This document shows, piece after piece, positions 1 to 64,000 of a DNA stretch of 64,000 nt. The stretch is from Sedimenticola sp. (lineage in GTDB: Bacteria > Pseudomonadota > Gammaproteobacteria > Chromatiales > Chromatiaceae). Each line of letters opens with the position of its first letter. The first letter of the stretch is position 1. The DNA is taken from the NCBI GenBank assembly GCA_026992075.1, contig JALXAM010000058.1, forward strand, positions 1 through 64,000. Direction: 5' to 3'. Both the position numbers and the translations under genes were made by a program. The notes under the pieces were generated by a model, which worked only from the letters and a program-made list of their open reading frames with translations, was not told where the DNA came from and did not search any database.

Positions 1-50
1 GTTGGGGAGGGGGTGGATCTTCTTTCCCCAGGGCGGGGGCGATTTTCACG

Positions 51-1994
51 CTATTTCGGGGCCACCAGCGGTGGCAGCGGGCAGTCGAGAATGGCGGAAA
101 AGGCCCGCAGCAGTTCCCGCTCCAGCGGTTCGATGCGCCCGTCGGCCGCCACCGCAGCGGCGCAGGCCTTGAGCAGGCGCGGCTTGAGCAGGGGCTTGAG
201 GTGGGCCAGCCGCTCCAGCGCCCGGTCCAGCGCCTGAGGGGTCAGCTCCTCTTCCGCAGGCAGCTGCAGGCCGGCCATCTCCAGCTCCCGCACCGCCGCC
301 TGGAAGGCATGCAGGCGGTCCATGTGGCTTGGCTGCACCCGGCTCACCAGGAAGCCCAGCATGATCCCGATCTCGTGGCGCAGGGGACGGTAGCTGCCGA
401 TGCGTCCCAGCGGCGGATGACGTCCCTCGAACTCCATCTCCAGGTTGTGCAGCACGATCTTCTGCAGCGCCCACTCGAAGGCGGAGATCTCGCCGTCCAT
501 CTCGATGAGCCGCTGCAGGTTTTCCCGGAACAGCCGGTACTGCTCCGGGGAGAGCTGGCGCAGCGCAGGCAGGGCCAGGTCCACCAGGGTGAGACGCAGC
601 TCGGGGGCCAGCCGCTGCACCTGCGCCAGGTAGCGTCGGGTGGCCTCGGCCACGCCGGCATCCGCTCGTTGGTCGAGGTGATCCAGCTGGCGCTGCCGCA
701 TGGCGGGATCCCGGTCCAGCACCAGCGCATAGATCAGGGCGCGGGCCCCATGGGGCTCGTGGGCCGCCTCTTCCAGCTCCCCGGGAACGGCCTGCAGCAG
801 CTGGCCGGCCCGCTCGAGACTGCCGGCGTCCGGTGCGCCGCCCTGCTCGATGTTGTCCAGCACGCTGGTGAGCACCATGCCGCCCACCATCAGCCCTTCG
901 GGGGAGAGCGGGGTGTGGCGTTCCTCCTCCCGCGCCACCTCTTCCGGGGGCACCGGCCGGGGCACCACGAACTGCCCGTCCCAGGCCGGATCCAGGCGCT
1001 GGATGCGCTTCTCCAGCGGTGGGTGGGTGGCGAACAGGCTGTTCAGCCCGAACAGGTAGTGGATGCCCTCGCTGAAATAGGCGTGGCTCAGCTCCTCGGC
1101 ATCGGGATGACGGATGAGCGAGCCCTCGGCATCGCCGCCGATCTTCTTCAGCGCGCCGGCGATACCCTGGGGCTCCCGGGTGAACTGCACTGCCGAGGCA
1201 TCGGCCAGGTACTCGCGCTGGCGGCTCACCGAGGCCTTGATCAGATTGCCGAAGAAGACCCCCACGTAGCCCAGCACCAGCAGTCCGAGCCCCAGCACCA
1301 CGATGGGCAGGCCGTTGCTGTCGCGGTTGCTGCGGCCACTGCCGGCGATGGCGCCCCAGCGCAGCAGCTGGCGGCCAATGAGCGCCACCATGAGGATGCC
1401 GAAAAGAATGCCGATGAGGCGGATGTTGAGCCGCATGTCGCCGTTGAGGATGTGGCTGAACTCGTGGCCGATCACCCCTTGCAGCTCGGCCCGGTTGAGC
1501 TTCTCCAGGGTGCCCCGAGTCACTGCCACCACCGCGTCGCCGGTGCCAAAGCCGGCGGCGAAGGCGTTGATGCCCGATTCGTCGTCCATCACGTAGACCT
1601 GGGGTACCGACACTCCGGCGGCGATGGCCATCTCCTCCACCACGTTGAGCAGGCGCCGCTCCAGTGGGCTGCGCGGGTTGCCGGAGACCAGCCGCCCGCC
1701 CATCATCTCCGCCACCGTGCGGCCCCCGCCGCGCAGGGTAAGAGTGCGGATGAAGCTGCCCAGCAGGATCACGGTGGTGACGCCCAGCCCGATCCAGAAG
1801 AAGCGCTCCCAGTTGAAGCGCTCCCAGAAGGTAGCGGGGGTGTGCCCCTGCACGTAGTAGTCGGTGGAATACTCGGCGAAGAGCATGATGAAGAGGTTGG
1901 TGAGCACTACCAGGGAGAGGATGGCGAGCACGAACAGCAGGATGAGCCAGCGGGTCTTACGCCGGGCGTCGTCCTGTGCAGCGAAGAAGTCCAT
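51..1994 (-). CDS. M48-family (HtpX-like) membrane zinc metalloprotease with long C-terminal extension
   Basis: A 647-residue membrane protease of the M48 family. Two hydrophobic segments at about residues 15-40 and 63-85 precede the zinc motif HEFSH at 177-181, and two more follow at about 190-210 and 225-250. This is the HtpX arrangement, with the active site facing the cytoplasm in that family. HtpX is about 290 residues; here a further 320 residues follow, hydrophilic and helical, ending in a stretch (KACAAAVAADGRIEPLERE) that resembles the acidic repeat of TerB-like domains. The extension's role is unknown. It lies 36 bases downstream of lemA on the same strand, a pairing common in Proteobacteria. 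A role in membrane protein quality control is inferred from the family. Confidence 0.85.
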   Translation of the reverse strand: MDFFAAQDDARRKTRWLILLFVLAILSLVVLTNLFIMLFAEYSTDYYVQGHTPATFWERFNWERFFWIGLGVTTVILLGSFIRTLTLRGGGRTVAEMMGGRLVSGNPRSPLERRLLNVVEEMAIAAGVSVPQVYVMDDESGINAFAAGFGTGDAVVAVTRGTLEKLNRAELQGVIGHEFSHILNGDMRLNIRLIGILFGILMVALIGRQLLRWGAIAGSGRSNRDSNGLPIVVLGLGLLVLGYVGVFFGNLIKASVSRQREYLADASAVQFTREPQGIAGALKKIGGDAEGSLIRHPDAEELSHAYFSEGIHYLFGLNSLFATHPPLEKRIQRLDPAWDGQFVVPRPVPPEEVAREEERHTPLSPEGLMVGGMVLTSVLDNIEQGGAPDAGSLERAGQLLQAVPGELEEAAHEPHGARALIYALVLDRDPAMRQRQLDHLDQRADAGVAEATRRYLAQVQRLAPELRLTLVDLALPALRQLSPEQYRLFRENLQRLIEMDGEISAFEWALQKIVLHNLEMEFEGRHPPLGRIGSYRPLRHEIGIMLGFLVSRVQPSHMDRLHAFQAAVRELEMAGLQLPAEEELTPQALDRALERLAHLKPLLKPRLLKACAAAVAADGRIEPLERELLRAFSAILDCPLPPLVAPK

Positions 1995-2030
1995 GGGCGG
2001 GATGCGGGAGCCCGTTGGGGTCTGCGGGGA

Positions 2031-2627
2031 TCAGAAGGAGACCTTGGGCGCCTCTTGGATCTGCGCGCTGTCGGCGAACTCCAGCAGCTTGGCGTCCTGG
2101 GTGTGGCCGAACAGCCCGGCGAAGACCACCGCCGGGAAGGACTGGCGATAGGTGTTATAGGCCATCACCGCGTCGTTGAAGGCCTGGCGGGCGAAGGCCA
2201 CCTTGTTCTCGGTGCTGATGAGCTCCTCGCTGAGCTGCATCATGTTCTGGTTGGCCTTGAGATCGGGATAGGCTTCCATCACCATGTTGAAGCGGCCCAG
2301 GGCGCCGGCCAGCTGCTGCTCGGCCCCCTCCAGGGCGCTCATCGCCTGGGGGCTGCCTGGCTCGGCGGCGGCCTTCAGCAGGGCATTGGCGGCGGCGTTG
2401 CGGGCGGCGATCACCGCCTCCAGGGTCTCCCGCTCGTGCTTGAGGTAACCCTTGGCGGTCTCCACCAGGTTGGGGATCAGGTCGTAGCGCCGCTTGAGCT
2501 GCACCTCGATCTGGGCGAAGGCGTTCTTGTAGCGGTTCTTCAGGGTCACCAGCCGGTTGTAGATGGCGATGACGTAGAGCACCACCGCAGCGATGATGGC
2601 CAGGGTCACGAGGGTTGCGGTTCTCAC
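2031..2627 (-). CDS. lemA: LemA family protein
   Basis: A 198-residue LemA-family protein: a single N-terminal membrane helix (about residues 3-20) followed by a coiled-coil-rich extracytoplasmic helical domain with the family stretch NRLVTLKNRYKNAF. The start is set at a GTG because a strong ribosome-binding site (GGAGGAG) ends six bases before it; a TTG six codons upstream is an alternative. LemA proteins are often encoded next to M48 proteases, as here, and probably act with them at the membrane, but their biochemical function is not established. Confidence 0.87.
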   Translation of the reverse strand: MRTATLVTLAIIAAVVLYVIAIYNRLVTLKNRYKNAFAQIEVQLKRRYDLIPNLVETAKGYLKHERETLEAVIAARNAAANALLKAAAEPGSPQAMSALEGAEQQLAGALGRFNMVMEAYPDLKANQNMMQLSEELISTENKVAFARQAFNDAVMAYNTYRQSFPAVVFAGLFGHTQDAKLLEFADSAQIQEAPKVSF

Positions 2628-2712
2628 GGGAATCTCCTCCGGCAATGACTGACGCTGCGAATCCTAACATGCTATGTTTGCCCATCCCGAGGCAGGCTTG
2701 GCATTTTCAGTA

Positions 2713-3375
2713 GTGACGGAACAAGAGCGCATCACCATCGAGTACTACAGCGACATGCTCTGCGTGTGGGCCTATTTCGGCCAGGTGAAGGTGGACGAGC
2801 TCCAACGGGAGTTCGCCGGCCGCATCGAGATTCGCCACCGCTTCATCCCCATCTTCGGCTGCTGTGAGCAGCGGGTGGGGCCGGACTATCCCGATTTCGT
2901 GCTTGAACTGGCGCGCAACTTCCCCCATGTGGAGGTGCACCCGCGGATCTGGCGCGAGAATGCGCCCGCCTCCTCGCTGCCGGTGCACTTGGTGCTCAAA
3001 GCGGTGCAGCTTCTGGAAAAGCAGGGCGAGCTGGACGCGGCGCAGGGCAGCCCTTCCGAGAGGTTGACCTGGAACCTGCGCCGGGCCTTCTTCCGCGACC
3101 TGGAGAACATTTCCGAGCAGTCGGTGCTGCACCGCCACCTGGAGGAGCTGGGGATCCCCGTGGCCGCGGTGGAGCAGCTCATCGCCAACGGGAAGGCCCA
3201 TGCCGAGCTGGCGCTGGACATCGAGGCGCAGCGCGAGCGCATGATCGAGGGCAGTCCCACCTTCCTGATGAACGAAGGTCGCCAGCGGCTCTACGGCAAC
3301 GTGGGCTACCGCGCCATCGCCGCCAACGTACAGGAGCTGCTGGAACGCAGGGTGGACATTCCCTCCTGGTGTTGA
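2713..3375 (+). CDS. DsbA-family thioredoxin-fold protein (FrnE/HCCA isomerase-like)
   Basis: About 220 residues with a thioredoxin-like beginning (YYSDMLCVWAYFGQVKV) and the late stretch EGSPTFLMNEGRQRLYGN, which contains the cis-proline loop (SPTF) of the DsbA superfamily. The active-site position reads CVWA, so the second cysteine of the usual CPWC is missing; this fits glutathione-transferase-kappa or isomerase-like members better than a disulfide oxidase. There is no signal peptide, so it is probably cytoplasmic. It diverges from lemA. The start is uncertain: GTG at 2713 is used here, and ATG at 2674 would add 13 residues. Neither has a good ribosome-binding site. Substrate unknown. Confidence 0.78.
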   Translation: MTEQERITIEYYSDMLCVWAYFGQVKVDELQREFAGRIEIRHRFIPIFGCCEQRVGPDYPDFVLELARNFPHVEVHPRIWRENAPASSLPVHLVLKAVQLLEKQGELDAAQGSPSERLTWNLRRAFFRDLENISEQSVLHRHLEELGIPVAAVEQLIANGKAHAELALDIEAQRERMIEGSPTFLMNEGRQRLYGNVGYRAIAANVQELLERRVDIPSWC

Positions 3376-3415
3376 CCCCGGCATCACTGCACTTGGGCCC
3401 GATCGACGATTTGCT

Positions 3416-6400
3416 TTGGTGACCAGTATTCCCCACCGTTATTTCAAGCTGCTCGACCGCTGCATGCTGGCCGACCGCCACCGCCTGCGCCGGCGGCTGC
3501 ACGCCATCGCCCGGCGGGCGCGGGAGGGCCACGCCCCGGAGGAGGCGCTGGCGAAAGTGGAGGCCGACATCGAGCGCTCGGCGGCCCTGGCCGAGCGGCG
3601 CGCTGCCAGCCTGCCGAAACCGGAGTTTCCGCCCGAGCTGCCCATCACCGGCAGGCTGGAGGAGATCCGCGAGCTGATCCGGCACCACCAGGTGGTGATC
3701 CTCTGCGGCGAGACCGGGTCGGGCAAATCCACCCAGCTGCCCAAGATCTGTCTCGACCTGGGAAGGGGTGTCTATGGCCGCATCGGCCACACCCAGCCCC
3801 GGCGCATCGCCGCCCGCACCCTGGCGGGCCGCATCTCCGCCGAGCTGGGCACCGGGCCCGGCACCACCGTGGGCTACAAGGTGCGTTTTCACGACCGGGT
3901 CTCCGAGCTCACCCAGGTGAAGCTGCTCACCGACGGCATGCTGCTGGCCGAGATCCAGGGCGACCGCTGGCTCAACGAGTACGACACCCTCATCATCGAC
4001 GAGGCTCACGAGCGCAGCCTCAACATCGATTTTCTCCTCGGCTATCTCAAGCAGCTGTTGCCCAAACGCCCGGAGCTGAAGCTCATCGTCACCTCCGCCA
4101 CCATCGACCCGGAGAAGTTCTCCCGCCACTTTGGCGGCGCGCCGGTGATCGAGGTCTCGGGCCGCACCTGGCCGGTGGAGGTGCGCTACCGGCCGCCGGA
4201 GGAGGGGGAGGAAAACGACCCGGTGCAGCAGGGCATCCTCGACGCCGTGGACGAGCTGGGCCGCGAGGGGCGCGGCGACATCCTGGTCTTCCTTCCCGGT
4301 GAGCGGGAGATCCGCGAGGCGGCGGAGAACCTGCGCAAGAAGGGGCTGCGCGGCACCGAGGTGCTGCCCCTCTACGCCCGGCTCTCGCCCCGGGAGCAGG
4401 CGCGGGTGTTCCAGCCCTCGGGGGCGCGGCGCATCGTGCTGGCCACCAACGTGGCCGAAACCTCCCTCACGGTGCCCGGCATCCGTTATGTCATCGACAC
4501 CGGTTACGCCCGCATCAGCCGCTACAGCCCGCGCAGCAAGATCCAGCGGCTGCCGGTGGAGGCCATCTCGCGCGCCTCGGCCGACCAGCGCAAGGGGCGC
4601 TGCGGCCGGGTGGCCGAAGGGATCTGCATCCGCCTCTATGCCGAGGAGGACTACCTGACCCGCCCCGAGTTCACCGAGCCGGAGATCCAGCGCACCAACC
4701 TGGCGGCGGTGATCCTGCAGATGAAGGTGCTCGGGTTCGGCGAGATCGAGCGCTTCCCCTTCGTCGATCCCCCCGACAGCCGCCAGGTGCGCGACGGCTA
4801 CAGGGTGCTGGAGGAGATCGGCGCCCTGGACGGCTTGGGCAAGGTGACCCAGCTCGGGCGCAAGCTGGCGCGCCTACCGGTGGACCCGCGCATCGGCCGC
4901 ATGCTGCTGGAGGCGGCCCACACCGGCTGCCTGGCCGAGGTGCTGCCCATCGCCGCCGCCCTATCGGTGCAGGACCCGCGCGACCGCCCCCTGGAGCGGC
5001 AGCAGGAAGCCGACGAGGCCCACGCCCTGTTCAAGGAAGAGGACTCCGACTTCATTGCCTTTCTCAACCTCTGGAACTTTCTGGAGGAGAAGCGCCGCCA
5101 TCTCACCCAGCGCAAATTCCGGCGCCTCTGCCGCGACCACTTTCTCGGCTACACCCGGGTGCAGGAGTGGCACGACATCCACCGTCAGCTCCGGGTGCTG
5201 ATGCACGAGATGGGCTACCGCGACAACACCGAGCCGGCCAATTACGAGACCATCCACCGCGCCATTCTCTCGGGGCTGTTGAGCCACATCGGCTTTCGCG
5301 ACAGCGGCAGGAAGAAGGAGGGCTACCTCGGCGCCCGGGGACGGCGCTTCCACATCTTTCCCGGCTCCGGCCTGTTCGAGAAGGCGCCCAAGTGGGTGAT
5401 GGCCGCCGAGCTGGTGGAGACCACCAGGCTCTACGCCCGCATCTGCGCCCGCATCCAGCCCGAGTGGGTGGAGGCCCTGGCCGGCCACCTGGTGAAGCAC
5501 AGCTACTCCGAGCCCCACTGGCAGGCGCGGCGCGGCCAGGTGGGCGGCTACGAGAAGGTGACGCTCTACGGCCTCACCCTGGTGCCCCGGCGGCGGATCA
5601 ACTTCGGCCCCATCGACCCGGCGCAGTCGCGGGAGATCTTCATACGCTCGGCCCTGGTGGAGGGGGATTTCCGCTGCCGCGCCCCCTTCTGGCGCCACAA
5701 CCGGGAGCTGATCGAATATGTCCAGGATCTCGAGGCCCGCACACGCCGGCCCGACCTGCTGGTGGACGAAGAACGCATCTTCGAGTTCTACGACCGCCGC
5801 ATCCCTGAGGGGATCTACAGCCACCCCCAGTTCGAGAAGTGGCTGCGCAAGGCCACCCGCAAGCAGCCCAAGCTGCTGCACATGCGGCTGGAGGACGTAC
5901 TGGCGCGGGAGGTGGCCGCCGAGGCGCAGTTCCCCAAGGCGCTGGAACTGCACGGCATGGCGCTGCCCCTGGAATACCGCTTCGAGCCGGGGCACGAGGC
6001 CGACGGCGTCACCCTGGTGGTGCCGGCGGCGGTGCTCGGCCAGGTCAGCCCCGGGCGGCTCGACTGGCTGGTGCCGGGGCTGCTGGAGGAGAAGGTGGTG
6101 GCCCTCATGAAGGGGCTGCCCAAGCCGTGGCGCAAGCACTTCGTGCCGGTGCCCGACTATGCCCGCCAGGCTCTGGCGCGGCTCACGCCTTCCGACACCC
6201 CCCTGGTCCAGGCCTTGGGCGCCGCTCTCAAGGCACTTACCGGCGTGCAGGTGCCGGAAGATGCCTGGAACCCCGAAGATCTGCCCGACTACCTGAAGAT
6301 GCGGGTGCGGGTGGTGGACGGTCAGGGCAAGACCCTGGGCGCTGGCCGCGACCTGCTGGCGCTGCAGAGGCGGTTCGAAGGGGAGGGCGGGGAACAGCCA

Positions 6401-7423
6401 GTGGAGAGCGCGGCCCACCCCCTGGAGCGCGGCGGCATCACCCGCTGGGACTTCGGCGACCTCCCCGAACAGGTGGAACAGTCGGCCGGCGGCATACGCC
6501 TCGCCGGCTGGCCCGCCCTGGTGGACGAGGGCGACAGCGTCGCCCTGAGCGTGCTCGGCTCCCGCGAAGCCGCCGAACGCGCCCACCGCGCCGGCCTGCG
6601 CCGCCTGGTGATGCTCAGCCTGCCGCAGCAGATTCGTGATCTCCGCAAGCAACTCGCCTCATCATCCACCATCCTCTTTTCTGGGGAGAGTGCCGGGATG
6701 AGGGGATCAAACTCCACCGCCTCCCTCTCCCTCCGGGAGAGGGGCGGGGTGAGGGGATCAAAAAACCCCCTCCAAACCCTCACTCTCCAGTACGCCAAGG
6801 CCCCGCCCTCCCCGGTGAAAACCGGCCGCCAGCCGCCACGCAACCTGGAAGAGGAACTCATCGCCCTCATCCTCGACCGCGCCTTCTTTCCCGATGGCCC
6901 GGTGCGCACCCGGGCCGCTTTCGAGGCCGCCCTGGAATCGGGCCGGGCCCGGCTGGCGGAGGTCACCGACGAGGTGGGCCGGCTGGCGGGCGAGATCCTC
7001 GCCCGCCACCATGCCATCCGCAAATCGCTGGTGGGCATCACCCAGGTCCACTGGCTGGCCTCCACCACCGACATGCAGGGCCAGCTGGAACGGCTGGTCC
7101 ATCGCGGCTTCCTGCTGGAGGTGCCCTGGGAACGCCTCCGGCACTACCCGCGATACCTGCGCGCCCTGGAGCTGCGGCTGGAGAAGCTGCGCCTCGACCC
7201 CAACCGCGACCAGCGCTGGATCCGCGAGCTGAATCAGGTGCAGGAACCCTGGCTGGAACGGTGGCGCGCCGCCTGCGAAAAAGGGGTGGTGGACAAGCGG
7301 CTGGAGGAGATCCGCTGGCTGATCGAGGAGCTGCGCATCTCCCTCTTCGCCCAGGAGGTGAAGACCGCCATGCCGGTGTCGGTGAAGCGCATCCGCAAGC
7401 GGTGGAGCGAGCTGGGGCTTTGA
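3416..7423 (+). CDS. hrpA: ATP-dependent RNA helicase HrpA
   Basis: A 1335-residue DEAH-box helicase, close to the ~1300 residues of E. coli HrpA. Walker A GETGSGKST lies at about 98-106, DEAH at 195-198 and the SAT motif (TSATI) shortly after. QRKGRCGRV (motif VI) is followed by the winged-helix, ratchet and OB regions and the long HrpA-specific C-terminal domain. The family unwinds RNA and in E. coli acts on stalled ribosomes. Translation starts at TTG 3416 or the adjacent GTG 3419. Codons about 1082-1126 are made of a chromosomal palindromic repeat inserted in frame (see repeat entry), giving a low-complexity Ser/Gly/Arg/Leu linker just before the conserved C-terminal part. Confidence 0.96.
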   Translation: MVTSIPHRYFKLLDRCMLADRHRLRRRLHAIARRAREGHAPEEALAKVEADIERSAALAERRAASLPKPEFPPELPITGRLEEIRELIRHHQVVILCGETGSGKSTQLPKICLDLGRGVYGRIGHTQPRRIAARTLAGRISAELGTGPGTTVGYKVRFHDRVSELTQVKLLTDGMLLAEIQGDRWLNEYDTLIIDEAHERSLNIDFLLGYLKQLLPKRPELKLIVTSATIDPEKFSRHFGGAPVIEVSGRTWPVEVRYRPPEEGEENDPVQQGILDAVDELGREGRGDILVFLPGEREIREAAENLRKKGLRGTEVLPLYARLSPREQARVFQPSGARRIVLATNVAETSLTVPGIRYVIDTGYARISRYSPRSKIQRLPVEAISRASADQRKGRCGRVAEGICIRLYAEEDYLTRPEFTEPEIQRTNLAAVILQMKVLGFGEIERFPFVDPPDSRQVRDGYRVLEEIGALDGLGKVTQLGRKLARLPVDPRIGRMLLEAAHTGCLAEVLPIAAALSVQDPRDRPLERQQEADEAHALFKEEDSDFIAFLNLWNFLEEKRRHLTQRKFRRLCRDHFLGYTRVQEWHDIHRQLRVLMHEMGYRDNTEPANYETIHRAILSGLLSHIGFRDSGRKKEGYLGARGRRFHIFPGSGLFEKAPKWVMAAELVETTRLYARICARIQPEWVEALAGHLVKHSYSEPHWQARRGQVGGYEKVTLYGLTLVPRRRINFGPIDPAQSREIFIRSALVEGDFRCRAPFWRHNRELIEYVQDLEARTRRPDLLVDEERIFEFYDRRIPEGIYSHPQFEKWLRKATRKQPKLLHMRLEDVLAREVAAEAQFPKALELHGMALPLEYRFEPGHEADGVTLVVPAAVLGQVSPGRLDWLVPGLLEEKVVALMKGLPKPWRKHFVPVPDYARQALARLTPSDTPLVQALGAALKALTGVQVPEDAWNPEDLPDYLKMRVRVVDGQGKTLGAGRDLLALQRRFEGEGGEQPVESAAHPLERGGITRWDFGDLPEQVEQSAGGIRLAGWPALVDEGDSVALSVLGSREAAERAHRAGLRRLVMLSLPQQIRDLRKQLASSSTILFSGESAGMRGSNSTASLSLRERGGVRGSKNPLQTLTLQYAKAPPSPVKTGRQPPRNLEEELIALILDRAFFPDGPVRTRAAFEAALESGRARLAEVTDEVGRLAGEILARHHAIRKSLVGITQVHWLASTTDMQGQLERLVHRGFLLEVPWERLRHYPRYLRALELRLEKLRLDPNRDQRWIRELNQVQEPWLERWRAACEKGVVDKRLEEIRWLIEELRISLFAQEVKTAMPVSVKRIRKRWSELGL
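6661..6790 (+). repeat. Palindromic CCCTCACCCC-type repeat embedded in hrpA
   Basis: About 130 bases inside hrpA carry the same sequence family as the intergenic repeats near 8690 and 12260. The core is CCCTCTCCCTCCGGGAGAGG, a palindrome. Two tandem half-units each end in GTGAGGGGATCAAA or GATGAGGGGATCAAA. The whole stretch stays in frame and adds roughly 43 residues to HrpA. Confidence 0.8.
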
Positions 7424-7431
7424 CCGGGGAT

Positions 7432-7506
7432 GTCGGGCTGAAGCCCGACCGACGAAATTCAGGAGGGCGTGCTGGAAAGAAAGGGTAGGTCGGGCTTTAG
7501 CCCGAC
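7432..7506. repeat. Two GTCGGGC-type palindromes after hrpA
   Basis: Palindromes at 7432-7449 (GTCGGGCTGAAGCCCGAC) and 7489-7506 (GTCGGGCTTTAGCCCGAC), 39 bases apart. The same unit recurs at 11887 and 14286. The first lies just after the hrpA stop codon and could act as a transcript 3' end, though no T-run follows. Confidence 0.8.
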
Positions 7507-7522
7507 ACTGTCACCCCAAAAT

Positions 7523-7551
7523 CCACTTCTGGGCAGTGGCTCCGATATAAT
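7523..7551 (+). promoter_or_regulatory. Putative sigma-70 promoter of the SEC-C gene
   Basis: A perfect TATAAT lies at 7546-7551, about 31 bases before the ATG at 7583. The -35 region (around 7523-7528) is weak. It sits immediately after the repeat pair that follows hrpA, so this gene is probably transcribed separately. Confidence 0.5.
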
Positions 7552-7582
7552 CGTGCCAGGTTCATTCCAAAGAGAATATTCC

Positions 7583-8074
7583 ATGCCCGAATGCTATTGC
7601 GGCTCCGGCCGTGACTTCGATGACTGCTGCGGCCCCATCCTCTCCGGCGACCAGCCGGCGCCCAATCCCGAGGCGCTGATGCGCGCCCGCTACTCCGCCT
7701 ATCAGGTGGGCAATATCGGTTTCCTGGGTGAAAGCCTTCACCCCGATTTCCGCCATGACTGGGACGAGCCGGCCACGCGGCGCTGGGCCGAGGAGGCCCA
7801 GTGGCACGGCCTGGAGATCCTGCGCACCGACAAGGGGGGCGAGGACGATACCGAGGGGGTGGTGGAATTTGTGGCCAGTTACACGGAAAAGGGACAGCTC
7901 AAGCGGCATCATGAACTGAGCCTGTTCCGGAAGGAACGTGGAACCTGGTACTACGTCGATGGCAAGATGCCCAAGCCGAAAACGGTCAAACGGGAAATGC
8001 CCAAGGTGGGGCGCAATGATCCCTGTCCCTGTGGTAGTGGCAAGAAATACAAGAAGTGTTGTGGCAAGGGCTAG
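7583..8074 (+). CDS. YchJ-like SEC-C motif protein
   Basis: 163 residues. It opens with a cysteine motif ([14 protein letters not shown]) and closes with a second, classic SEC-C motif ([19 protein letters not shown]). These zinc-binding modules also end the SecA protein. Between them is the NTF2-like YchJ domain with its signature [11 protein letters not shown]. The start at ATG 7583 places the first SEC-C motif at the N-terminus as in YchJ; an open frame upstream only reads through repeat DNA. Its biological role is not established. Its end overlaps the start of the transglycosylase by 14 bases. Confidence 0.85.
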
Positions 8075-8678
8075 CCTTTCGCTGATACTGCTGTTTCCGG
8101 TGCTGGCCCATGCCGGCACCACCATCTACAAATACCAGGATGCCGAGGGTCGCATCCTGTTGACCGACGATCCCCGTTTGGGCAGGGAGATGACCCTGCT
8201 CAAGCGGTTCCGTTTCAGTTACGAGCATCCGCGCAGCGGCGGCCGGGCGCCGCGGCTGGACGAGCTCAGGGCGCGGATCCGCAAGTATTCCCCCTTGATC
8301 GAAAACGTGGCCCGCCGCTATGGGCTGGACCCCGATCTCATCCATGCCGTGATCCTGGCCGAATCGGCCTACCGCCCCCACGCCAAATCCCCGAAAGGAG
8401 CCATGGGCCTGATGCAGCTCATGCCGCAGACGGCCAGGCGTCTGGGGGTCGATGATCCCTGGGATCCCGAGCAGAACGTCCGCGGTGGCGCTGCCTATCT
8501 GCGATGGTTGCTGGACCGGTACGACGGCGATCTCGAACTGGCAGTGGCTGCCTACAACGCCGGCGAGGGGGCGGTGGATCGATATGGCCAGTCGATTCCG
8601 CCATACAGAGAAACAATAACTTATGTAAATAAGGTTAAGGAGTTCATGAGTAAAGGGATGGTGGCATTTCTGGATTGA
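8061..8678 (+). CDS. Lytic transglycosylase, SLT domain with N-terminal DUF4124
   Basis: 205 residues starting at a GTG inside the end of the preceding gene. A signal peptide ([17 protein letters not shown]) is followed by a short DUF4124 module ([17 protein letters not shown]) and a C-terminal SLT/lysozyme-like domain. The catalytic glutamate is in [14 protein letters not shown], followed by [10 protein letters not shown] and [12 protein letters not shown], the standard motifs of family 1 lytic transglycosylases. It would act in the periplasm, cleaving peptidoglycan between MurNAc and GlcNAc. The start is inferred from the signal peptide; upstream in-frame codons would give a charged, non-secreted leader. 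Confidence 0.86.
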
Positions 8679-8691
8679 TCCCCTCACCCCA

Positions 8692-8722
8692 ACCCCTCTC
8701 CTGGAGGGAGAGGGGCTTTGTT
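8692..8722. terminator. Repeat-derived hairpin between convergent genes
   Basis: The palindrome CCCCTCTCCTGGAGGGAGAG, followed by GGGCTTTGTTTT, forms a strong stem with a T-rich tail at the 3' ends of the transglycosylase and glycosyltransferase genes. It belongs to the same repeat family as the hrpA insertion and probably serves as a terminator for the plus strand. Confidence 0.6.
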
Positions 8723-8723
8723 T

Positions 8724-9740
8724 TCATCCCACCGCCAGGCAATCCACCCCCGGCTGGTAACCCATTCCTTCCAGTTCCTCCGTGATCTCCTCCCGTGCCC
8801 CGTGGTTGGTTACATAGACCAGCACGAAAGGGCGGCCGTTTTCCAGCAGCCACTCCGGTCCCGCCACCGGGATTCCCCCCACCTGGTTGCCGATCTTGCG
8901 CGGGTCGATGTCGATCCAGGCGCGTGGGCGATATCCGTGGGCCAGCAGATGGTCGGCGCGCCTGCGGGTCTTGCGCCCCGCGCCCCAGATGACGAAGTTG
9001 CCGGCGTGAGCCAGGAAGCGGGGATCGCGGGCCAGGTAACGGGCGCGCAACCGGTCGAAGGCGGTGCGTGAGCAGCGTGGATCGGTGCGTGACAGGCGCC
9101 GGGGATGGTCCCGCCATTTGAGCAGCACGCGCGGCAGCTTCTCCATGCGGTGGCCGGCAAGGTGCAGTCGCAGCCAGAGCTCGTAGTCCTCGGGAAAGGG
9201 GCCATCGCGATAACCGCCCGCCGCCAGCACCGCCTGGCGGCGGAAGGCCACTGCGGGATGGGCGAAAGGGGATTCGATGTAGAGATCGCGGGTGATCTGT
9301 TCCCTGGTCAGGCAGCCATTCTGCCAGCGCAGGTACTCGCGGAAGCCTGCCTGCACCGGCGTTTCGGAGAGGAGCTCCACCTGCACGGCGGAAAGGGCGA
9401 GATCGGGATTTCGTTCGAAGTGGGCCAGGTGGGCGGCCAGCCGTTCCGGGTGCATCAGGTCGTCGGCGTCCATGCGCACGACGAGATCGGAGCGGCATGC
9501 GTCGAGCCCGGCGTTGAGAGCGGCCACCAGCCCCCGGCCCGGGTTGTCCACCAGGCGCAGACGGGAATCCTTCCGGAACTTCTCCTTTACCAGTTCCGCC
9601 GAGCCGTCCCTGGAGTGGTCGTCCACCGCCACCAGTTCCCAGCGGGCTTCGCGCTGGGCCAGGATGGAGTCGAGACAGCCGGGCAGGGTAGCGGCGGCGT
9701 CCCGGAAAGGGAGCAGGATGGATAGGAGAGGTTTTGGCAG
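8724..9740 (-). CDS. Family 2 glycosyltransferase, apparently CTG-initiated
   Basis: About 338 residues. Reading from CTG at 9740 gives PKPLLSILLPFRDAAATLPG, then CLDSILAQ, VAVDDHSRDGS and NAGLDACRSDLVVRMDADDL, the full N-terminal nucleotide-sugar fold of GT2 enzymes with the DxD motif (DAD). The first ATG, GTG or TTG in frame (GTG 9632) would cut off the first beta strand and helix. A stop codon (TGA 9746-9744, that of the upstream gene) limits the frame three bases before the CTG, and GAGG lies 8 bases before it. The C-terminal part (VIWGAGRKTRRRADHLLAHG) looks like a nucleotide-binding extension. Sugar and acceptor unknown. Confidence 0.8.
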   Translation of the reverse strand: MPKPLLSILLPFRDAAATLPGCLDSILAQREARWELVAVDDHSRDGSAELVKEKFRKDSRLRLVDNPGRGLVAALNAGLDACRSDLVVRMDADDLMHPERLAAHLAHFERNPDLALSAVQVELLSETPVQAGFREYLRWQNGCLTREQITRDLYIESPFAHPAVAFRRQAVLAAGGYRDGPFPEDYELWLRLHLAGHRMEKLPRVLLKWRDHPRRLSRTDPRCSRTAFDRLRARYLARDPRFLAHAGNFVIWGAGRKTRRRADHLLAHGYRPRAWIDIDPRKIGNQVGGIPVAGPEWLLENGRPFVLVYVTNHGAREEITEELEGMGYQPGVDCLAVG

Positions 9741-9743
9741 GCC

Positions 9744-9980
9744 TCAGTCCTCGTTGATGATGGGTTGTCCTTCTCGTGGTGTGGTGAGCAGCTTTTCCGC
9801 CTCCACCTGGGTCTTGGCGAAAGCCATGCGGAACATGCGCTGGTCGTTCTCGCCGTTGGTCTCACGCTCGGCCTTCACCCGCTCCTTGGCCTCGCGGTAC
9901 TTGGGATAGCTCTCCAGGAAACGGGCGATCTTCTGGCCCGAATCGGGGTTGATGGTGATTTCGAAGACGAAGTAGGGCAT
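9744..9980 (-). CDS. Small protein of unknown function (78 aa)
   Basis: 78 residues, charged and helical in the middle (YPKYREAKERVKAERETN), beginning MPYFVFEITI. It has no signal peptide, membrane helix or cysteine. Its stop codon is immediately before the CTG start of the glycosyltransferase and in the same frame, suggesting translational coupling. I do not assign a function; similar short MPYFVF-type proteins occur in gammaproteobacteria as far as I recall, but no role is known to me. Confidence 0.7.
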   Translation of the reverse strand: MPYFVFEITINPDSGQKIARFLESYPKYREAKERVKAERETNGENDQRMFRMAFAKTQVEAEKLLTTPREGQPIINED

Positions 9981-10030
9981 TGTCGTGATTTCCTGGTTGG
10001 TATCTGTTCTACACTTGGATGTGTGATTCG

Positions 10031-10150
10031 CCGTAGGAGGCGCGCTCCCGCGCCGAAGGGCGTAGTACGTGCCGGGTTCGCGGCCGGGAGGCCGCTCCTA
10101 CGGGGCGGGATTACCTTGCCACCCTGTAGGAGGCGCGTCCCCGCGCCGAA
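10031..10150. repeat. Cluster of three GTAGGAG-type repeats
   Basis: Three copies at about 10031-10057, 10076-10102 (inverted) and 10125-10150 of a unit like GTAGGAGGCGCGYCCCCGCG followed by CCGAA. Related units occur at 14411-14492 and 46714-46740. They fill the 187-base gap between the lipoamide dehydrogenase stop and the small gene; no other feature is seen there. Confidence 0.8.
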
Positions 10151-10167
10151 CAACCGGTGACCACGAG

Positions 10168-11586
10168 TCACTCCAGCGGCTCCAGCTCCGAAACCGGCGA
10201 ACCGTTCTTGGCCTCCACCTGGTGGTAGAGGGCGTTTAGGGCGGCCTGCAGCGCCTCTTCCATCACCGGATGGTAGAAAGGCATCTGCACCAGCTCGCCG
10301 GCGGTCACCTCGTGGCGCAGGCACCAGGCCAGCAGGTGGCCCAGGTGCTCGCCGCGCGGCGCGCACAGCTCGGCCCCCAGTAGCCTGCCGCTGGCCTTGT
10401 CGGCGTAGACCCGGATGGTACCCCGGTTGCGTCCCATGATGAGGGCGCGGCCCACGGGAGCCACCTTCATCTCGCCGATGGCGGTCTTTTCCAGATCCAG
10501 TTCTTCATACCGTTGGCCCACGCTGACGATGTTGGGATCGCAGAAAGTGATGGAGAGCCGCGGCTTGCGCTTGAAGCGGCGGATCTCCGGCCAGTGGGCG
10601 GCGTTGTAGCCAGCGATCTTGCCGTCGTCCCCCGCCTCGTGGAGGATGGGGCGCTCGCCGTTGACATCGCCGGCCAGGAAGATGGGCAGGTCGCCGATCT
10701 GCATGGTGTTGAGGTCATGCGGAGGAATGCCGCGTTGGTCCAGCTCCACGCCCAGCTTCTCCAGCCCCAGGCGGTCGAGATTGGGGCGGCGGCCCATGCT
10801 GGCCAGTACCTTCTCCACCACCACCTCGGTCTCTCCATTGGAGACCTTCAGGCGCCCATCCCCGGCCTCGGTGACCTCCACCGGTTTGCCGAGATGGAGA
10901 GGGAACTCCTTACCGATTACCTCCAGCGCCGCTTCCACCACCTTGGGATCACTGGCGCCGCCGACACGGTCGCTCAGCTCGAAGCCGGTGGTCTCCACAC
11001 CCAAGCGGGCGATGGCCTGCCCCAGCTCGAGGCCGATGACCCCCAGCCCCACCACTGCCATGGAGGTTGGCAGGTCCTCCAGCTCGAACAGCTCGTCGGT
11101 GGTGATGATGCGGTCGCCGAAAGCGCGCCACGCCTCGGGCACGACGGGCGTGGAGCCGGTGGCGATGACGATGCGTTCGGCGCGGATGCGGGTGCCGTCC
11201 TCCAGCTCCAGCAGGTCGGGCTCGACAAAACGGGCGTACTGTTCGATGAACTCCTCTTCGCTGAGGTGATCGGTGCTGTTGGAGAGCACCCGGTCCACGA
11301 AGGTGTCGCGCAGCTCGCGCACATATTCCATCACTTCGGGGATGTTCACCTTGAGCGCCTCGCCGCCCTCGATGCCCATGCGGGGATAGAGGGTGCGGCG
11401 GTGGAAGTCCTCGGCCACCTGGATCAGGGCCTTGGAGGGCATGCAGCCCACGCGGGCGCAGGTGGTGCCGGGTTCGCCGCCGTTGATGAGCACGAACTTC
11501 TTGTGCGCGCGCTTGGCGCGGCTCATGGCGTTGAGACCGGCGGTGCCGGAGCCGATGATGGCGACTTCCACTTGTTTTTCTTGCAC
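10168..11586 (-). CDS. Dihydrolipoyl dehydrogenase-like flavoprotein
   Basis: 472 residues of the pyridine nucleotide-disulfide oxidoreductase family. The N-terminal FAD fold is IIGSGTAGLNA, the redox-active disulfide is in TTCARVGCMPSKALI (CxxxxC), and the NAD fold is in VVGLGVIGLELGQA. The C-terminal interface domain carries the His-Glu pair in FYHPVMEEALQAAL. These features fit lipoamide dehydrogenase, but no 2-oxoacid dehydrogenase genes are nearby. It resembles the stand-alone lipoamide-dehydrogenase-like proteins of gammaproteobacteria rather than the E3 subunit of the pyruvate complex. Physiological partner unknown. Confidence 0.85.
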   Translation of the reverse strand: MQEKQVEVAIIGSGTAGLNAMSRAKRAHKKFVLINGGEPGTTCARVGCMPSKALIQVAEDFHRRTLYPRMGIEGGEALKVNIPEVMEYVRELRDTFVDRVLSNSTDHLSEEEFIEQYARFVEPDLLELEDGTRIRAERIVIATGSTPVVPEAWRAFGDRIITTDELFELEDLPTSMAVVGLGVIGLELGQAIARLGVETTGFELSDRVGGASDPKVVEAALEVIGKEFPLHLGKPVEVTEAGDGRLKVSNGETEVVVEKVLASMGRRPNLDRLGLEKLGVELDQRGIPPHDLNTMQIGDLPIFLAGDVNGERPILHEAGDDGKIAGYNAAHWPEIRRFKRKPRLSITFCDPNIVSVGQRYEELDLEKTAIGEMKVAPVGRALIMGRNRGTIRVYADKASGRLLGAELCAPRGEHLGHLLAWCLRHEVTAGELVQMPFYHPVMEEALQAALNALYHQVEAKNGSPVSELEPLE

Positions 11587-11609
11587 GGGAAACTCCTGAT
11601 GTCGTTGGG

Positions 11610-11816
11610 GCGGGTGCCGGGTCGTCCCTGGCGGGGACGCCGTGAATACATCCCTGTAGGCTTTACGGCAGCTTTCTTGCTATGCAGTCCCTGCTTCGCA
11701 AGAAAGCCCAGCCTTGCCATCCCTGGCAAGGCGTTCGCCAACTGCGAAAGTCCGCTGGACTTTCGGTTTGGCTCACCCCTGCTGCCGAACCCCGCCAGGG
11801 ACGACCCGGCACCCGC
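11610..11816. repeat. Multi-hairpin repeat element bounded by a 27-base perfect inverted repeat (copy A)
   Basis: A 207-base element. Its ends, 11610-11636 and 11790-11816, are exact reverse complements over 27 bases. Between them are three more stems: GCTTTCTTGC/GCAAGAAAGC, CCTTGCC/GGCAAGG around ATCCCT, and CGAAAGTCC/GGACTTTCG. The inner 136 bases (11654-11789) match the element at 27459-27594. It contains no transposase and no convincing protein; short open frames through it are by-products. Confidence 0.85.
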
Positions 11817-11886
11817 TTTCGAGCGGACTGGTTATTTTACCGGCAGGAAATCATCGGCACACGCTGAAAGCGTGTGGGAATGGGGT

Positions 11887-11904
11887 GTCGGGCTGAAGCC
11901 CGAC
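11887..11904. repeat. GTCGGGC-type palindrome
   Basis: One copy of GTCGGGCTGAAGCCCGAC. Its TAGGTCGGGC edge supplies the stop codon (TAG) of the adjacent minus-strand gene. A separate small hairpin (CACACGC/GCGTGTG) lies just to its left near 11860. Confidence 0.8.
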
Positions 11905-12168
11905 CTATTTGTCGGGGCGCCAGCGGGGGGTTGCAGGCGGGGTCGAGGGCGTGGCCTGGCGGGCCTTGCGGCCGAGGTAACCGTCCACCGGCGGCTGGGA
12001 GGGCGGTGGCGGTGGACGAAAGGCGAATCGTGGCGCGCTTCGTGGCAGGGGATGGCGTGGCTGCTGCTGCCTCGCCTGATCCTGCTTGCCCAGGGGGCAG
12101 AACAGGAAGGCCGGCGCCGGGGTGGAGGCCAGCAGCAGAGGGAGCAGGATCCAAGCCGTTTGCTTCAT
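11905..12168 (-). CDS. Small Pro-rich protein with signal peptide, unknown function
   Basis: 87 residues from ATG 12168. The first ~21 residues (MKQTAWILLPLLLASTPAPA) form a good Sec signal peptide. The mature part is short, basic and rich in Pro and Gln (PPPPPSQPPVDGYLGRK). It was chosen over a longer frame because the signal peptide begins exactly at this ATG. No domain is recognised and the ribosome-binding site is weak. The stop codon comes from a neighbouring repeat, so the gene may have a truncated or extended end. Low-to-moderate confidence that it is expressed. Confidence 0.5.
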   Translation of the reverse strand: MKQTAWILLPLLLASTPAPAFLFCPLGKQDQARQQQPRHPLPRSAPRFAFRPPPPPSQPPVDGYLGRKARQATPSTPPATPRWRPDK

Positions 12169-12204
12169 ATCGGGAAAGTATGGCACGGAGTGAAAGAATT
12201 GCGA

Positions 12205-12233
12205 CTTGAAATCGGGAAGTGGCGGCCCCAAAT
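12205..12233 (+). promoter_or_regulatory. Heat-shock (sigma-32) promoter for htpG
   Basis: CTTGAA at 12205-12210, a 15-base spacer, and CCCCAAAT at 12226-12233. This is close to the sigma-32 consensus CTTGAA-N13-15-CCCCATNT. It leaves an untranslated leader of about 105 bases before htpG, much of it repeat DNA (12255-12316). htpG is a known member of the heat-shock regulon in E. coli. Confidence 0.7.
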
Positions 12234-12254
12234 GGGGTGTTTGATCCGGGGTTG

Positions 12255-12316
12255 ATTCCCCCACCCCAGCCCTCCCCCGGAGGGGGAGGGCGTCAGTTCA
12301 CCTGCCCCCCTTTGGG
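12255..12316. repeat. CCCTCACCCC-type palindromic repeat in the htpG leader
   Basis: A stem built on CAGCCCTCCCCCGGAGGGGG, followed by a second small stem (CCCCCCTTTGGGGGAG), between the heat-shock promoter and the htpG start. It is the same family as 6661-6790 and 8692-8722, and would be transcribed as part of the htpG mRNA leader. Confidence 0.7.
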
Positions 12317-12347
12317 GGAGAGATTGTTCACCTTTCGAGGAGACGAG

Positions 12348-14264
<1,917 letters not shown>

Positions 14265-14285
14265 ACTTTCTCCTCAGCGCCTTTG

Positions 14286-14344
14286 TAGGTCGGGCTTCAG
14301 CCCGACATCCGACCGGATGTCTTGTCGGACTGAAGTCCGACCTA
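14286..14344. repeat. Paired GTCGGGC-type palindromes
   Basis: Two units, GTCGGGCTTCAGCCCGAC and GTCGGACTGAAGTCCGAC, lie head to head inside a larger palindrome that begins and ends TAGGTC/GACCTA. The G-to-A change in one arm is matched by C-to-T in the other, so pairing is kept. It lies after htpG and may end its transcript. Confidence 0.8.
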
Positions 14345-14410
14345 CGGCGTTTCGCGGTTGCCCGCTAACATTCATGAAATCGGGGTTCACCCCGAATCAT
14401 GGAAAAACAT

Positions 14411-14492
14411 CCCGTAGGAGCGGCGTCCCCGCCGCGAACCTCCGACGGCGGAAACGCTTTCGTCGTTCGGCGCGGGGACGCGCCTCCTACGG
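14411..14492. repeat. Inverted pair of GTAGGAG-type repeats
   Basis: CCCGTAGGAGCGGCGTCCCC on the left and the inverse unit ending CGCGCCTCCTACGG on the right, about 82 bases in all, between htpG and adk. No gene or clear promoter is visible in the remaining bases up to adk. Confidence 0.75.
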
Positions 14493-14632
14493 TTGAACTC
14501 TCTGTACGCTCTGCGCCTTCGTGGTTGTTTCCACACAAACATAAATCTCCTCAATCTCCCCATTGGCAACCTCGAATACTCCCGCCGCCACCTCTGTGGC
14601 ACACTCGGGCACTCGAATCAATCCAAGCGTAA

Positions 14633-15292
<660 letters not shown>

Positions 15293-15303
15293 TCCAACAG
15301 CGG

Positions 15304-15327
15304 AACCGGGGCGGTGCCCCGGTTTTT
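15304..15327 (+). terminator. Rho-independent terminator after adk
   Basis: The stem AACCGGGGC / GCCCCGGTT with a GGT loop is followed directly by TTTTT-type sequence. It lies 12 bases after the adk stop codon. Confidence 0.9.
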
Positions 15328-15373
15328 GCTATACTGCCCCTGCACCCTTTCCCACACATCCTGGAGACCTTGC

Positions 15374-15760
15374 GTGGCCGTACTAGAACTGACCAAAGAG
15401 AACTTCGAAGAGACCGTCAACAACAACCCCTTCGTCATTATCGACTTCTGGGCTCCCTGGTGTGGCCCCTGCAAGAGCTTCGCGCCCACCTATGAAAAGG
15501 TCTCCGAGGACTTCCCGGACATCGTCTTCGCCAAGGTGAATACCGAGGACGAACAGGAACTTGCCATGCATTTCCAGATTCGTTCCATTCCCACGCTGAT
15601 GATCTTCCGGGATCAGATCATCATCTACGCCGAGGCGGGGGCCTTGCCGGAGAGCGCTTTCCGGCAGCTCATCGAGCAGGCCCAGGCGCTGGACATGGAC
15701 GATGTGCGGCGGCAGATCGCCGAGAGTCAGGGCCAGGGGGAAGGTGGCGAGTCGTCCTGA
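15374..15760 (+). CDS. Thioredoxin-family protein
   Basis: 128 residues starting at GTG. It has the thioredoxin fold with the active site WCGPC in FWAPWCGPCKSFAP and the cis-proline loop RSIPTLMIF. Thioredoxin A is about 108 residues; this one has an extra acidic, Gln/Gly-rich tail of about 20 residues. It is probably a cytoplasmic disulfide reductase, but which partner it serves is unclear. The leader GGAGACC precedes the GTG. It is flanked by terminators on both sides, so it is monocistronic. Confidence 0.9.
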   Translation: MAVLELTKENFEETVNNNPFVIIDFWAPWCGPCKSFAPTYEKVSEDFPDIVFAKVNTEDEQELAMHFQIRSIPTLMIFRDQIIIYAEAGALPESAFRQLIEQAQALDMDDVRRQIAESQGQGEGGESS

Positions 15761-15786
15761 TCCCTTTCCCTTCCGCACCACCAGGG

Positions 15787-15813
15787 ACCGGGGGCCAGGC
15801 GCCCCCGGTTTTC
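15787..15813 (+). terminator. Rho-independent terminator after the thioredoxin gene
   Basis: The stem ACCGGGGGC / GCCCCCGGT (loop CAG-GC) followed by TTTTC. It ends about 15 bases before the next gene's start. Confidence 0.85.
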
Positions 15814-15829
15814 GTTGCGGAGAACGGTG

Positions 15830-16303
15830 ATGCGCTTTCCCTGGGTTTCCCAGATCGGTGCATTGCTGGATGCCACCCCGACGGTGGGGCGGCTGCTCGA
15901 TCTTTGCGAGGAGAACTATTGCCAGATCATGGAGATGGCGCCCGGATTGGAGCGGGCCCGGGGGCTCATGACCTCAAGCCGGGAAGGGCAGATGGATCTC
16001 TACCTGGAGGTGCTTGAGCAGACTCCTTACACCACGGTGGTGCATCTCACCTATTACTTTTCCCATCACCAGGGGCAGGTGCCCGATCCGGATGCGGTAC
16101 TGCGGCTCTATCATGACGCTGCGCAGGTGGAGGTGATCAATCTGCGTCAGAGCGCGTTACCTCTGATCACCGGTTATGCCCATCCCAGCCTGCAAAACCG
16201 TTGGAAAGTCCAACTCTTTCTTTCCAAATGGCTCGCCTATTGCAGGCACCAGGGCCACCATTTCCACTGCCGATCGGAATTGTTGACTGAAATGCAGGGT
16301 TAA
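15830..16303 (+). CDS. DUF1249 (YqiB-like) protein
   Basis: 157 residues with the DUF1249 hallmarks: DLCEENYCQIMEMAPGL near the start and a central TYYFSHHQGQVPDPDAVLRL, followed by RWKVQLFLSKWLAYC. It is a soluble protein of unknown function; in E. coli the family member yqiB lies near nudF and cpdA, which are not present here. A GTG one codon upstream is an equally possible start. Its 3' end contains the likely iscR -35 element. Confidence 0.82.
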   Translation: MRFPWVSQIGALLDATPTVGRLLDLCEENYCQIMEMAPGLERARGLMTSSREGQMDLYLEVLEQTPYTTVVHLTYYFSHHQGQVPDPDAVLRLYHDAAQVEVINLRQSALPLITGYAHPSLQNRWKVQLFLSKWLAYCRHQGHHFHCRSELLTEMQG

Positions 16304-16336
16304 TGGTAGGCTTAATTACCGAGTAAATTACTAAGG
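16283..16336 (+). promoter_or_regulatory. Putative iscR promoter with an IscR-like operator
   Basis: TTGACT (16283-16288), an 18-base spacer and TAGGCT (16307-16312) form a plausible sigma-70 promoter. Right after it, 16313-16336 reads on the minus strand CCTTAGTAATTTACTCGGTA; this resembles the type 1 IscR-site form, in which an A/T-rich centre separates inverted half sites, with several mismatches. Autorepression of iscR is known in E. coli. The operator assignment here is tentative. Confidence 0.4.
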
Positions 16337-16494
16337 AACCTCTGATTTAATCCTGGGCGAAGCAGGTTGTTCTCCTCCGGTTCGAGTACAAGGCGAAGTT
16401 CGCAGCCAATAGCAGGCTATTGGCAAGAACTTCAACGCAGTAATCGGGCCGGAGGAGGATAAGATGCGAGTTCATGGATTAGATCAGAGGTTCC
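16335..16494. mobile_element. 160-base MITE-like element flanked by CTAA duplication
   Basis: The terminal inverted repeats are 19 bases, 16335-16353 and 16476-16494, matching at 18 positions (GGAACCTCTGATTTAATCC against its partner). The element is flanked by CTAA on both sides (16331-16334 and 16495-16498), a four-base target duplication. Inside are a second inverted pair (CTCCTCCGG/CCGGAGGAG) and a central hairpin (GCCAATAGC/GCTATTGGC). There is no transposase. Size, ends and duplication fit a miniature inverted-repeat element; IS5-family elements also duplicate four-base YTAR targets, so that parentage is possible. Confidence 0.8.
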
Positions 16495-16539
16495 CTAAGT
16501 TAATAGTTCCTCGCACAGAATCGAGGAGGAGTGAAGAGC

Positions 16540-17007
16540 ATGAGACTTTCAACCAAAGGCCGTTATGCAGTGACGGCCATGCTGGACTTGGCCCTCAACG
16601 GGCAGGACGGCCCTGTCACCCTGTCGGACATTTCCGAAAATCAGGGTATTTCCCTTTCCTACCTGGAGCAGCTGTTCGCCGCCCTGCGGGCGCGCAAGCT
16701 GGTTCGAGGCGTGCGCGGTCCCGGGGGTGGTTACTTCCTGGGCCGGCCGGCCGACGAGATCTCCATCGCCGACATCATCTGCGCCGTGGACGAATGGGTG
16801 GAATTCACCCGGTGCCGGGGCAAGGAGGATTGTCGCGGCGGCCAGCGCTGCCTCACCCACAGCCTGTGGGACGACCTGAGCCGTCAGATCTACGAGTTCC
16901 TCACCGACATCACGCTGGCCGACCTGGTAGCCCGCGGGATGGAGAAGGAACAGACCGGCTGCGGCAACAAGAAGGAGTCCGCCACCCTGGAGAGCAGGGC
17001 GGCCTGA
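16540..17007 (+). CDS. iscR: Fe-S cluster regulator IscR (orphan)
   Basis: 155 residues of the Rrf2 family. It begins [20 protein letters not shown], has a winged helix-turn-helix and the cluster ligands in [17 protein letters not shown] (three Cys plus the nearby His), as in E. coli IscR. IscR binds [2Fe-2S] and controls Fe-S assembly genes. The start is set by GAGGAGG upstream. Unusually, no iscS, iscU or iscA follows; the next gene is yceD. The gene is separated from its likely promoter by a MITE-like insertion. Confidence 0.93.
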
Positions 17008-17119
17008 AGAATCACCGGCCAGGATAACTTTCGGATCGCGCGGGTATTTTTCCACTCCCTGGTCCGGGTGTAAAAGCTGCGGGCCGGTTGCCTTGAGTGG
17101 CGGCCGGCCTGTAGCGCTT

Positions 17120-17148
17120 TTGACCTGGCTGGTGAATTTTCCTATCAT
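17120..17148 (+). promoter_or_regulatory. Strong sigma-70 promoter for yceD-rpmF-fab operon
   Basis: TTGACC (17120-17125), exactly 17 bases, TATCAT (17143-17148). The expected transcription start (about 17155) is within about 3 bases of the yceD ATG at 17158, and no ribosome-binding site precedes that ATG. Confidence 0.75.
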
Positions 17149-17157
17149 ACGCGGCTT

Positions 17158-17694
17158 ATGGCGCGGCCTTTTTCCGAGCGATTCGACCCCTGGCTGCTTG
17201 CTGAACGGGAGGCAGTGGTGGAGGGGCGCGTGGCGCTTTCCAAGTTGCCGAGGCTGGCGCCGCTGCTCAGCGAAACACTGGGCGAGGCGAGCTACCAGTT
17301 TCGTTTCGGCCGGGACGACCAGGGACGGCATATCATTCGGAGCCTGGTGCGTGCCGAGCTGCGGCTCACCTGCCAACGCTGCCTGGAGTCCCTGAGTTAC
17401 CCGGTGCACGCCGCGGGATCCCTGGCGCTGGTCCAGGGGCCCATGGAGGCGGAGCAGCTTCCAGGGGAACTCGACCCGTTGCTGGTCGGTGCGCAGGAAC
17501 TGCTGAGAATCCAGGACCTGGTGGAGGACGAGTTGCTGTTGAGCATTCCCGTCTCGCCCCGCCATGCTGCCGGCGTCTGCTCGCATCAAGCAGAGGAGTC
17601 GGTTCCTGAGCTGGAAAAGGGCAACGAGGCGGCCCTGAACGACAACCCTTTTGCCGTGCTTGCCGGACTGAAGAAAGGCAGCACCCACAGTTGA
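17158..17694 (+). CDS. yceD: YceD/DUF177 family protein (23S rRNA accumulation protein)
   Basis: 178 residues. The central CxxC (LRLTCQRCLESLSYPV) and the acidic motif DLVEDELLLSIPVSPRH, followed by a C-terminal NPFAVLAGLKKG, are diagnostic of the DUF177/YceD family. In E. coli it sits before rpmF exactly as here, and plant and bacterial members affect 23S rRNA accumulation. The start is confirmed by the family N-terminus, yet it lies almost on the predicted transcription start. Confidence 0.9.
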   Translation: MARPFSERFDPWLLAEREAVVEGRVALSKLPRLAPLLSETLGEASYQFRFGRDDQGRHIIRSLVRAELRLTCQRCLESLSYPVHAAGSLALVQGPMEAEQLPGELDPLLVGAQELLRIQDLVEDELLLSIPVSPRHAAGVCSHQAEESVPELEKGNEAALNDNPFAVLAGLKKGSTHS

Positions 17695-17716
17695 GAAATT
17701 GCAGGAGTGAAGATCC

Positions 17717-17887
17717 ATGGCGGTACAACAGAATCGCAAGACCCCCTCCAAAAGAGGCATGCGCAGGTCTCATGACGCGCTCAAGCCGGAAGCGCTTTCC
17801 ATCGACCCCACTTCCGGAGAGACCCATCTGCGTCACCATGTGACCCCCGACGGTTTCTATCGCGGGCGCAAGGTCGTCAACGACTGA
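17717..17887 (+). CDS. rpmF: 50S ribosomal protein L32
   Basis: 56 residues beginning [20 protein letters not shown] and ending [11 protein letters not shown], a full-length L32. It is the cysteine-free type, as in E. coli, rather than the zinc-binding type. It follows yceD by 22 bases with GCAGGAGTGA as ribosome-binding region. Part of the large ribosomal subunit. Confidence 0.97.
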
Positions 17888-17924
17888 GACGGGTTGACGG
17901 TTCTTTTGAGTCGATGTGGCGGCG

Positions 17925-17955
17925 GCCGGGGGCTTCCGGCCGCATCGCCGTTTCC
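17925..17955 (+). other. Strong hairpin in the rpmF-plsX gap
   Basis: The stem GCGGCCGG / CCGGCCGC (loop GGGCTT) lies midway in the 95-base gap. There is no T-run, so it is more likely an mRNA stability or processing element, separating abundant rpmF mRNA from the fab part, than a full terminator. Confidence 0.45.
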
Positions 17956-17982
17956 CGGGACGGCTCCTGACCTGCCAACAAG

Positions 17983-19011
17983 GTGAGCGGAGAGATAACC
18001 ATCGCACTGGACGCCATGGGAGGGGATCACGGCCCTTCCGTGGTGGTGCCGGCGGCGCTGCGCCACCTGGAGGCACGGCCGGAGCACCGCCTGATCCTGG
18101 TCGGCCAGGAGGAGGCGCTCAGGGCGTACCTGCCTGCGGGAAGCCTGCCCGAACAGCTGACCATCCATCATGCCTCCCAGGTGGTGGGCATGGATGAGCT
18201 GCCCTCCATTGCGTTGCGCAAGAAGAAGGACTCTTCCATGCGCGTGGCCTTGAACCTGGTGAAGGAAGGGAAGGCGGATGCCTGCGTGAGCGCCGGCAAC
18301 ACCGGCGCCCTGATGGCCACTGCGCGTTTCGTGCTCAAGATGCTTGCCAACGTGGACCGGCCCGCCATCATCACCGCATTGCCCTGCGCCGGTGGCAGCC
18401 GCACCTGGATGCTGGATCTGGGTGCCAACGTGGATTGCAGCGCCGAGCACCTGCTGCAATTCGCGGTGATGGGTTCCGAACTGGTGACCGTTCTGGATGG
18501 TATCGAGCGACCCACGGTGGGATTGCTCAACATCGGCCAGGAAGAGATCAAAGGCAACGAGCAGGTGAAGCTGGCCGACCGGCTGTTACGGAACTCCTCT
18601 CTCAACTACCTGGGCTATGTGGAGGGAGACGACATCTATCTCAATCCGGACGTGGATATCGTGGTCACCGATGGTTTCGTGGGCAACGTCGCATTGAAGA
18701 CCACCGAGGGGGTGGCCAAGATGATCCGGGGTTACATGAAAGAGGGCTTCACCCGCAATCTCTTCACCCGGGTGGCCGGGCTCTGCGCTCTTCCGGTGCT
18801 CAAGGGGCTCAGCCGACGCATCGATCCCCGCAGATACAATGGCGCCAGCCTGCTCGGCCTGCGCAAGGTGGTGGTGAAGAGCCATGGCGGTGCCGACGTG
18901 CTCGCCTATACCCATGCCATCGACATCGCCGCCAAAGCGGTGTTCGCGGACGTTTCCGCCCGCATAGAAGATCGCGTGGCCCAGCAGCTGCAGCAAAGGG
19001 CCTCTGCGTGA
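17983..19011 (+). CDS. plsX: Phosphate acyltransferase PlsX
   Basis: 342 residues starting at GTG. The N-terminus [14 protein letters not shown] and the motifs [12 protein letters not shown] and [14 protein letters not shown] are those of PlsX, which turns acyl-ACP plus phosphate into acyl-phosphate for phospholipid synthesis. It is a peripheral cytoplasmic enzyme. Its stop overlaps the fabH GTG by two bases. Confidence 0.97.
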
Positions 19012-19985
19012 CTGCCTGGTCTCGCATCGTCGGTACCGGGGGGCACCTCCCGGAACGGATCCTGACCAACCAGGATCTGGAAAAAATGGTGGACACCTCC
19101 GACCAGTGGATCCAGGAGCGTACCGGCATCCGCAAGCGCCACATTGCCGCCGGCGACGAGACCACCTGCGATCTGGCCGAGCCCGCCGCCCGGCGCGCGC
19201 TGGAGGCCGCCGGTCTGGAAGCGGGTGATTTGGATCTCATCGTGGTGGCCACCACCACCCCCGACAAGATTTTCCCCAGCACCGCCTGCCTGCTGCAGCA
19301 GCGGCTGGGCAATCATGGCTGTGCGGCCTTCGACGTCCAGGCGGTCTGCACCGGTTTCATCTACGCACTGGGGGTGGCCGACAAGTTCATCCGCACCGGC
19401 AGCGCCCGAAACGCTTTGGTGGTGGGAGCCGAAACCCTTTCACGTATCGTCGACTGGAGTGATCGGAGTACCTGCATCCTGTTCGGAGACGGGGCTGGCG
19501 CGGTGGTACTCCAGGCCTCCGACGAGCCGGGCATCCTCTCCTCCCATCTACATGCCGATGGCGCCTACGAAGAGCTGTTGCACGTGCCCGGCGGCATTTC
19601 GCGTGGTTTCGACCTGGAAACGGGATCGGGAGGGCCTCTTCATATCCACATGAAAGGCAACGAGGTGTTCAAAATGGCTGTGAACACGCTCGGGCGCATC
19701 GTGGACGAAACCCTCGAGGCCAATCAGCTCAAGAAGAGCGACGTGGACTGGCTGGTGCCGCACCAGGCCAACATCCGCATCATCAAGGCCACCGCCCGCA
19801 AGCTGGGAATGTCCATGGAAAAGGTGGTGGTCACCGTGGACGAGCACGGCAATACCTCCGCCGCCTCGGTGCCGCTGGCGCTGGACGTCGCCGTGCGCGA
19901 TGGACGCATCCAGCGCGGCGAGACCCTGCTGCTGGAGGCTTTCGGTGGCGGCTTCACCTGGGGTTCCATTCTTCTCAAGTTCTGA
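19008..19985 (+). CDS. fabH: 3-oxoacyl-ACP synthase III
   Basis: 325 residues, GTG start overlapping the plsX stop (GTGA). The catalytic triad is visible: Cys in [13 protein letters not shown], His in [14 protein letters not shown] and Asn in [14 protein letters not shown]. It condenses acetyl-CoA with malonyl-ACP to begin type II fatty acid synthesis. Confidence 0.98.
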
Positions 19986-20001
19986 CCTGCTTTCGTCATC
20001 C

Positions 20002-20943
20002 ATGACCAAGACCATCGCCTTCGTCTTTCCCGGCCAGGGCTCCCAGTCCCTGGGCATGTCCACCGCGCTGGCGGACGCCTTTTCCCTCGTCGGGCAGCTC
20101 TACGAAGAGGCTTCCGATGCGCTCGGCCTGGACCTTTGGAAAATGGTGACTGAAGGCCCCGAGGAGGCGCTCAATCGCACCGAGAACACCCAGCCTGCCA
20201 TGCTCACCGCCGGCGTGGCGGCCTGGCGTGTCTGGCGGGAACAGGGTGGCGCCAGGCCGGTGGTGATGGCGGGCCACAGCCTGGGCGAGTACAGCGCCCT
20301 GGTGGCCGCCGACGCCATCGGCTTTGCCGACGCGGTGAAACTGGTGGCGGCCCGCGGACGCTTCATGCAGGAGGCGGTGCCGGAGGGCAGCGGCGCCATG
20401 GCCGCTATTCTCGGCCTCGACGACGATGCCGTTCGCCAGCTCTGCCAGCGGGCCTCAGAAGGCGAGGTGGTGGAGGCGGTCAATTTCAACTCCCCGGGCC
20501 AGGTGGTGATCGCAGGGCAGCGGGAAGCGGTGGAACGTGCCATGGCGCTGGCGAAAGAGGCTGGTGCCAGGCGGGCGTTGCCGTTGCCGGTGAGCGTGCC
20601 TTCCCACTGCGCCCTGATGAAGCCCGCCGCCGAGCGGCTGGCAGGGCTGCTGCAGGAGATCGAGGTCCGTGTCCCGGCCATCCCGGTGCTGCACAACGTG
20701 GACGTGGCCGCCGCGGACACCCCCGAAGCGTTGCGCGACCGGCTGGTGCGCCAGCTCTACAGTCCGGTCCGCTGGGTGGAGATCATCCAGGCCATGAAGG
20801 GGCAGGGCGCGGAGGCCATTTTGGAAGCGGGGCCGGGCAAGGTGCTCACTGGCCTGGGACGCCGCATCGACAAGACACTCGAGTTCCTGCCGGTGTTCGA
20901 TCCGGCTTCACTGGAAAAAACACTGGAGGCCGTCAATGGCTGA
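20002..20943 (+). CDS. fabD: Malonyl-CoA:ACP transacylase
   Basis: 313 residues. It begins with the typical TIAFVFPGQGSQSLGM; the nucleophile serine is in MAGHSLGEYSALV and the conserved histidine in VSVPSHCALM. It loads malonyl groups onto ACP. It lies 16 bases after fabH, and its 3' end overlaps fabG by 8 bases, indicating coupled translation. Confidence 0.98.
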   Translation: MTKTIAFVFPGQGSQSLGMSTALADAFSLVGQLYEEASDALGLDLWKMVTEGPEEALNRTENTQPAMLTAGVAAWRVWREQGGARPVVMAGHSLGEYSALVAADAIGFADAVKLVAARGRFMQEAVPEGSGAMAAILGLDDDAVRQLCQRASEGEVVEAVNFNSPGQVVIAGQREAVERAMALAKEAGARRALPLPVSVPSHCALMKPAAERLAGLLQEIEVRVPAIPVLHNVDVAAADTPEALRDRLVRQLYSPVRWVEIIQAMKGQGAEAILEAGPGKVLTGLGRRIDKTLEFLPVFDPASLEKTLEAVNG

Positions 20944-21676
20944 AGATCGCATCGCGCTCGTCACGGGCGCCAGCCGGGGCATCGGGCGGGCCATCGCCAC
21001 CCGCCTCGGCGGCATGGGGCACATCGTGGTGGGTACCGCCACCTCGGACAAGGGGGCGGAGGCCATCTCCGGCTATTTCGGGGAGGCCGGCATCCGGGGT
21101 CGTGGCATGAAACTGGACGTGGCCGACGACGAATCGGTGGCCAGCGTGGTCAAGGCCATCGAGGAGGAGTACGGCCCGGTCACCGTCCTGGTGAACAACG
21201 CCGGCATCACCCGCGACAACCTGCTGATGCGGATGAAGCCGGAGGAGTGGGCCAGCGTCATCGATACCAATCTCAGTTCCCTTTACCGGGTCTGCAAGGC
21301 CTGCGTGCGAGGCATGATGAAGGCGCGCTACGGGCGTATCGTCAACATCACCTCGGTGGTGGGGGTGAGTGGCAACGCCGGGCAGACCAACTACGCCGCC
21401 GCAAAGGCGGGGATGATCGGCTTCACCAAGTCCCTGGCGCAGGAGATCGGCCCCCGCGGCATCACCGTGAACGCGGTGGCGCCGGGCTTCATCGACACCG
21501 ACATGACCCGGGAACTTCCCGAGGCGCAGCGCAAGCAGCTCCTGGGCTCCATTCCCCTGGGCCGCCTGGGGCAGCCCGAGGAGATCGCCGCGGCGGTGGC
21601 CTTCCTGGTCTCGGACGATGCCGGCTACGTCACCGGCACTACCCTGCACGTCAATGGTGGAATGTACATGGCGTAG
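20936..21676 (+). CDS. fabG: 3-oxoacyl-ACP reductase
   Basis: 246-residue short-chain dehydrogenase. The NADP motif is TGASRGIGRAIA, then NNAGITRDNLLM. The catalytic Ser and the YxxxK pair (NYAAAKAGMIGF) follow, and the C-terminus is GTTLHVNGGMYMA. It reduces 3-oxoacyl-ACP in the elongation cycle. Confidence 0.98.
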   Translation: MAEDRIALVTGASRGIGRAIATRLGGMGHIVVGTATSDKGAEAISGYFGEAGIRGRGMKLDVADDESVASVVKAIEEEYGPVTVLVNNAGITRDNLLMRMKPEEWASVIDTNLSSLYRVCKACVRGMMKARYGRIVNITSVVGVSGNAGQTNYAAAKAGMIGFTKSLAQEIGPRGITVNAVAPGFIDTDMTRELPEAQRKQLLGSIPLGRLGQPEEIAAAVAFLVSDDAGYVTGTTLHVNGGMYMA

Positions 21677-21720
21677 AAAGTCGCGGCCACCACCGGTGAC
21701 AGGGAAGCTCCCGCAAAGTG

Positions 21721-21749
21721 TTGGAAGCCCGCAGGTTTACGCATAAAAT
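21721..21749 (+). promoter_or_regulatory. Sigma-70 promoter for acpP
   Basis: TTGGAA (21721-21726), 17 bases, TAAAAT (21744-21749), about 51 bases before the acpP start. A dedicated promoter for the highly expressed acyl carrier protein is known in E. coli, which supports the call. Confidence 0.7.
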
Positions 21750-21799
21750 ACCCACGCGCGGCGCTGGATCGCGCTCACATCCTGGAGGAAATCAAAGCA

Positions 21800-22033
21800 A
21801 TGAGCAGCATTGAAGATCGAGTCAAGAAGATTGTCGCTGAACAGCTCGGCGTGAGCGAGGACGAGGTCACTCCCGACGCCTCCTTTATCGATGACCTGGG
21901 CGCTGATTCCCTGGACGCCGTGGAACTGGTCATGGCCCTCGAAGAGGAATTCGAGTGTGAGATCCCCGACGAGGAGGCCGAAAACATCACCACCCTGCAG
22001 CAGGCCGTGGACTATATCAACGCCCACAGCTGA
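21800..22033 (+). CDS. acpP: Acyl carrier protein
   Basis: 77 residues, very acidic. The phosphopantetheine serine is in [19 protein letters not shown]. Its own promoter and a strong ribosome-binding site (CTGGAGGAAATC) precede it. It carries acyl intermediates of fatty acid synthesis. Confidence 0.99.
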
Positions 22034-22144
22034 CGGCAGAGGCTCTCCGAAAACCATCTCCCCTGACCTGGCTCCGAGCGCGCGCTCGCGCCGGCGTCGG
22101 GCTGGGAGAGGTTCCCAGTCGAAGCAAACAGAGGGTTCCCCCAC

Positions 22145-23389
22145 ATGACCAAGAGAAGGGTAGTCGTCACCGGGCTGGGCATCGTTTCGCCGGTGGGCCT
22201 GGACGTGGCCACCGCATGGGATAACATCCTGGCCGGCAGGAGCGGTATCCGGCCGATCACGCACATGGACATCGAGCCCTTCAGCGTCCGTTTCGGTGGA
22301 CCCATCTACGATTTCGACATCACCCAATACATCCCGAAAAAGGATGCGAGGAAGATGAATCCTTTCATCCACTACGGGATCGCAGCCGCCTTCCAGGCCA
22401 TCGACGACGCGGGACTGGAGGTCACCGAAGAGAATGCACACCGCATCGGCGTGGTGGTGGGTTCCGGGATCGGTGGCATTGGCGGCATCGAGGACAACTA
22501 TGCTGCCTATCTCAATGGCGGTCCGCGCAAGATCTCGCCCTTTTTCGTGCCGGCCAACATCATCAACATGGTGGCGGGGCAGATCTCCATCATCAAAGGC
22601 TTCAAGGGGCCCAACTATTCCATCGTCTCCGCCTGTAGTACCGGTGCTCACTGTATTGCCGACGGCCTGCGGCTGATCCAGCAGGGAACCTGTGACGTGG
22701 TGATCGCCGGAGGGGCCGAGATGGCCACCACTCCCACCGGCCTGGGTGGTTTCGCTGCCGCCCGTGCGCTCTCCACCCGCAACGACGAGCCCGAGAAGGC
22801 CAGCCGGCCCTGGGACCGGGACCGGGACGGTTTCGTGCTCAGCGACGGGGCCGGCGTGGTGGTGATCGAAGCGCTGGAGCACGCCCGGGCCCGGGGTGCC
22901 GAAATCTACTGCGAGTTGGCCGGGGCCGGTATGAACTCGGACGCCTACCACATGACCTCGCCTTCACCCAATGGCCAGGGAGCGGCGGAATGCATGCGGC
23001 TGGCCATGGAGGATGCGGCCATCAACCCGGAAGAGGTGGACTACATCAATGCCCATGGCACCTCCACCCCGGCCGGTGACCTGGCCGAGACCATGGCGGT
23101 GAAGAGCGCCTTCGGCGACCATGCCTACAAGATGCCGGTGAGCTCCACCAAGTCCATGACCGGCCACATGCTGGGAGCTGCCGGTGGGGCGGAAGCGGTG
23201 TTCACCATCCTGGCGCTGCGCGACCAGGTGGCGCCGCCAACCATCAATCTCGACAATCCGGATCCGGAGTGCGACCTCGATTACGTGCCGCACAATGCGC
23301 GTGAAATGAAGATCGATGTGGCTCTTTCCAATTCCTTCGGTTTCGGCGGCACCAACGGCACCTTGGCCTTCCGGCGGCTGAAGGACTGA
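22145..23389 (+). CDS. fabF: 3-oxoacyl-ACP synthase II
   Basis: 414 residues. The active-site Cys is in SIVSACSTGAHCIADG; the two histidines are in NAHGTSTPAGDLAET and GHMLGAAGGAEAVF; the C-terminal glycine-rich loop is NSFGFGGTNGTLAF. This is the KAS II elongating enzyme. It lies 111 bases after acpP, in a gap with no clear signal. Confidence 0.98.
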   Translation: MTKRRVVVTGLGIVSPVGLDVATAWDNILAGRSGIRPITHMDIEPFSVRFGGPIYDFDITQYIPKKDARKMNPFIHYGIAAAFQAIDDAGLEVTEENAHRIGVVVGSGIGGIGGIEDNYAAYLNGGPRKISPFFVPANIINMVAGQISIIKGFKGPNYSIVSACSTGAHCIADGLRLIQQGTCDVVIAGGAEMATTPTGLGGFAAARALSTRNDEPEKASRPWDRDRDGFVLSDGAGVVVIEALEHARARGAEIYCELAGAGMNSDAYHMTSPSPNGQGAAECMRLAMEDAAINPEEVDYINAHGTSTPAGDLAETMAVKSAFGDHAYKMPVSSTKSMTGHMLGAAGGAEAVFTILALRDQVAPPTINLDNPDPECDLDYVPHNAREMKIDVALSNSFGFGGTNGTLAFRRLKD

Positions 23390-23406
23390 CCGGCCGCACG
23401 CTCCAC

Positions 23407-24222
23407 TTGATCGGAAGCCTGGTCAACGGACAAGCAGGCAGCAGCCTTTCCCTGCTGGATCGTGGCCTGCAGTACGGGGATGGCCTGTTCGAAACCATCG
23501 CCGTGGTGGAAAGGCGGGCCGCGCTCTGGCAGCGCCACTGGGAGCGCCTTCTGCTGGGCTGCCGGCTGCTGGGGATTCCGGAGCCGGACCGGGAAGTGAT
23601 GGAGCAGGAGGTGGCCGGACTCATCGGCGACCGCTCCTTTGCCGTGCTCAAGATCATCGTCACCCGGGGAGCGTCGGAGCGGGGTTACCGCCCCCCCGAT
23701 AGAGTCAGCCCCACCCGCATCCTGGAGCTCTTTTCCTGGGAAGGACCCTCGACATCACCCGGCGCCCTGGCGGTGGACCTCTGCCGGCAGCGTCTCGGGG
23801 AGCAACCGGGCTACGCGGGGCTGAAGCATCTCAACCGTCTGGAACAGGTGCTGGCGCAACGGGAACTCTCGTCACCGGAAGGGATCATGCTCGACAGCGA
23901 AGGGAACCTGGTTTCTGGGACCATGAGCAATCTGTTCCTGGTCATCGAGGGCCGCCTGCATACGCCAATCATCGACCGATGCGGTGTGGCCGGGGTGGTA
24001 CGCAGCCTGGTGTTGGAGACCGCTCGCCGGATGCGCCAGCCGGTGACCGTGCGGCGGATCGAGGCTTCGGAACTGGAACAAGCCGAGGGCCTCTTTCTCA
24101 CCAGCTCGCTGCTGGGCATCGTCCCCGTTTCCGCCGTGGCCGGACAGGAAAAGGTGGTGCGTCTCACCCACCATCCGGTGATGGAGGCCGCCGCTGCCAA
24201 AGTGTTCACAGCCGATGGCTGA
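23407..24222 (+). CDS. pabC: Aminodeoxychorismate lyase
   Basis: 271-residue fold-type IV PLP enzyme. DRGLQYGDGLFETIAV is the family N-terminal motif, GLKHLNRLEQVLAQREL contains the lysine region, and SGTMSNLFLV follows. It converts aminodeoxychorismate to p-aminobenzoate for folate. TTG 23407 is the only suitable early start and has no good ribosome-binding site. Position between fabF and mltG is the usual gammaproteobacterial order. Confidence 0.93.
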   Translation: MIGSLVNGQAGSSLSLLDRGLQYGDGLFETIAVVERRAALWQRHWERLLLGCRLLGIPEPDREVMEQEVAGLIGDRSFAVLKIIVTRGASERGYRPPDRVSPTRILELFSWEGPSTSPGALAVDLCRQRLGEQPGYAGLKHLNRLEQVLAQRELSSPEGIMLDSEGNLVSGTMSNLFLVIEGRLHTPIIDRCGVAGVVRSLVLETARRMRQPVTVRRIEASELEQAEGLFLTSSLLGIVPVSAVAGQEKVVRLTHHPVMEAAAAKVFTADG

Positions 24223-25237
24223 GAAGCGGAGAGGCCGCCTGGCGCTGTTCGTCCTGGTCGTTCTGGCGATGCTGGCCGGCGTCGGTTGGTACAGCTGGGA
24301 ACGCTACCAGCACTTTCTGGAGCAGCCCCTGGCGCTGCCGCCGTCTGGTAGGGTGATCCTGGTGCGGGAGGGTGACTCCGCCGCCGGCCTGGCGCGGAGG
24401 CTGGCGGCGGAGGGAGTGCTCTCCAGCGACCTTCCCCTGCGCCTGCTGCTGCGCCTGCATCCTGAGCTCGGCCGGATCAAGGCGGGCGAGTACCTGTTGC
24501 AACCCGGCACCACCCCGATGGGACTCCTGCAGCTGCTGGTTTCCGGCAAGACCAAGCTGCATGCCATCACCTTTCCCGAGGGCTGGACCTTTCGCCAGTG
24601 GCGTCGGGCCATGGATCGGCATCCCGCCCTGAAACACCTGCTCACCGGGCTCAGTGATCAGGAGGTGATGGCCCGACTCGGCCATCCAGGCGTCCACCCG
24701 GAGGGGCGTTTCTTTCCCGATACCTATCTCTTTCCCCGGGGGTTCAGCGATCTGGAGCTGCTGCAACGGGCCTGGAAGCGGATGCAAGAGGAACTGTCGG
24801 CGGCCTGGGCCTCCCGGGTGGAAGGGTTGCCACTGAAGAGCCCGGAGGAGGCGCTCATACTCGCTTCCATCGTGGAAAAGGAGACCGCGCTCCCGGAGGA
24901 GCGGCGGCAGATCGCCGGAGTCTTCGTCCGGCGGCTGCAGAAAGGGATGAAGTTGCAGACCGATCCCACCGTGATCTATGGCATGGGAGATCGCTATCAG
25001 GGAAACATTCGTCGCAAGGACCTGCGGGAGGACACGCCTTATAACACCTATGTCCATGCGGGCCTGCCGCCCACGCCCATCTGCATGCCGGGCCGGGAGT
25101 CCCTGCGCGCGGTGGTGAACCCGGCCCCGGGAGAGGCGCTCTACTTCGTCGCCCGGGGCGATGGCAGCCACCAGTTCTCCCGCTCGCTGAAAGAGCACAA
25201 CCGGGCGGTACGTAAATACCAGTTGAAACGGAAATGA
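24215..25237 (+). CDS. mltG: Endolytic murein transglycosylase MltG
   Basis: 340 residues with one N-terminal membrane helix (LALFVLVVLAMLAGVGWYSW) and a periplasmic YceG domain. The catalytic glutamate is in ASIVEKETALPEERRQIAGV, followed by LQTDPTVIYGMG and the conserved PYNTYVHAGLPPTPI. It cuts nascent glycan strands and sets their length. It overlaps pabC by 8 bases. Confidence 0.96.
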   Translation: MAEKRRGRLALFVLVVLAMLAGVGWYSWERYQHFLEQPLALPPSGRVILVREGDSAAGLARRLAAEGVLSSDLPLRLLLRLHPELGRIKAGEYLLQPGTTPMGLLQLLVSGKTKLHAITFPEGWTFRQWRRAMDRHPALKHLLTGLSDQEVMARLGHPGVHPEGRFFPDTYLFPRGFSDLELLQRAWKRMQEELSAAWASRVEGLPLKSPEEALILASIVEKETALPEERRQIAGVFVRRLQKGMKLQTDPTVIYGMGDRYQGNIRRKDLREDTPYNTYVHAGLPPTPICMPGRESLRAVVNPAPGEALYFVARGDGSHQFSRSLKEHNRAVRKYQLKRK

Positions 25238-25869
25238 CCGGGAAGAGCGCATTTATAACCCTGGAGGGAATCGAAGGGGCGGGCAAAAGCACCTGCATGG
25301 CCTTGGTGGCCCGGTTGCTGGAGCAGGCTGGCCGGCCGCCTCTGCAGACCCGCGAGCCCGGCGGCACTCCCCTGGGTGAGGCGCTGCGCGAGCTGCTGCT
25401 GGGTCACCGGCACGAGGGAATGGCTGATGACACCGAACTGCTGCTGATGTTCGCAGCCCGGGCGGAGCACTTGCAGAACAGGATCCTGCCGGCATTGGAG
25501 GCGGGGCGCTGGGTGTTGTGCGACCGCTTCACCGATGCGACCTACGCTTATCAGGGCGGGGGGCGAGGGATCGACCTGGGCCGTATCGAAGTATTGGAAC
25601 AGTGGGTACAGCGGGGCTTCCGGCCCCATCTCACCCTGCTGCTCGATCTGCCGGCGGAAGTAGGGCTGGAGCGGGCGGGGCGGCGTTCGGCGCCGGACCG
25701 TTTCGAGAAAGAGACGCTGGACTTCTTCCGGCGGGTGCGGGAGACCTACCTCGATCTGGCCCGGAAGCAGCCGGAACGGTTCCGTGTCATCGACGCGGCC
25801 CTCTCGCTGGAGGAGGTGGGGACGCAGGTGAGTCGGGTGATACGCGATTTCCTCGAGGCCTGGTCATGA
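25234..25869 (+). CDS. tmk: Thymidylate kinase
   Basis: 211 residues. P-loop EGIEGAGKSTCM, the DR(F/Y) motif in VLCDRFTDATYAYQGGGRG and the lid region (RRSAPDRFEKE). It phosphorylates dTMP to dTDP. The start overlaps the mltG stop by four bases (ATGA). Confidence 0.97.
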   Translation: MTGKSAFITLEGIEGAGKSTCMALVARLLEQAGRPPLQTREPGGTPLGEALRELLLGHRHEGMADDTELLLMFAARAEHLQNRILPALEAGRWVLCDRFTDATYAYQGGGRGIDLGRIEVLEQWVQRGFRPHLTLLLDLPAEVGLERAGRRSAPDRFEKETLDFFRRVRETYLDLARKQPERFRVIDAALSLEEVGTQVSRVIRDFLEAWS

Positions 25870-26864
25870 GCGGGGCCAAAAATGGCAACCAGGCCCCCTT
25901 TCCCTGGCAGCGACAGGCCTGGCAGCAGCTGTTGCAGAGTCGGCGTGACGGCCGCATTGCCCACGCTCTGTTGTTCGCCGGGGCCGCCGGTACCGGCAAG
26001 TCGTTGCTGGCGCGGCAGTTCGCTTACTCCCTGCTCTGCAGCCAGCCCGATGAATCAGGGCTGGCCTGCGGCCAATGCCGGGAATGCCGGCTGTTGGAGG
26101 CGGGCACCCATCCCGACTTCCACCTGGTGGCGCCGGAGGAGGGGAGCAAGAACATTCGTATCGACGCCATCCGCCAGCTGCAGGAGGAGAGCGCTCTGGT
26201 GGTAGGGGAGGGGCGCAGCCGGGTGTTTCTTCTCGACCCGGCCGAGGCCATGGGCACTGCGGCGGCCAACGCCCTGCTCAAGACCCTGGAAGAGCCTCCC
26301 CCCGGCGTGCACCTGCTGCTGGTGACCAGCCGGCCCGAACAGCTGCCCGTCACTATCCGCAGTCGCTGCCAGCAGCTTCCGCTGCGTCAGCCCCCGGAGA
26401 AGGAGGCGCTGGCATGGCTGCTCGAACAGCGCGGACTGGAGGCGGACAGGGCCGCCTGGCTGCTGCAACTGGCTGGCGGGGGACCGGTGGCGGCCCGTGC
26501 GCTACTGGATTCCGGTGCAGAGCACCAATATCGGGACTTCCTGCAGGCGCTGGGGGACCTGGCTCGTGGCGAGGCGAATCCATCCCGGGTGGCGGAGAGC
26601 TGGCTGTCGGCGACCTCGTTGGAGACCAGCCTGCGCCTGCTGGCTAACTGGCTACTGGCCTTGTTGCGGACCCAGGCGGCTCCGCACGTGGCCGATCCCC
26701 AAGGAAAATTGTTGGACGAAAAAGCGACCGTGCCTGTTTCTCGAAATCTGCACCGGCTGCTTGACAACCTCTTCGAGAGTCAAAGAAGATTGGCCCACAA
26801 CCCCAACCCGCAGCTGGTTCTGGAATCGCTGCTCCTGGAGTGGCAACGGATCACGGAGAGTTGA
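25866..26864 (+). CDS. holB: DNA polymerase III subunit delta-prime
   Basis: 332 residues of the clamp-loader AAA+ family. ALLFAGAAGTGKSLLARQFA is the P-loop region. Four cysteines around CGQCRECRLLEAGTHPD form the zinc finger. LLKTLEEPPPGVHLLLVTS is the sensor/SRC region. Delta-prime itself is ATPase-inactive in E. coli; here the P-loop lysine is present. It overlaps tmk by four bases. Confidence 0.95.
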   Translation: MSGAKNGNQAPFPWQRQAWQQLLQSRRDGRIAHALLFAGAAGTGKSLLARQFAYSLLCSQPDESGLACGQCRECRLLEAGTHPDFHLVAPEEGSKNIRIDAIRQLQEESALVVGEGRSRVFLLDPAEAMGTAAANALLKTLEEPPPGVHLLLVTSRPEQLPVTIRSRCQQLPLRQPPEKEALAWLLEQRGLEADRAAWLLQLAGGGPVAARALLDSGAEHQYRDFLQALGDLARGEANPSRVAESWLSATSLETSLRLLANWLLALLRTQAAPHVADPQGKLLDEKATVPVSRNLHRLLDNLFESQRRLAHNPNPQLVLESLLLEWQRITES

Positions 26865-26869
26865 AGCGT

Positions 26870-27220
26870 ATGGCCCTGCCCGGCTTCCAGCAAGGCATCA
26901 TGAACCTGACGATCAGGGACAAGAAGACCCTGTATCGTGCTTATATGCCTTTCGTCGAAAATGGCGGCCTCTTCATCCCAACCATCAAGAAGTACGAGCT
27001 GGGGGACGACGTCTTCATCCTGCTCAGCCTTTTGGACGAGCCGGAGAAAATTCCCTTTGCGGGCAAGGTGATCTGGATCACCCCGGTGGGGGCCATGGGG
27101 AACCGCACCGCTGGTGTGGGTGTGCAGTTCGACCCCCAGGACGAAGGGGCTACCCGCAAGAAGATCGAGATTCACCTGGCCGGCATGCTGGAGCTGGACG
27201 ACCCCACCGACACCATGTAG
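26870..27220 (+). CDS. pilZ: PilZ-domain protein
   Basis: 116 residues of the type IV pilus PilZ family, with YMPFVENGGLFIPT near the start and GNRTAGVGVQF at the end of the beta-barrel. This founding class lacks the RxxxR c-di-GMP-binding motif, and none is seen here. It is needed for pilus assembly through PilB/FimX contacts in other gammaproteobacteria. The start is ATG 26870 after GGAGAG; a GTG upstream lies within holB. The holB-pilZ-tatD order is conserved. Confidence 0.93.
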   Translation: MALPGFQQGIMNLTIRDKKTLYRAYMPFVENGGLFIPTIKKYELGDDVFILLSLLDEPEKIPFAGKVIWITPVGAMGNRTAGVGVQFDPQDEGATRKKIEIHLAGMLELDDPTDTM

Positions 27221-27246
27221 TTTCTTCCCTGCGCCAACTTCCATGA

Positions 27247-27266
27247 ATCCTGGGCGCACCCCAGGT
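27247..27266 (+). terminator. Possible hairpin after pilZ
   Basis: CCTGGGCGCACCCCAGG folds into a short GC-rich stem soon after the pilZ stop. No T-run follows, so termination here is only possible. Confidence 0.35.
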
Positions 27267-27351
27267 TACGAAAAACTGGCCCGGTTTCAAATGATTCAAA
27301 CGCTTTCCGAGCGCCGCTGTCCCGGCATTTGTAGCGGGGATGCCGTGGATA

Positions 27352-27594
27352 CTTTTGCGGTACGCTTCCTGCTCTGTGCAAAAGCCCTGCCCCGCCATCC
27401 GTGGCGGGGCGTTCGGCGGGCTTCCTTCACTCACTGGGTGAAGGCTCCCGCCTCACCCCTGTAGGCTCTGCGGCAGCTTTGTTGCTTCGCATTCCACGCT
27501 TCGCTACAAAGTCCAGCCTCGCCATCCCCGGCGAGGCGTTCGCCAACTGCGAAAGTCCACTGGACTTTCGGTTTGGCTCACCCCTGCTGCCGAA
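27352..27594. repeat. Tandem multi-hairpin repeat elements (copies C and B)
   Basis: Copy B (27459-27594) matches copy A at 11654-11789 from CTGTAGGCT to GCTGCCGAA. Copy C (27352-27460) is a diverged unit directly before it, with the same order of stems: CTTTTGC/GCAAAAG, GCCCCGCC/GGCGGGGC and CCTTCAC/GTGAAGG. Where copies differ, paired bases change together. Open frames here are artefacts. The rest of the 27221-27675 gap holds no gene; the tatD leader is the last ~75 bases. Confidence 0.85.
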
Positions 27595-27675
27595 GCCCAG
27601 TTACAAACACCGGGACATCGGCTTCCGATCGGATCGGGTATTTTCAACTACTGGTTAGGATACGGAGAGTACCGA

Positions 27676-28455
27676 ATGCTCGTGGATTCCCACTGCCACC
27701 TGGACCGGGTGGACCTCTCCCCTTACGAGGGGCGTTTCGATCGTTTCATGGAGAGCACCCTGGAGAGCGGGGTGGGGCACATGCTCTGCGTGGCCATCGA
27801 CCTGGAAAGCTGGCCCGCCATGGTGGAGCTGGTGGCTCCCTGGGAGCAGGTCTCCATTTCGGTGGGTGTGCACCCCAACGACCGGGAGCGGGAGGAGCCC
27901 ACTCCCGAACGCCTGGTGGAGCTGGCGCAACAACGTCGCTGCGTGGCCATCGGCGAGACCGGGCTCGACTATTTTCGCAGCGAAGGAGACCTGGAGTGGC
28001 AGCGGGAGCGTTTCCGCAACCACATCCGTGCGGCAAGAGAGACGGGGTTGCCGCTGATCGTCCACACTCGCGAGGCGCGGGAGGACACCCTGCGTATTCT
28101 CCGGGAGGAAGAGGCGCGGGATGCCGGTGGCGTGATGCACTGTTTCACCGAGACCTGGGAGATGGCCAGCGCCGCGCTGGAGATGGGGTTCTATATCTCC
28201 TTTTCTGGCATAGTCACCTTTCGCAATGCCGAGGACCTGCGCGAGGTGGCGAAGAAGGTGCCGCTGGACCGCCTGCTCATCGAAACCGATTCCCCCTATC
28301 TGGCGCCTGTGCCCCACCGGGGCAGGCCCAACGAACCTCGGTATGTGCGACAGGTGGCGGAGAAGATCGCCGAGGTGCGCGGCATGGCAGTGGAGGAGCT
28401 GATCGAGCGTACCGGCGGGAATTTCTTCGACCTGTTTCCCGCATCCCGCTCATGA
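27676..28455 (+). CDS. TatD-family metal-dependent hydrolase
   Basis: 259 residues of the amidohydrolase TIM-barrel type. The metal ligands are in VDSHCHLD, the Glu in AIGETGLDYF, then His in LPLIVHTREA and MHCFTE, and Asp in LLIETDSPYLAPVPHRG. Members (TatD, YcfH, YjjV) are metal-dependent nucleases; this one matches YcfH by position after pilZ and holB. Cytoplasmic. Confidence 0.93.
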   Translation: MLVDSHCHLDRVDLSPYEGRFDRFMESTLESGVGHMLCVAIDLESWPAMVELVAPWEQVSISVGVHPNDREREEPTPERLVELAQQRRCVAIGETGLDYFRSEGDLEWQRERFRNHIRAARETGLPLIVHTREAREDTLRILREEEARDAGGVMHCFTETWEMASAALEMGFYISFSGIVTFRNAEDLREVAKKVPLDRLLIETDSPYLAPVPHRGRPNEPRYVRQVAEKIAEVRGMAVEELIERTGGNFFDLFPASRS

Positions 28456-28458
28456 ACG

Positions 28459-28579
28459 TCGGGCACGCTTCGCTTTGCCCGACCTACGGGATGTCGTGTT
28501 CTCCCACGCCGTAGGATGGGCAAAGGCGGGAGCCGTGCCCATCGTGCTGTCGGGCACGTTTCACTTTGCCCGACCTACG
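28459..28579. repeat. GTCGGGCACG-type inverted repeats between tatD and nadB
   Basis: Units like GTCGGGCACGCTTCGCTTTG followed by CCCGACCTAC occur at about 28459-28492 and 28548-28579, with a related diverged unit between them (GTAGGATGGGCAAAGGCGGG). Each is a hairpin closed by GTCGGGC/GCCCGAC. They separate the convergent tatD and nadB genes and may terminate both. Confidence 0.75.
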
Positions 28580-30209
28580 AGCTTTTCTGTAGAGCGCCAG
28601 GCACGTAAGCCTCTGGAATGAGTACCGTGGGGCGTCGCTGGCTCTCATCCTGCCAGGGGAAGTCCTTGTTGTAGTGCAGCCCCCGGCTCTCGCGTCGTCG
28701 CATGGCGGACTGGATGATCAGCTCGGCTACGTCCGCCAGATTGCGTAGCTCCAGCAGGTCGTTGCTCACCCGGAAGTTGCTGTAATATTCGCGGATCTCG
28801 TGTTGCAGCAGGTTGATGCGCCGCTGGGCCCGGGCCAGCCGCTTGTTGCTGCGCACGATGCCCATGTAGTCCCACATGAAGCGGCGCAGTTCGTCCCAGT
28901 TGTGGGAGACCACCACCTCTTCGTCGGAGTCGGTGACCCGGCTTTCGTCCCAGGCGGGCAGGGCAGGAGGCGTTTCTGTCTCCTTCTCCAGTTGCCGTGC
29001 CATGTCCTGCGCCGCCAGCTCTCCGAACACCAGGCATTCCAGCAGGGAGTTGCTGGCCATCCGGTTGGCTCCGTGCAGGCCGGTGTAGGCGGTTTCCCCC
29101 ACCGCGTAGAGCCGCTCGATGTCGGTGCGCGCCTGCCGATCGGTGAGAATGCCGCCGCAGGTGTAGTGAGCCGCTGGAACCACCGGGATGGGCTCCCTGG
29201 TGATGTCGATGCCCAGTTCCAGGCAGCGCTGATAGATGGTGGGAAAATGGGACTTGATGAACTCGGGATCCCGATGGCTGATGTCGAGATAGACACAGTC
29301 GATGCCCAGCCGTTTCATTTCGGCGTCGATGGCCCGGGCCACGATGTCCCGGGGCGCCAGTTCGGCGCGCTCGTCGTAACGGGGCATGAAGCGTTCGCCA
29401 TTGGGCAGCAGCAACCGTCCCCCCTCGCCGCGCACCGCCTCGGAGATGAGAAAGGACTTGGCGTTGGGATGATAGAGGCAGGTGGGGTGGAACTGGATGA
29501 ACTCCATGTTGGCCACCCGGCACCCGGCGCGCCAGCCCATGGCGATGCCGTCGCCGGTGGCCACGTCGGGATTGCTGGTATAGAGATAGACTTTGTTGGC
29601 CCCGCCGGTGGCCAGCACCACGAAGCGGGCGCCGATGGCACGCACCCGGTTCTGTTCCAGGTCCAGCAGGTAGGCGCCCAGGCAGCGGCGCGGCCGGCTG
29701 CCGTCGCCCCGGGGGGTGCAGATGAGGTCCACGGCGATGTGGAATTCGTAGATGTCGATGTCCGGGTTGTTGCGCGCCTGCCGCTCCAGGTTCAGCTCCA
29801 CCACCTTGCCGGTGGCGTCCGCCGCGTGTACCACCCGGCGGTGGCTGTGTCCGCCCTCCCGGGTCAGATGGTAGCCGGAGGAGCCGGTGGGGGGCGTGGA
29901 GGTGAACTCCACCCCCTGGGAGAGGAGCCAGCGGATGTTTTCCGGTCCGCGTTCCACCACCAGCTTCACCACCTCCTCGTCGCAGAGGCCGGCTCCGGCG
30001 CGCAGGGTGTCCTGGATGTGAGATTCCAGGGAGTCGGCTTCATCCAGGACGGCGGAGATGCCACCCTGGGCGTAATAGGTGCTGCCCTCCTTCAGCTCCC
30101 GCTTGGAGACCACGGCGATTCGGGTGCCGGCGGGCAGGCGCAGGGCCAGGCTCAGCCCGGCGGCACCGCTGCCGAGTATGAGCACGTCATACTGTGGTTT
30201 TTTTGACAT
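28575..30209 (-). CDS. nadB: L-aspartate oxidase
   Basis: 544 residues. FAD-binding start [34 protein letters not shown] and [20 protein letters not shown] are typical of NadB, as is [10 protein letters not shown]. It oxidises L-aspartate to iminoaspartate, first step of NAD synthesis. ATG 30209 is preferred over a GTG three codons earlier, based on the common MS/MxK start. It diverges from rpoE, as in E. coli. Confidence 0.96.
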
Positions 30210-30278
30210 AATGGGCACCCTGGATCAGGGATGACACGAAGCCGGATCGCTGTACCAGCACAAAGTATTCATGAAACA

Positions 30279-30306
30279 GAACTTTATAACAATAACGGTG
30301 TCCCAA
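30279..30306 (+). promoter_or_regulatory. Putative sigma-E autoregulatory promoter of rpoE
   Basis: GAACTT (30279-30284), 15 bases, GTCCCAA (30300-30306). This is near the sigma-E pattern GGAACTT-N15/16-GTCTAA/TCTGA. rpoE is transcribed from its own sigma-E promoter in E. coli. The -10 part is imperfect. Confidence 0.45.
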
Positions 30307-30353
30307 GGGCATGGAGCGGCTGGTCGTCCTTCCCGCCGGGCGGGAGAGGCGCC

Positions 30354-30932
30354 ATGAGCGGTGATGCCCAGGCAGACCTCGAGCTGGTGGAACGGGTCAA
30401 GCGGGGCGACAAAAAGGCCTTCGACCTGCTGGTACTCAAGTACCAGCAGAAGGTGGCGAATCTGATCTCCCGGTACATCAAGGACAGCAGCGAGGTTCAC
30501 GACGTGACCCAGGAAGCCTTCATCAAGGCCTATCGTGCATTGCCCAAGTTCCGGGGTGACAGTGCTTTCTATACCTGGCTCTACCGGATTGCCATCAATA
30601 CCGCCAAGAACCATCTGGCGGCCAAGGGGCGCCGCCCGCCCGCCGACGACGTGGAGGCGATGACCGCGGAGCAGATGGACGCCGGTGGAAAGCTGCGCGA
30701 GGTGGATACCCCGGAACGGCTGTTGCTCAAGGACGAGATCGCCCGCACCATACGGCAGGCAGTGGAAGAGTTGCCGGAAGATCTACGCACCGCCATAACC
30801 CTGCGGGAGCTGGAAGGCTTGAGTTATGATGAGATCGCCAAGGCCATGGAGTGTCCCATCGGCACGGTGCGCTCCAGGATCTTTCGCGCCCGCGAGGCCA
30901 TCGACAAGAAATTGAAACCCCTGCTGGAATGA
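30354..30932 (+). CDS. rpoE: RNA polymerase sigma factor RpoE (AlgU)
   Basis: 192 residues. Region 2 (FDLLVLKYQQKVANLISRY, QEAFIKAYRALPKFRGDSAF, YTWLYRIAINTAKN) and region 4 (LPEDLRTAITLRELEGLSYD, EIAKAMECPIGTVRSRIFRA) match the E. coli sigma-E pattern almost throughout. It directs the envelope-stress response and is held by RseA, encoded next. The start follows GGGAGAGGCGCC. Upstream frame residues are not part of the family. Confidence 0.98.
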   Translation: MSGDAQADLELVERVKRGDKKAFDLLVLKYQQKVANLISRYIKDSSEVHDVTQEAFIKAYRALPKFRGDSAFYTWLYRIAINTAKNHLAAKGRRPPADDVEAMTAEQMDAGGKLREVDTPERLLLKDEIARTIRQAVEELPEDLRTAITLRELEGLSYDEIAKAMECPIGTVRSRIFRAREAIDKKLKPLLE

Positions 30933-30946
30933 ACGAGCGCTGACCA

Positions 30947-31549
30947 ATGAAAAGAGAAGAACTGGATGAGCTTTCCGCCGTCATCGACAACGAGGCCACG
31001 CACCAGGTGATGGTGCAGGTCAGTCGCCGGATCAGCCAGGATGCGGAGCTGCGCGGTACCTTGATCCGCTACCAGATGATCAGCGACTGCCTGCGCGGTG
31101 AGGAGATCGATCCCCGTTCCGAGGAGCTGGTGATGGCCGTGAGCCGCCGCCTGGAACAGGAGCCCACCCTGCTGGCGCCCGGAAAGGGCACCAGCCGCAG
31201 TCGCTGGGTGCAGCCGCTGGCGGGTGCGGCCATCGCTGCTTCGGTGGCTGCTGCTGCAGTGATGCTGGCGCCGCAGTTCATAAACCCCGGGGTTGATGGC
31301 CAGCGGGATGCCGGGCGGGAGGAGTTTCGCGTGGTGGCGGAACCGCTGAGCAAGGTGCGGGCCCTGCCGGCCATGGCCACCAGCCGCCAGGAGATGCACT
31401 GGAAAAGCCTGGAAGAGCCCCATGAACCGCGGCTGGATCGTTACCTGGAGCAACACAGCCACTATGCAACCCAGAATGGCCTGCAACGCATGATTCCCTA
31501 TGCCACGCTGGTCAGCTATGGTGGTTTCCCCCGGGCCCAAGGTGAGTAG
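30947..31549 (+). CDS. rseA: Anti-sigma-E factor RseA (MucA)
   Basis: 200 residues. The N-terminal cytoplasmic RseA domain (ELSAVIDNEATHQVMVQVSR, LRGTLIRYQMISDCLRGE) binds sigma-E. A single membrane helix lies at about residues 88-108 (LAGAAIAASVAAAAVMLAPQ), with a periplasmic tail. Regulated proteolysis of this protein releases sigma-E. Overlaps rseB by eight bases. Confidence 0.95.
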   Translation: MKREELDELSAVIDNEATHQVMVQVSRRISQDAELRGTLIRYQMISDCLRGEEIDPRSEELVMAVSRRLEQEPTLLAPGKGTSRSRWVQPLAGAAIAASVAAAAVMLAPQFINPGVDGQRDAGREEFRVVAEPLSKVRALPAMATSRQEMHWKSLEEPHEPRLDRYLEQHSHYATQNGLQRMIPYATLVSYGGFPRAQGE

Positions 31550-32540
31550 AGTGTTGTACCTGGCGCTGCTCTGCAGCGCTTTCCTGCTTCCCGGCCTCGT
31601 ATTCGCCGAAGAGACCGGTGGCGGGGCGCAGCGCACCCCCGCCCAGTGGCTGGAGGAGATGAACCGGTCGGTGGTCCATCGCTCTTTCCGGGGCGACTTC
31701 GTCTATCTCAGTGGCCCCTACCTCGAGGCGATGCAATTGCGTCACTGGATCGTGGACGGGCGTCCCCGGGAGTCGCTCTATTCCCTCACCGGCGAACCCC
31801 GGGAGATCGTGCGGGATGCCGATCTGCTCACCATCACTACCTGGGAGGATGGCAAGCCGCACAAGGTGGTCCACCCCTCCCGGGGACGGCTCTCTCCCCT
31901 CAAGCCGCTGGAGGCGGCCATGCTTCAGCGTCATTACCGGCTTCTCATGGGCAAGCCGGCCCGTATCGCCGGCCGCAACGGCGTGGTGGTGGCCCTGGTT
32001 CCCCGGGACGACCTGCGCTACGGCTACCGCCTGACCCTGGACCAGGAGAGTGCGCTGCCCCTGGATCTCACGGTGATGGATGGCAGCGGCAACCTCATTT
32101 CGAGGATCATGTTCGTCCGCCTGCAGCTGGAGGAGACCGATCCGGTTTCCGGAGGCGCCGACCAAGATGAATCCGGTGCCGGGGCCGAAGGGACGGTCGT
32201 CAGATCCCAGTCAGGGGCCAGGAACCTGGAAAACGAAGAGGACCCCTTGGCCGGCTCTTCCTGGACCTTTCGTAAGCTGCCGGATGGGTTCCAGGTGATC
32301 AGCCACCAGCACGATGAATCCATCGGCCAGGAGCATTTCGTGCTCAGCGACGGCTTGGCCACCGTGTCCGCTTACATCGAGCCTCTGGCGGAGGGGGATC
32401 GCCCCTTCACCGGCAAGACCAGCCTGGGGTCGGTGAATGCCTATGGCCTGCCGATCGGCAAATACCAGATGACCGTGGTGGGGGAGGTGCCCCACAAGAC
32501 CCTGAGCCTGGTGGCTCACGCCCTGGTGCGCAAGCCATGA
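31542..32540 (+). CDS. rseB: Periplasmic sigma-E regulator RseB (MucB)
   Basis: 332 residues from GTG 31542. A signal peptide (VLYLALLCSAFLLPGLVFA) precedes the MucB/RseB lipoprotein-like fold (SFRGDFVYLSGPYLEAMQLR; REIVRDADLLTITTWEDGKP) and the C-terminal domain (WTFRKLPDGFQVISHQ). RseB binds RseA in the periplasm and shields it from DegS. A low-complexity acidic insert (about residues 200-235) separates the two domains. A GTG three codons later is an alternative start. Confidence 0.93.
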   Translation: MSRVLYLALLCSAFLLPGLVFAEETGGGAQRTPAQWLEEMNRSVVHRSFRGDFVYLSGPYLEAMQLRHWIVDGRPRESLYSLTGEPREIVRDADLLTITTWEDGKPHKVVHPSRGRLSPLKPLEAAMLQRHYRLLMGKPARIAGRNGVVVALVPRDDLRYGYRLTLDQESALPLDLTVMDGSGNLISRIMFVRLQLEETDPVSGGADQDESGAGAEGTVVRSQSGARNLENEEDPLAGSSWTFRKLPDGFQVISHQHDESIGQEHFVLSDGLATVSAYIEPLAEGDRPFTGKTSLGSVNAYGLPIGKYQMTVVGEVPHKTLSLVAHALVRKP

Positions 32541-33025
32541 ACATGATCGAAGAGGAAGGCATCGTCATCGAGCTGAACGGGGAGTATGCCGAGGTGGAAG
32601 CGTGGCAGAAGTCGGCCTGTGGCCATTGCAGTGCGCGAAAAGGGTGCGGCACCTCCCTGCTCGCCTCGCTGCTGGGCAGGCGGCCTCGCCGCTTCCCCGC
32701 GATCAACCGGGCGGGAGCACGCCCCGGTGACCGGGTGATCGTAGGCGTGGATGCCGGTGCCCTGCAGGCGGCCTCCTTTCTCATGTACCTGGTGCCTCTT
32801 CTGGGGCTCATCGGCGGCGCCCTGGCTGGCACCTGGTTGTCGCGGCTGTTGGTAACCGCGGATGGCGAGCTGCTGAGCATCCTGCTGGGTGTCGCCGGCA
32901 TGGCACTGGCGCTGCTGCTGGTCCGCCGGCGTTTCGGCAGAGCCGGCAACCGGCGTTTCCAGGCGGTGGTGTTGCGGGTGCTGCCGGAAACCAGGATGGT
33001 GGCGCCGCTTCGGGTGAGCGCGTGA
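32537..33025 (+). CDS. rseC: Sigma-E factor modulator RseC (MucC)
   Basis: 162 residues. The N-terminal Cys-rich motif (CGHCSARKGCGTS) and two membrane helices (about 80-100 and 108-125) are those of RseC. The family positively modulates sigma-E and is linked to reducing the SoxR cluster. Starts at ATGA with the rseB stop. Confidence 0.92.
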   Translation: MNMIEEEGIVIELNGEYAEVEAWQKSACGHCSARKGCGTSLLASLLGRRPRRFPAINRAGARPGDRVIVGVDAGALQAASFLMYLVPLLGLIGGALAGTWLSRLLVTADGELLSILLGVAGMALALLLVRRRFGRAGNRRFQAVVLRVLPETRMVAPLRVSA

Positions 33026-34443
33026 AGATGCAACGGTTCCCGCTGCCGACACTGTTCCTGCTGGTGTTGCTTATCGCTCCGTCACTGGCAGGAAGCCTGC
33101 CCGACTTCACCGAGCTGGCGGAAGAGAACGCGCCCGCGGTGGTCAATATCAGTACCGTCTATCACAAGAAGAATCCTCTTCAGCGCTACAAACTGCCGGA
33201 CGACTTCCAGTTGCCGGAAAAGGGCCCGCTGGCCGATCTGCTCAGGCGTTTCCTGGAAGGCCAGCAGGAGATGCCGGAAGAGGAGATGGACTCCCTGGGT
33301 TCCGGCTTCATCATCTCCCCGGACGGCTACATCGTCACCAACCACCATGTGGTAGAGGGGGCGGACGAGATCCTGGTGCGTCTGCACAACCGGGATACCT
33401 ACAGTGCCCGCCTGGTGGGTTCCGACGAGGCCAGCGATATCGCTCTGTTGAAAGTGGAGGCGGAGAACCTGCCCACGGTAAAGATCGGTGACAGCGACCA
33501 GCTCAAGATCGGCGCATGGGTGCTGGCCATAGGATCCCCTTTTGGTTTCGACTATACGGTGACCGCCGGTATCGTCAGTGCCAAGGGCAGGAGTCTGCCC
33601 AGCGAGAACTACGTGCCCTACATCCAGACCGACGTGGCCATCAATCCGGGCAATTCGGGTGGGCCTCTGTTCAATCTGGATGGTGAAGTGGTGGGGGTCA
33701 ATTCCCAGATCTTCAGTCGTTCCGGTGGCTTCATGGGGCTCTCCTTCGCAGTGCCCATCAATCTGGCCATGAACGTGGTGCGCCAGTTGCGCGAACAGGG
33801 CCGGGTGACCCGGGGCTACCTGGGCGTGCTCATCCAGGACCTGGACCAGGGGCTGGCCCATGCTTTCGGTCTAGATCATCCCCGGGGGGCGCTGGTCTCC
33901 CGGGTCCTGCCCGATTCCCCCGCCTCCCGGGGCGGAATCCAGGTGGGAGACGTGATACTGAGTTATGACGGCCGCCCGGTGCGCACCTCTTCGGAGTTGC
34001 CGCCCCTGGTGGGCTCCACCCGGGTGGGCAGGGAGGTGCCTCTGGTGGTCCAGCGGGATGGCCGGTCGCTGGAACTGAAAGTGAAGATCCAGGCTTTGCC
34101 CGTGCAGGAAGAAAAGGCAGAGAAGAAAAAGGCCCTGCAGCCACCACAGAAGGAAAAAGGAGATCGGCTGGGGCTCGTGGTCCGGGACCTCACCCAGGAG
34201 GAACGCAAGGAACTGGAGCTTCCGGAAGACGCTGGCGGCGTGCTGGTGGAGTCGGTGAAGCCCGGGCCGGCACTGGAGGCCGGCCTGGAAGAGGGGGATG
34301 TGTTGCTGCGGCTGGATGGCAGGCTCTTGAAAGGGGTCGGGGAGTATCACGCATTGGTGCGCAAACTGCCGGCAGGGGCCGAGGTGCCGGTGTTGATCCA
34401 GCGGCCCCATGGTCCTCTGTTCCTTGCCCTGCGGCTGCCCTGA
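33022..34443 (+). CDS. mucD: Periplasmic serine endoprotease DegP/MucD-like
   Basis: 473 residues with a signal peptide (TLFLLVLLIAPSLA). The catalytic triad is His in VTNHHVVEGAD, Asp in EASDIALLKV and Ser in NPGNSGGPLF. Two PDZ domains follow (GYLGVLIQDLDQGLAHAFGL and the C-terminal GGVLVESVKPGPALEAGLEE). Position at the end of the rpoE-rse operon is that of MucD in Pseudomonas. It degrades misfolded envelope proteins, limiting sigma-E activation. Starts at GTG overlapping rseC; ATG 33028 is an alternative. Confidence 0.95.
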   Translation: MKMQRFPLPTLFLLVLLIAPSLAGSLPDFTELAEENAPAVVNISTVYHKKNPLQRYKLPDDFQLPEKGPLADLLRRFLEGQQEMPEEEMDSLGSGFIISPDGYIVTNHHVVEGADEILVRLHNRDTYSARLVGSDEASDIALLKVEAENLPTVKIGDSDQLKIGAWVLAIGSPFGFDYTVTAGIVSAKGRSLPSENYVPYIQTDVAINPGNSGGPLFNLDGEVVGVNSQIFSRSGGFMGLSFAVPINLAMNVVRQLREQGRVTRGYLGVLIQDLDQGLAHAFGLDHPRGALVSRVLPDSPASRGGIQVGDVILSYDGRPVRTSSELPPLVGSTRVGREVPLVVQRDGRSLELKVKIQALPVQEEKAEKKKALQPPQKEKGDRLGLVVRDLTQEERKELELPEDAGGVLVESVKPGPALEAGLEEGDVLLRLDGRLLKGVGEYHALVRKLPAGAEVPVLIQRPHGPLFLALRLP

Positions 34444-34525
34444 ACCGCCTGGGGCGGTCCCGCCTCGAATTTTGCCCGGCGCCCAAGTATCATTGCGGGC
34501 TGCCTTTCCATAGTCTGTTTCCCGG

Positions 34526-36331
34526 ATGACCGAACTCGACCACATCCGCAATTTTTCCATCATCGCCCATATCGACCATGGCAAGTCCACCATTGCCGAT
34601 CGTTTCATCCAGATCTGCGGCGGGCTGAGCGAGCGGGAGATGGAGGATCAGGTGCTGGACTCCATGGAGCTGGAGCGGGAAAGGGGCATCACCATCAAAG
34701 CGCAAAGCGTCACTCTCCAGTACACCGCCAAGGATGGCGAGACCTACGAACTCAACTTCATCGATACCCCCGGCCACGTGGACTTTTCCTACGAGGTTTC
34801 CCGTTCTCTGGCTGCCTGCGAAGGGGCGCTGCTGGTGGTGGACGCCGCCCAGGGGGTGGAGGCCCAGAGCGTGGCCAACTGCTATACCGCCATCGAGCAG
34901 GGGCTGGAGGTGGTGCCGGTGCTCAACAAGATCGACCTGCCCTCGGCCGATCCCGAGCGGGTGATCCAGGAGATCGAGGAGATCATCGGCATCGAGGCCG
35001 AGGACGCCCTGCGGGTGAGCGCAAAGACCGGTGAGGGGATCCGCGAGCTGCTGGAGACCCTGGTGGAGCGCATTCCCCCACCCCAGGGGGATCCCGAGGC
35101 GCCACTGCAGGCCCTCATCATCGATTCCTGGTTCGACCCCTATGTGGGGGTGATCTCGCTGGTTCGGGTGGTGAATGGCCGCCTGCAGAGAAAGGATCGG
35201 ATCAAGGTGATGTCCACTGGTCGCGACTACCAGGTGGAGAAGGTGGGCGTCTTCACCCCCAAGCGGGAAGAGCGTGAAGTTCTGGAGACAGGAGAAGTGG
35301 GCTTTCTCATCGCCGGCATCAAGGAGATCGACGCGGTGCCGGTAGGAGACACCATCACCCACGAGCGCACCCCGGCCGCCGAGCCGCTGCCCGGCTTCAA
35401 GGAGATGCAGCCGCGTGTCTTCGCCGGCCTCTACCCGGTGAATTCCGACGACTACGAGGCCTTCCGCGAAGCACTGCAGAAGCTGCGGCTCAATGACGCG
35501 GCGCTTCATTTCGAGCCCGAGACCTCCCAGGCCCTGGGCTTTGGTTTCCGTTGTGGTTTCCTCGGCATGCTGCACATGGAGATCGTTCAGGAGCGCTTGG
35601 AGCGCGAATATGGCCTGGATCTCATCACCACCGCTCCCACGGTGCTCTACGAAGTGGAGAAGACCGACGGCGAGGTGGTGATGGTGGACAACCCCGCGGA
35701 TCTGCCGGAACCGAGCCGTATCGCCGAGATCCGTGAGCCCATCATCCGTGCCCACATCCTGGTGCCCCAGGAATACCTGGGCAATGTCATTGGTCTCTGC
35801 ATCGAGAAACGGGGAGTGCAGAAGAACCTCCAGTACCTCGGTGGCCAGGTGCAGCTCACCTACGACCTGCCCATGAACGAGGTTGTGCTGGACTTCTTCG
35901 ATCGTCTCAAGTCGGTGAGCCGGGGTTACGCCTCTTTCGAATATGAGCTGGACCGTTTCCAGGCAGCTCCGCTGGTGAAGCTGGACATTCTCATCAACGG
36001 GGAGCGGGTGGACGCGCTTTCCATCATCGTGCATCGCGACCACGCCGAGAGCCGTGGGCGCGAGCTGGTGGAGAAGATGAAGGAGATCATTCCCCGCCAG
36101 ATGTTCGAAGTGGCCATCCAGGCGGCTCTGGGTAGCAAGATCATCGCGCGCTCCACGGTGAAGGCGCTGCGAAAGAATGTCACCGCCAAGTGCTACGGTG
36201 GGGATGTGACCCGCAAACGCAAGCTGCTGGAGAAGCAGAAGGCGGGCAAGAAGCGCATGAAACAGGTGGGTAAAGTGGAGATTCCCCAGGAAGCCTTCCT
36301 CGCCGTGCTCAGCGTGGGCAAGGAGAAATAG
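34526..36331 (+). CDS. lepA: Elongation factor 4 (LepA)
   Basis: 601 residues, usual length. G1 is [15 protein letters not shown]2/G3 are [14 protein letters not shown] and [15 protein letters not shown]4 is NKIDLPSA. The LepA-specific C-terminal domain ends with [21 protein letters not shown] ribosomal GTPase affecting initiation and back-translocation. It precedes lepB, as usual. Confidence 0.98.
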
Positions 36332-36369
36332 GCGAAGGCTGCCCGTCCCCGGAATAAGGAAGAACAACC

Positions 36370-37224
36370 ATGAACATCACCATCGCTCTGATCCTGGTCG
36401 GCCTATTCGTCTGGCTGCTTTCCGCTTTCGGTATCGAGCCGGCGCTTGCCTTCGCAACCCTGGCCTCCGGGCTGATCTGGGGAGGATACCTGCTGTGGAA
36501 GAGAGCGAAGGGTGAAGAAGCATCCAAGGGGAAGGAACCGGTGCTGGTGGATTATGCCCGCTCTTTCTTCCCCATATTCCTCTTCGTGCTGCTGCTGCGC
36601 GGTTTCGTGGTGGAACCCTTCCGCATACCTTCGGGTTCCATGATGCCGACCTTGCTTGTGGGGGACTTCATCCTTGTGAACAAGTTCAGCTACGGGCTGC
36701 GCATGCCGGTGACCAAGACCAAGATCGTGGAGGTGGGGGAACCTCAGCGGGGGGACGTGGTGGTCTTCCGCTATCCCCGTAACCCCCGGACCGACTACAT
36801 CAAGCGGCTGGTTGGACTGCCCGGCGATCGCATCGCATACCGGGACAAGGTGCTCTACGTAAATGGAGAACTCATGCCCCAGGAACCGGTGGGCTGGTAT
36901 CAGGCCAGCGGATCCGGTGCGCGGATGCAGGGGGCCTATGAGCTCATCGAGGACCTGACGGGGGTCGAACATCACATCCTGGTGAATCCCAACGTTCCCG
37001 ATTTTCCACCTGGATGCGATGTGCTGGCTGGGGGTGAGATCCGGGTACCCGAGGGACACTATTTCGTGATGGGGGACAACCGCGACAACAGCAACGACAG
37101 CCGCTGCTGGGGATTCGTTCCGGAGGGGAATTTGGTGGGCAAGGCCTTTGTGATATGGTTGAGCATCGACTGGAAGCGGCCGGGAATCGTGGACTGGGGG
37201 CGTATCGGTCAGCGCATCCACTGA
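36370..37224 (+). CDS. lepB: Signal peptidase I
   Basis: 284 residues with two N-terminal membrane helices (about 5-25 and 60-80). The catalytic serine is in IPSGSMMPTLLVGDF and the lysine in RTDYIKRLVGLPGDRI. Box E is GHYFVMGDNRDNSNDSR. It removes signal peptides from exported proteins at the outer face of the inner membrane. Confidence 0.97.
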   Translation: MNITIALILVGLFVWLLSAFGIEPALAFATLASGLIWGGYLLWKRAKGEEASKGKEPVLVDYARSFFPIFLFVLLLRGFVVEPFRIPSGSMMPTLLVGDFILVNKFSYGLRMPVTKTKIVEVGEPQRGDVVVFRYPRNPRTDYIKRLVGLPGDRIAYRDKVLYVNGELMPQEPVGWYQASGSGARMQGAYELIEDLTGVEHHILVNPNVPDFPPGCDVLAGGEIRVPEGHYFVMGDNRDNSNDSRCWGFVPEGNLVGKAFVIWLSIDWKRPGIVDWGRIGQRIH

Positions 37225-37246
37225 GTCCCATTGGGAGAGAGCAAGC

Positions 37247-37624
37247 ATGAAATATTTGGCCAGGCAACAGCGGGGAGCCGGTCTCCTGGGATGGATGTTC
37301 ATTATCGCGGTGGCGCTCTTCTTTGCGCTGCTGGGGGTGAAGATGGTGCCGGCCTATATCAACTATTTCGACATCGTGAAGGTGATGGAATCCATGGCGA
37401 GGGATCCCTCCCTCAAGGAGGCCAGCGCGATGGAGTTGAAGAAGACCTTCATGCGCCGCATCGACATCAACAGCATCTACGACTTTCCCAAGAACGGATT
37501 CAAGGTGGATCGGAGCCGTGGCGAGGGCACCATTCTTCGCATCGACTACGAAAAGCGTGAGCCCATGGTTGGGAACGTGGACGTGGTGATGCATTTCAAG
37601 AAAGAGGTCCGGATGCAGCGGTAG
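37247..37624 (+). CDS. DUF4845 single-pass membrane protein
   Basis: 125 residues. It begins with a short basic segment (KYLARQQRGAGLLGW), then one membrane helix (MFIIAVALFFALLGVKMVPA) and a small extracytoplasmic domain. It lies between lepB and rnc, the usual place for DUF4845 genes in gammaproteobacteria. The GAG/GLLG start resembles prepilin-like N-termini but lacks a proper cleavage motif. Function unknown. Confidence 0.85.
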   Translation: MKYLARQQRGAGLLGWMFIIAVALFFALLGVKMVPAYINYFDIVKVMESMARDPSLKEASAMELKKTFMRRIDINSIYDFPKNGFKVDRSRGEGTILRIDYEKREPMVGNVDVVMHFKKEVRMQR

Positions 37625-37631
37625 CTGCCTC

Positions 37632-38312
37632 ATGGAGCTGGAACATCTTCAGCGCGGCCTCGACTACCGTTTTCGGGATCCTGCACTGCTGCGCCAGGCG
37701 CTGACCCATCGCAGCGCGGGCTCGCGCAACAACGAGCGGTTGGAGTTCCTTGGTGACGCCATTCTGGGTTGCGAAGTGGCGGAGAACCTCTTTCGTCTGC
37801 ATCCAGAGGCCACCGAAGGGGAGCTGAGCCGCGCCCGGGCGCAGCTGGTGAAGCGGGAGACCCTGGCGCGGGTGGCCCGGCGCCTGAAGCTGGGTGAACA
37901 TCTCATTCTCGGCGCTGGCGAGCTGCGCAGCGGTGGGCAGAACCGGGATTCCATTCTTTCCGACGCGGTGGAAGCGATCATTGCCGCCGTCTATCTCGAT
38001 GGTGGCATGGAGGCGGCCCGGGGGCTGGTACGGCGTCTGCTGCAGGAAGAGATCGCCGCCAGCGCTCCAACCCGGCAGCCCAAGGATGCCAAGACCCGAC
38101 TCCAGGAGCTCCTGCAATCACGCTCGCTGGATCTGCCCCAATATGAGGTCACCGATCGTCGGGGTGAGGCCCACCATCAACAGTTCACCGTGGCGTGCCG
38201 CGTTTCTGCGCTGGATCTGGAGAGCCGGGGAACCGGCCAGAGCCGCAAGAAGGCAGAACAGCAGGCGGCGGAAGCGATGCTGAACCTCATCGAGAGGAGG
38301 GAAGAAGCGTGA
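37632..38312 (+). CDS. rnc: Ribonuclease III
   Basis: 226 residues. The nuclease signature NNERLEFLGDAILGCEVAEN holds the catalytic acidic residues; a second set is in DSILSDAVEAIIAAVYLDGG. The C-terminal double-stranded RNA-binding domain ends GTGQSRKKAEQQAAEAML. It processes rRNA and cleaves double-stranded RNA. It overlaps era by four bases. Confidence 0.97.
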   Translation: MELEHLQRGLDYRFRDPALLRQALTHRSAGSRNNERLEFLGDAILGCEVAENLFRLHPEATEGELSRARAQLVKRETLARVARRLKLGEHLILGAGELRSGGQNRDSILSDAVEAIIAAVYLDGGMEAARGLVRRLLQEEIAASAPTRQPKDAKTRLQELLQSRSLDLPQYEVTDRRGEAHHQQFTVACRVSALDLESRGTGQSRKKAEQQAAEAMLNLIERREEA

Positions 38313-39196
38313 GCCATCGAGCAGGACACGTGGCGCTGGTGGGGCGCCCCAACGTGGGCAAATCCACTCTGCTCAACCGGCTGCTGGGTCAGAAGCTGGC
38401 CATCACTTCGCACAAGCCCCAGACCACCCGTCACAGCATCCTGGGCATCCGCACGTTGGAACAGGGACAGATCGTCTATATCGACACCCCGGGCATGCAT
38501 CGCCGGGGGGAGAAGGCGATGAACCGGTATCTCAACCGAACCGCGGCTGCCGCGCTGGCAGGGGTGGACCTGGTGGTCTTCGTGGTGGATGCTGGTCATT
38601 GGGGCGAGGAAGACGAGCTGGTTCTACAGCGGGTCCGAGAGAGCCGCCTGCCGGTGCTCCTGGTGGTGAACAAGATCGACAGGGTGAAGCCCCGTGAGCG
38701 GCTTCTGCCTCTGATGGCGGAGCTGTCGCGGCATACCGGCATCGACGACCTGGTGCCGGTTTCTGCCCGCACCGGGGAAAATTGCGACCGGCTGGAACGG
38801 GAGATTCTGGCGCGGTTGCCGGAAGGGGAGAATCTCTATCCCGAGGACCAGCTCACCGATCGGCCGGAGCGCTTCTTCGCGGCGGAACTCATTCGTGAGC
38901 AGCTCATCCTGCGCTACCACAAGGAACTGCCCTATGCGATCACGGTGGAGATCGAGCAGTTCCAGGAGCAGCCCCATCTGCTACGCATTGGCGCGCTGAT
39001 CTGGGTGGAGCGCCCCAACCAGAAGGCGATCCTGCTGGGTAAGGGGGGACGGGCGATGAAGGAGACGGCCACCATCGCCCGCAAGGAACTGGAGGCGTTC
39101 TTCCAGAAGAAGGTGTTCCTGCAGCTCTGGGTGAAGGTGAAGCGGAGCTGGTCCAGCGACCAAGCGAGCCTGGCGCAGCTGGGTTACACGGAATAG
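38309..39196 (+). CDS. era: GTPase Era
   Basis: 295 residues from GTG 38309. G1 VGRPNVGKSTLLN, G2 TTRHSI, G3 DTPGMH, G4 NKIDRV. The C-terminal KH domain contains the typical KGGRAMKETATIARKELEAF. It binds 16S rRNA in small-subunit maturation. The upstream in-frame extension lies within rnc and is rejected. Confidence 0.97.
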   Translation: MSHRAGHVALVGRPNVGKSTLLNRLLGQKLAITSHKPQTTRHSILGIRTLEQGQIVYIDTPGMHRRGEKAMNRYLNRTAAAALAGVDLVVFVVDAGHWGEEDELVLQRVRESRLPVLLVVNKIDRVKPRERLLPLMAELSRHTGIDDLVPVSARTGENCDRLEREILARLPEGENLYPEDQLTDRPERFFAAELIREQLILRYHKELPYAITVEIEQFQEQPHLLRIGALIWVERPNQKAILLGKGGRAMKETATIARKELEAFFQKKVFLQLWVKVKRSWSSDQASLAQLGYTE

Positions 39197-39922
39197 GTGA
39201 CCGGCCAGGAGCTCACTTCCGCCCAGGTGCTCCATCGCCGGCGCTACGGCGAGAACAGCCTGCTGCTGGAGCTGTTCACTCTCACCCATGGCCGGATTCC
39301 GGTGATCGCTCGAGGGGCTGCAAGCGCACGCAGCCGGAGGCGGGCCCTGTTGCAGCCTTTCGTTCCCCTGCTGGTGCGCTGGCGGGGACGGGGTGAAGTG
39401 GGCACCCTGACCACGGTGGAGCCGGATGGAAATCCGCCGCGGCTGCAGGGACGGGCGCTCTACAGCGCTTTCTACGTCAACGAGTTGCTGGTTCGGCTGC
39501 TGCCCCGGAACGATGCGCTGCCATCGCTCTTTCTGCGCTACCGGAAACTGCTGGGGGAGCTGCCGGGAGAATCGATGGAGACGGCGCTGCGGCGCTTCGA
39601 GCTGGACCTGCTGGGGCTGCTGGGTTACGGCATCGACCTGCGCCGCACGGCCGATGGAGTGGAAGTCTCCGCCGCCGGCCGTTATCGTTACCTGCAGCAG
39701 CACGGCCTGGTGGTGGCGGAGGAGGAAAGCGGTGACATCCTGTCCGGCGCCACCCTGCTGGCGCTGGCCGATGGAGGCAAAACTCTCACTCCGTCGCAAC
39801 AGAGGGAGGCTTTGCGCCTGCTGCGGGCACTGCTGGCACCTCACCTGGGGGAGCGACCCTTGAAGAGCCGGGAGTTGTTCCGCACAATGCGCTCTGCTTC
39901 CGGAATCACCGAGAATCCCTGA
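39197..39922 (+). CDS. recO: DNA repair protein RecO
   Basis: 241 residues. An N-terminal OB fold ([20 protein letters not shown]) precedes the helical domain ([20 protein letters not shown]) and C-terminal SRELFRTMR. No zinc cysteines are seen, as in gammaproteobacterial RecO. It loads RecA with RecR at gaps. GTG start directly after the era stop. Confidence 0.93.
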
Positions 39923-40680
39923 TGAGCTTTCCCATCCTCCTGGGCGTCAACATCGATCATGTGGCCACCATCCGCCAGGCAAGGGGCACCAGGTACCCCG
40001 AGCCGCTGCACGCGGCGCTTCTCTGCGAGCAGTCGGGGGCCGATGCCATCACCCTGCATCTGCGGGAGGACCGGCGCCATATCCAGGATCGGGATGTTCG
40101 TTTGTTGCGCCAAGTGCTGCAGACCCGCATGAACCTGGAGATGGCGGCCACGGAAGAGATGGTCACCATCGCCTGCGAAGTGGGGCCCGACGACTGCTGC
40201 CTCGTGCCCGAGAAACGCGAAGAGCTCACCACCGAAGGTGGGCTGGACGTGACGGGCAATCTGGCGCACCTGAAGTCGGTCTGTGCTCGCCTGGCGGATG
40301 CGGGCGTGCGCGTCTCTCTGTTCATCGATGCCGAGCCAGCGCAGCTCGAGGCCGCCGCCGAAGCCGGCGCGCCGGTGGTGGAGATCCACACCGGTCACTA
40401 TGCCGACGCCACCGAAGCCGGCCAACGGCGGCAGGAGCTGGAGCGCATCCAGCGGGCCGTGGAAATGGGTCGGGCGCTCGGGCTCCAGGTCAATGCCGGC
40501 CACGGACTGGACTACCACAACGTGGCCGACATTGCGGCCATCGACGGCATCCGCGAACTCAACATCGGCCATGCCATCGTGGCACGGGCCCTGTTCTGCG
40601 GCTTGGCGGAGGCGGTGCGGGAGATGAAGCGGCTCATGCTGGAAGCGGCGGCACACCGGCTCAGGCGGTTTCCCGGGTAG
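39922..40680 (+). CDS. pdxJ: Pyridoxine 5'-phosphate synthase
   Basis: 252-residue TIM barrel. [20 protein letters not shown] is the diagnostic start; [15 protein letters not shown] and [11 protein letters not shown] follow. It makes pyridoxine phosphate from 3-amino-acetone phosphate and deoxyxylulose phosphate. The start overlaps the recO stop. Its last 20 bases overlap the end of the convergent kinase gene. Confidence 0.97.
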
Positions 40681-43444
40681 CCGCAGCCTCCAGTCTTTCC
40701 CATTCCCTCTGCAACAGGGACAACGCGGTTACGGCAGCTTCGGCATTCTCCGCCTGCACCTGTTCCTGGAAGGCGGAGAGCGCGGCGGTGAAGGCCGGCA
40801 CCCCGCATACCGCGGCCGCACCCTTGAGACGGTGCGCCGCCTGCCACAGCTCTTCCCAATTTTCCTGCCGCAACAGATCGCCCATCTGTTCCAGCTCCCG
40901 TGGCAGGGATTCCAGGAACCGGCCAAACAGGTTGTCGGCTATCCCCTCGGATCCCCCGGTGATCCGCAACGCCTGTTCCAGATCCCGCACCGGAAGCGGC
41001 TCCTGGTTCCTGAGCGCCGCCCTGGGAGAGGGCGTTTCCACCGGCGGGGGCGGATGATTGTGGAAAGACGGCCCCGCCTCGAGCATCGCCCGCAGGACCT
41101 GCCGCAGTTCGGCCTCCTCGATGGGCTTTACCAGGTATGCATTGAAACTGCTCCGTTCCAGCCGCTCCCGGTTGCGGCCCATGGCATCCGCGGTCATGGC
41201 CACCAGCGGCAGGCGCTTACCCTCCGGCATTTGCCGCAGGGCGCGGGCGGCTTCGAAGCCATCCTTGCGGGGCATGTGGATGTCCAGCATCACCAGCTCC
41301 GCGCCCCTTTCGCGGTACAGTTCCAGGGCTTCCTGGCCGTCCCGCGCGGCCACCACCTTGGCTCCCCATGACTCCAGCAGGATGCGCATCAGCCTGCGGT
41401 TGATCTCATTGTCGTCGGCCAGCAGGATGGTGCGTCCTTCGAGCCAAGGCAAGCCTTTCTCGGCGGCGTCCGGTGCTTCCGGCTGAAAGCTGCCGGTATC
41501 GCAGCGGTTTCCGGAAAGCAGCTCTGCCAGGGTATTCTCCAAGGCGCTGGCCCGCACCGGCTTGCTCAGGCAACGGGAGGCGCCGGCCCGCTGCAGCGCC
41601 TCCAGTAGCGCTTGATCGGAGCTGCTGACCAGAAGCAGGAGCGGAGGTCCGATATGGGCCAGCGCTTTCAGCTTTTCCATCACTCCCCGGGGTTCCTGCA
41701 GGAGTTCTGCGCCCAGGGCCACCAGCAGCAGGTCGCATTCTTTCATGGGGGGCTCGCCCGGCTGGGGCAGGGGTGAGTGCACTTCCGGCGCCCGCACCAC
41801 CACATCCATGCGGTGGAGCAAACCGACGATGGCCTGGCGGGAGATGGGGTGGGGTTCGTGCAAAAAGAGGCTTCGTCCCCGCAATGCCGGCAGGCAGGCC
41901 GACGGCGCGATCCGCTGCTGCGCGCGCTCCAGCCGGAAGGTACAGGTGAAGGTGGTGCCGCGCCCGGGTTCGCTCTGCAATCCAATGGCGCCCCCCATGA
42001 GTTCGGTGAGCCGCCTGCAGATGCTGAGCCCCAGGCCGGTGCCTCCCGCCGCACCCATCCGTGCCTGGCCACCCTGGGAAAAGGCCTCGAAGATATGTTC
42101 CTGCTCCTCCCGGGGAATTCCCGGGCCGGTGTCGCTGACACTCAGCGCCAGCAATACCGAGTCGCTTTCCTCCTCTTCCTCGATCATCACCCGCACCACC
42201 ACCTCTCCCGCTGCGGTGAACTTGATGGCGTTGTTCACCAGGTTGGTGATGAGCTGGGCGATGCGGGTGCGATCACCGACCAGGTCGTCCGGAACGTCGT
42301 CGTAGACGAAGGCGATGAGTTCCAGCCCTTTCTCATGGGCCATGGGCGCCAGCAGGGAGACGGTGTCGTCCACGCACTGCCGCAGGGAAAAGGGGCGCCG
42401 GTCTAGGTGTAGTTTTCCCGCCTCCAGCCGGGAGAGGTCCAGGATGTCGTCGATGATGGCGAGCAGGGTGTTGGCGGAGGTTTCGATGGTGCCCAAGTAT
42501 TCCCTCTGTGCGGCATCCAGGGGCGTGCGGCGCAGCAGGTTGAGAAAGCCCAGGATGCCGTTCATGGGAGTACGGATCTCGTGGCTCATGCTGGCGAGAA
42601 ATTCCGACTTCACCCGGTTGGCCTGGAGTGCCCGCTTGCGCGCCAGGTCCAGCTCCACGTTCTGGATCTCCAGCGCTTCCATGCTCTCCTGCAGGTCGCG
42701 GGTGGCTTGCTCCACCTGGGCCTGCAGGTTCTCGTTGGCCTGTGCGATTTCGCTGGCCATTTCGTTGAAGGCCACCTGCAGTTCGCCCAGCTCCCCCCGC
42801 TCGTCGGTGGGGACCCGGGTGTCCAGCCGCCCCTGCCGCAGTTGGCGCGCCGCCTCGGTGAGCTGCTCCAGCGGGCGTGCCAGCCGCTGGCTGAAGAAAA
42901 GGGAGAGCAGGGCCACTGCCAGCAGGCCGGCCAGGCCCAGCAGCAGGGTGTTCCGGATCATTTGCTGCCGTTTTTGGATCAGCCCGGAAGGATCGAGCCA
43001 AAGCGTGACTCGTCCCAACTCGATCCGTCCGTCCTGGCCGGCGGGAAGTGGCTGTTGCAGGGAGTAGCGGTAGAGCTGCTTGATCCCGTGGTCCGGAGCC
43101 ACCGGACTGGTGAAGCGGGTCTCCACCGGGGAATCCATGGCTGGCGGCCGGCCCAGTCGAACCAGGGTGATGCCCCCCGGGCCGTCGATACGGACGGCCG
43201 CGATATCAGGGTTGTTCCTGCGGGCCTGTGTGGCCAGTAGCTCCAACGCGCCGGTGCGGTTGGCCACGATGCCCTCGATGGCCGCATCGGCCAGCTGGCG
43301 CGCCATCGCCTCCCCCCGCTCCAGGAAGCGGGCCATGAGATCGTCGGTGCGCACTGCCAACAGGTAGAAGGAGAGTATGCCGAGCACCAGGGTACTGGGC
43401 ACCAGGGTGATGAGCAGGATCTTCAGCCGGATCTTGTGCACCAC
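40661..43444 (-). CDS. barA: BarA-type hybrid sensor histidine kinase
   Basis: About 927 residues from GTG 43444 (GTG 43441 or 43504 are alternatives). Order: membrane helix ([20 protein letters not shown]), periplasmic region, second helix ([18 protein letters not shown]), HAMP, histidine domain with the phospho-His in [12 protein letters not shown], and ATPase domain ([21 protein letters not shown]). A degenerate receiver without the phospho-Asp comes next, then a true receiver ([23 protein letters not shown]) and a C-terminal Hpt domain ([13 protein letters not shown]). BarA signals to UvrY/GacA; that partner is not in the window. It diverges from cysM. Confidence 0.9.
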
Positions 43445-43520
43445 CAGAGCGTAACAGGAAACCGGTGCTCTCCGTAAGCTCAGGATTCCGCCCCTGCCGC
43501 GCACCGGCTAGAATGGCCGG

Positions 43521-44423
43521 ATGAACCAGATCAAGCGACTCGAAGAGACGGTGGGGAACACCCCCCTGGTGGAGCTCCAGCGGCTGCCGGGGGAGACCTC
43601 CAACCGCCTGCTGGTGAAGCTGGAGGGCAACAACCCTGCCGGCTCGGTGAAGGACCGGGCGGCCCTGAGCATGATCCGCGAGGCCGAGCGGCGGGGCGAG
43701 ATCCGGCCCGGCGACACCCTGGTGGAGGCCACCAGCGGCAACACCGGCATCGCCCTGGCCATGGTGGCGGCCATGCGCGGCTACCGCATGAAGCTCATCA
43801 TGCCCGACAACATGACCATCGAGCGCCAGGCCGCCATGGCCGCCTACGGCGCCGAGCTGATCCTGGTGCCGGAGGCCGACGGCATGGAGGGGGCGCGCGA
43901 CCTGGCGCTGGCCATGGCGGAGCGCGGGGAAGGGCATCTGCTCAACCAGTTCGACAACCCCGACAACGCCCTGGCCCACTACCGCGGCACCGGGCCCGAG
44001 ATCTGGCGCGACACCCGGGGCAGCGTCACCCATTTCGTCAGCGCCATGGGCACCACCGGGACCATCATGGGCACCGGCCGCTTTCTCAAGGAGCAGAATC
44101 GGGACGTCCAGGTGGTGGGTGTGCAGCCCGAGGAGGGGGCGCAGATTCCCGGCATCCGCCGCTGGCCCAGGGAGTACCTGCCGGCCATCTTCGATCCGGC
44201 GCTGGTGGACCGTGAACTGGACGTCTCCCAGGAGGAGGCGGAGGAGACCGCGCGCCTGCTGGCGTCACGGGAAGGGATCTTCTGCGGCATCTCCTCCGGT
44301 GGTGCGGTGGCGGCCATGCTGGCCCTCTCGCGCGAGCTGGAGAATGCGGTGCTGGTGGCCATCGTCTGCGACCGGGGGGACCGCTACCTTTCCACCGGCG
44401 TCTTCGATCCCCAGTCCCGGTAA
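43521..44423 (+). CDS. cysM: Cysteine synthase B
   Basis: 300 residues. The PLP lysine is in NPAGSVKDRAAL and the substrate loop in TSGNTGIALAMVA. The phosphate loop is SAMGTTGTIMG. RRWPREYLPAIFDP, followed by EGIFCGISSGGAVA, matches CysM rather than CysK. It makes cysteine from O-acetylserine and sulfide or thiosulfate. Its stop codon shares a base with the rlmD start (TAATG). Confidence 0.95.
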   Translation: MNQIKRLEETVGNTPLVELQRLPGETSNRLLVKLEGNNPAGSVKDRAALSMIREAERRGEIRPGDTLVEATSGNTGIALAMVAAMRGYRMKLIMPDNMTIERQAAMAAYGAELILVPEADGMEGARDLALAMAERGEGHLLNQFDNPDNALAHYRGTGPEIWRDTRGSVTHFVSAMGTTGTIMGTGRFLKEQNRDVQVVGVQPEEGAQIPGIRRWPREYLPAIFDPALVDRELDVSQEEAEETARLLASREGIFCGISSGGAVAAMLALSRELENAVLVAIVCDRGDRYLSTGVFDPQSR

Positions 44424-45745
44424 TGGCAAGACGCAGACGAAAGCTCCCCCAGGAGCCGGTGGAGGCCACCGTGGAGAGCCTCTCCCATGACGGTCGCGGC
44501 GTGGCGCGGGTGGAGGGCAAGGCCACCTTCATCCACGGCGCCCTGCCGGGCGAGCGGGTGCTGTTCCGCTACACCGCCCGCCGCCGCAACCGCGACGAGG
44601 GCGAGGTGGTGAAGGTGCTGCAGGCCAGCCCCCGGCGGGTGGAGCCGCGCTGCGCCCACTTCGGCATCTGCGGCGGCTGTTCCCTGCAGCACCTCGATCC
44701 CGCCGCCCAGATCGAAACCAAGCAGCAGACGCTGCTCGACGCCTTTACCCGCCTGGGCGGCGTGGCGCCGGATGAGATCCTGCCGCCGTTGGTGAACGAA
44801 ACCCCCTGGGGTTACCGCCGCAAGGCGCGCCTGGGGGTGAAGAGGGTGCCGAAAAAGGGGCGGGTGCTCGTTGGGTTCCGCGAGCGGGGAAGCAACTACA
44901 TCGCCGAGCTGGAGCGGTGCGAGGTGCTCCATCCCAGGGTGGGCCATTCCCTGATGGCACTCTCGGCGCTCATCGGCACCCTTTCCATCCCTGACCGCAT
45001 CGCCCAGATCGAGATGGCCATGGACGACGAGCAGTGCGTGCTCATCCTGCGCAATCTCGACCCCCTCACGGAGGAGGACCGCGAGAAGCTGCGCCGTTTC
45101 GGCCGGGAGCACGGCTTCATCTTCTACCTCCAGCCGGGCGGGCCGGAGACGGTGGCGCCGCTGGACCGGCCTGCCGACCTCCACTACCGGCTGCCGGAGT
45201 TCGGTCTCACCTTCCATTTCGAGCCGGGCGATTTCACCCAGGTGAACAGCGAGATCAACCGCAAGATGGTGTCGCGCGCCATGGCGCTGCTGCAGCCGGC
45301 AAGGAGCGAGCGGGTGCTGGATCTCTTTTGCGGGGTGGGCAACTTCACCCTGCCGCTGGCCACCCTGGCGGGCGAGGTGACCGGGGTGGAGGGGGAGGCC
45401 GGCCTGGTGGCGCGGGCGCGCGCCAATGCCGAACGCAACGGCTTGGACAACGTCCGCTTTCACGTGGCCAACCTCTACGAGCCCCTGGAAGGGGAGCCCT
45501 GGCTGAAAGGGCGGTTTCACAAGGCGCTGCTCGATCCGCCGCGCAGCGGTGCCCTGGAGGTGCTGGAGTGGCTGCCGCGCCTGAGGGTGGAGCGCATCGT
45601 CTACGTCTCCTGCTACCCCGGCACCCTGGCGCGCGACGCCGGCGAGCTGGTCCGCCGCCACGGCTATCGGCTGGTGTCGGCGGGGGTGATGGACATGTTC
45701 CCCCATACGGCGCACGTGGAGTCCATCGCGCTGTTCGAAAAGTGA
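44423..45745 (+). CDS. rlmD: 23S rRNA (uracil-1939-C5)-methyltransferase
   Basis: 440 residues. The TRAM domain opens the protein (VESLSHDGRGVARVEGK). Fe-S ligands are in RCAHFGICGGCSLQH. The SAM site is LDLFCGVGNFTLPLA, and the catalytic Cys is in VYVSCYPGTLARDAG. It methylates U1939 of 23S rRNA. Translationally coupled to cysM. Confidence 0.96.
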   Translation: MARRRRKLPQEPVEATVESLSHDGRGVARVEGKATFIHGALPGERVLFRYTARRRNRDEGEVVKVLQASPRRVEPRCAHFGICGGCSLQHLDPAAQIETKQQTLLDAFTRLGGVAPDEILPPLVNETPWGYRRKARLGVKRVPKKGRVLVGFRERGSNYIAELERCEVLHPRVGHSLMALSALIGTLSIPDRIAQIEMAMDDEQCVLILRNLDPLTEEDREKLRRFGREHGFIFYLQPGGPETVAPLDRPADLHYRLPEFGLTFHFEPGDFTQVNSEINRKMVSRAMALLQPARSERVLDLFCGVGNFTLPLATLAGEVTGVEGEAGLVARARANAERNGLDNVRFHVANLYEPLEGEPWLKGRFHKALLDPPRSGALEVLEWLPRLRVERIVYVSCYPGTLARDAGELVRRHGYRLVSAGVMDMFPHTAHVESIALFEK

Positions 45746-45823
45746 GGGAACCTCCCTTGGACAGCCGTGGTCCACAAGGCGTAGACTACACTTGATGCTC
45801 TGCCATTTCCGGGAAATCTGGTC

Positions 45824-46162
45824 ATGTACGCTACCAATGTTCGCAATTTGAAGAAAAACCCCTCCACCGCCCTAAGGCAGGCGGAAAAGGAGCCGGTGCT
45901 GGTGCTCAAAGGGGATGAACCCAACGCTCTGATCCTGCACCTGGAGAAGTCGCTCACCGAAGGAGAGCCCTCGGTGCGCCCGGCGCTGGCCGCGGCCCTG
46001 TACAAGGAAGGGGTGCTTTCTCTGGGTGCCGCCAGGCGGGTGAGCAAGATGTCGCTGGATGCCTTCGTTCGTTACCTGGGTGAACTGGGTATTGAGCTGG
46101 TGAAGAACGACGAGACCCTGGCTGGTGAAACCACAGAACTGGATTCGTGGCTGGTCCGGTAA
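45824..46162 (+). CDS. Antitoxin: Phd-like N-terminus plus UPF0175 domain
   Basis: 112 residues. The first ~45 (VRNLKKNPSTALRQAEKEPV, LVLKGDEPNALIL) look like the beginning of a Phd/YefM antitoxin. The remainder (ALYKEGVLSLGAARRVSKMS, LDAFVRYLGELGIELV) is a UPF0175 helix-turn-helix domain. UPF0175 proteins usually pair with PIN-domain DUF3368 toxins, and one follows with a 16-base overlap. Probably neutralises the toxin and represses the operon. The fusion is inferred from pattern recognition. Confidence 0.8.
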   Translation: MYATNVRNLKKNPSTALRQAEKEPVLVLKGDEPNALILHLEKSLTEGEPSVRPALAAALYKEGVLSLGAARRVSKMSLDAFVRYLGELGIELVKNDETLAGETTELDSWLVR

Positions 46163-46638
46163 TCTGTGATGCCGGGCCCCTCATCGCCCTTGCCGGGGTG
46201 GGCCGGCTGGAGTTGCTGGAACGCCTCTTCGGCGAAGTGTGGCTGCCGCCGGCGGTGAAAGAGGAGTGCCTGGCTGGAGAGGGAGACGACCGGGCGCTCA
46301 TCCTGGCTGCCCTGGAGGCCGGCTGGCTTCGGCTTCGCTTGATGGAAGAAAAGGCGGCACCCATCTCTCCCAGCCTGGGTGCGGGGGAGACCGAGGCCAT
46401 CTGGCTGGCCCAGTGCCATACCCACAGCCTGTTCATCGTGGATGACCGGCTGGCCAGGCGGCAGGCACTGTCGAGGGGCATCGCCATCGTGGGCACGGCG
46501 CGCCTGCTGTGGACGGCGGAGCAGAGAGGCGAGATTTCGGATGCGGCAGAGGTAATCTCGGAGATGGCCGAAAATGGCTACCGGATATCGCTCGAGGTTT
46601 TGCACCGGATTCAGATGATGGACCAAGGACGGCAATGA
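46147..46638 (+). CDS. PIN-domain toxin (DUF3368)
   Basis: 163 residues. The PIN acidic residues are visible: ICDAGPLIALAGVGRLELLE at the start, LGAGETEAIWLAQ in the middle and LFIVDDRLARRQALSRGI near the end. DUF3368 PIN proteins are predicted RNases of type II toxin-antitoxin systems. The C-terminus (SLEVLHRI) matches the family end. The start is ATG-like within the antitoxin end, giving coupled translation. Confidence 0.85.
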   Translation: MAGPVICDAGPLIALAGVGRLELLERLFGEVWLPPAVKEECLAGEGDDRALILAALEAGWLRLRLMEEKAAPISPSLGAGETEAIWLAQCHTHSLFIVDDRLARRQALSRGIAIVGTARLLWTAEQRGEISDAAEVISEMAENGYRISLEVLHRIQMMDQGRQ

Positions 46639-46713
46639 CGCTCGAGGTGCCGGTTCCCTTGCTTCCGTTGCCGCCGATGTTGGGATATTGGGATGGCGTT
46701 GATCGATTTGGTG

Positions 46714-46740
46714 GTTCGGCGCGGGGATGCGCCTCCCACA
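46714..46740. repeat. GTAGGAG-type repeat copy
   Basis: One copy of the unit (GGTTCGGCGCGGGGATGCGC, then CTCCCAC) in the 133-base gap between the toxin and the CYTH gene. Nothing else is apparent in the gap. Confidence 0.65.
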
Positions 46741-46771
46741 AGATGCGCCATGCGGTGATGTAGGACTACAG

Positions 46772-47251
46772 ATGGGCATCGAGATCGAAAGAAAGTTCCT
46801 CCTCGCCTCCGACGCCTGGCGCGCCCAGGTGGAGCGCTCCATGGAGATGAAACAGGGGTATCTCAGCCGGGATGCGCAGTCGTCGGTGCGGGTGCGGGTC
46901 TGCGAGGAGCGGGCCTGGCTGGGGATCAAGAGCACCCGGGACGGCATCCACCGGCTGGAGTACGAGTACGAGATTCCGCTGGACGAGGCGGAGGAGATGC
47001 TGCGGCTGGTGGCCCACCGGCCGCTGATCCACAAGACCCGCCACATTGTCCGTCACGGCGGTCACCGCTGGGAGATCGACGAGTTCCATGGCGACAACGC
47101 CGGCCTGGTGGTGGCCGAGGTGGAACTGGGCGACCGGGACGAGGTGTTCGAGCGGCCCGAATGGCTGGGCAGGGAGGTCTCCACCGACGCCCGCTACTAC
47201 AACAGCAACCTGGCCAAGGTGCCCTGGAGCGCATGGAAGGACGAGGCCTGA
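46772..47251 (+). CDS. CYTH-domain protein (triphosphate tunnel metalloenzyme)
   Basis: 159 residues. It begins GIEIERKFLL, the ExExK metal motif of CYTH enzymes, and continues with alternating basic and acidic strands (SVRVRVCEERAWLGIKSTRD; HRWEIDEFHGDNAGLVVAEV). Such proteins often hydrolyse inorganic triphosphate. The ATG giving this N-terminus is used; an upstream in-frame start reads through a repeat. It overlaps the next gene. Confidence 0.88.
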   Translation: MGIEIERKFLLASDAWRAQVERSMEMKQGYLSRDAQSSVRVRVCEERAWLGIKSTRDGIHRLEYEYEIPLDEAEEMLRLVAHRPLIHKTRHIVRHGGHRWEIDEFHGDNAGLVVAEVELGDRDEVFERPEWLGREVSTDARYYNSNLAKVPWSAWKDEA

Positions 47252-47724
47252 GGATCGAGGTCTTCATCGGCCGCCAGGTGCTGGAGCTGTGGCATGGGGA
47301 GCAACGGCTGAGCGCCTGGCCGGTCTCCACCGCCCGCAACGGCCCGGGAGAGCGGCAGGGCAGCGGCTGCACCCCCAGGGGACGGCACCATGTGCGGTTG
47401 CGGATCGGCGAGGGGTGTCCGCGCCATGCGGTGTTCGTGGGCCGCCGTCCCACGGGCGAGATCTGGACCCCGGAACTGGGCGAGCGCCATCCCGGCCGAG
47501 ACTGGATTCTCACCCGCATCCTCTGGCTCAGCGGCGACGAGCCGGGCTTCAATCGGGGCGGGGAGTGCGATACCCTGCGGCGCTACATCTACATTCACGG
47601 CACGGCCGAGGAGGAGGCCATCGGAAGGCCGGTTTCACATGGATGTATAAGAATGAAAAACAAAGATATAGAAGAGCTTTTTGATCTTGTTTCCAACGGA
47701 ACGCCCGTCCATGTCAAGGAGTGA
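47233..47724 (+). CDS. L,D-transpeptidase (YkuD domain) without signal peptide
   Basis: 163 residues. The YkuD motif is complete: YIHGTAEEEAIGRPVSHGCI includes His and the catalytic Cys, with RM following. Enzymes of this family make 3-3 peptidoglycan crosslinks or attach proteins to it, in the periplasm. Here no signal peptide or membrane helix is seen; the protein begins directly with RIEVFIGRQVLELW. ATG 47233 is inside the CYTH gene; a CTG at 47248 overlapping the CYTH stop would also fit. Export route unknown. Confidence 0.83.
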   Translation: MEGRGLRIEVFIGRQVLELWHGEQRLSAWPVSTARNGPGERQGSGCTPRGRHHVRLRIGEGCPRHAVFVGRRPTGEIWTPELGERHPGRDWILTRILWLSGDEPGFNRGGECDTLRRYIYIHGTAEEEAIGRPVSHGCIRMKNKDIEELFDLVSNGTPVHVKE

Positions 47725-47727
47725 GCC

Positions 47728-48786
47728 ATGAGCCACGGCCCCCTGATGCTCGACCTCCAGGGGCCGCGGATCACCCCGGAAGAGCGGGAGCTGTTGCGCC
47801 ATCCCGCCGCCGGCGGGGTGATTCTCTTTTCCCGCAATTACGAGTCCCCCGGACAGCTCCAGGCACTGGTGGAGGAGATCCACGCCCTGCGACGGCCGCC
47901 GCTGCTGGTGGCGGTGGACCAGGAAGGGGGGCGGGTGCAGCGCTTCCGGGAGGAATTCAGTGAGCTGCCGCCCGCCGCTGCCCTGGGCGCCCTCCATGAG
48001 CGTGATCCCAGGCAGGGGCTGGAAGCGGCCCGCCACCTGGGCTGGCTCATGGCCTCCGAGCTGCGTTCCGCCGGGGTGGATTTCAGCTTCGCGCCGGTGC
48101 TCGATCTTCAGACCCCCTTCAGCCAGGTGATCGGTGATCGCGCCTTTTCGTCCGATCCGCTGGTGGTGGGCCGCCTCGCCTTCGCCTGGTGCCAGGGGGC
48201 GCGCGAGGCGGGAATGCCCTCGGTGGGCAAGCACTTTCCCGGTCATGGCAACGTGGCGGAGGATTCCCACCACGAGCTGCCGCGGGACGAGCGGCCCTTC
48301 GAGACGATCTGGAACCACGACCTGCTGCCCTTTCGTCACATGGTGGAGAACAACATCGAGGGGATCATGCCCGCCCACGTGGTCTATGCCTGCTGCGACG
48401 AGCGGCCGGCGGGCTACTCCCCCTTCTGGATCGGCGAGGTGCTGCGCAAGCGCATGGGGTTCCAGGGGGTGGTCTTCTCCGACGACCTGGGCATGGCCGC
48501 CGCCGAGGTGGCCGGCGGACCGGCCGACCGCGCCCGCGCCGCACTGGAGGCAGGGTGTGACATGGTGTTGGTGTGCAACGACCAGAAGGCCGCCGCCCAG
48601 GTGCTCGATGAACTGAAAGCCTGCAGCGATCCGGTGCGCCAGGTGCGCATGGCGCGCATGCATGGCACCCATGCACGTTCCCGCGAGGCGATCCACGAGG
48701 ATCCCTGCTGGCCCCGGGCCATGGATTTTCTCGCCCTGCTGGAGGGGGAGCTGCACGGCGATCTCGACCTGGAGCTGGAGTCATGA
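47728..48786 (+). CDS. nagZ: Beta-N-acetylhexosaminidase NagZ
   Basis: 352 residues, GH3 family. DQEGGRVQRF is the substrate region, KHFPGHGNVAEDSHHELP the catalytic Asp-His loop, and VVFSDDLGMAA carries the nucleophile Asp. It removes GlcNAc from muropeptides in cytoplasmic wall recycling. Strong ribosome-binding site AAGGAGTGAGCC. Followed by hpt and mtnP with overlaps. Confidence 0.96.
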   Translation: MSHGPLMLDLQGPRITPEERELLRHPAAGGVILFSRNYESPGQLQALVEEIHALRRPPLLVAVDQEGGRVQRFREEFSELPPAAALGALHERDPRQGLEAARHLGWLMASELRSAGVDFSFAPVLDLQTPFSQVIGDRAFSSDPLVVGRLAFAWCQGAREAGMPSVGKHFPGHGNVAEDSHHELPRDERPFETIWNHDLLPFRHMVENNIEGIMPAHVVYACCDERPAGYSPFWIGEVLRKRMGFQGVVFSDDLGMAAAEVAGGPADRARAALEAGCDMVLVCNDQKAAAQVLDELKACSDPVRQVRMARMHGTHARSREAIHEDPCWPRAMDFLALLEGELHGDLDLELES

Positions 48787-49346
48787 ATGCCGACACCGAG
48801 ACCATCCACCGCCACCTGGAGCGGGCGGAAGAGATGATTCCCGCCGACGAGGTGGACGCGGCGCTCGACCGCATGGCATCGGCCATCACCCACCGGCTGG
48901 AACGGGCCGATCCCCTGGTGCTGGTGGTGATGAACGGCGGCCTCATCCCCGCCGGCATGCTGCTGCCGCGGCTGTCCTTCCCGCTGCGGCTGGACTACAT
49001 CCACGCCACCCGCTACCGCGAGCGTACCTTCGGCACCGAGCTGCACTGGAAGAAGGCCCCGGAGGAGAGCCTGGAGGGGCGCACGGTGCTGGTGATCGAC
49101 GACATTCTCGATGAGGGCCACACCCTCCAGGCCATCGTCCAGTGGTGCCGCGAGGCCGGCGCGCGCGAGGTGTTGAGCGCCGTGCTGGTGGAGAAGAGAC
49201 ACGGCCGCGGTTGCGGCATGCGTGCCGATTTCGTGGGGCTGGAGGCGCCCGACCGTTACCTGTTCGGATGCGGCATGGACTACCGGGGCTGGGGACGCAA
49301 TCTGCCGGGCATCCACGCCATCCGCGAGGAGGACCTGAATGAGTGA
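48783..49346 (+). CDS. Hypoxanthine-guanine phosphoribosyltransferase-like protein
   Basis: 187 residues of the type I phosphoribosyltransferase family. The PRPP loop is VLVIDDILDEGHTLQAIV; VVMNGGLIPAGMLL is the pyrophosphate loop. Its place between nagZ and mtnP suggests that it salvages hypoxanthine released by the phosphorylase. Specificity is inferred from context. Confidence 0.9.
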   Translation: MNADTETIHRHLERAEEMIPADEVDAALDRMASAITHRLERADPLVLVVMNGGLIPAGMLLPRLSFPLRLDYIHATRYRERTFGTELHWKKAPEESLEGRTVLVIDDILDEGHTLQAIVQWCREAGAREVLSAVLVEKRHGRGCGMRADFVGLEAPDRYLFGCGMDYRGWGRNLPGIHAIREEDLNE

Positions 49347-50067
49347 AGAACGCATCGCCATCCTCGGCGGCAGCGGCCTGAGCCGGCTGGACGCCCTGGA
49401 GGTGGAACGGCAGAAGATCGTGGTGACCCCTTACGGCGAGCCCTCGGCGCCGCTCACCTTCGGCACCTTCGACGATCTGCCCATCGTCTTCCTGCCGCGC
49501 CATGGCGAGGCGCACAGCATTCCGCCCCATCGGGTCAACTACCGCGCCAACCTCTGGGCGCTGCAGTCGGTGGGGGTGAAGGAGGTGGTGAGCGTGGCCT
49601 CGGTGGGCGGCATCACCCGGCCGCCCGAGAGTCTCTGCGTGCCCGACCAGATCATCGACTACACCTGGGGGCGGGAGCACACCTACGTGGAGAGCGGCGT
49701 CACCCCGGTGAAGCACGTGGACTTCACCGAGCCCTACTGCCCGGCGCTGCGCCGGCGGCTGCTGGAAGCGGGGCGCAGGGCGGGCATCGAGGTGGTGGAC
49801 GGCGGCACCTACGGCGCCACCCAGGGCCCGCGGCTGGAGACCGCCGCCGAGATCCGGCGCATGAAGCACGACGGCTGCGACCTGGTGGGCATGACCGGAA
49901 TGCCCGAGGCGGCCCTGGCGCGCGAGCTGGATCTCTGCTTCGCCCACCTCACCCTCACGGTGAACTGGGCTGCGGGCATCGGCGGCGCCTCCATCTCCAT
50001 GGAGGAGATCAAGCAGGTGCTGGAGAGCTCCATCGAATCGGTGCGGCGCATCATCGGTTGTCTTTGA
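49339..50067 (+). CDS. mtnP: S-methyl-5'-thioinosine phosphorylase
   Basis: 242 residues of the MtnP/PNP family. AILGGSGLSRL, the phosphate-site FLPRHGEAHSIPPHRVNYRA, GGTYGATQGPRLETAAEI and DLVGMTGMPEAALAREL are all visible. Gammaproteobacterial homologues beside nagZ (Pseudomonas aeruginosa PA3004) use methylthioinosine rather than methylthioadenosine; that specificity is transferred by context. Eight-base overlap with the upstream gene. Confidence 0.9.
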   Translation: MSEERIAILGGSGLSRLDALEVERQKIVVTPYGEPSAPLTFGTFDDLPIVFLPRHGEAHSIPPHRVNYRANLWALQSVGVKEVVSVASVGGITRPPESLCVPDQIIDYTWGREHTYVESGVTPVKHVDFTEPYCPALRRRLLEAGRRAGIEVVDGGTYGATQGPRLETAAEIRRMKHDGCDLVGMTGMPEAALARELDLCFAHLTLTVNWAAGIGGASISMEEIKQVLESSIESVRRIIGCL

Positions 50068-50124
50068 CCCTCACGGGTCGGAGGGTCACCCCCTCGGCAT
50101 TCCTGCCTTGGAGACCCCACTACC

Positions 50125-50155
50125 CATGCCGGGGTGGCGGCTCTCCGGCAGGATA
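50125..50155. terminator. Possible hairpin between convergent mtnP and moeA
   Basis: ATGCCGG ... CCGGCA pairs around a GC-rich loop in the 104-base gap between the two convergent stop codons. There is no long T-run, so this is a weak terminator candidate. Confidence 0.35.
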
Positions 50156-50171
50156 GAGAACACAGGAACCG

Positions 50172-51443
50172 TCAGACCAGGGCGGCAAAGGGCTGGACCC
50201 GCACCCGCGTGCCGGCCTCCAGGTCACCCTGCTCCTCGTCCAGCAGGATGAAGCAGTCGCCGCGGCTCATGGAGGTGAGAATCCCGGAGCCCTGCTGGCC
50301 CACGCTCTCCACCTCGAGGGTGCCATCCTCCCCCGGCCGCAGGATGCCGCGCAGGAACTCGTAGCGCCCCGGCCGCTTGCGCAGGGGCGAACGGAGCACA
50401 GCCTCCACCACGAAGGGGCGCCAGGGGCGTCCGCTGGCGAGCTGTTTCAGGGCGGGCAGCACGAACTGGTAGAAGGTGACCATCACCGCCACCGGGTTGC
50501 CGGGCAGGCCGAAGAAGAGGGCGTCACCGAGATTGCCGAAGGCGAGGGGACGGCCCGGCTTCATGGCGATCTTCCAGAAATTCATCTCGCCCGCCTGCTC
50601 GAGGATCTCCTTGGTGTAGTCGGCCTCGCCCACCGAGACGCCACCCGAGGTGATCACCACGTCCGCCACTTTGGCGGCGTTCTCGAAGGCCTCGCGCAGG
50701 GCGGCCGGGTCGTCGCGCACCACCCCCAGGTCCATCAGCTCCACCCCCAGCCGCGTCAGCATGCCGTGGAGGGTGTAGCGGTTGCTGTCGTACACCTCGC
50801 CCTCAGACAGGGGCTCGCCAATGCCGCGCAGCTCGTCGCCGGTGGAGAAGAAGGCCACCCGCACGCGGCGCCGCACGCTCACCTCGCCCACGCCGATGGA
50901 GGCGAGAATGCCCAGGTCGGCGGGAATCAGCGCCTTGCCGGCCGCCAGCACCAGGCTGCCTGCGGCGATGTCCTCGCCAGCGCTGCGGACGTTCTCCCCC
51001 CGCCGGTGGCCGGGGCCGATGCGCACCCGGTTCTCTCCCAGCGCCAGCACGCGCTCCTGCATCACCACGGTGTCGGTGCCTGCCGGCATGGGGGCGCCGG
51101 TCATGATGCGGACGCACTGGCCGGGGCCGCAACGGCCCTCGAACCGCCCGCCCGCGGGCAGGGTGGCGATCACCTCCAGGTCGAGGAAGCCCGCTTCGGG
51201 CAGCTGGTCGCCGGCCAGGGCGTAACCGTCCATGGCCGAGTTGTCGTGGCCGGGCACGTTCAGTGGCGAGACGATATCGCGGGAGAGGACCCGTCCCAGC
51301 GCGCTGCGCAGGGCGATGCGCTCCTCGCCCCGCAGCTCTGGCAGCGCCTGCAGGATGCGTCGGCGCGCCTCGCTCACCGAGAGGATGCCGGGCTCCCGGT
51401 CGTCAGCGCAGCTGGGAGCGGTTTTTATGGGTTCGATCTGCAT
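50172..51443 (-). CDS. moeA: Molybdopterin molybdenumtransferase MoeA
   Basis: 423 residues. The typical motifs are LNVPGHDNSAMDGYA, VRIMTGAPMPAGTDTVV, FFSTGDEL with VYDSNRYTL, and SGGVSVGEADYTKE followed by FGLPGNPVAVMV. MoeA inserts molybdate (or tungstate) into adenylylated molybdopterin. The start is ATG 51443, after AGGAG; the ATG six codons earlier lacks such a site. It is last in the tup-mob-moe operon and overlaps mobB by 41 bases. Confidence 0.96.
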   Translation of the reverse strand: MQIEPIKTAPSCADDREPGILSVSEARRRILQALPELRGEERIALRSALGRVLSRDIVSPLNVPGHDNSAMDGYALAGDQLPEAGFLDLEVIATLPAGGRFEGRCGPGQCVRIMTGAPMPAGTDTVVMQERVLALGENRVRIGPGHRRGENVRSAGEDIAAGSLVLAAGKALIPADLGILASIGVGEVSVRRRVRVAFFSTGDELRGIGEPLSEGEVYDSNRYTLHGMLTRLGVELMDLGVVRDDPAALREAFENAAKVADVVITSGGVSVGEADYTKEILEQAGEMNFWKIAMKPGRPLAFGNLGDALFFGLPGNPVAVMVTFYQFVLPALKQLASGRPWRPFVVEAVLRSPLRKRPGRYEFLRGILRPGEDGTLEVESVGQQGSGILTSMSRGDCFILLDEEQGDLEAGTRVRVQPFAALV

Positions 51444-51969
51444 GGCGGTCACTCCTGGCATCGGCGATGAAGTCGAGGATGAAGTCGGCGATGCGGGCGG
51501 GATCGTCGAGGTCCAGACGGGGCAGGGGCAGGGCCACCGGGCCGTCGCTGGCCACGGCGATCACCCCGGGCACCCGGGGGTGGAGCAGGGGCTGGCCCAG
51601 GGCGGCGCGGTGGAGCTCGATCTTGGGGATCGGCGCCTGCTTGTAGCCCTCCACCAGCACCAGGTCGAGGCTGCGGGTGTCGAGGCAGCAGAGCAGGTCC
51701 TCGAGGTCCGGTTCGGCCTCCTGGCCCAGTTCCCGCACCAGCGCCACCCGCTGGCGCGAGGCGACCAGGATCTGCTCGGCGCCCGCCGTTCGCAGCTCGT
51801 AGCTGTCCTTGCCGGGGCGGTCGATCTCGAAACTGTGGTGGGCGTGCTTGACCACCCCCACCCGCACGCCGCGCGCCCGCAACAGGGGCAGCAGGCGGCG
51901 CAGCAGGGTGGTCTTGCCGGTGCCGCTGCGGGCGCAGATGCCCAGCACGGGGACCCCGGTCTTCTTCAT
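51403..51969 (-). CDS. mobB: Molybdopterin-guanine dinucleotide biosynthesis adaptor MobB
   Basis: 188 residues. P-loop GICARSGTGKTTLLRRLLP, then VKHAHHSFEIDRPGKDSYEL and LVLVEGYKQAPIPKIELHR, the MobB pattern. A GTP-binding partner of MobA. Start overlaps the mobA stop by four bases. The extra basic tail (DRHADRTHKNRSQLR) is read over the moeA start. Confidence 0.94.
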   Translation of the reverse strand: MKKTGVPVLGICARSGTGKTTLLRRLLPLLRARGVRVGVVKHAHHSFEIDRPGKDSYELRTAGAEQILVASRQRVALVRELGQEAEPDLEDLLCCLDTRSLDLVLVEGYKQAPIPKIELHRAALGQPLLHPRVPGVIAVASDGPVALPLPRLDLDDPARIADFILDFIADARSDRHADRTHKNRSQLR

Positions 51970-52565
51970 TCCACCACCTCCGCGCTCTCCAGGCGGGTCA
52001 GCTCATCGAGGGTGTTGACGTTGATGAAGGTCTCGGGCCGGTCCGACAGGTCCACCTTCACCACCGCATGCCGGTCGTACCAGCGGTCGATCTTGCGCTC
52101 GCCCGATTTCAGGTAGGCCTCCAGGTCGTCGGCCAGTCGGCGGGCGATGAGCGCGTGGACCGGCTGCAGCCGTTTGCCGTCGAAGGCCACCGCGATCTCG
52201 GCGCCAGCCGTTTCCAGCGCCGTCTTCATACGCCGGACGAAGTCGGCGGGCAGCAGCGGGGCGTCGCAGGGCACCACCAGCAGCAGGTCGTTGCCGGCAC
52301 GACGCATGGCGCTGAGGATGCCGGCCAGCGGCCCCTGGTACCCCGCCAGGTCGTCGCCGATCACCGGGTATCCCAGCCCGGCATAGGCTTCCCGGTTGCG
52401 GTTGGCGTTGACGAAGAGCTCGTCCACCTGCGGCGCCAGCGCCTCCACCACGTGGGCCACCAGAGAGCGGCCGCGGAAGGGGACCAGCCCCTTGTCCCGG
52501 CCTTCCATGCGGCGGGCCATGCCGCCGGCCAGCACCACGCCGGTGATGCCCTGCTTCGGTTTCAT
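51966..52565 (-). CDS. mobA: Molybdenum cofactor guanylyltransferase MobA
   Basis: 199 residues. The nucleotide site is VVLAGGMARRMEGRDKGLVP, followed by DDLAGYQGPLAGILSAM, VVPCDAPLLP and the terminal FINVNTLDEL. It adds GMP to Mo- or W-molybdopterin to form the bis-MGD cofactor used by formate dehydrogenases. Four-base overlaps on both sides. Confidence 0.96.
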   Translation of the reverse strand: MKPKQGITGVVLAGGMARRMEGRDKGLVPFRGRSLVAHVVEALAPQVDELFVNANRNREAYAGLGYPVIGDDLAGYQGPLAGILSAMRRAGNDLLLVVPCDAPLLPADFVRRMKTALETAGAEIAVAFDGKRLQPVHALIARRLADDLEAYLKSGERKIDRWYDRHAVVKVDLSDRPETFINVNTLDELTRLESAEVVE

Positions 52566-53293
52566 GCGTAGTCCCTGCGGATGGGAATCACTTTGGCCGC
52601 TTCCCGCCCGGTGGGCTTTTCCAGCTCCACCTGGTGCAAGGTACCCTTTTCCAGATGCAACCGCCGGTGGCAGAGCCCGGCGAAATGGGCGGGATCATGG
52701 CTGGTGATCACCAGGGTCATGCCTTCCCGGTTCAGGCGTTGCAGCAGTTCCAGCGTCCAGCGGCGCGCCTCCCGGTCGAGGTTGGCGGTGGGTTCGTCCA
52801 GCAACATCACATCCGGTTGCCCCAGCCAGGCGCGGGCCAGTGCCAGCCGCTGGCGCTCCCCCCCGGAGAGATGGTGTGCCGGCCGGCTGCGCAGGGCCGT
52901 CATCCCGGCCCAGTCCAGGGCCGCCTCCAGGTGCTCTTTTCTTTCCCGCCGGGGAGCCTTGTTGCGCTTGAGCACGAACTCCAGATTGTATTCGACGCTG
53001 CCGTCGAACAGATAGGGTTGCTGGTGCAGGTACATCAGACTGCGGATGAGCTGCCTGCGTATCTTGCGCCAGTGGGCCGGGAAGGATCCATTCAGCTGGA
53101 AACGGCCCTGGTCGGGACGCTCCAGCCCGGCGAGTATGCGCATCAGGGTGCTCTTGCCGGCGCCGTTCTCCCCGGTGAGCAGGGTGCAGCTGCCGCGTGG
53201 CAGGAGCAGGGCGGCTTGGGTCAGCACGGTAGCCCGTCGGCCATACCGCTTGCACAGATCCTCCACGCGAAGGGCGATATCCTGGTGGCTCAT
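52562..53293 (-). CDS. tupC: Tungstate ABC transporter ATP-binding protein
   Basis: 243 residues. Walker A is TGENGAGKST, the ABC signature LSGGERQRLALARAW, and Walker B VMLLDEPTANLD followed by ITSHD. The upstream genes encode a TupB permease and TupA binding protein, so this is the ATPase of a TupABC importer for tungstate (or molybdate). Overlaps tupB by four bases (ATGA). Confidence 0.92.
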   Translation of the reverse strand: MSHQDIALRVEDLCKRYGRRATVLTQAALLLPRGSCTLLTGENGAGKSTLMRILAGLERPDQGRFQLNGSFPAHWRKIRRQLIRSLMYLHQQPYLFDGSVEYNLEFVLKRNKAPRRERKEHLEAALDWAGMTALRSRPAHHLSGGERQRLALARAWLGQPDVMLLDEPTANLDREARRWTLELLQRLNREGMTLVITSHDPAHFAGLCHRRLHLEKGTLHQVELEKPTGREAAKVIPIRRDYA

Positions 53294-53991
53294 GTGGTGG
53301 AGACCCCCTTGCCCTGGAAATGGTGCAACAGGCTGTTGGCGCTGAAAGCGAGCAGCAACAGCACCATGCCAAGAGCGATTCCCTGGGCGAATTCTCCCTT
53401 GCTGGTCTCCAGGGCGATGGCGGTGGGGATGTTGCGCGTGTAATTGAGGATGTTGCCGCCCAACATCATGGAGGAGCCGACCTCGGCGATGATGCGGCCG
53501 AAGGCGGCCAGCAGCGCCGCCAGCAGGCCGAAACGGGTTTCCCGCAGCACCACCAGGAAGGCAGTGAAAGGCCTGGCTCCCAGCGTGCGGGCGGTCTCCC
53601 AGGCGCGGCGGTCGGTGGACTGCAGCGCCGAGTGCCCCATGGCCACCAGGATGGGAAAGGCGAGCACCACCTGGCCGATGACCATGGCCGACTGGGTGAA
53701 CAGCAGGCGCCAGTCTCCCAACGGACCCTGGCTGGAGAGCAGCAGGTAGAAGGTGAGCCCCACCACCACCGCCGGCACCGACAGCAGCGTGCTGAACAGG
53801 GAGATCAGCATCCGGCGTCCCGGAAAGCGCAGGAAAGCCAGCAGGAAGGCGGTCACCACCGCCGGCGGGATGGCGATGAGGATGGCCAGAGTGGAGACGC
53901 GGAAGGAGATGCCGATGATGCGCCACAGCGCCTCGTCCCCGCTGACCAGCAGGGAAAAGGCGCCGGTGGTGGCTTCCAGCAGATTGTTCAT
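53290..53991 (-). CDS. tupB: Tungstate ABC transporter permease
   Basis: 233 residues with about five or six membrane helices. The permease loop is the typical RTLGARPFTAFLVVLRETRFG, before GRIIAEVGSSMMLGGNI, the TupB/WtpB signature. Inner-membrane channel of the tungstate importer. Confidence 0.92.
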   Translation of the reverse strand: MNNLLEATTGAFSLLVSGDEALWRIIGISFRVSTLAILIAIPPAVVTAFLLAFLRFPGRRMLISLFSTLLSVPAVVVGLTFYLLLSSQGPLGDWRLLFTQSAMVIGQVVLAFPILVAMGHSALQSTDRRAWETARTLGARPFTAFLVVLRETRFGLLAALLAAFGRIIAEVGSSMMLGGNILNYTRNIPTAIALETSKGEFAQGIALGMVLLLLAFSANSLLHHFQGKGVSTT

Positions 53992-54842
53992 CGGCTCAGG
54001 GCCGCCACCTCCGAGGGCACGGCGCTGGGAGTGAAGAGGTGCTCGCCACCCCGGGTGAAGGCGGCGATGCGTGCCTGACCCGCCTTGCCCGTGATCCAGC
54101 GGATGAGCGCCAGGGCGCCCTCGTGGTTCACGTCGGGATGGCGCTCGGGATTCACCGCGATGATGCCGTAGGGGTTGAAGAGCTGCGGGTCTCCCTGGTA
54201 CAGCAGCTTCAGCGGCAGCTTGTCCCGGAAGGCCAGCCAGGTGCCCCGGTCGGTGAGGGTGTAGGCTCCCATCTCGCTGCTCATCTGCAAAACCCGGCCC
54301 ATGCCCTGTCCCGCCTCCCGGTACCAGCTGGAATCGGGCTGCACGGCGGCGCTCTTCCAGAGCTGAAGCTCCTTCTTGTTGGTGCCGGAGTCGTCTCCCC
54401 GGGAAAGAAACAGGGCACCCCTGCGGGCGATGCGGCGGAAAGCCTCTGCGGCGGTGGCCGCCTGCTGCACTCCGGCCGGATCGTCGGCCGGGCCGACCAG
54501 CACGAAATCGTTGTACATCACGCTGAACCGGCGCTCGCCGTGGCCCTCCCGCACGAATTGCCGTTCCGCCTCGGGGGCGTGTACGAGCACCAGGTCCACG
54601 TCCCCATCACGTCCCATGCGCAGCGCCTTGCCGGTGCCCACCGCGATGACATGCACCCGGTAGCCGCTGGCGGCCTCGAAGGCGGGGAGAATGGCCGCCA
54701 GCAGGCCGGAGTTCTCGGTGCTGGTGGTGGTGGCCAGCCGCAGGATGGGCCCGGAGTCGTTCTTTCCGGCAGCGGCGGACAGTTGGGGAAGGAGGAAAAG
54801 TGGGATCAGAAGGAGGAATGCCAGGAAACGGTTGCGGCTCAA
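53988..54842 (-). CDS. tupA: Tungstate-binding periplasmic protein TupA
   Basis: 284 residues with a signal peptide (FLAFLLLIPLFLLPQLSAAA). The mature start LRLATTTSTENSGLLAAILP carries the TTTST(x)SG oxyanion motif of TupA. SRGDDSGTNKKELQLW and FNPYGIIAVNP are further family motifs. TupA strongly prefers tungstate over molybdate in studied bacteria; selectivity here is inferred. TTG is the only available start. A sigma-54 promoter lies 36 bases upstream. Confidence 0.92.
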   Translation of the reverse strand: MSRNRFLAFLLLIPLFLLPQLSAAAGKNDSGPILRLATTTSTENSGLLAAILPAFEAASGYRVHVIAVGTGKALRMGRDGDVDLVLVHAPEAERQFVREGHGERRFSVMYNDFVLVGPADDPAGVQQAATAAEAFRRIARRGALFLSRGDDSGTNKKELQLWKSAAVQPDSSWYREAGQGMGRVLQMSSEMGAYTLTDRGTWLAFRDKLPLKLLYQGDPQLFNPYGIIAVNPERHPDVNHEGALALIRWITGKAGQARIAAFTRGGEHLFTPSAVPSEVAALSR

Positions 54843-54877
54843 TGCTCTTGCCTGGTTGAATGGGGTGGACTACACGA

Positions 54878-54893
54878 TGCAAGAGCGGTGCCA
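54878..54893 (-). promoter_or_regulatory. Sigma-54 promoter of the tupABC-mobAB-moeA operon
   Basis: Read on the minus strand: TGGCACCGCTCTTGCA. The consensus is TGGCACG-N4-TTGCW; only the seventh base differs. The -12 element ends 36 bases before the tupA start codon. Confidence 0.8.
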
Positions 54894-54997
54894 GGAATGG
54901 CGAATCGGGCCCGTCTTTGTAGGCGGCCCGCTTTTCTGCTAAATACTTCCTTCCCGAGACCCAAACAACCAATCGACGGGCGCCGTCGTCCCGGTTG

Positions 54998-55048
54998 CTG
55001 GGACATAGTGGATCAGCATCACTTTCCCGGTGGGTCAGAATGTCCCAG
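54998..55048. promoter_or_regulatory. Upstream activator sites: inverted TGTCCCAG boxes
   Basis: CTGGGACA at 54998-55005 and its exact inverse TGTCCCAG at 55041-55048. The right box is part of a 15-base dyad, GGGTCAGAATGTCCC (55032-55046). The same box occurs twice before the fdh/moaA promoters at 61.5 kb. The sites lie 105-155 bases upstream of the tupA sigma-54 promoter, normal for enhancer sites, and just before the regulator gene. Confidence 0.65.
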
Positions 55049-55083
55049 GGGCGATGGTCCGGACGACAACGAGGAAGCGCGCA

Positions 55084-56496
<1,413 letters not shown>

Positions 56497-56533
56497 CCGG
56501 CCGGTTCTCTGAGCGGACCGCACCATCGAGCCT

Positions 56534-58639
56534 GTGAAGCGGGCGATGAAACGGTTTTTCGACGCCATCCGCCACACGGTCCGCTACAAGCTGCTGGCGC
56601 TCACCCTGTTCCCCATCCTGCTGGTGATGCCGGTGGCGCTGCTGGCGGCCATCTACTGGGGCAGCAATTTCTCCTACCAGCAGCTGTTCATGAAGGTGAC
56701 CACCGACCTGTCGGTGGCCGACGACATCTTTCACCGCCTGCGCCGGGACTACCTGGAGGCGCTCTCCGGCCTGGGCGAATCCTATCCCTTCCGCACCGCA
56801 CTGGAGGCGGGACGGCTGGAAGCGCTCCACGGCCAGCTGCTGCGACTGCAGCGGGAAAGGGGTTTCGACTACCTCGATCTGCTGGATGGCAATGGTCGGG
56901 TGCTGGATTCCACCACCGGCCGGCGGGAGGGCTTTGCGCGCCATTCCTCCGCCCTGGTGGGCGCACTGGGAGGCGAACCCCGTGTCGGAGTGGAGATCTT
57001 TACCAACCGGGAGCTGGCGCGGGAGTCGCCCGCGCTGGCGCAAAAGGTGCGGCTCCCTCTCATCGAGACCCCCAGAGCACGGCCCAGCACCCGACGGGAG
57101 GAGGACCGCGGCATGGTGGTACGGGCGCTCTATCCGATGCGCAACGCACGGGGGCAGATCATCGGGGTGCTGGATGGCGGCGTGCTGCTCAACGGCAACT
57201 TCTCCTTCGTGGACACCCTGCGGGACCTGGTCTATCCCCCGGGTAGCCTGCCCGACGGGAGTATCGGCACGGTCACCGTCTTTCTCGACGACGTGCGCAT
57301 CTCCACCAACGTGCCCCTGGCACCCGGCGAGCGGGCCCTGGGCACCCGGGTCTCTAACGAGGTGCGGACCCGGGTGCTGGACGAGGGAAGCAACTGGATC
57401 GACCGCGCCTTCGTGGTGAACGACTGGTACATCTCCTCCTACGAGCCCATCCTCGACGTGGACGGCAACCGGGTGGGGATGCTCTACGCTGGCTTTCTGG
57501 AAGCCCCTTTCCGACAGTCGCTGGCGCAGGCGCTGATGGTGCTGGTGCTCTTCTTCCTGGTGCTCATGGGGCTCACCGCCTTCATCTCCATCCGGGGGGC
57601 GAAGTCCATCTTCCGGCCGCTGGAGGCGATGAGCCGGGTGGTGCGCTCGGTGCGATCCGGCGAGCCTGCCAGCATGCCGGCCATCGAGTCCCGGGACGAG
57701 ATTGGTGAGCTGGCGCGGGAGTTCGATGCCATGCTGGCCCTGCTGCAGAAACGCAACCGGCAGATCAGCGAGTGGGCGGAGCGGCTGGAGGACAAGGTGC
57801 GGGAACGCACCGCGGAGCTGGAGCAGAAGAACCGGGAGCTGCAGCGCACCATCCAGCTGCTGCGTCAGACCCGGCGCCAGCTGGTGATGGCGGAAAAGCT
57901 GGCGGCGCTGGGTGAGCTCACCGCCGGCGTGGCCCACGAGATCAACAATCCTGCCGCGGTGATGCTGGGCAACCTGGACCTGCTGGTGGAGGAGCTCGGC
58001 GAGGCGGCGGAACCGGTGCGGGGGGAGATCGAGCTCATCATCGAACAGATCTACCGCATCAAGCGCATCATCGACGAGCTGTTGCAGTACGCGCGGCCGG
58101 CGGAGGGGCCGGTGCAGGGGGAACGGGTGGAGGTGAACACGCTGGTGGAACGCACCCTTCCCCTGGTGCGGCACCTGCGCAAGAAGCGGGATTTCGAGAT
58201 CGAGGTACAGGCCGGGGAGGGGTTGCCGCCGGTGGAGTTCCATCCCGGCGAACTGCAGCAGGTGCTTGTGAACCTGCTCACCAACGCGGTTCATGCGCTG
58301 CCGGAGCGGGGCGGTCGGATCCGGGTGATCACCGGGCGCTGGGAGGACAAGGGCTGCGTGATCCACGTGGAGGACAACGGCTCCGGTATCGAACCGGAAC
58401 GTCTGGACCAGCTCTTCGACCCCTTCTTCTCCACCCGTGAGGAGGGGGAGGGCACCGGTCTGGGGTTGTCGGTGAGCTACGGGCTGGTGCGGCGCTACGG
58501 TGGCAATCTCACGGTGCGCTCCAAGCCCGGAGAGGGCAGCCGCTTTTCCGTCTGGCTGCTCTCCGAGGCGACCCTGGTGGCGGATGAAGAGGCCCTGGCC
58601 GAACAGCTCCGTTCCCTGGAGCGGCACGCCTCCGAATGA
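56534..58639 (+). CDS. Membrane sensor histidine kinase, Cache-type sensor domain
   Basis: 701 residues. First membrane helix at about 20-42 (LLALTLFPILLVMPVALLAA), a ~290-residue periplasmic domain of Cache type, and a second helix at about 333-355 (ALMVLVLFFLVLMGLTAF). HAMP and a coiled coil follow, then the phospho-His in GVAHEINNPAAV, and ATPase motifs LLTNAVHALPE, VEDNGSGI and GTGLGLSVSYG. It is the NtrB-like transmitter type that pairs with NtrC-like regulators. The stimulus is unknown; given the neighbours, formate or a cofactor-related signal is a guess. GTG start; ATG 56546 also possible. Confidence 0.92.
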   Translation: MKRAMKRFFDAIRHTVRYKLLALTLFPILLVMPVALLAAIYWGSNFSYQQLFMKVTTDLSVADDIFHRLRRDYLEALSGLGESYPFRTALEAGRLEALHGQLLRLQRERGFDYLDLLDGNGRVLDSTTGRREGFARHSSALVGALGGEPRVGVEIFTNRELARESPALAQKVRLPLIETPRARPSTRREEDRGMVVRALYPMRNARGQIIGVLDGGVLLNGNFSFVDTLRDLVYPPGSLPDGSIGTVTVFLDDVRISTNVPLAPGERALGTRVSNEVRTRVLDEGSNWIDRAFVVNDWYISSYEPILDVDGNRVGMLYAGFLEAPFRQSLAQALMVLVLFFLVLMGLTAFISIRGAKSIFRPLEAMSRVVRSVRSGEPASMPAIESRDEIGELAREFDAMLALLQKRNRQISEWAERLEDKVRERTAELEQKNRELQRTIQLLRQTRRQLVMAEKLAALGELTAGVAHEINNPAAVMLGNLDLLVEELGEAAEPVRGEIELIIEQIYRIKRIIDELLQYARPAEGPVQGERVEVNTLVERTLPLVRHLRKKRDFEIEVQAGEGLPPVEFHPGELQQVLVNLLTNAVHALPERGGRIRVITGRWEDKGCVIHVEDNGSGIEPERLDQLFDPFFSTREEGEGTGLGLSVSYGLVRRYGGNLTVRSKPGEGSRFSVWLLSEATLVADEEALAEQLRSLERHASE

Positions 58640-58643
58640 AGGA

Positions 58644-59555
58644 TCACTCCTCCCCCCACACCAGCTCGCCGCAGCGGGCCAGATCGTAGCCACGCAGCGA
58701 TTCCGCCAGCCTGGTACCTTCCGCTCCCTGCAGTCGGCGGAACAGCTGCTGCAGCAGCCGCCGGAACCAGATGTTCCTAGGCATCGCCAGGTCGAAGGAC
58801 TCCCAGCCCAGCGGCAGGAAGGCCAGGCCGTGTTCCCGCGCGGCGGCGGCCACCCCCGGGGCGGCGTCCGCCTCGCCCATGGCCACCGCCGCGGCGGCGT
58901 CCCGCTCGGAATAGGTGGTCACCGTCGTGTCCAGGGTTTCGACATCCAGGCCGTGACGGCCCAGTACCTCCAGAAAATAGCGCTGCGCGCCGGCACCCGG
59001 TTGGCGCATGGCCCAGCGCAGACCACTACTCAATACCTTTTCCAACCCCGCGGAAGCCAGCTTCGCATCCGCCAACAGGACTCCCTGCCGGCGCCGGAAC
59101 AGGTGCACCAGGATCCAGCGCCCATGACCGGCGTACTGGCGCAGCAGCGCCGGGTGGCGCAGGTGGCTTTCGCTGTCCGGTCCCCAGTGCAGGGCGCAGG
59201 CGTCGGCGCGCCCGGCATGCAACAGGTCCAGCCCCAGGCGGGTTCCCGTTGGAGTGTAGCTCACCAGGGCGTGGGCGCCGCTCTCCTGGGCGAAACGGAG
59301 CACTAGCCGCTGCAGCAGGGGGTCGTCGCTGCCGGTGAGGATGAGCCGGTCGCTGAGCAGGCCGCCGTGGGCGGAGGCGAGCATCCAACGGTCCACCAGC
59401 TCGCGGGGAAACATCCACTTGCCGGTGATCTTGGTGGCCGGAATGCTTCCCTCCCGCACCAGGGCGTAGACCTTCTTCTCGTTGAGCTGCAGGTACTCCG
59501 CCACCTGCCTGACGCTCATGAAGGGGGAGGGTGTGGAATCCAGTACCGCGGCCAT
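58644..59555 (-). CDS. One-component regulator: excisionase-type HTH plus substrate-binding-protein-like domain
   Basis: 303 residues. The N-terminal ~60 form an excisionase/MerR-type helix-turn-helix (MSVRQVAEYLQLNEKKVYAL). The rest is a periplasmic-binding-protein fold without signal peptide (LILTGSDDPLLQRLVLRFAQ, THHR-like ligand region GTRLGLDLLHAGRADACALH, MGEADAAPGVAAAAREHGLA). This is the PBP-like domain seen in molybdate-type regulators (COG1910-like). Being cytoplasmic and last in the moaA-fdhD operon, it may sense molybdate, tungstate or a related ligand. Ligand unproven. It ends four bases from the kinase gene end. Confidence 0.85.
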   Translation of the reverse strand: MAAVLDSTPSPFMSVRQVAEYLQLNEKKVYALVREGSIPATKITGKWMFPRELVDRWMLASAHGGLLSDRLILTGSDDPLLQRLVLRFAQESGAHALVSYTPTGTRLGLDLLHAGRADACALHWGPDSESHLRHPALLRQYAGHGRWILVHLFRRRQGVLLADAKLASAGLEKVLSSGLRWAMRQPGAGAQRYFLEVLGRHGLDVETLDTTVTTYSERDAAAAVAMGEADAAPGVAAAAREHGLAFLPLGWESFDLAMPRNIWFRRLLQQLFRRLQGAEGTRLAESLRGYDLARCGELVWGEE

Positions 59556-59558
59556 GGC

Positions 59559-60407
59559 TCAGGCGCCCGCGGGCAGGGCATCGCGGGCGTCCAGCACCAG
59601 CTGGTCGGCGCCGTGATAGACCAGGAAGTGGCGCCCCTTGGCGCGGGCCACCAGGATCACTCCCAGCTTGCGGGCCAGCTCCAGCCCCATCTGGGTCACC
59701 CCGGAACGGGAGAGCAGCACCGGGATCCCCATCTGCGCCACCTTGATCACCATCTCCGAGGTGAGCCGCCCGGTGGTGTAGAAGATCTTGTCGCCCCCCT
59801 CGATCCCTTCCAGCCACATGTGACCGGCGATGGCGTCCACCGCGTTGTGGCGCCCCACGTCTTCCACGAAACAGAGGATCTCCTCCTCGCAACAGAGGGC
59901 GCAGCCGTGCACCGCGCCGGCCCGCCGGTAGATCTCGTTATGGTGGGAGAGCGCCGCCAGCAGACGGTAGATGCGAGACTGGCGCAGTCGCACCCGGGGT
60001 AGGGAGATGGACTCCAGGTCCTCCAGCAGGTCGCCGAACACGGTGCCCTGGCCGCAACCGGTGGTGACGGTGCGCCGCTCCAGCCGCTTCTCCACCCCGG
60101 CCACCCCACGGCGGCTGGTGATGGCGGCCGATTCGGTCTCCCAGTCCACCTGCACCGCGGCCAGCTCCTCCAGCGAATGCACCATGCGCTGGTTGCGCAG
60201 CCAGCCCAGCACCAGCCACTCGGGATGGCTGCCCAGGGTCATCAGGGTGACCAGCTCGCGCTTGTCCAGGTAGAGGGTGAGGGGGCGCTCGGCGGCCACC
60301 ATTCCCTGGCGCAGCCGGCCGTTCTCGTCCATGGCGGTGACCGGCGCGGCGGCATCCAGGCCGGCATCGGTGAGCTGCAGTGACGGGGTGTACACACGGG
60401 CCTCCAT
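59559..60407 (-). CDS. fdhD: Formate dehydrogenase accessory sulfurtransferase FdhD
   Basis: 282 residues. YTTGRLTSEMVIKVAQMGIP, FVEDVGRHNAVDAIAGHMWL and the catalytic-loop position TTGCGQG are recognisable FdhD elements. FdhD passes sulfur from IscS to the Mo/W-bis-MGD cofactor before insertion into formate dehydrogenase. In E. coli the loop is TGCGVCG with Cys121 and Cys124; here only the first Cys remains. Lies two bases after moaA and three before the regulator gene. Confidence 0.93.
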   Translation of the reverse strand: MEARVYTPSLQLTDAGLDAAAPVTAMDENGRLRQGMVAAERPLTLYLDKRELVTLMTLGSHPEWLVLGWLRNQRMVHSLEELAAVQVDWETESAAITSRRGVAGVEKRLERRTVTTGCGQGTVFGDLLEDLESISLPRVRLRQSRIYRLLAALSHHNEIYRRAGAVHGCALCCEEEILCFVEDVGRHNAVDAIAGHMWLEGIEGGDKIFYTTGRLTSEMVIKVAQMGIPVLLSRSGVTQMGLELARKLGVILVARAKGRHFLVYHGADQLVLDARDALPAGA

Positions 60408-60409
60408 GG

Positions 60410-61393
60410 TCAGCCCCCGGTGGCGTTCATGTGGCGCAGCAGCACCGTGGGCGCCGACAGATCGAATTCATGGCCCCGGGGCTTCTGCCGCATGGCCGCC
60501 ACGATGGCGCGCCGCAAGGGTTCGTCGTCCGCGGGGTTGGCGCGCAACACCCGCCGCAGATCCATGGAGTGCTCCTGGCCCAGGCAGAGCAGCAGGCGCC
60601 CTTCGGCGGTGAGCCGCACCCGGTTGCAGCTGTCGCAGAAATTGTGGCTGTGAGGGGAGATGAAACCCACCCGGGTGCCGCTGCCGGCGATGCGGTGGTA
60701 TCGGGCCGGCCCACCGGTGTTCTCGGTGGTGGGAACCAGGGTGTAATGTCGCTGCAGCTCTTCCAGGATGCGGTCGCTGCTGCAGTAGTGCGCCTCCCGG
60801 TCCCGGGACTCCATGAGGCCCAGGGGCATCTCTTCGATGAAGCTGATGTCCATGCCGCGCTCCAGGGCGAAGGCCACCAGGCGGACCACCTCGTCCTGGT
60901 TGTGGCCGTCGAGCACCACCGCGTTGATCTTCACCCGCTCGAAGCCGGCCTCCAGCGCCGCGTCGATGCCGGCCAGGGTGCGGGCCAGCTCGCCGGTGCG
61001 GGTGAAGCGGCGGAAGCGCTCCTCGTCCAGGGTGTCCAGGCTGATGTTGACGCGGCGCACCCCGGCGGCCCGCAACTGCCGGGCGAATCGCGGGAGCAGG
61101 GTGCCATTGGTGGTGAGGGTGAGCTCCTCCAGCCCCGGTTCTTCTCCCAGTGCCTGGAACAGGCTCAGGATGTTGCGGCGGGTGAGAGGCTCGCCGCCGG
61201 TGATGCGGATCTTTTTCACCCCGAGGCCGATGAAGGCGCGGCCCACCCGCACCAGCTCTTCCAGGGTGAGCAGCTGGCTGCGCGGCACGAAGGTCATGTT
61301 TTCCGACATGCAGTAGATGCAGCGCAGGTCGCAGCGGTCGGTGACGGAGAGGCGCAGGTAAGTCACCTTGCGGCCGAAATCGTCGATCAGCAT
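60410..61393 (-). CDS. moaA: GTP 3',8-cyclase MoaA
   Basis: 327 residues. Radical-SAM motif DRCDLRCIYCM near the N-terminus, GGEPLTRRN, and the second Fe-S cluster FCDSCNRVRLTAEGRLLLCL. The C-terminal double glycine (ATGG) is conserved and functional in MoaA. First step of molybdopterin synthesis from GTP. The start is ATG 61393, after AAGGAGT; the frame is open further upstream only over the promoter region. Confidence 0.97.
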   Translation of the reverse strand: MLIDDFGRKVTYLRLSVTDRCDLRCIYCMSENMTFVPRSQLLTLEELVRVGRAFIGLGVKKIRITGGEPLTRRNILSLFQALGEEPGLEELTLTTNGTLLPRFARQLRAAGVRRVNISLDTLDEERFRRFTRTGELARTLAGIDAALEAGFERVKINAVVLDGHNQDEVVRLVAFALERGMDISFIEEMPLGLMESRDREAHYCSSDRILEELQRHYTLVPTTENTGGPARYHRIAGSGTRVGFISPHSHNFCDSCNRVRLTAEGRLLLCLGQEHSMDLRRVLRANPADDEPLRRAIVAAMRQKPRGHEFDLSAPTVLLRHMNATGG

Positions 61394-61426
61394 GGCGGAC
61401 TCCTTGGTGGACGACAGTGACCAACG

Positions 61427-61442
61427 AGCAATATCCGTGCCG
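61427..61442 (-). promoter_or_regulatory. Sigma-54 promoter of moaA-fdhD-regulator operon
   Basis: Read on the minus strand: CGGCACGGATATTGCT. Only the first base differs from TGGCACG-N4-TTGCW. It lies 34 bases before the moaA start. Confidence 0.8.
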
Positions 61443-61494
61443 CGTGCTTGTGCCGTGACGGCAGGTGCCCTCCCTGGCTGCCATTGAACCCATC

Positions 61495-61535
61495 TGTCCC
61501 AGTCCACACCGGTGGGGCGGGACAAATTGTCCCAG
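61495..61535. promoter_or_regulatory. Upstream activator sites between moaA and the fdh operon
   Basis: GGGACAAATTGTCCC at 61519-61533 is a perfect dyad (seven-base arms, one centre base). A second TGTCCCAG box is at 61495-61502, and the dyad itself continues into TGTCCCAG (61528-61535). The dyad is about 60 bases from the right-hand and 85 from the left-hand sigma-54 promoter, so it could serve both. Confidence 0.7.
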
Positions 61536-61586
61536 TCGGGGGACCAGGGGAAGGCTGGGGAGCACGCGCAGCGGACCTTCCCGCGC

Positions 61587-61602
61587 TGGTGCGGGAATTG
61601 CA
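61587..61602 (+). promoter_or_regulatory. Sigma-54 promoter of the DUF3305-fdh operon
   Basis: TGGTGCGGGAATTGCA against TGGCACG-N4-TTGCW: the invariant GG and GC, the TT and the seventh-base G all match; bases four and five differ. It lies 40 bases before the ATG of the DUF3305 gene. Confidence 0.75.
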
Positions 61603-61641
61603 TCTGGCACTGGACCTGTCCCTCATTTCACGGGTTCGGTT

Positions 61642-62157
61642 ATGACGGCCAAACAGATGCAGGAGGTGGAACGGGCGCTTCCCTCCCGCTACCCGGTGGC
61701 GGTGGTGATGGAACGCTGCCCTTCCTCCAGTCCCTGGCAGGAGGAATCCTGGGAGGCGGTGGGCATCACCGCCGGGGGAGCCGTTGCCGCCGGCGACGGC
61801 AAGGTGGTGAAGATCCACGAGGAAGGAAACCTGGTTCGCTTTCTCCACGGGGGATTCGAGCTGCGACTGTATGACGACGAGTGCGAGAGCTATTACCACA
61901 ACCTGATGACCCCCCATCCCCGGGCCTATGTGGTGGCGCGGCTGGATGAGGAGGAGAAGCCGCAGCCCTTCCTGGTGAGCCTCTCCTTCGACGAGGCCCA
62001 TGCCTACCTGGAGGCGGGGGAGGTGGTCTATGCGGTGGACGTTCCGCCGGAGATCTACCGCTGGTGCGAGGCCTTCGTGCTGGTGCGCTACCGCCCTGAG
62101 CGCAAGTACAAGCGCAAGCTCGATCATTCCCTTCCCGCCCGCGGAGGCCGTCGATGA
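61642..62157 (+). CDS. DUF3305 protein (formate dehydrogenase cluster)
   Basis: 171 residues, soluble. YPVAVVMERCPSSSPWQEES, then WEAVGITAGG and a C-terminal YRPERKYKRKLDHSLPARGG are typical of DUF3305. Such genes are found directly before DUF3306 and a polyferredoxin in molybdenum formate dehydrogenase clusters. Molecular function unknown; an assembly role is inferred from context. ATG 61642 follows the sigma-54 promoter; the upstream in-frame extension covers that promoter and is rejected. Confidence 0.87.
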   Translation: MTAKQMQEVERALPSRYPVAVVMERCPSSSPWQEESWEAVGITAGGAVAAGDGKVVKIHEEGNLVRFLHGGFELRLYDDECESYYHNLMTPHPRAYVVARLDEEEKPQPFLVSLSFDEAHAYLEAGEVVYAVDVPPEIYRWCEAFVLVRYRPERKYKRKLDHSLPARGGRR

Positions 62158-62648
62158 GGGAGAGATCCGACACCACGACCGAAGAACCCTTCCTGCAGCG
62201 CTGGTCCCGTCGCAAGCAGCAGTCGGCAAAGCCGGAGGAAAGGGCGCTCGAAGCGCAGGAGAGTCTGGAAACCGCTGCCGAGCCTGCGGAACCGCCTCCT
62301 GGGGACGCGGAGATGCCGCCCCTGGAGAGTCTGGACGAGCATTCCGACTACAGCCTCTTCCTGTCGCCCCGGGTGAGCGAGACGCTGCGCCGCATGGCGC
62401 TGCGCAAGCTGTTTCACAGCCCGGTCTTCAACGTGCGCGACGCACTGGACGACTACGACGAGGACTTCCACGATCTGGCGGCCCTGGGCACCCTGATTCC
62501 GGAAGAGCTGAAACGCCACCTGGGGGAGCAGGGGGAGAAGATCGTCGGCTCCCGGCAGACAGAACCGGCCGAGCCGGCTGCGGCGGAGCCGGCGCAGGAA
62601 AGGAAAGAGGAAACGGCGGACACCGAGGAGGACGAGGAGCTGGGATGA
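62154..62648 (+). CDS. DUF3306 protein (formate dehydrogenase cluster)
   Basis: 164 residues. EEPFLQRWSRRKQQ at the start and RMALRKLFHSPVFNVRDALD, then DYDEDF in the middle are the DUF3306 core. The ends are acidic, Pro/Glu-rich and probably disordered. Overlaps DUF3305 and the ferredoxin by four bases each, so the three are coupled. Function unknown. Confidence 0.87.
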   Translation: MRERSDTTTEEPFLQRWSRRKQQSAKPEERALEAQESLETAAEPAEPPPGDAEMPPLESLDEHSDYSLFLSPRVSETLRRMALRKLFHSPVFNVRDALDDYDEDFHDLAALGTLIPEELKRHLGEQGEKIVGSRQTEPAEPAAAEPAQERKEETADTEEDEELG

Positions 62649-64000
62649 ACGGCGAACGACTGGACGATCTGCAGCACGAACGCAACCTGGCGGCCCGCCG
62701 GCAGGCGCTGGCGGCCCTGGTGGGAGTGTCGCCGCGGCCCGGTGCGCAGTTGCGTTATGTCTCCCGGGGGCGGTTGGTCATCATCGGCGGCAGCCGGGCG
62801 GCCGAGCTGGCGCCTGGGCTGGCAGGCAGGCTGAAGCCGACGGTGGTGCTCACCGAGGGCGCCGAGGAACCGGGCATGCCGCAGGTGCCGCTGGGCGGCC
62901 GGAGCCTGCAGATCGAGGGGCACCTGGGCAACTTCACCCTGCGGCTGGGGGAGAAGAGCACGCCGGGCTACCAGCGACTGCAGGCGGACCTGGTGCTGGA
63001 CCTGCAACCCGAGCCCCTGCTGCGCATGGCCGTGCCGCCGCCCGGTTACCTGGCCAGCGCGGACGACGACCTCTCGGTGGCCACGGCGCGGGAGGAGCTG
63101 GAACAGCTGGTGGGCACCTTCGAGAAGCCGCTCTTCCTGCAGTTGGATGCGGGCCGTTGTGCCCATGCCCGTTCCGGCATCCAGGCGTGCAGCCGCTGCC
63201 TGGAGGCCTGTCCGGCCCAGGCCATCGAAAGCGCGGGGGAGACGGTGGCGGTGGACCAGGATCGCTGCCAGGGTTGTGGGATCTGCACCATGGTCTGTCC
63301 CTCCGGGGCGCTGCAGTACCAGGTGCCCCGGGTGGAGGAGGCGCTGGAACAGATCCGACGCCTGCTGAAAGTCTACCGGGAGGCGGGTGGCGAGCCCCCG
63401 GTGCTGGTGCTGCACGACGAAACCCGGCGGCAGGAGGCGGAGTCGATGCCGCCGGATCACCTACCCTGGGAGGTGGGTTCGCCGCTCTCCCTGGGGCTGG
63501 AGTTCTGGCTGGGGGCGCTGGCCTATGGTGCCAGCCAGGTGCGGTTGCTGGTGGAAGAGGAGTTGCCGGCCGGCGTGGAGGCGGCCCTGGCGCTGCAACT
63601 GGAGATCGCCGGGGAGATCCTTTCGGCCATGGGCTATCCGCGGGAGGCGGTCACCCGCCTCCCCAGCGACGCCCGCATGCCTGTCATCGAGGCTGCCCGT
63701 TTCGCCCCTTGCGGCGACAAGCGCCAGCTCTTCTACCTGGCGCTGGACCACCTGCAGTCCCAGGCGAGGCGCACCCGCCCGCTGGTGCAGCTGCCAGCCG
63801 GCGCGCCCTTCGGCATGGCCAGCGTGGACGCCGGGCGCTGCACCCTGTGCAAGGCCTGCGTGGGAGCCTGCCCGGGTCGGGCACTACAGGATGTGACGGA
63901 GGAGCCGGCCATCGGCTTCCTGGAGGCCAACTGCCTGCAGTGCGGCACCTGCACCCGCACCTGCCCGGAACAGGCCATCACCATCACCCCGCGCCTGGTG
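62645..64000 (+). CDS. Polyferredoxin with four [4Fe-4S] motifs (runs off the window)
   Basis: At least 452 codons with no stop before the window edge, so the gene is cut here. The N-terminal ~170 residues lack cysteines. Then come four cluster motifs: CSRCLEACPAQAI with an upstream Cys, CQGCGICTMVCPSGAL, CTLCKACVGACPGRAL and CLQCGTCTRTCPEQAI. This is the ferredoxin that follows DUF3305/DUF3306 in formate dehydrogenase clusters; next genes expected are a TorD-like chaperone and the Fdh catalytic subunit. It probably relays electrons or helps assembly. The start is ATGA-coupled to DUF3306. Confidence 0.9.
   Translation, partial: MNGERLDDLQHERNLAARRQALAALVGVSPRPGAQLRYVSRGRLVIIGGSRAAELAPGLAGRLKPTVVLTEGAEEPGMPQVPLGGRSLQIEGHLGNFTLRLGEKSTPGYQRLQADLVLDLQPEPLLRMAVPPPGYLASADDDLSVATAREELEQLVGTFEKPLFLQLDAGRCAHARSGIQACSRCLEACPAQAIESAGETVAVDQDRCQGCGICTMVCPSGALQYQVPRVEEALEQIRRLLKVYREAGGEPPVLVLHDETRRQEAESMPPDHLPWEVGSPLSLGLEFWLGALAYGASQVRLLVEEELPAGVEAALALQLEIAGEILSAMGYPREAVTRLPSDARMPVIEAARFAPCGDKRQLFYLALDHLQSQARRTRPLVQLPAGAPFGMASVDAGRCTLCKACVGACPGRALQDVTEEPAIGFLEANCLQCGTCTRTCPEQAITITPRLV

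Follow-up and report, generated by a model that had tools for sequence, protein, structure and literature searches.

Sigma-54 control of formate enzymes is already known. In Escherichia coli, formate-linked genes are induced by formate through sigma-54 and an enhancer-binding activator, FhlA (PMC6540204, PMC3162934), and the formate dehydrogenase operon GSU0777-0781 of Geobacter sulfurreducens has an RpoN-dependent promoter (PMC2725144). In addition, a 2025 survey includes formate dehydrogenases among predicted sigma-54 targets (PMC12316311), and DUF3305 and DUF3306 have been recorded beside dmsD-fdhGHI operons (PMC4464133). Searches of the open-licence PMC literature yielded no description of the regulator, the site or the regulon presented below, which is weak evidence that this regulon is previously undescribed.

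The window, i.e. the whole 64,000-nucleotide stretch that was analysed, contains a 248-base gap between two divergent sets of genes. To its left, on the minus strand, lie moaA (60410–61393; GTP 3′,8-cyclase, molybdopterin synthesis; TIGR02666, 370 bits, above cut-off), fdhD (59559–60407; formate dehydrogenase sulfurtransferase; PF02634, E 9e-77) and a gene for an HTH_17 and PBP_like protein, a possible molybdate/tungstate-responsive regulator (58644–59555; PF12728, PF12727). To its right, on the plus strand, are the DUF3305 gene, with which the formate dehydrogenase assembly genes begin (61642–62157; PF11749, E 6.5e-39), the DUF3306 gene (62154–62648; PF11748, E 1.8e-21) and an open frame whose translation is a 4Fe-4S ferredoxin-like protein (62645–64000, running past the window). 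Beyond it come genes that we take from their translations to be torD, fdhA, fdhB and fdhC, with a torD-fdh order that tblastn finds conserved in relatives, and then, presumably, more iron-sulfur genes and an aldehyde:ferredoxin-oxidoreductase-like gene. A -24/-12-like element, TGGTGCACACCTTGCA (L002:11178–11193, minus strand), lies upstream of this last gene on the opposite strand.

About 5 kb to the left of the gap, the plus strand encodes an NtrC-type response regulator/enhancer-binding protein (55054–56496, start codon uncertain within 55054–55084; Response_reg, Sigma54_activat, HTH_8) and a sensor histidine kinase with a periplasmic Cache domain (56534–58639; sCache_3_3, HAMP, HisKA, HATPase). 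Divergent from the regulator, on the minus strand, are the tungstate transporter genes tupA, tupB and tupC (52562–54824), followed in the same direction by the cofactor genes moeA, mobB and mobA (50172–52565). TupA matches NF041772 with E 3e-66, which is under that model's cut-off; TupB and TupC are our assignments from sequence and gene order, and moeA, mobB and mobA are presumed from their translations, the moeA, mobA order being conserved in relatives. A scan of named genomes with the kinase gave at least 525 related stretches, the best 80 of which were used; tblastn with 21 proteins, taken from the window and from the contig past its end, shows that the arrangement moeA-mobA-tupCBA/activator-kinase plus HTH/PBP-fdhD-moaA/DUF3305-DUF3306-ferredoxin-torD-fdhA recurs, whole or in part, in many gammaproteobacterial loci among these best 80. 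The nearest named relative among the matches listed is a Sedimenticola MAG, whose kinase is 78% identical.

We propose, with a probability of about 0.83 for the whole explanation, that the gap is a shared control region. The sensor kinase (56534–58639) would probably detect formate on the periplasmic side and phosphorylate the response-regulator enhancer-binding protein encoded directly upstream (about 55054–56496). This activator would bind two tGGGWCA-WWW-TGWCCCa dyads, 30–34 bp apart and with centers 65–108 bp from both -12 elements, and from that single platform would activate sigma-54 RNA polymerase at both of the outward-facing -24/-12 promoters. The leftward transcript would carry moaA, fdhD and the HTH/PBP gene, and the rightward one DUF3305, DUF3306 and the ferredoxin-like gene, probably running on into formate dehydrogenase; a second tandem copy, which precedes the regulator's own gene, would serve tupABC-mobAB-moeA. 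In this way metal uptake, cofactor synthesis, sulfuration and enzyme assembly would be induced together by the substrate.

Direct reading of the gap (61394–61641) bears out the original prediction of two outward-pointing -24/-12 elements, CGGCACGGATATTGCT on the minus strand at 61427–61442 (moaA side, predicted start near 61416) and TGGTGCGGGAATTGCA on the plus strand at 61587–61602 (DUF3305 side, predicted start near 61613). Both have GG-N10-GC in a TGGCAC/TTGCW context, the minus-strand one with C instead of T at its first base, and the distances of 34 and 40 bases given from their -12 ends to the ATGs of moaA (61393) and DUF3305 (61642) are correct. On a hand-written sigma-54 matrix, which was used for all -24/-12 scores here, the two elements score 15.1 and 14.7 bits out of a possible 20.6. 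Scanning the 64-kb window with a loose consensus gave 5 matches against 3.1 expected, which is not significant alone; on the matrix, at least 14.7 bits is reached at five places in the 64 kb (both strands), three of which belong to this cluster. We also note other high-scoring -24/-12-like elements on the plus strand, TGGCTCGCCTATTGCA at 16229–16244 (16.4 bits) and TGGTACGGCGTCTGCT at 38026–38041 (15.1 bits). When the 248 bases were dinucleotide-shuffled 5000 times, 22 shuffles attained the plus score and six the minus score, and since 14.7 bits on both strands together was never reached, the promoter pair is improbable by chance. Among the best 80 of at least 525 stretches, 23 relatives outside the Granulosicoccaceae could be compared; an element of at least 11.5 bits is found on the plus side in 20, on the minus side in 14 and on both sides in 13, with shuffle averages of 0.86 (plus) and 0.56 (minus, maximum 4). 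The moaA-side promoter is thus the less conserved of the two. The genome has one copy of rpoN (PF04552, E 1.4e-68). There is a strong case that the gap promoters are sigma-54 dependent, and a moderate one that moaA transcription begins from the minus element.

The perfect dyad predicted between the promoters is indeed there, as GGGACAAATTGTCCC at 61519–61533 (strandless, like all the dyads discussed here), and is the proposed activator site. It is the sole exact copy in the genome, a result of an exact-pattern search that says little alone, and a perfect 7-1-7 palindrome arises in 143 of 5000 dinucleotide shuffles of the 248 bases; by itself, then, the dyad is unremarkable and weak evidence. 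A second, degenerate dyad that had gone unmentioned, GAACCCATCTGTCCC at 61486–61500, lies 33 bp from the perfect one and scores poorly (7.8–8.4 bits). No IHF-like site matching 8 of 9 consensus positions was found in either gap, and the helical phasing of the dyad-to-promoter distances, judged by eye, has no clear pattern.

The original prediction had suggested searching related genomes for the same arrangement, and there the dyads and sigma-54 elements do recur in the orthologous gaps. From the best 80 of at least 525 stretches we took the gaps of 29 distinct relatives before DUF3305 and of 49 before the activator gene. At least 10 of the 12 positions of GGGACA-N3-TGTCCC are matched in 16 of the 29 moaA/fdhD-DUF3305 gaps and in 20 of the 49 pre-activator gaps, against means of 0.41 and 0.62 (maxima 3 and 4) in 200 shuffles of those gaps, and the real half-site ranks first of 60 permutations in both sets, with runners-up at 5 and 4. 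Four of the 29 relatives have no dyad of at least 12 bits in the gap. Refined on relatives only, the motif reads tGGGWCA-WWW-TGWCCCa; the spacing between neighboring dyads is 30–34 bp in 47 of 80 cases (two of the 47 being the window's own), and the best dyad lies 65–148 bp from the DUF3305-side -12 in 20 gaps, all again among the best 80. Because the orthologous gaps of relatives share the dyad, the arrangement goes beyond chance. A chance origin of the gap elements is ruled out by the shuffles, the permuted half-sites and the conservation across relatives.

The same tandem pair, overlooked in the original prediction, precedes the tungstate-uptake operon (55000/55032). In this tup/regulator gap GGGACATAGTGGATC at 55000–55014 is followed at 32 bp by GGGTCAGAATGTCCC at 55032–55046, and the tup operon has a -24/-12 element of its own, TGGCACCGCTCTTGCA, at 54878–54893 on the minus strand (16.4 bits, predicted start near 54867). 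Where this side carries tup or mob, which is the case in 32 distinct relatives among the best 80 of at least 525, an element in the same direction is present in 30. R1, a sequence-only model of 41 tandem sites of relatives (window excluded, two own-genus sites included), matches at E ≤ 10 only 61492–61535 and 54999–55047 in the whole 2.7-Mb draft genome, and with a matrix from which the own genus was omitted as well, these two are again the sole tandem pairs of the window. Since both match only those places, the regulon here, at this sensitivity, would comprise two gaps and thus three operons. The torD-fdhABC catalytic genes are preceded by a further, weaker sigma-54 candidate, past the window (contig ~64243 and ~64307; L002:3244–3323), where there are a weak dyad and a -24/-12-like element (GGGTCATTGAGTCCC, 10.7 bits, and TGGCCCCGCCTTTGCT, 13.1 bits). 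In relatives an element of at least 13 bits is found in the torD gap in nine of 23 rows, or eight of 22 when L030 and L144, which have identical elements and contigs of equal length and are probably one contig, are counted once (among the best 80 of at least 525). The idea of one shared site is supported, but the site is a tandem pair, the tungstate-uptake operon would share it, and there is a further candidate before torD.

Among 55 relatives R1 (E ≤ 0.1) matches 10 genomes and DUF3305 is found in nine, with an overlap of six. The R1 training sites came from five of the nine DUF3305 genomes (G013, G017, G021, G042, G047), so only G000 and G015 are independent among the six, and the training genome G042 is unmatched by R1. 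Four genomes that R1 matches are DUF3305-negative (G023, G014, G032, G054). In G023 (L136:2019) a strong dyad lies between an aldehyde:ferredoxin-oxidoreductase-like (AOR) operon and moaA, with the activator adjoining, and on this case the regulon may also accompany tungsten enzymes of other kinds than formate dehydrogenase. The other matches are in G032 (C291:8202 and C243:457), G014 (C194:8901) and G054 (C48:15543).

The window's activator has an intact receiver domain, an AAA+ domain with Walker A/B and GAFTGA, and a Fis-type HTH, and is by these features an NtrC-type enhancer-binding protein. Members of the FhlA family have a formate-binding GAF N-terminus and no receiver domain; here the receiver (PF00072) is present and the FhlA model (listed as FlhA) gives 272.6 bits against a cut-off of 830, so the protein falls outside that family. 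Its orthologs are informative in 20 alphaproteobacterial loci among the best 80 of at least 525 (Bradyrhizobium, other Rhizobiales, Nitratireductor, Thalassospira and a Rhodobacteraceae MAG, any duplicates included). The alpha activators are 49–53% identical to the window's (four compared), against at most 44% for eight other activators of its own genome, and the alpha kinases are 44–46% identical. Directly behind the kinase gene, 17 of the 20 loci have dyads that match GGACA-N3-TGTCC in nine or all of its ten positions; the next permuted half-site occurs in two, and random 260-bp windows of the same loci give a mean of 0.5 and a maximum of 3. In all 17 a -24/-12 element of 13.3–18.5 bits follows the dyad, and in the other three (L088, L107, L108) neither dyad nor element was found behind the kinase. 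An MFS gene follows in the four alpha loci that were read further (L088, L092, L094, L101), with NuoF-like genes, typical of NAD-linked formate dehydrogenase, behind it in all of these except L092, and an FdhA-like match is found in the flanks of 15 of the 20 loci.

The HTH/PBP gene has no tblastn match in the analysed flanks of these 20 alpha loci, although it could sit elsewhere in those genomes; with the dyads beside the activator-kinase pair there, the activator appears to be their common partner. The same partner is again indicated by five genomes of the window's family (G015, G017, G020, G023 and G025; loci L133, L136, L138, L140 and L141) that have the activator, the dyads and the targets with no kinase matched nearby, and in which the signal may enter differently. 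Overall, we consider the case strong that the window's activator binds the dyads. The original proposal of one activator for cofactor synthesis and formate dehydrogenase assembly is supported by the conserved dyads and sigma-54 elements, the nearby activator gene, its alpha orthologs and the presence of rpoN, and was incomplete.

The sensor domain of the kinase (56645–57547) shares 45–48% identity with its counterparts in eight alpha kinases, and 39 columns are invariant across 33 sequences. The AlphaFold2 model of the domain has a mean pLDDT of 93.5. At E ≤ 0.01 its only sequence relatives in the PDB are 8py1 (E 4.9e-4) and 8py0 (E 5.5e-3), chemoreceptor sensor domains that are titled "in complex with formate". 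The match is weak but specific, covering 70–72 residues in the second half of the sensor and including R-A/V-x-G-T. Formate-specific Cache domains have reportedly been described by Monteagudo-Cascales et al. in PNAS in 2025. The fold is of the double-Cache type, with Z up to 16.7 for CitA, DctB and others and 15.5–15.6 for the formate domains; because the sensors for citrate and dicarboxylates, among others, score no lower than these, the fold alone cannot choose the ligand. The PDB sequence relatives and the formate dehydrogenase context in both classes make formate the likeliest signal, a claim that we hold with moderate confidence.

The identity of the signal is where a different reading has the most to recommend it, with another small carboxylate, such as oxalate or lactate, or else redox state or a metal as the cue that acts through otherwise unchanged wiring. 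Such a cue would agree with the equal or better fold matches of the citrate and dicarboxylate Cache sensors and with the alpha MFS protein, which in the three loci scanned (L092, L094, L101) matches the oxalate/formate antiport family but scores best with an L-lactate transporter (MFS) model. We regard it as a possible but clearly secondary alternative, set against the nearest PDB sequence relatives, which are formate-bound, and against the surroundings of the system, where many gamma loci and the alpha loci counted above contain formate dehydrogenase genes or matches resembling FdhA (all among the best 80 of at least 525). On another reading sigma-54 and the dyads would serve the DUF3305 side only, moaA having a housekeeping promoter and the minus element being incidental. 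That element is imperfect and found in fewer relatives than its plus counterpart (14 against 20 of the 23), and in some relatives fdhD or the HTH/PBP gene, instead of moaA, is the first to be detected on the minus side; yet minus-direction shuffles come nowhere near 14, as the averages above show, and the same-genus relative L024 retains both elements (14.0 and 12.3 bits), which makes a one-sided arrangement improbable.

Two further readings keep the dyads and change the protein that reads them. The HTH/PBP_like protein (58644–59555), as a molybdate/tungstate-responsive regulator, could do so while the sigma-54 activator uses other sites. Its gene follows moaA and fdhD, a linkage that recurs in many gamma loci (among the best 80 of at least 525), and a PBP_like domain would suit a metal oxyanion. 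This proposal is disfavored, and we think it very unlikely, given the 17 alpha loci with dyads beside the activator-kinase pair and no HTH/PBP gene detected in the analysed flanks, and given the distance of the dyad from the DUF3305-side -12, which is that of an enhancer and not of an operator over the promoter. Another enhancer-binding protein of the same genome as the reader has still less to be said for it: the genome does contain 16 PF00158 matches, of which 11 are strong (E at most 2e-48), but the dyad tracks this one activator ortholog group across two classes, and the sole two tandem sites of the genome fall in the cluster that holds this activator gene, so we give it hardly any credence. 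The reading that we prefer is thus the one in which the activator of the adjacent two-component pair would act from the tandem dyads on both promoters.

The Granulosicoccaceae (L077–L087, L171–L185) give a different view of the activator and its site. In the gap before DUF3305 the dyad is present in 14 of 14 (14.4–22.8 bits; six of these gaps had contributed to matrix training), and a -24/-12 element is found at 11.5 bits in none of six gaps and at 14 bits or more nowhere near DUF3305 in the loci where the activator was read. Sigma-54 was detected in eight of nine tested genomes of the family, with no match in the ninth. The kinase is present in 23 of the 48 Granulosicoccaceae genomes searched and the activator is readable in 21, including one in which it belongs to the alpha type. 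Leaving that one aside, GAFTGA is changed or deleted in 16 of the 20 activators and intact in four genomes (G071, G077, G084, G103), and G074 and G075 have additionally lost the lysine of Walker A and the aspartate of Walker B; the recognition helix SRKTLERK and the receiver Asp are retained in all 20. Outside the family, activators of the first alignment have only GAFTGA, GAFTSA (3) or GSFTGA (2). We also note AATAGT about 101 bp from the dyad center in nine of the 14 gaps, in seven of them inside GCAATA(GT). On the simplest reading, the Granulosicoccaceae activator reads the dyad and has shed its need for sigma-54, a pattern that supports the dyad as the activator's site. Taking the two classes together, we lean somewhat towards a regulon that is governed by a formate-sensing two-component system with sigma-54, has a tandem-dyad code of its own, spans the Alpha- and Gammaproteobacteria and has been rewired off sigma-54 in the Granulosicoccaceae. 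If so, an enhancer-binding protein would have been caught in mid-conversion to an ordinary, sigma-54-independent regulator at the same site, and the genomes of the family would form a natural series in which to trace how an activator of this kind gives up sigma-54.

The activator-kinase pair is conserved, and this analysis gives it a proposed DNA site, a likely signal and a proposed set of targets. It suggests how these Gammaproteobacteria, some of whose lineages are listed as symbionts of clams, could tie the uptake of tungsten/molybdenum and the assembly of the enzyme to formate. The conservation of the system in two classes provides a testable DNA code and a candidate formate biosensor.

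Comparison with described systems places the predicted regulon as follows. As with GSU0777-0781 of G. sulfurreducens, a sigma-54 promoter would stand before formate dehydrogenase genes; unlike the window, no shared divergent enhancer and no cofactor/tungstate regulon is reported for that operon in the available extract of its description. The formate-binding sCache chemoreceptor domains 8py0 and 8py1 resemble the sensor in sequence over the matched residues and in fold, and are smaller domains of chemoreceptors, whereas the window encodes the larger, double-Cache-type sensor of a histidine kinase. The DctB/DctD type, with its tandem upstream sites, likewise combines a kinase that has a periplasmic double-Cache-type sensor (3by9, Vibrio cholerae DctB, Z 16.4) with an NtrC-type regulator; the window's pair differs in its putative targets, which are formate dehydrogenase, cofactor and tungstate genes, and in having a sensor whose sequence relatives bind formate. 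The E. coli FhlA system shares with it formate-linked genes under sigma-54 and an enhancer-binding activator. FhlA, which is no two-component regulator, itself binds formate in the cytoplasm, whereas the system in the window combines a receiver domain with a membrane kinase and differs in its gene set and in its site.
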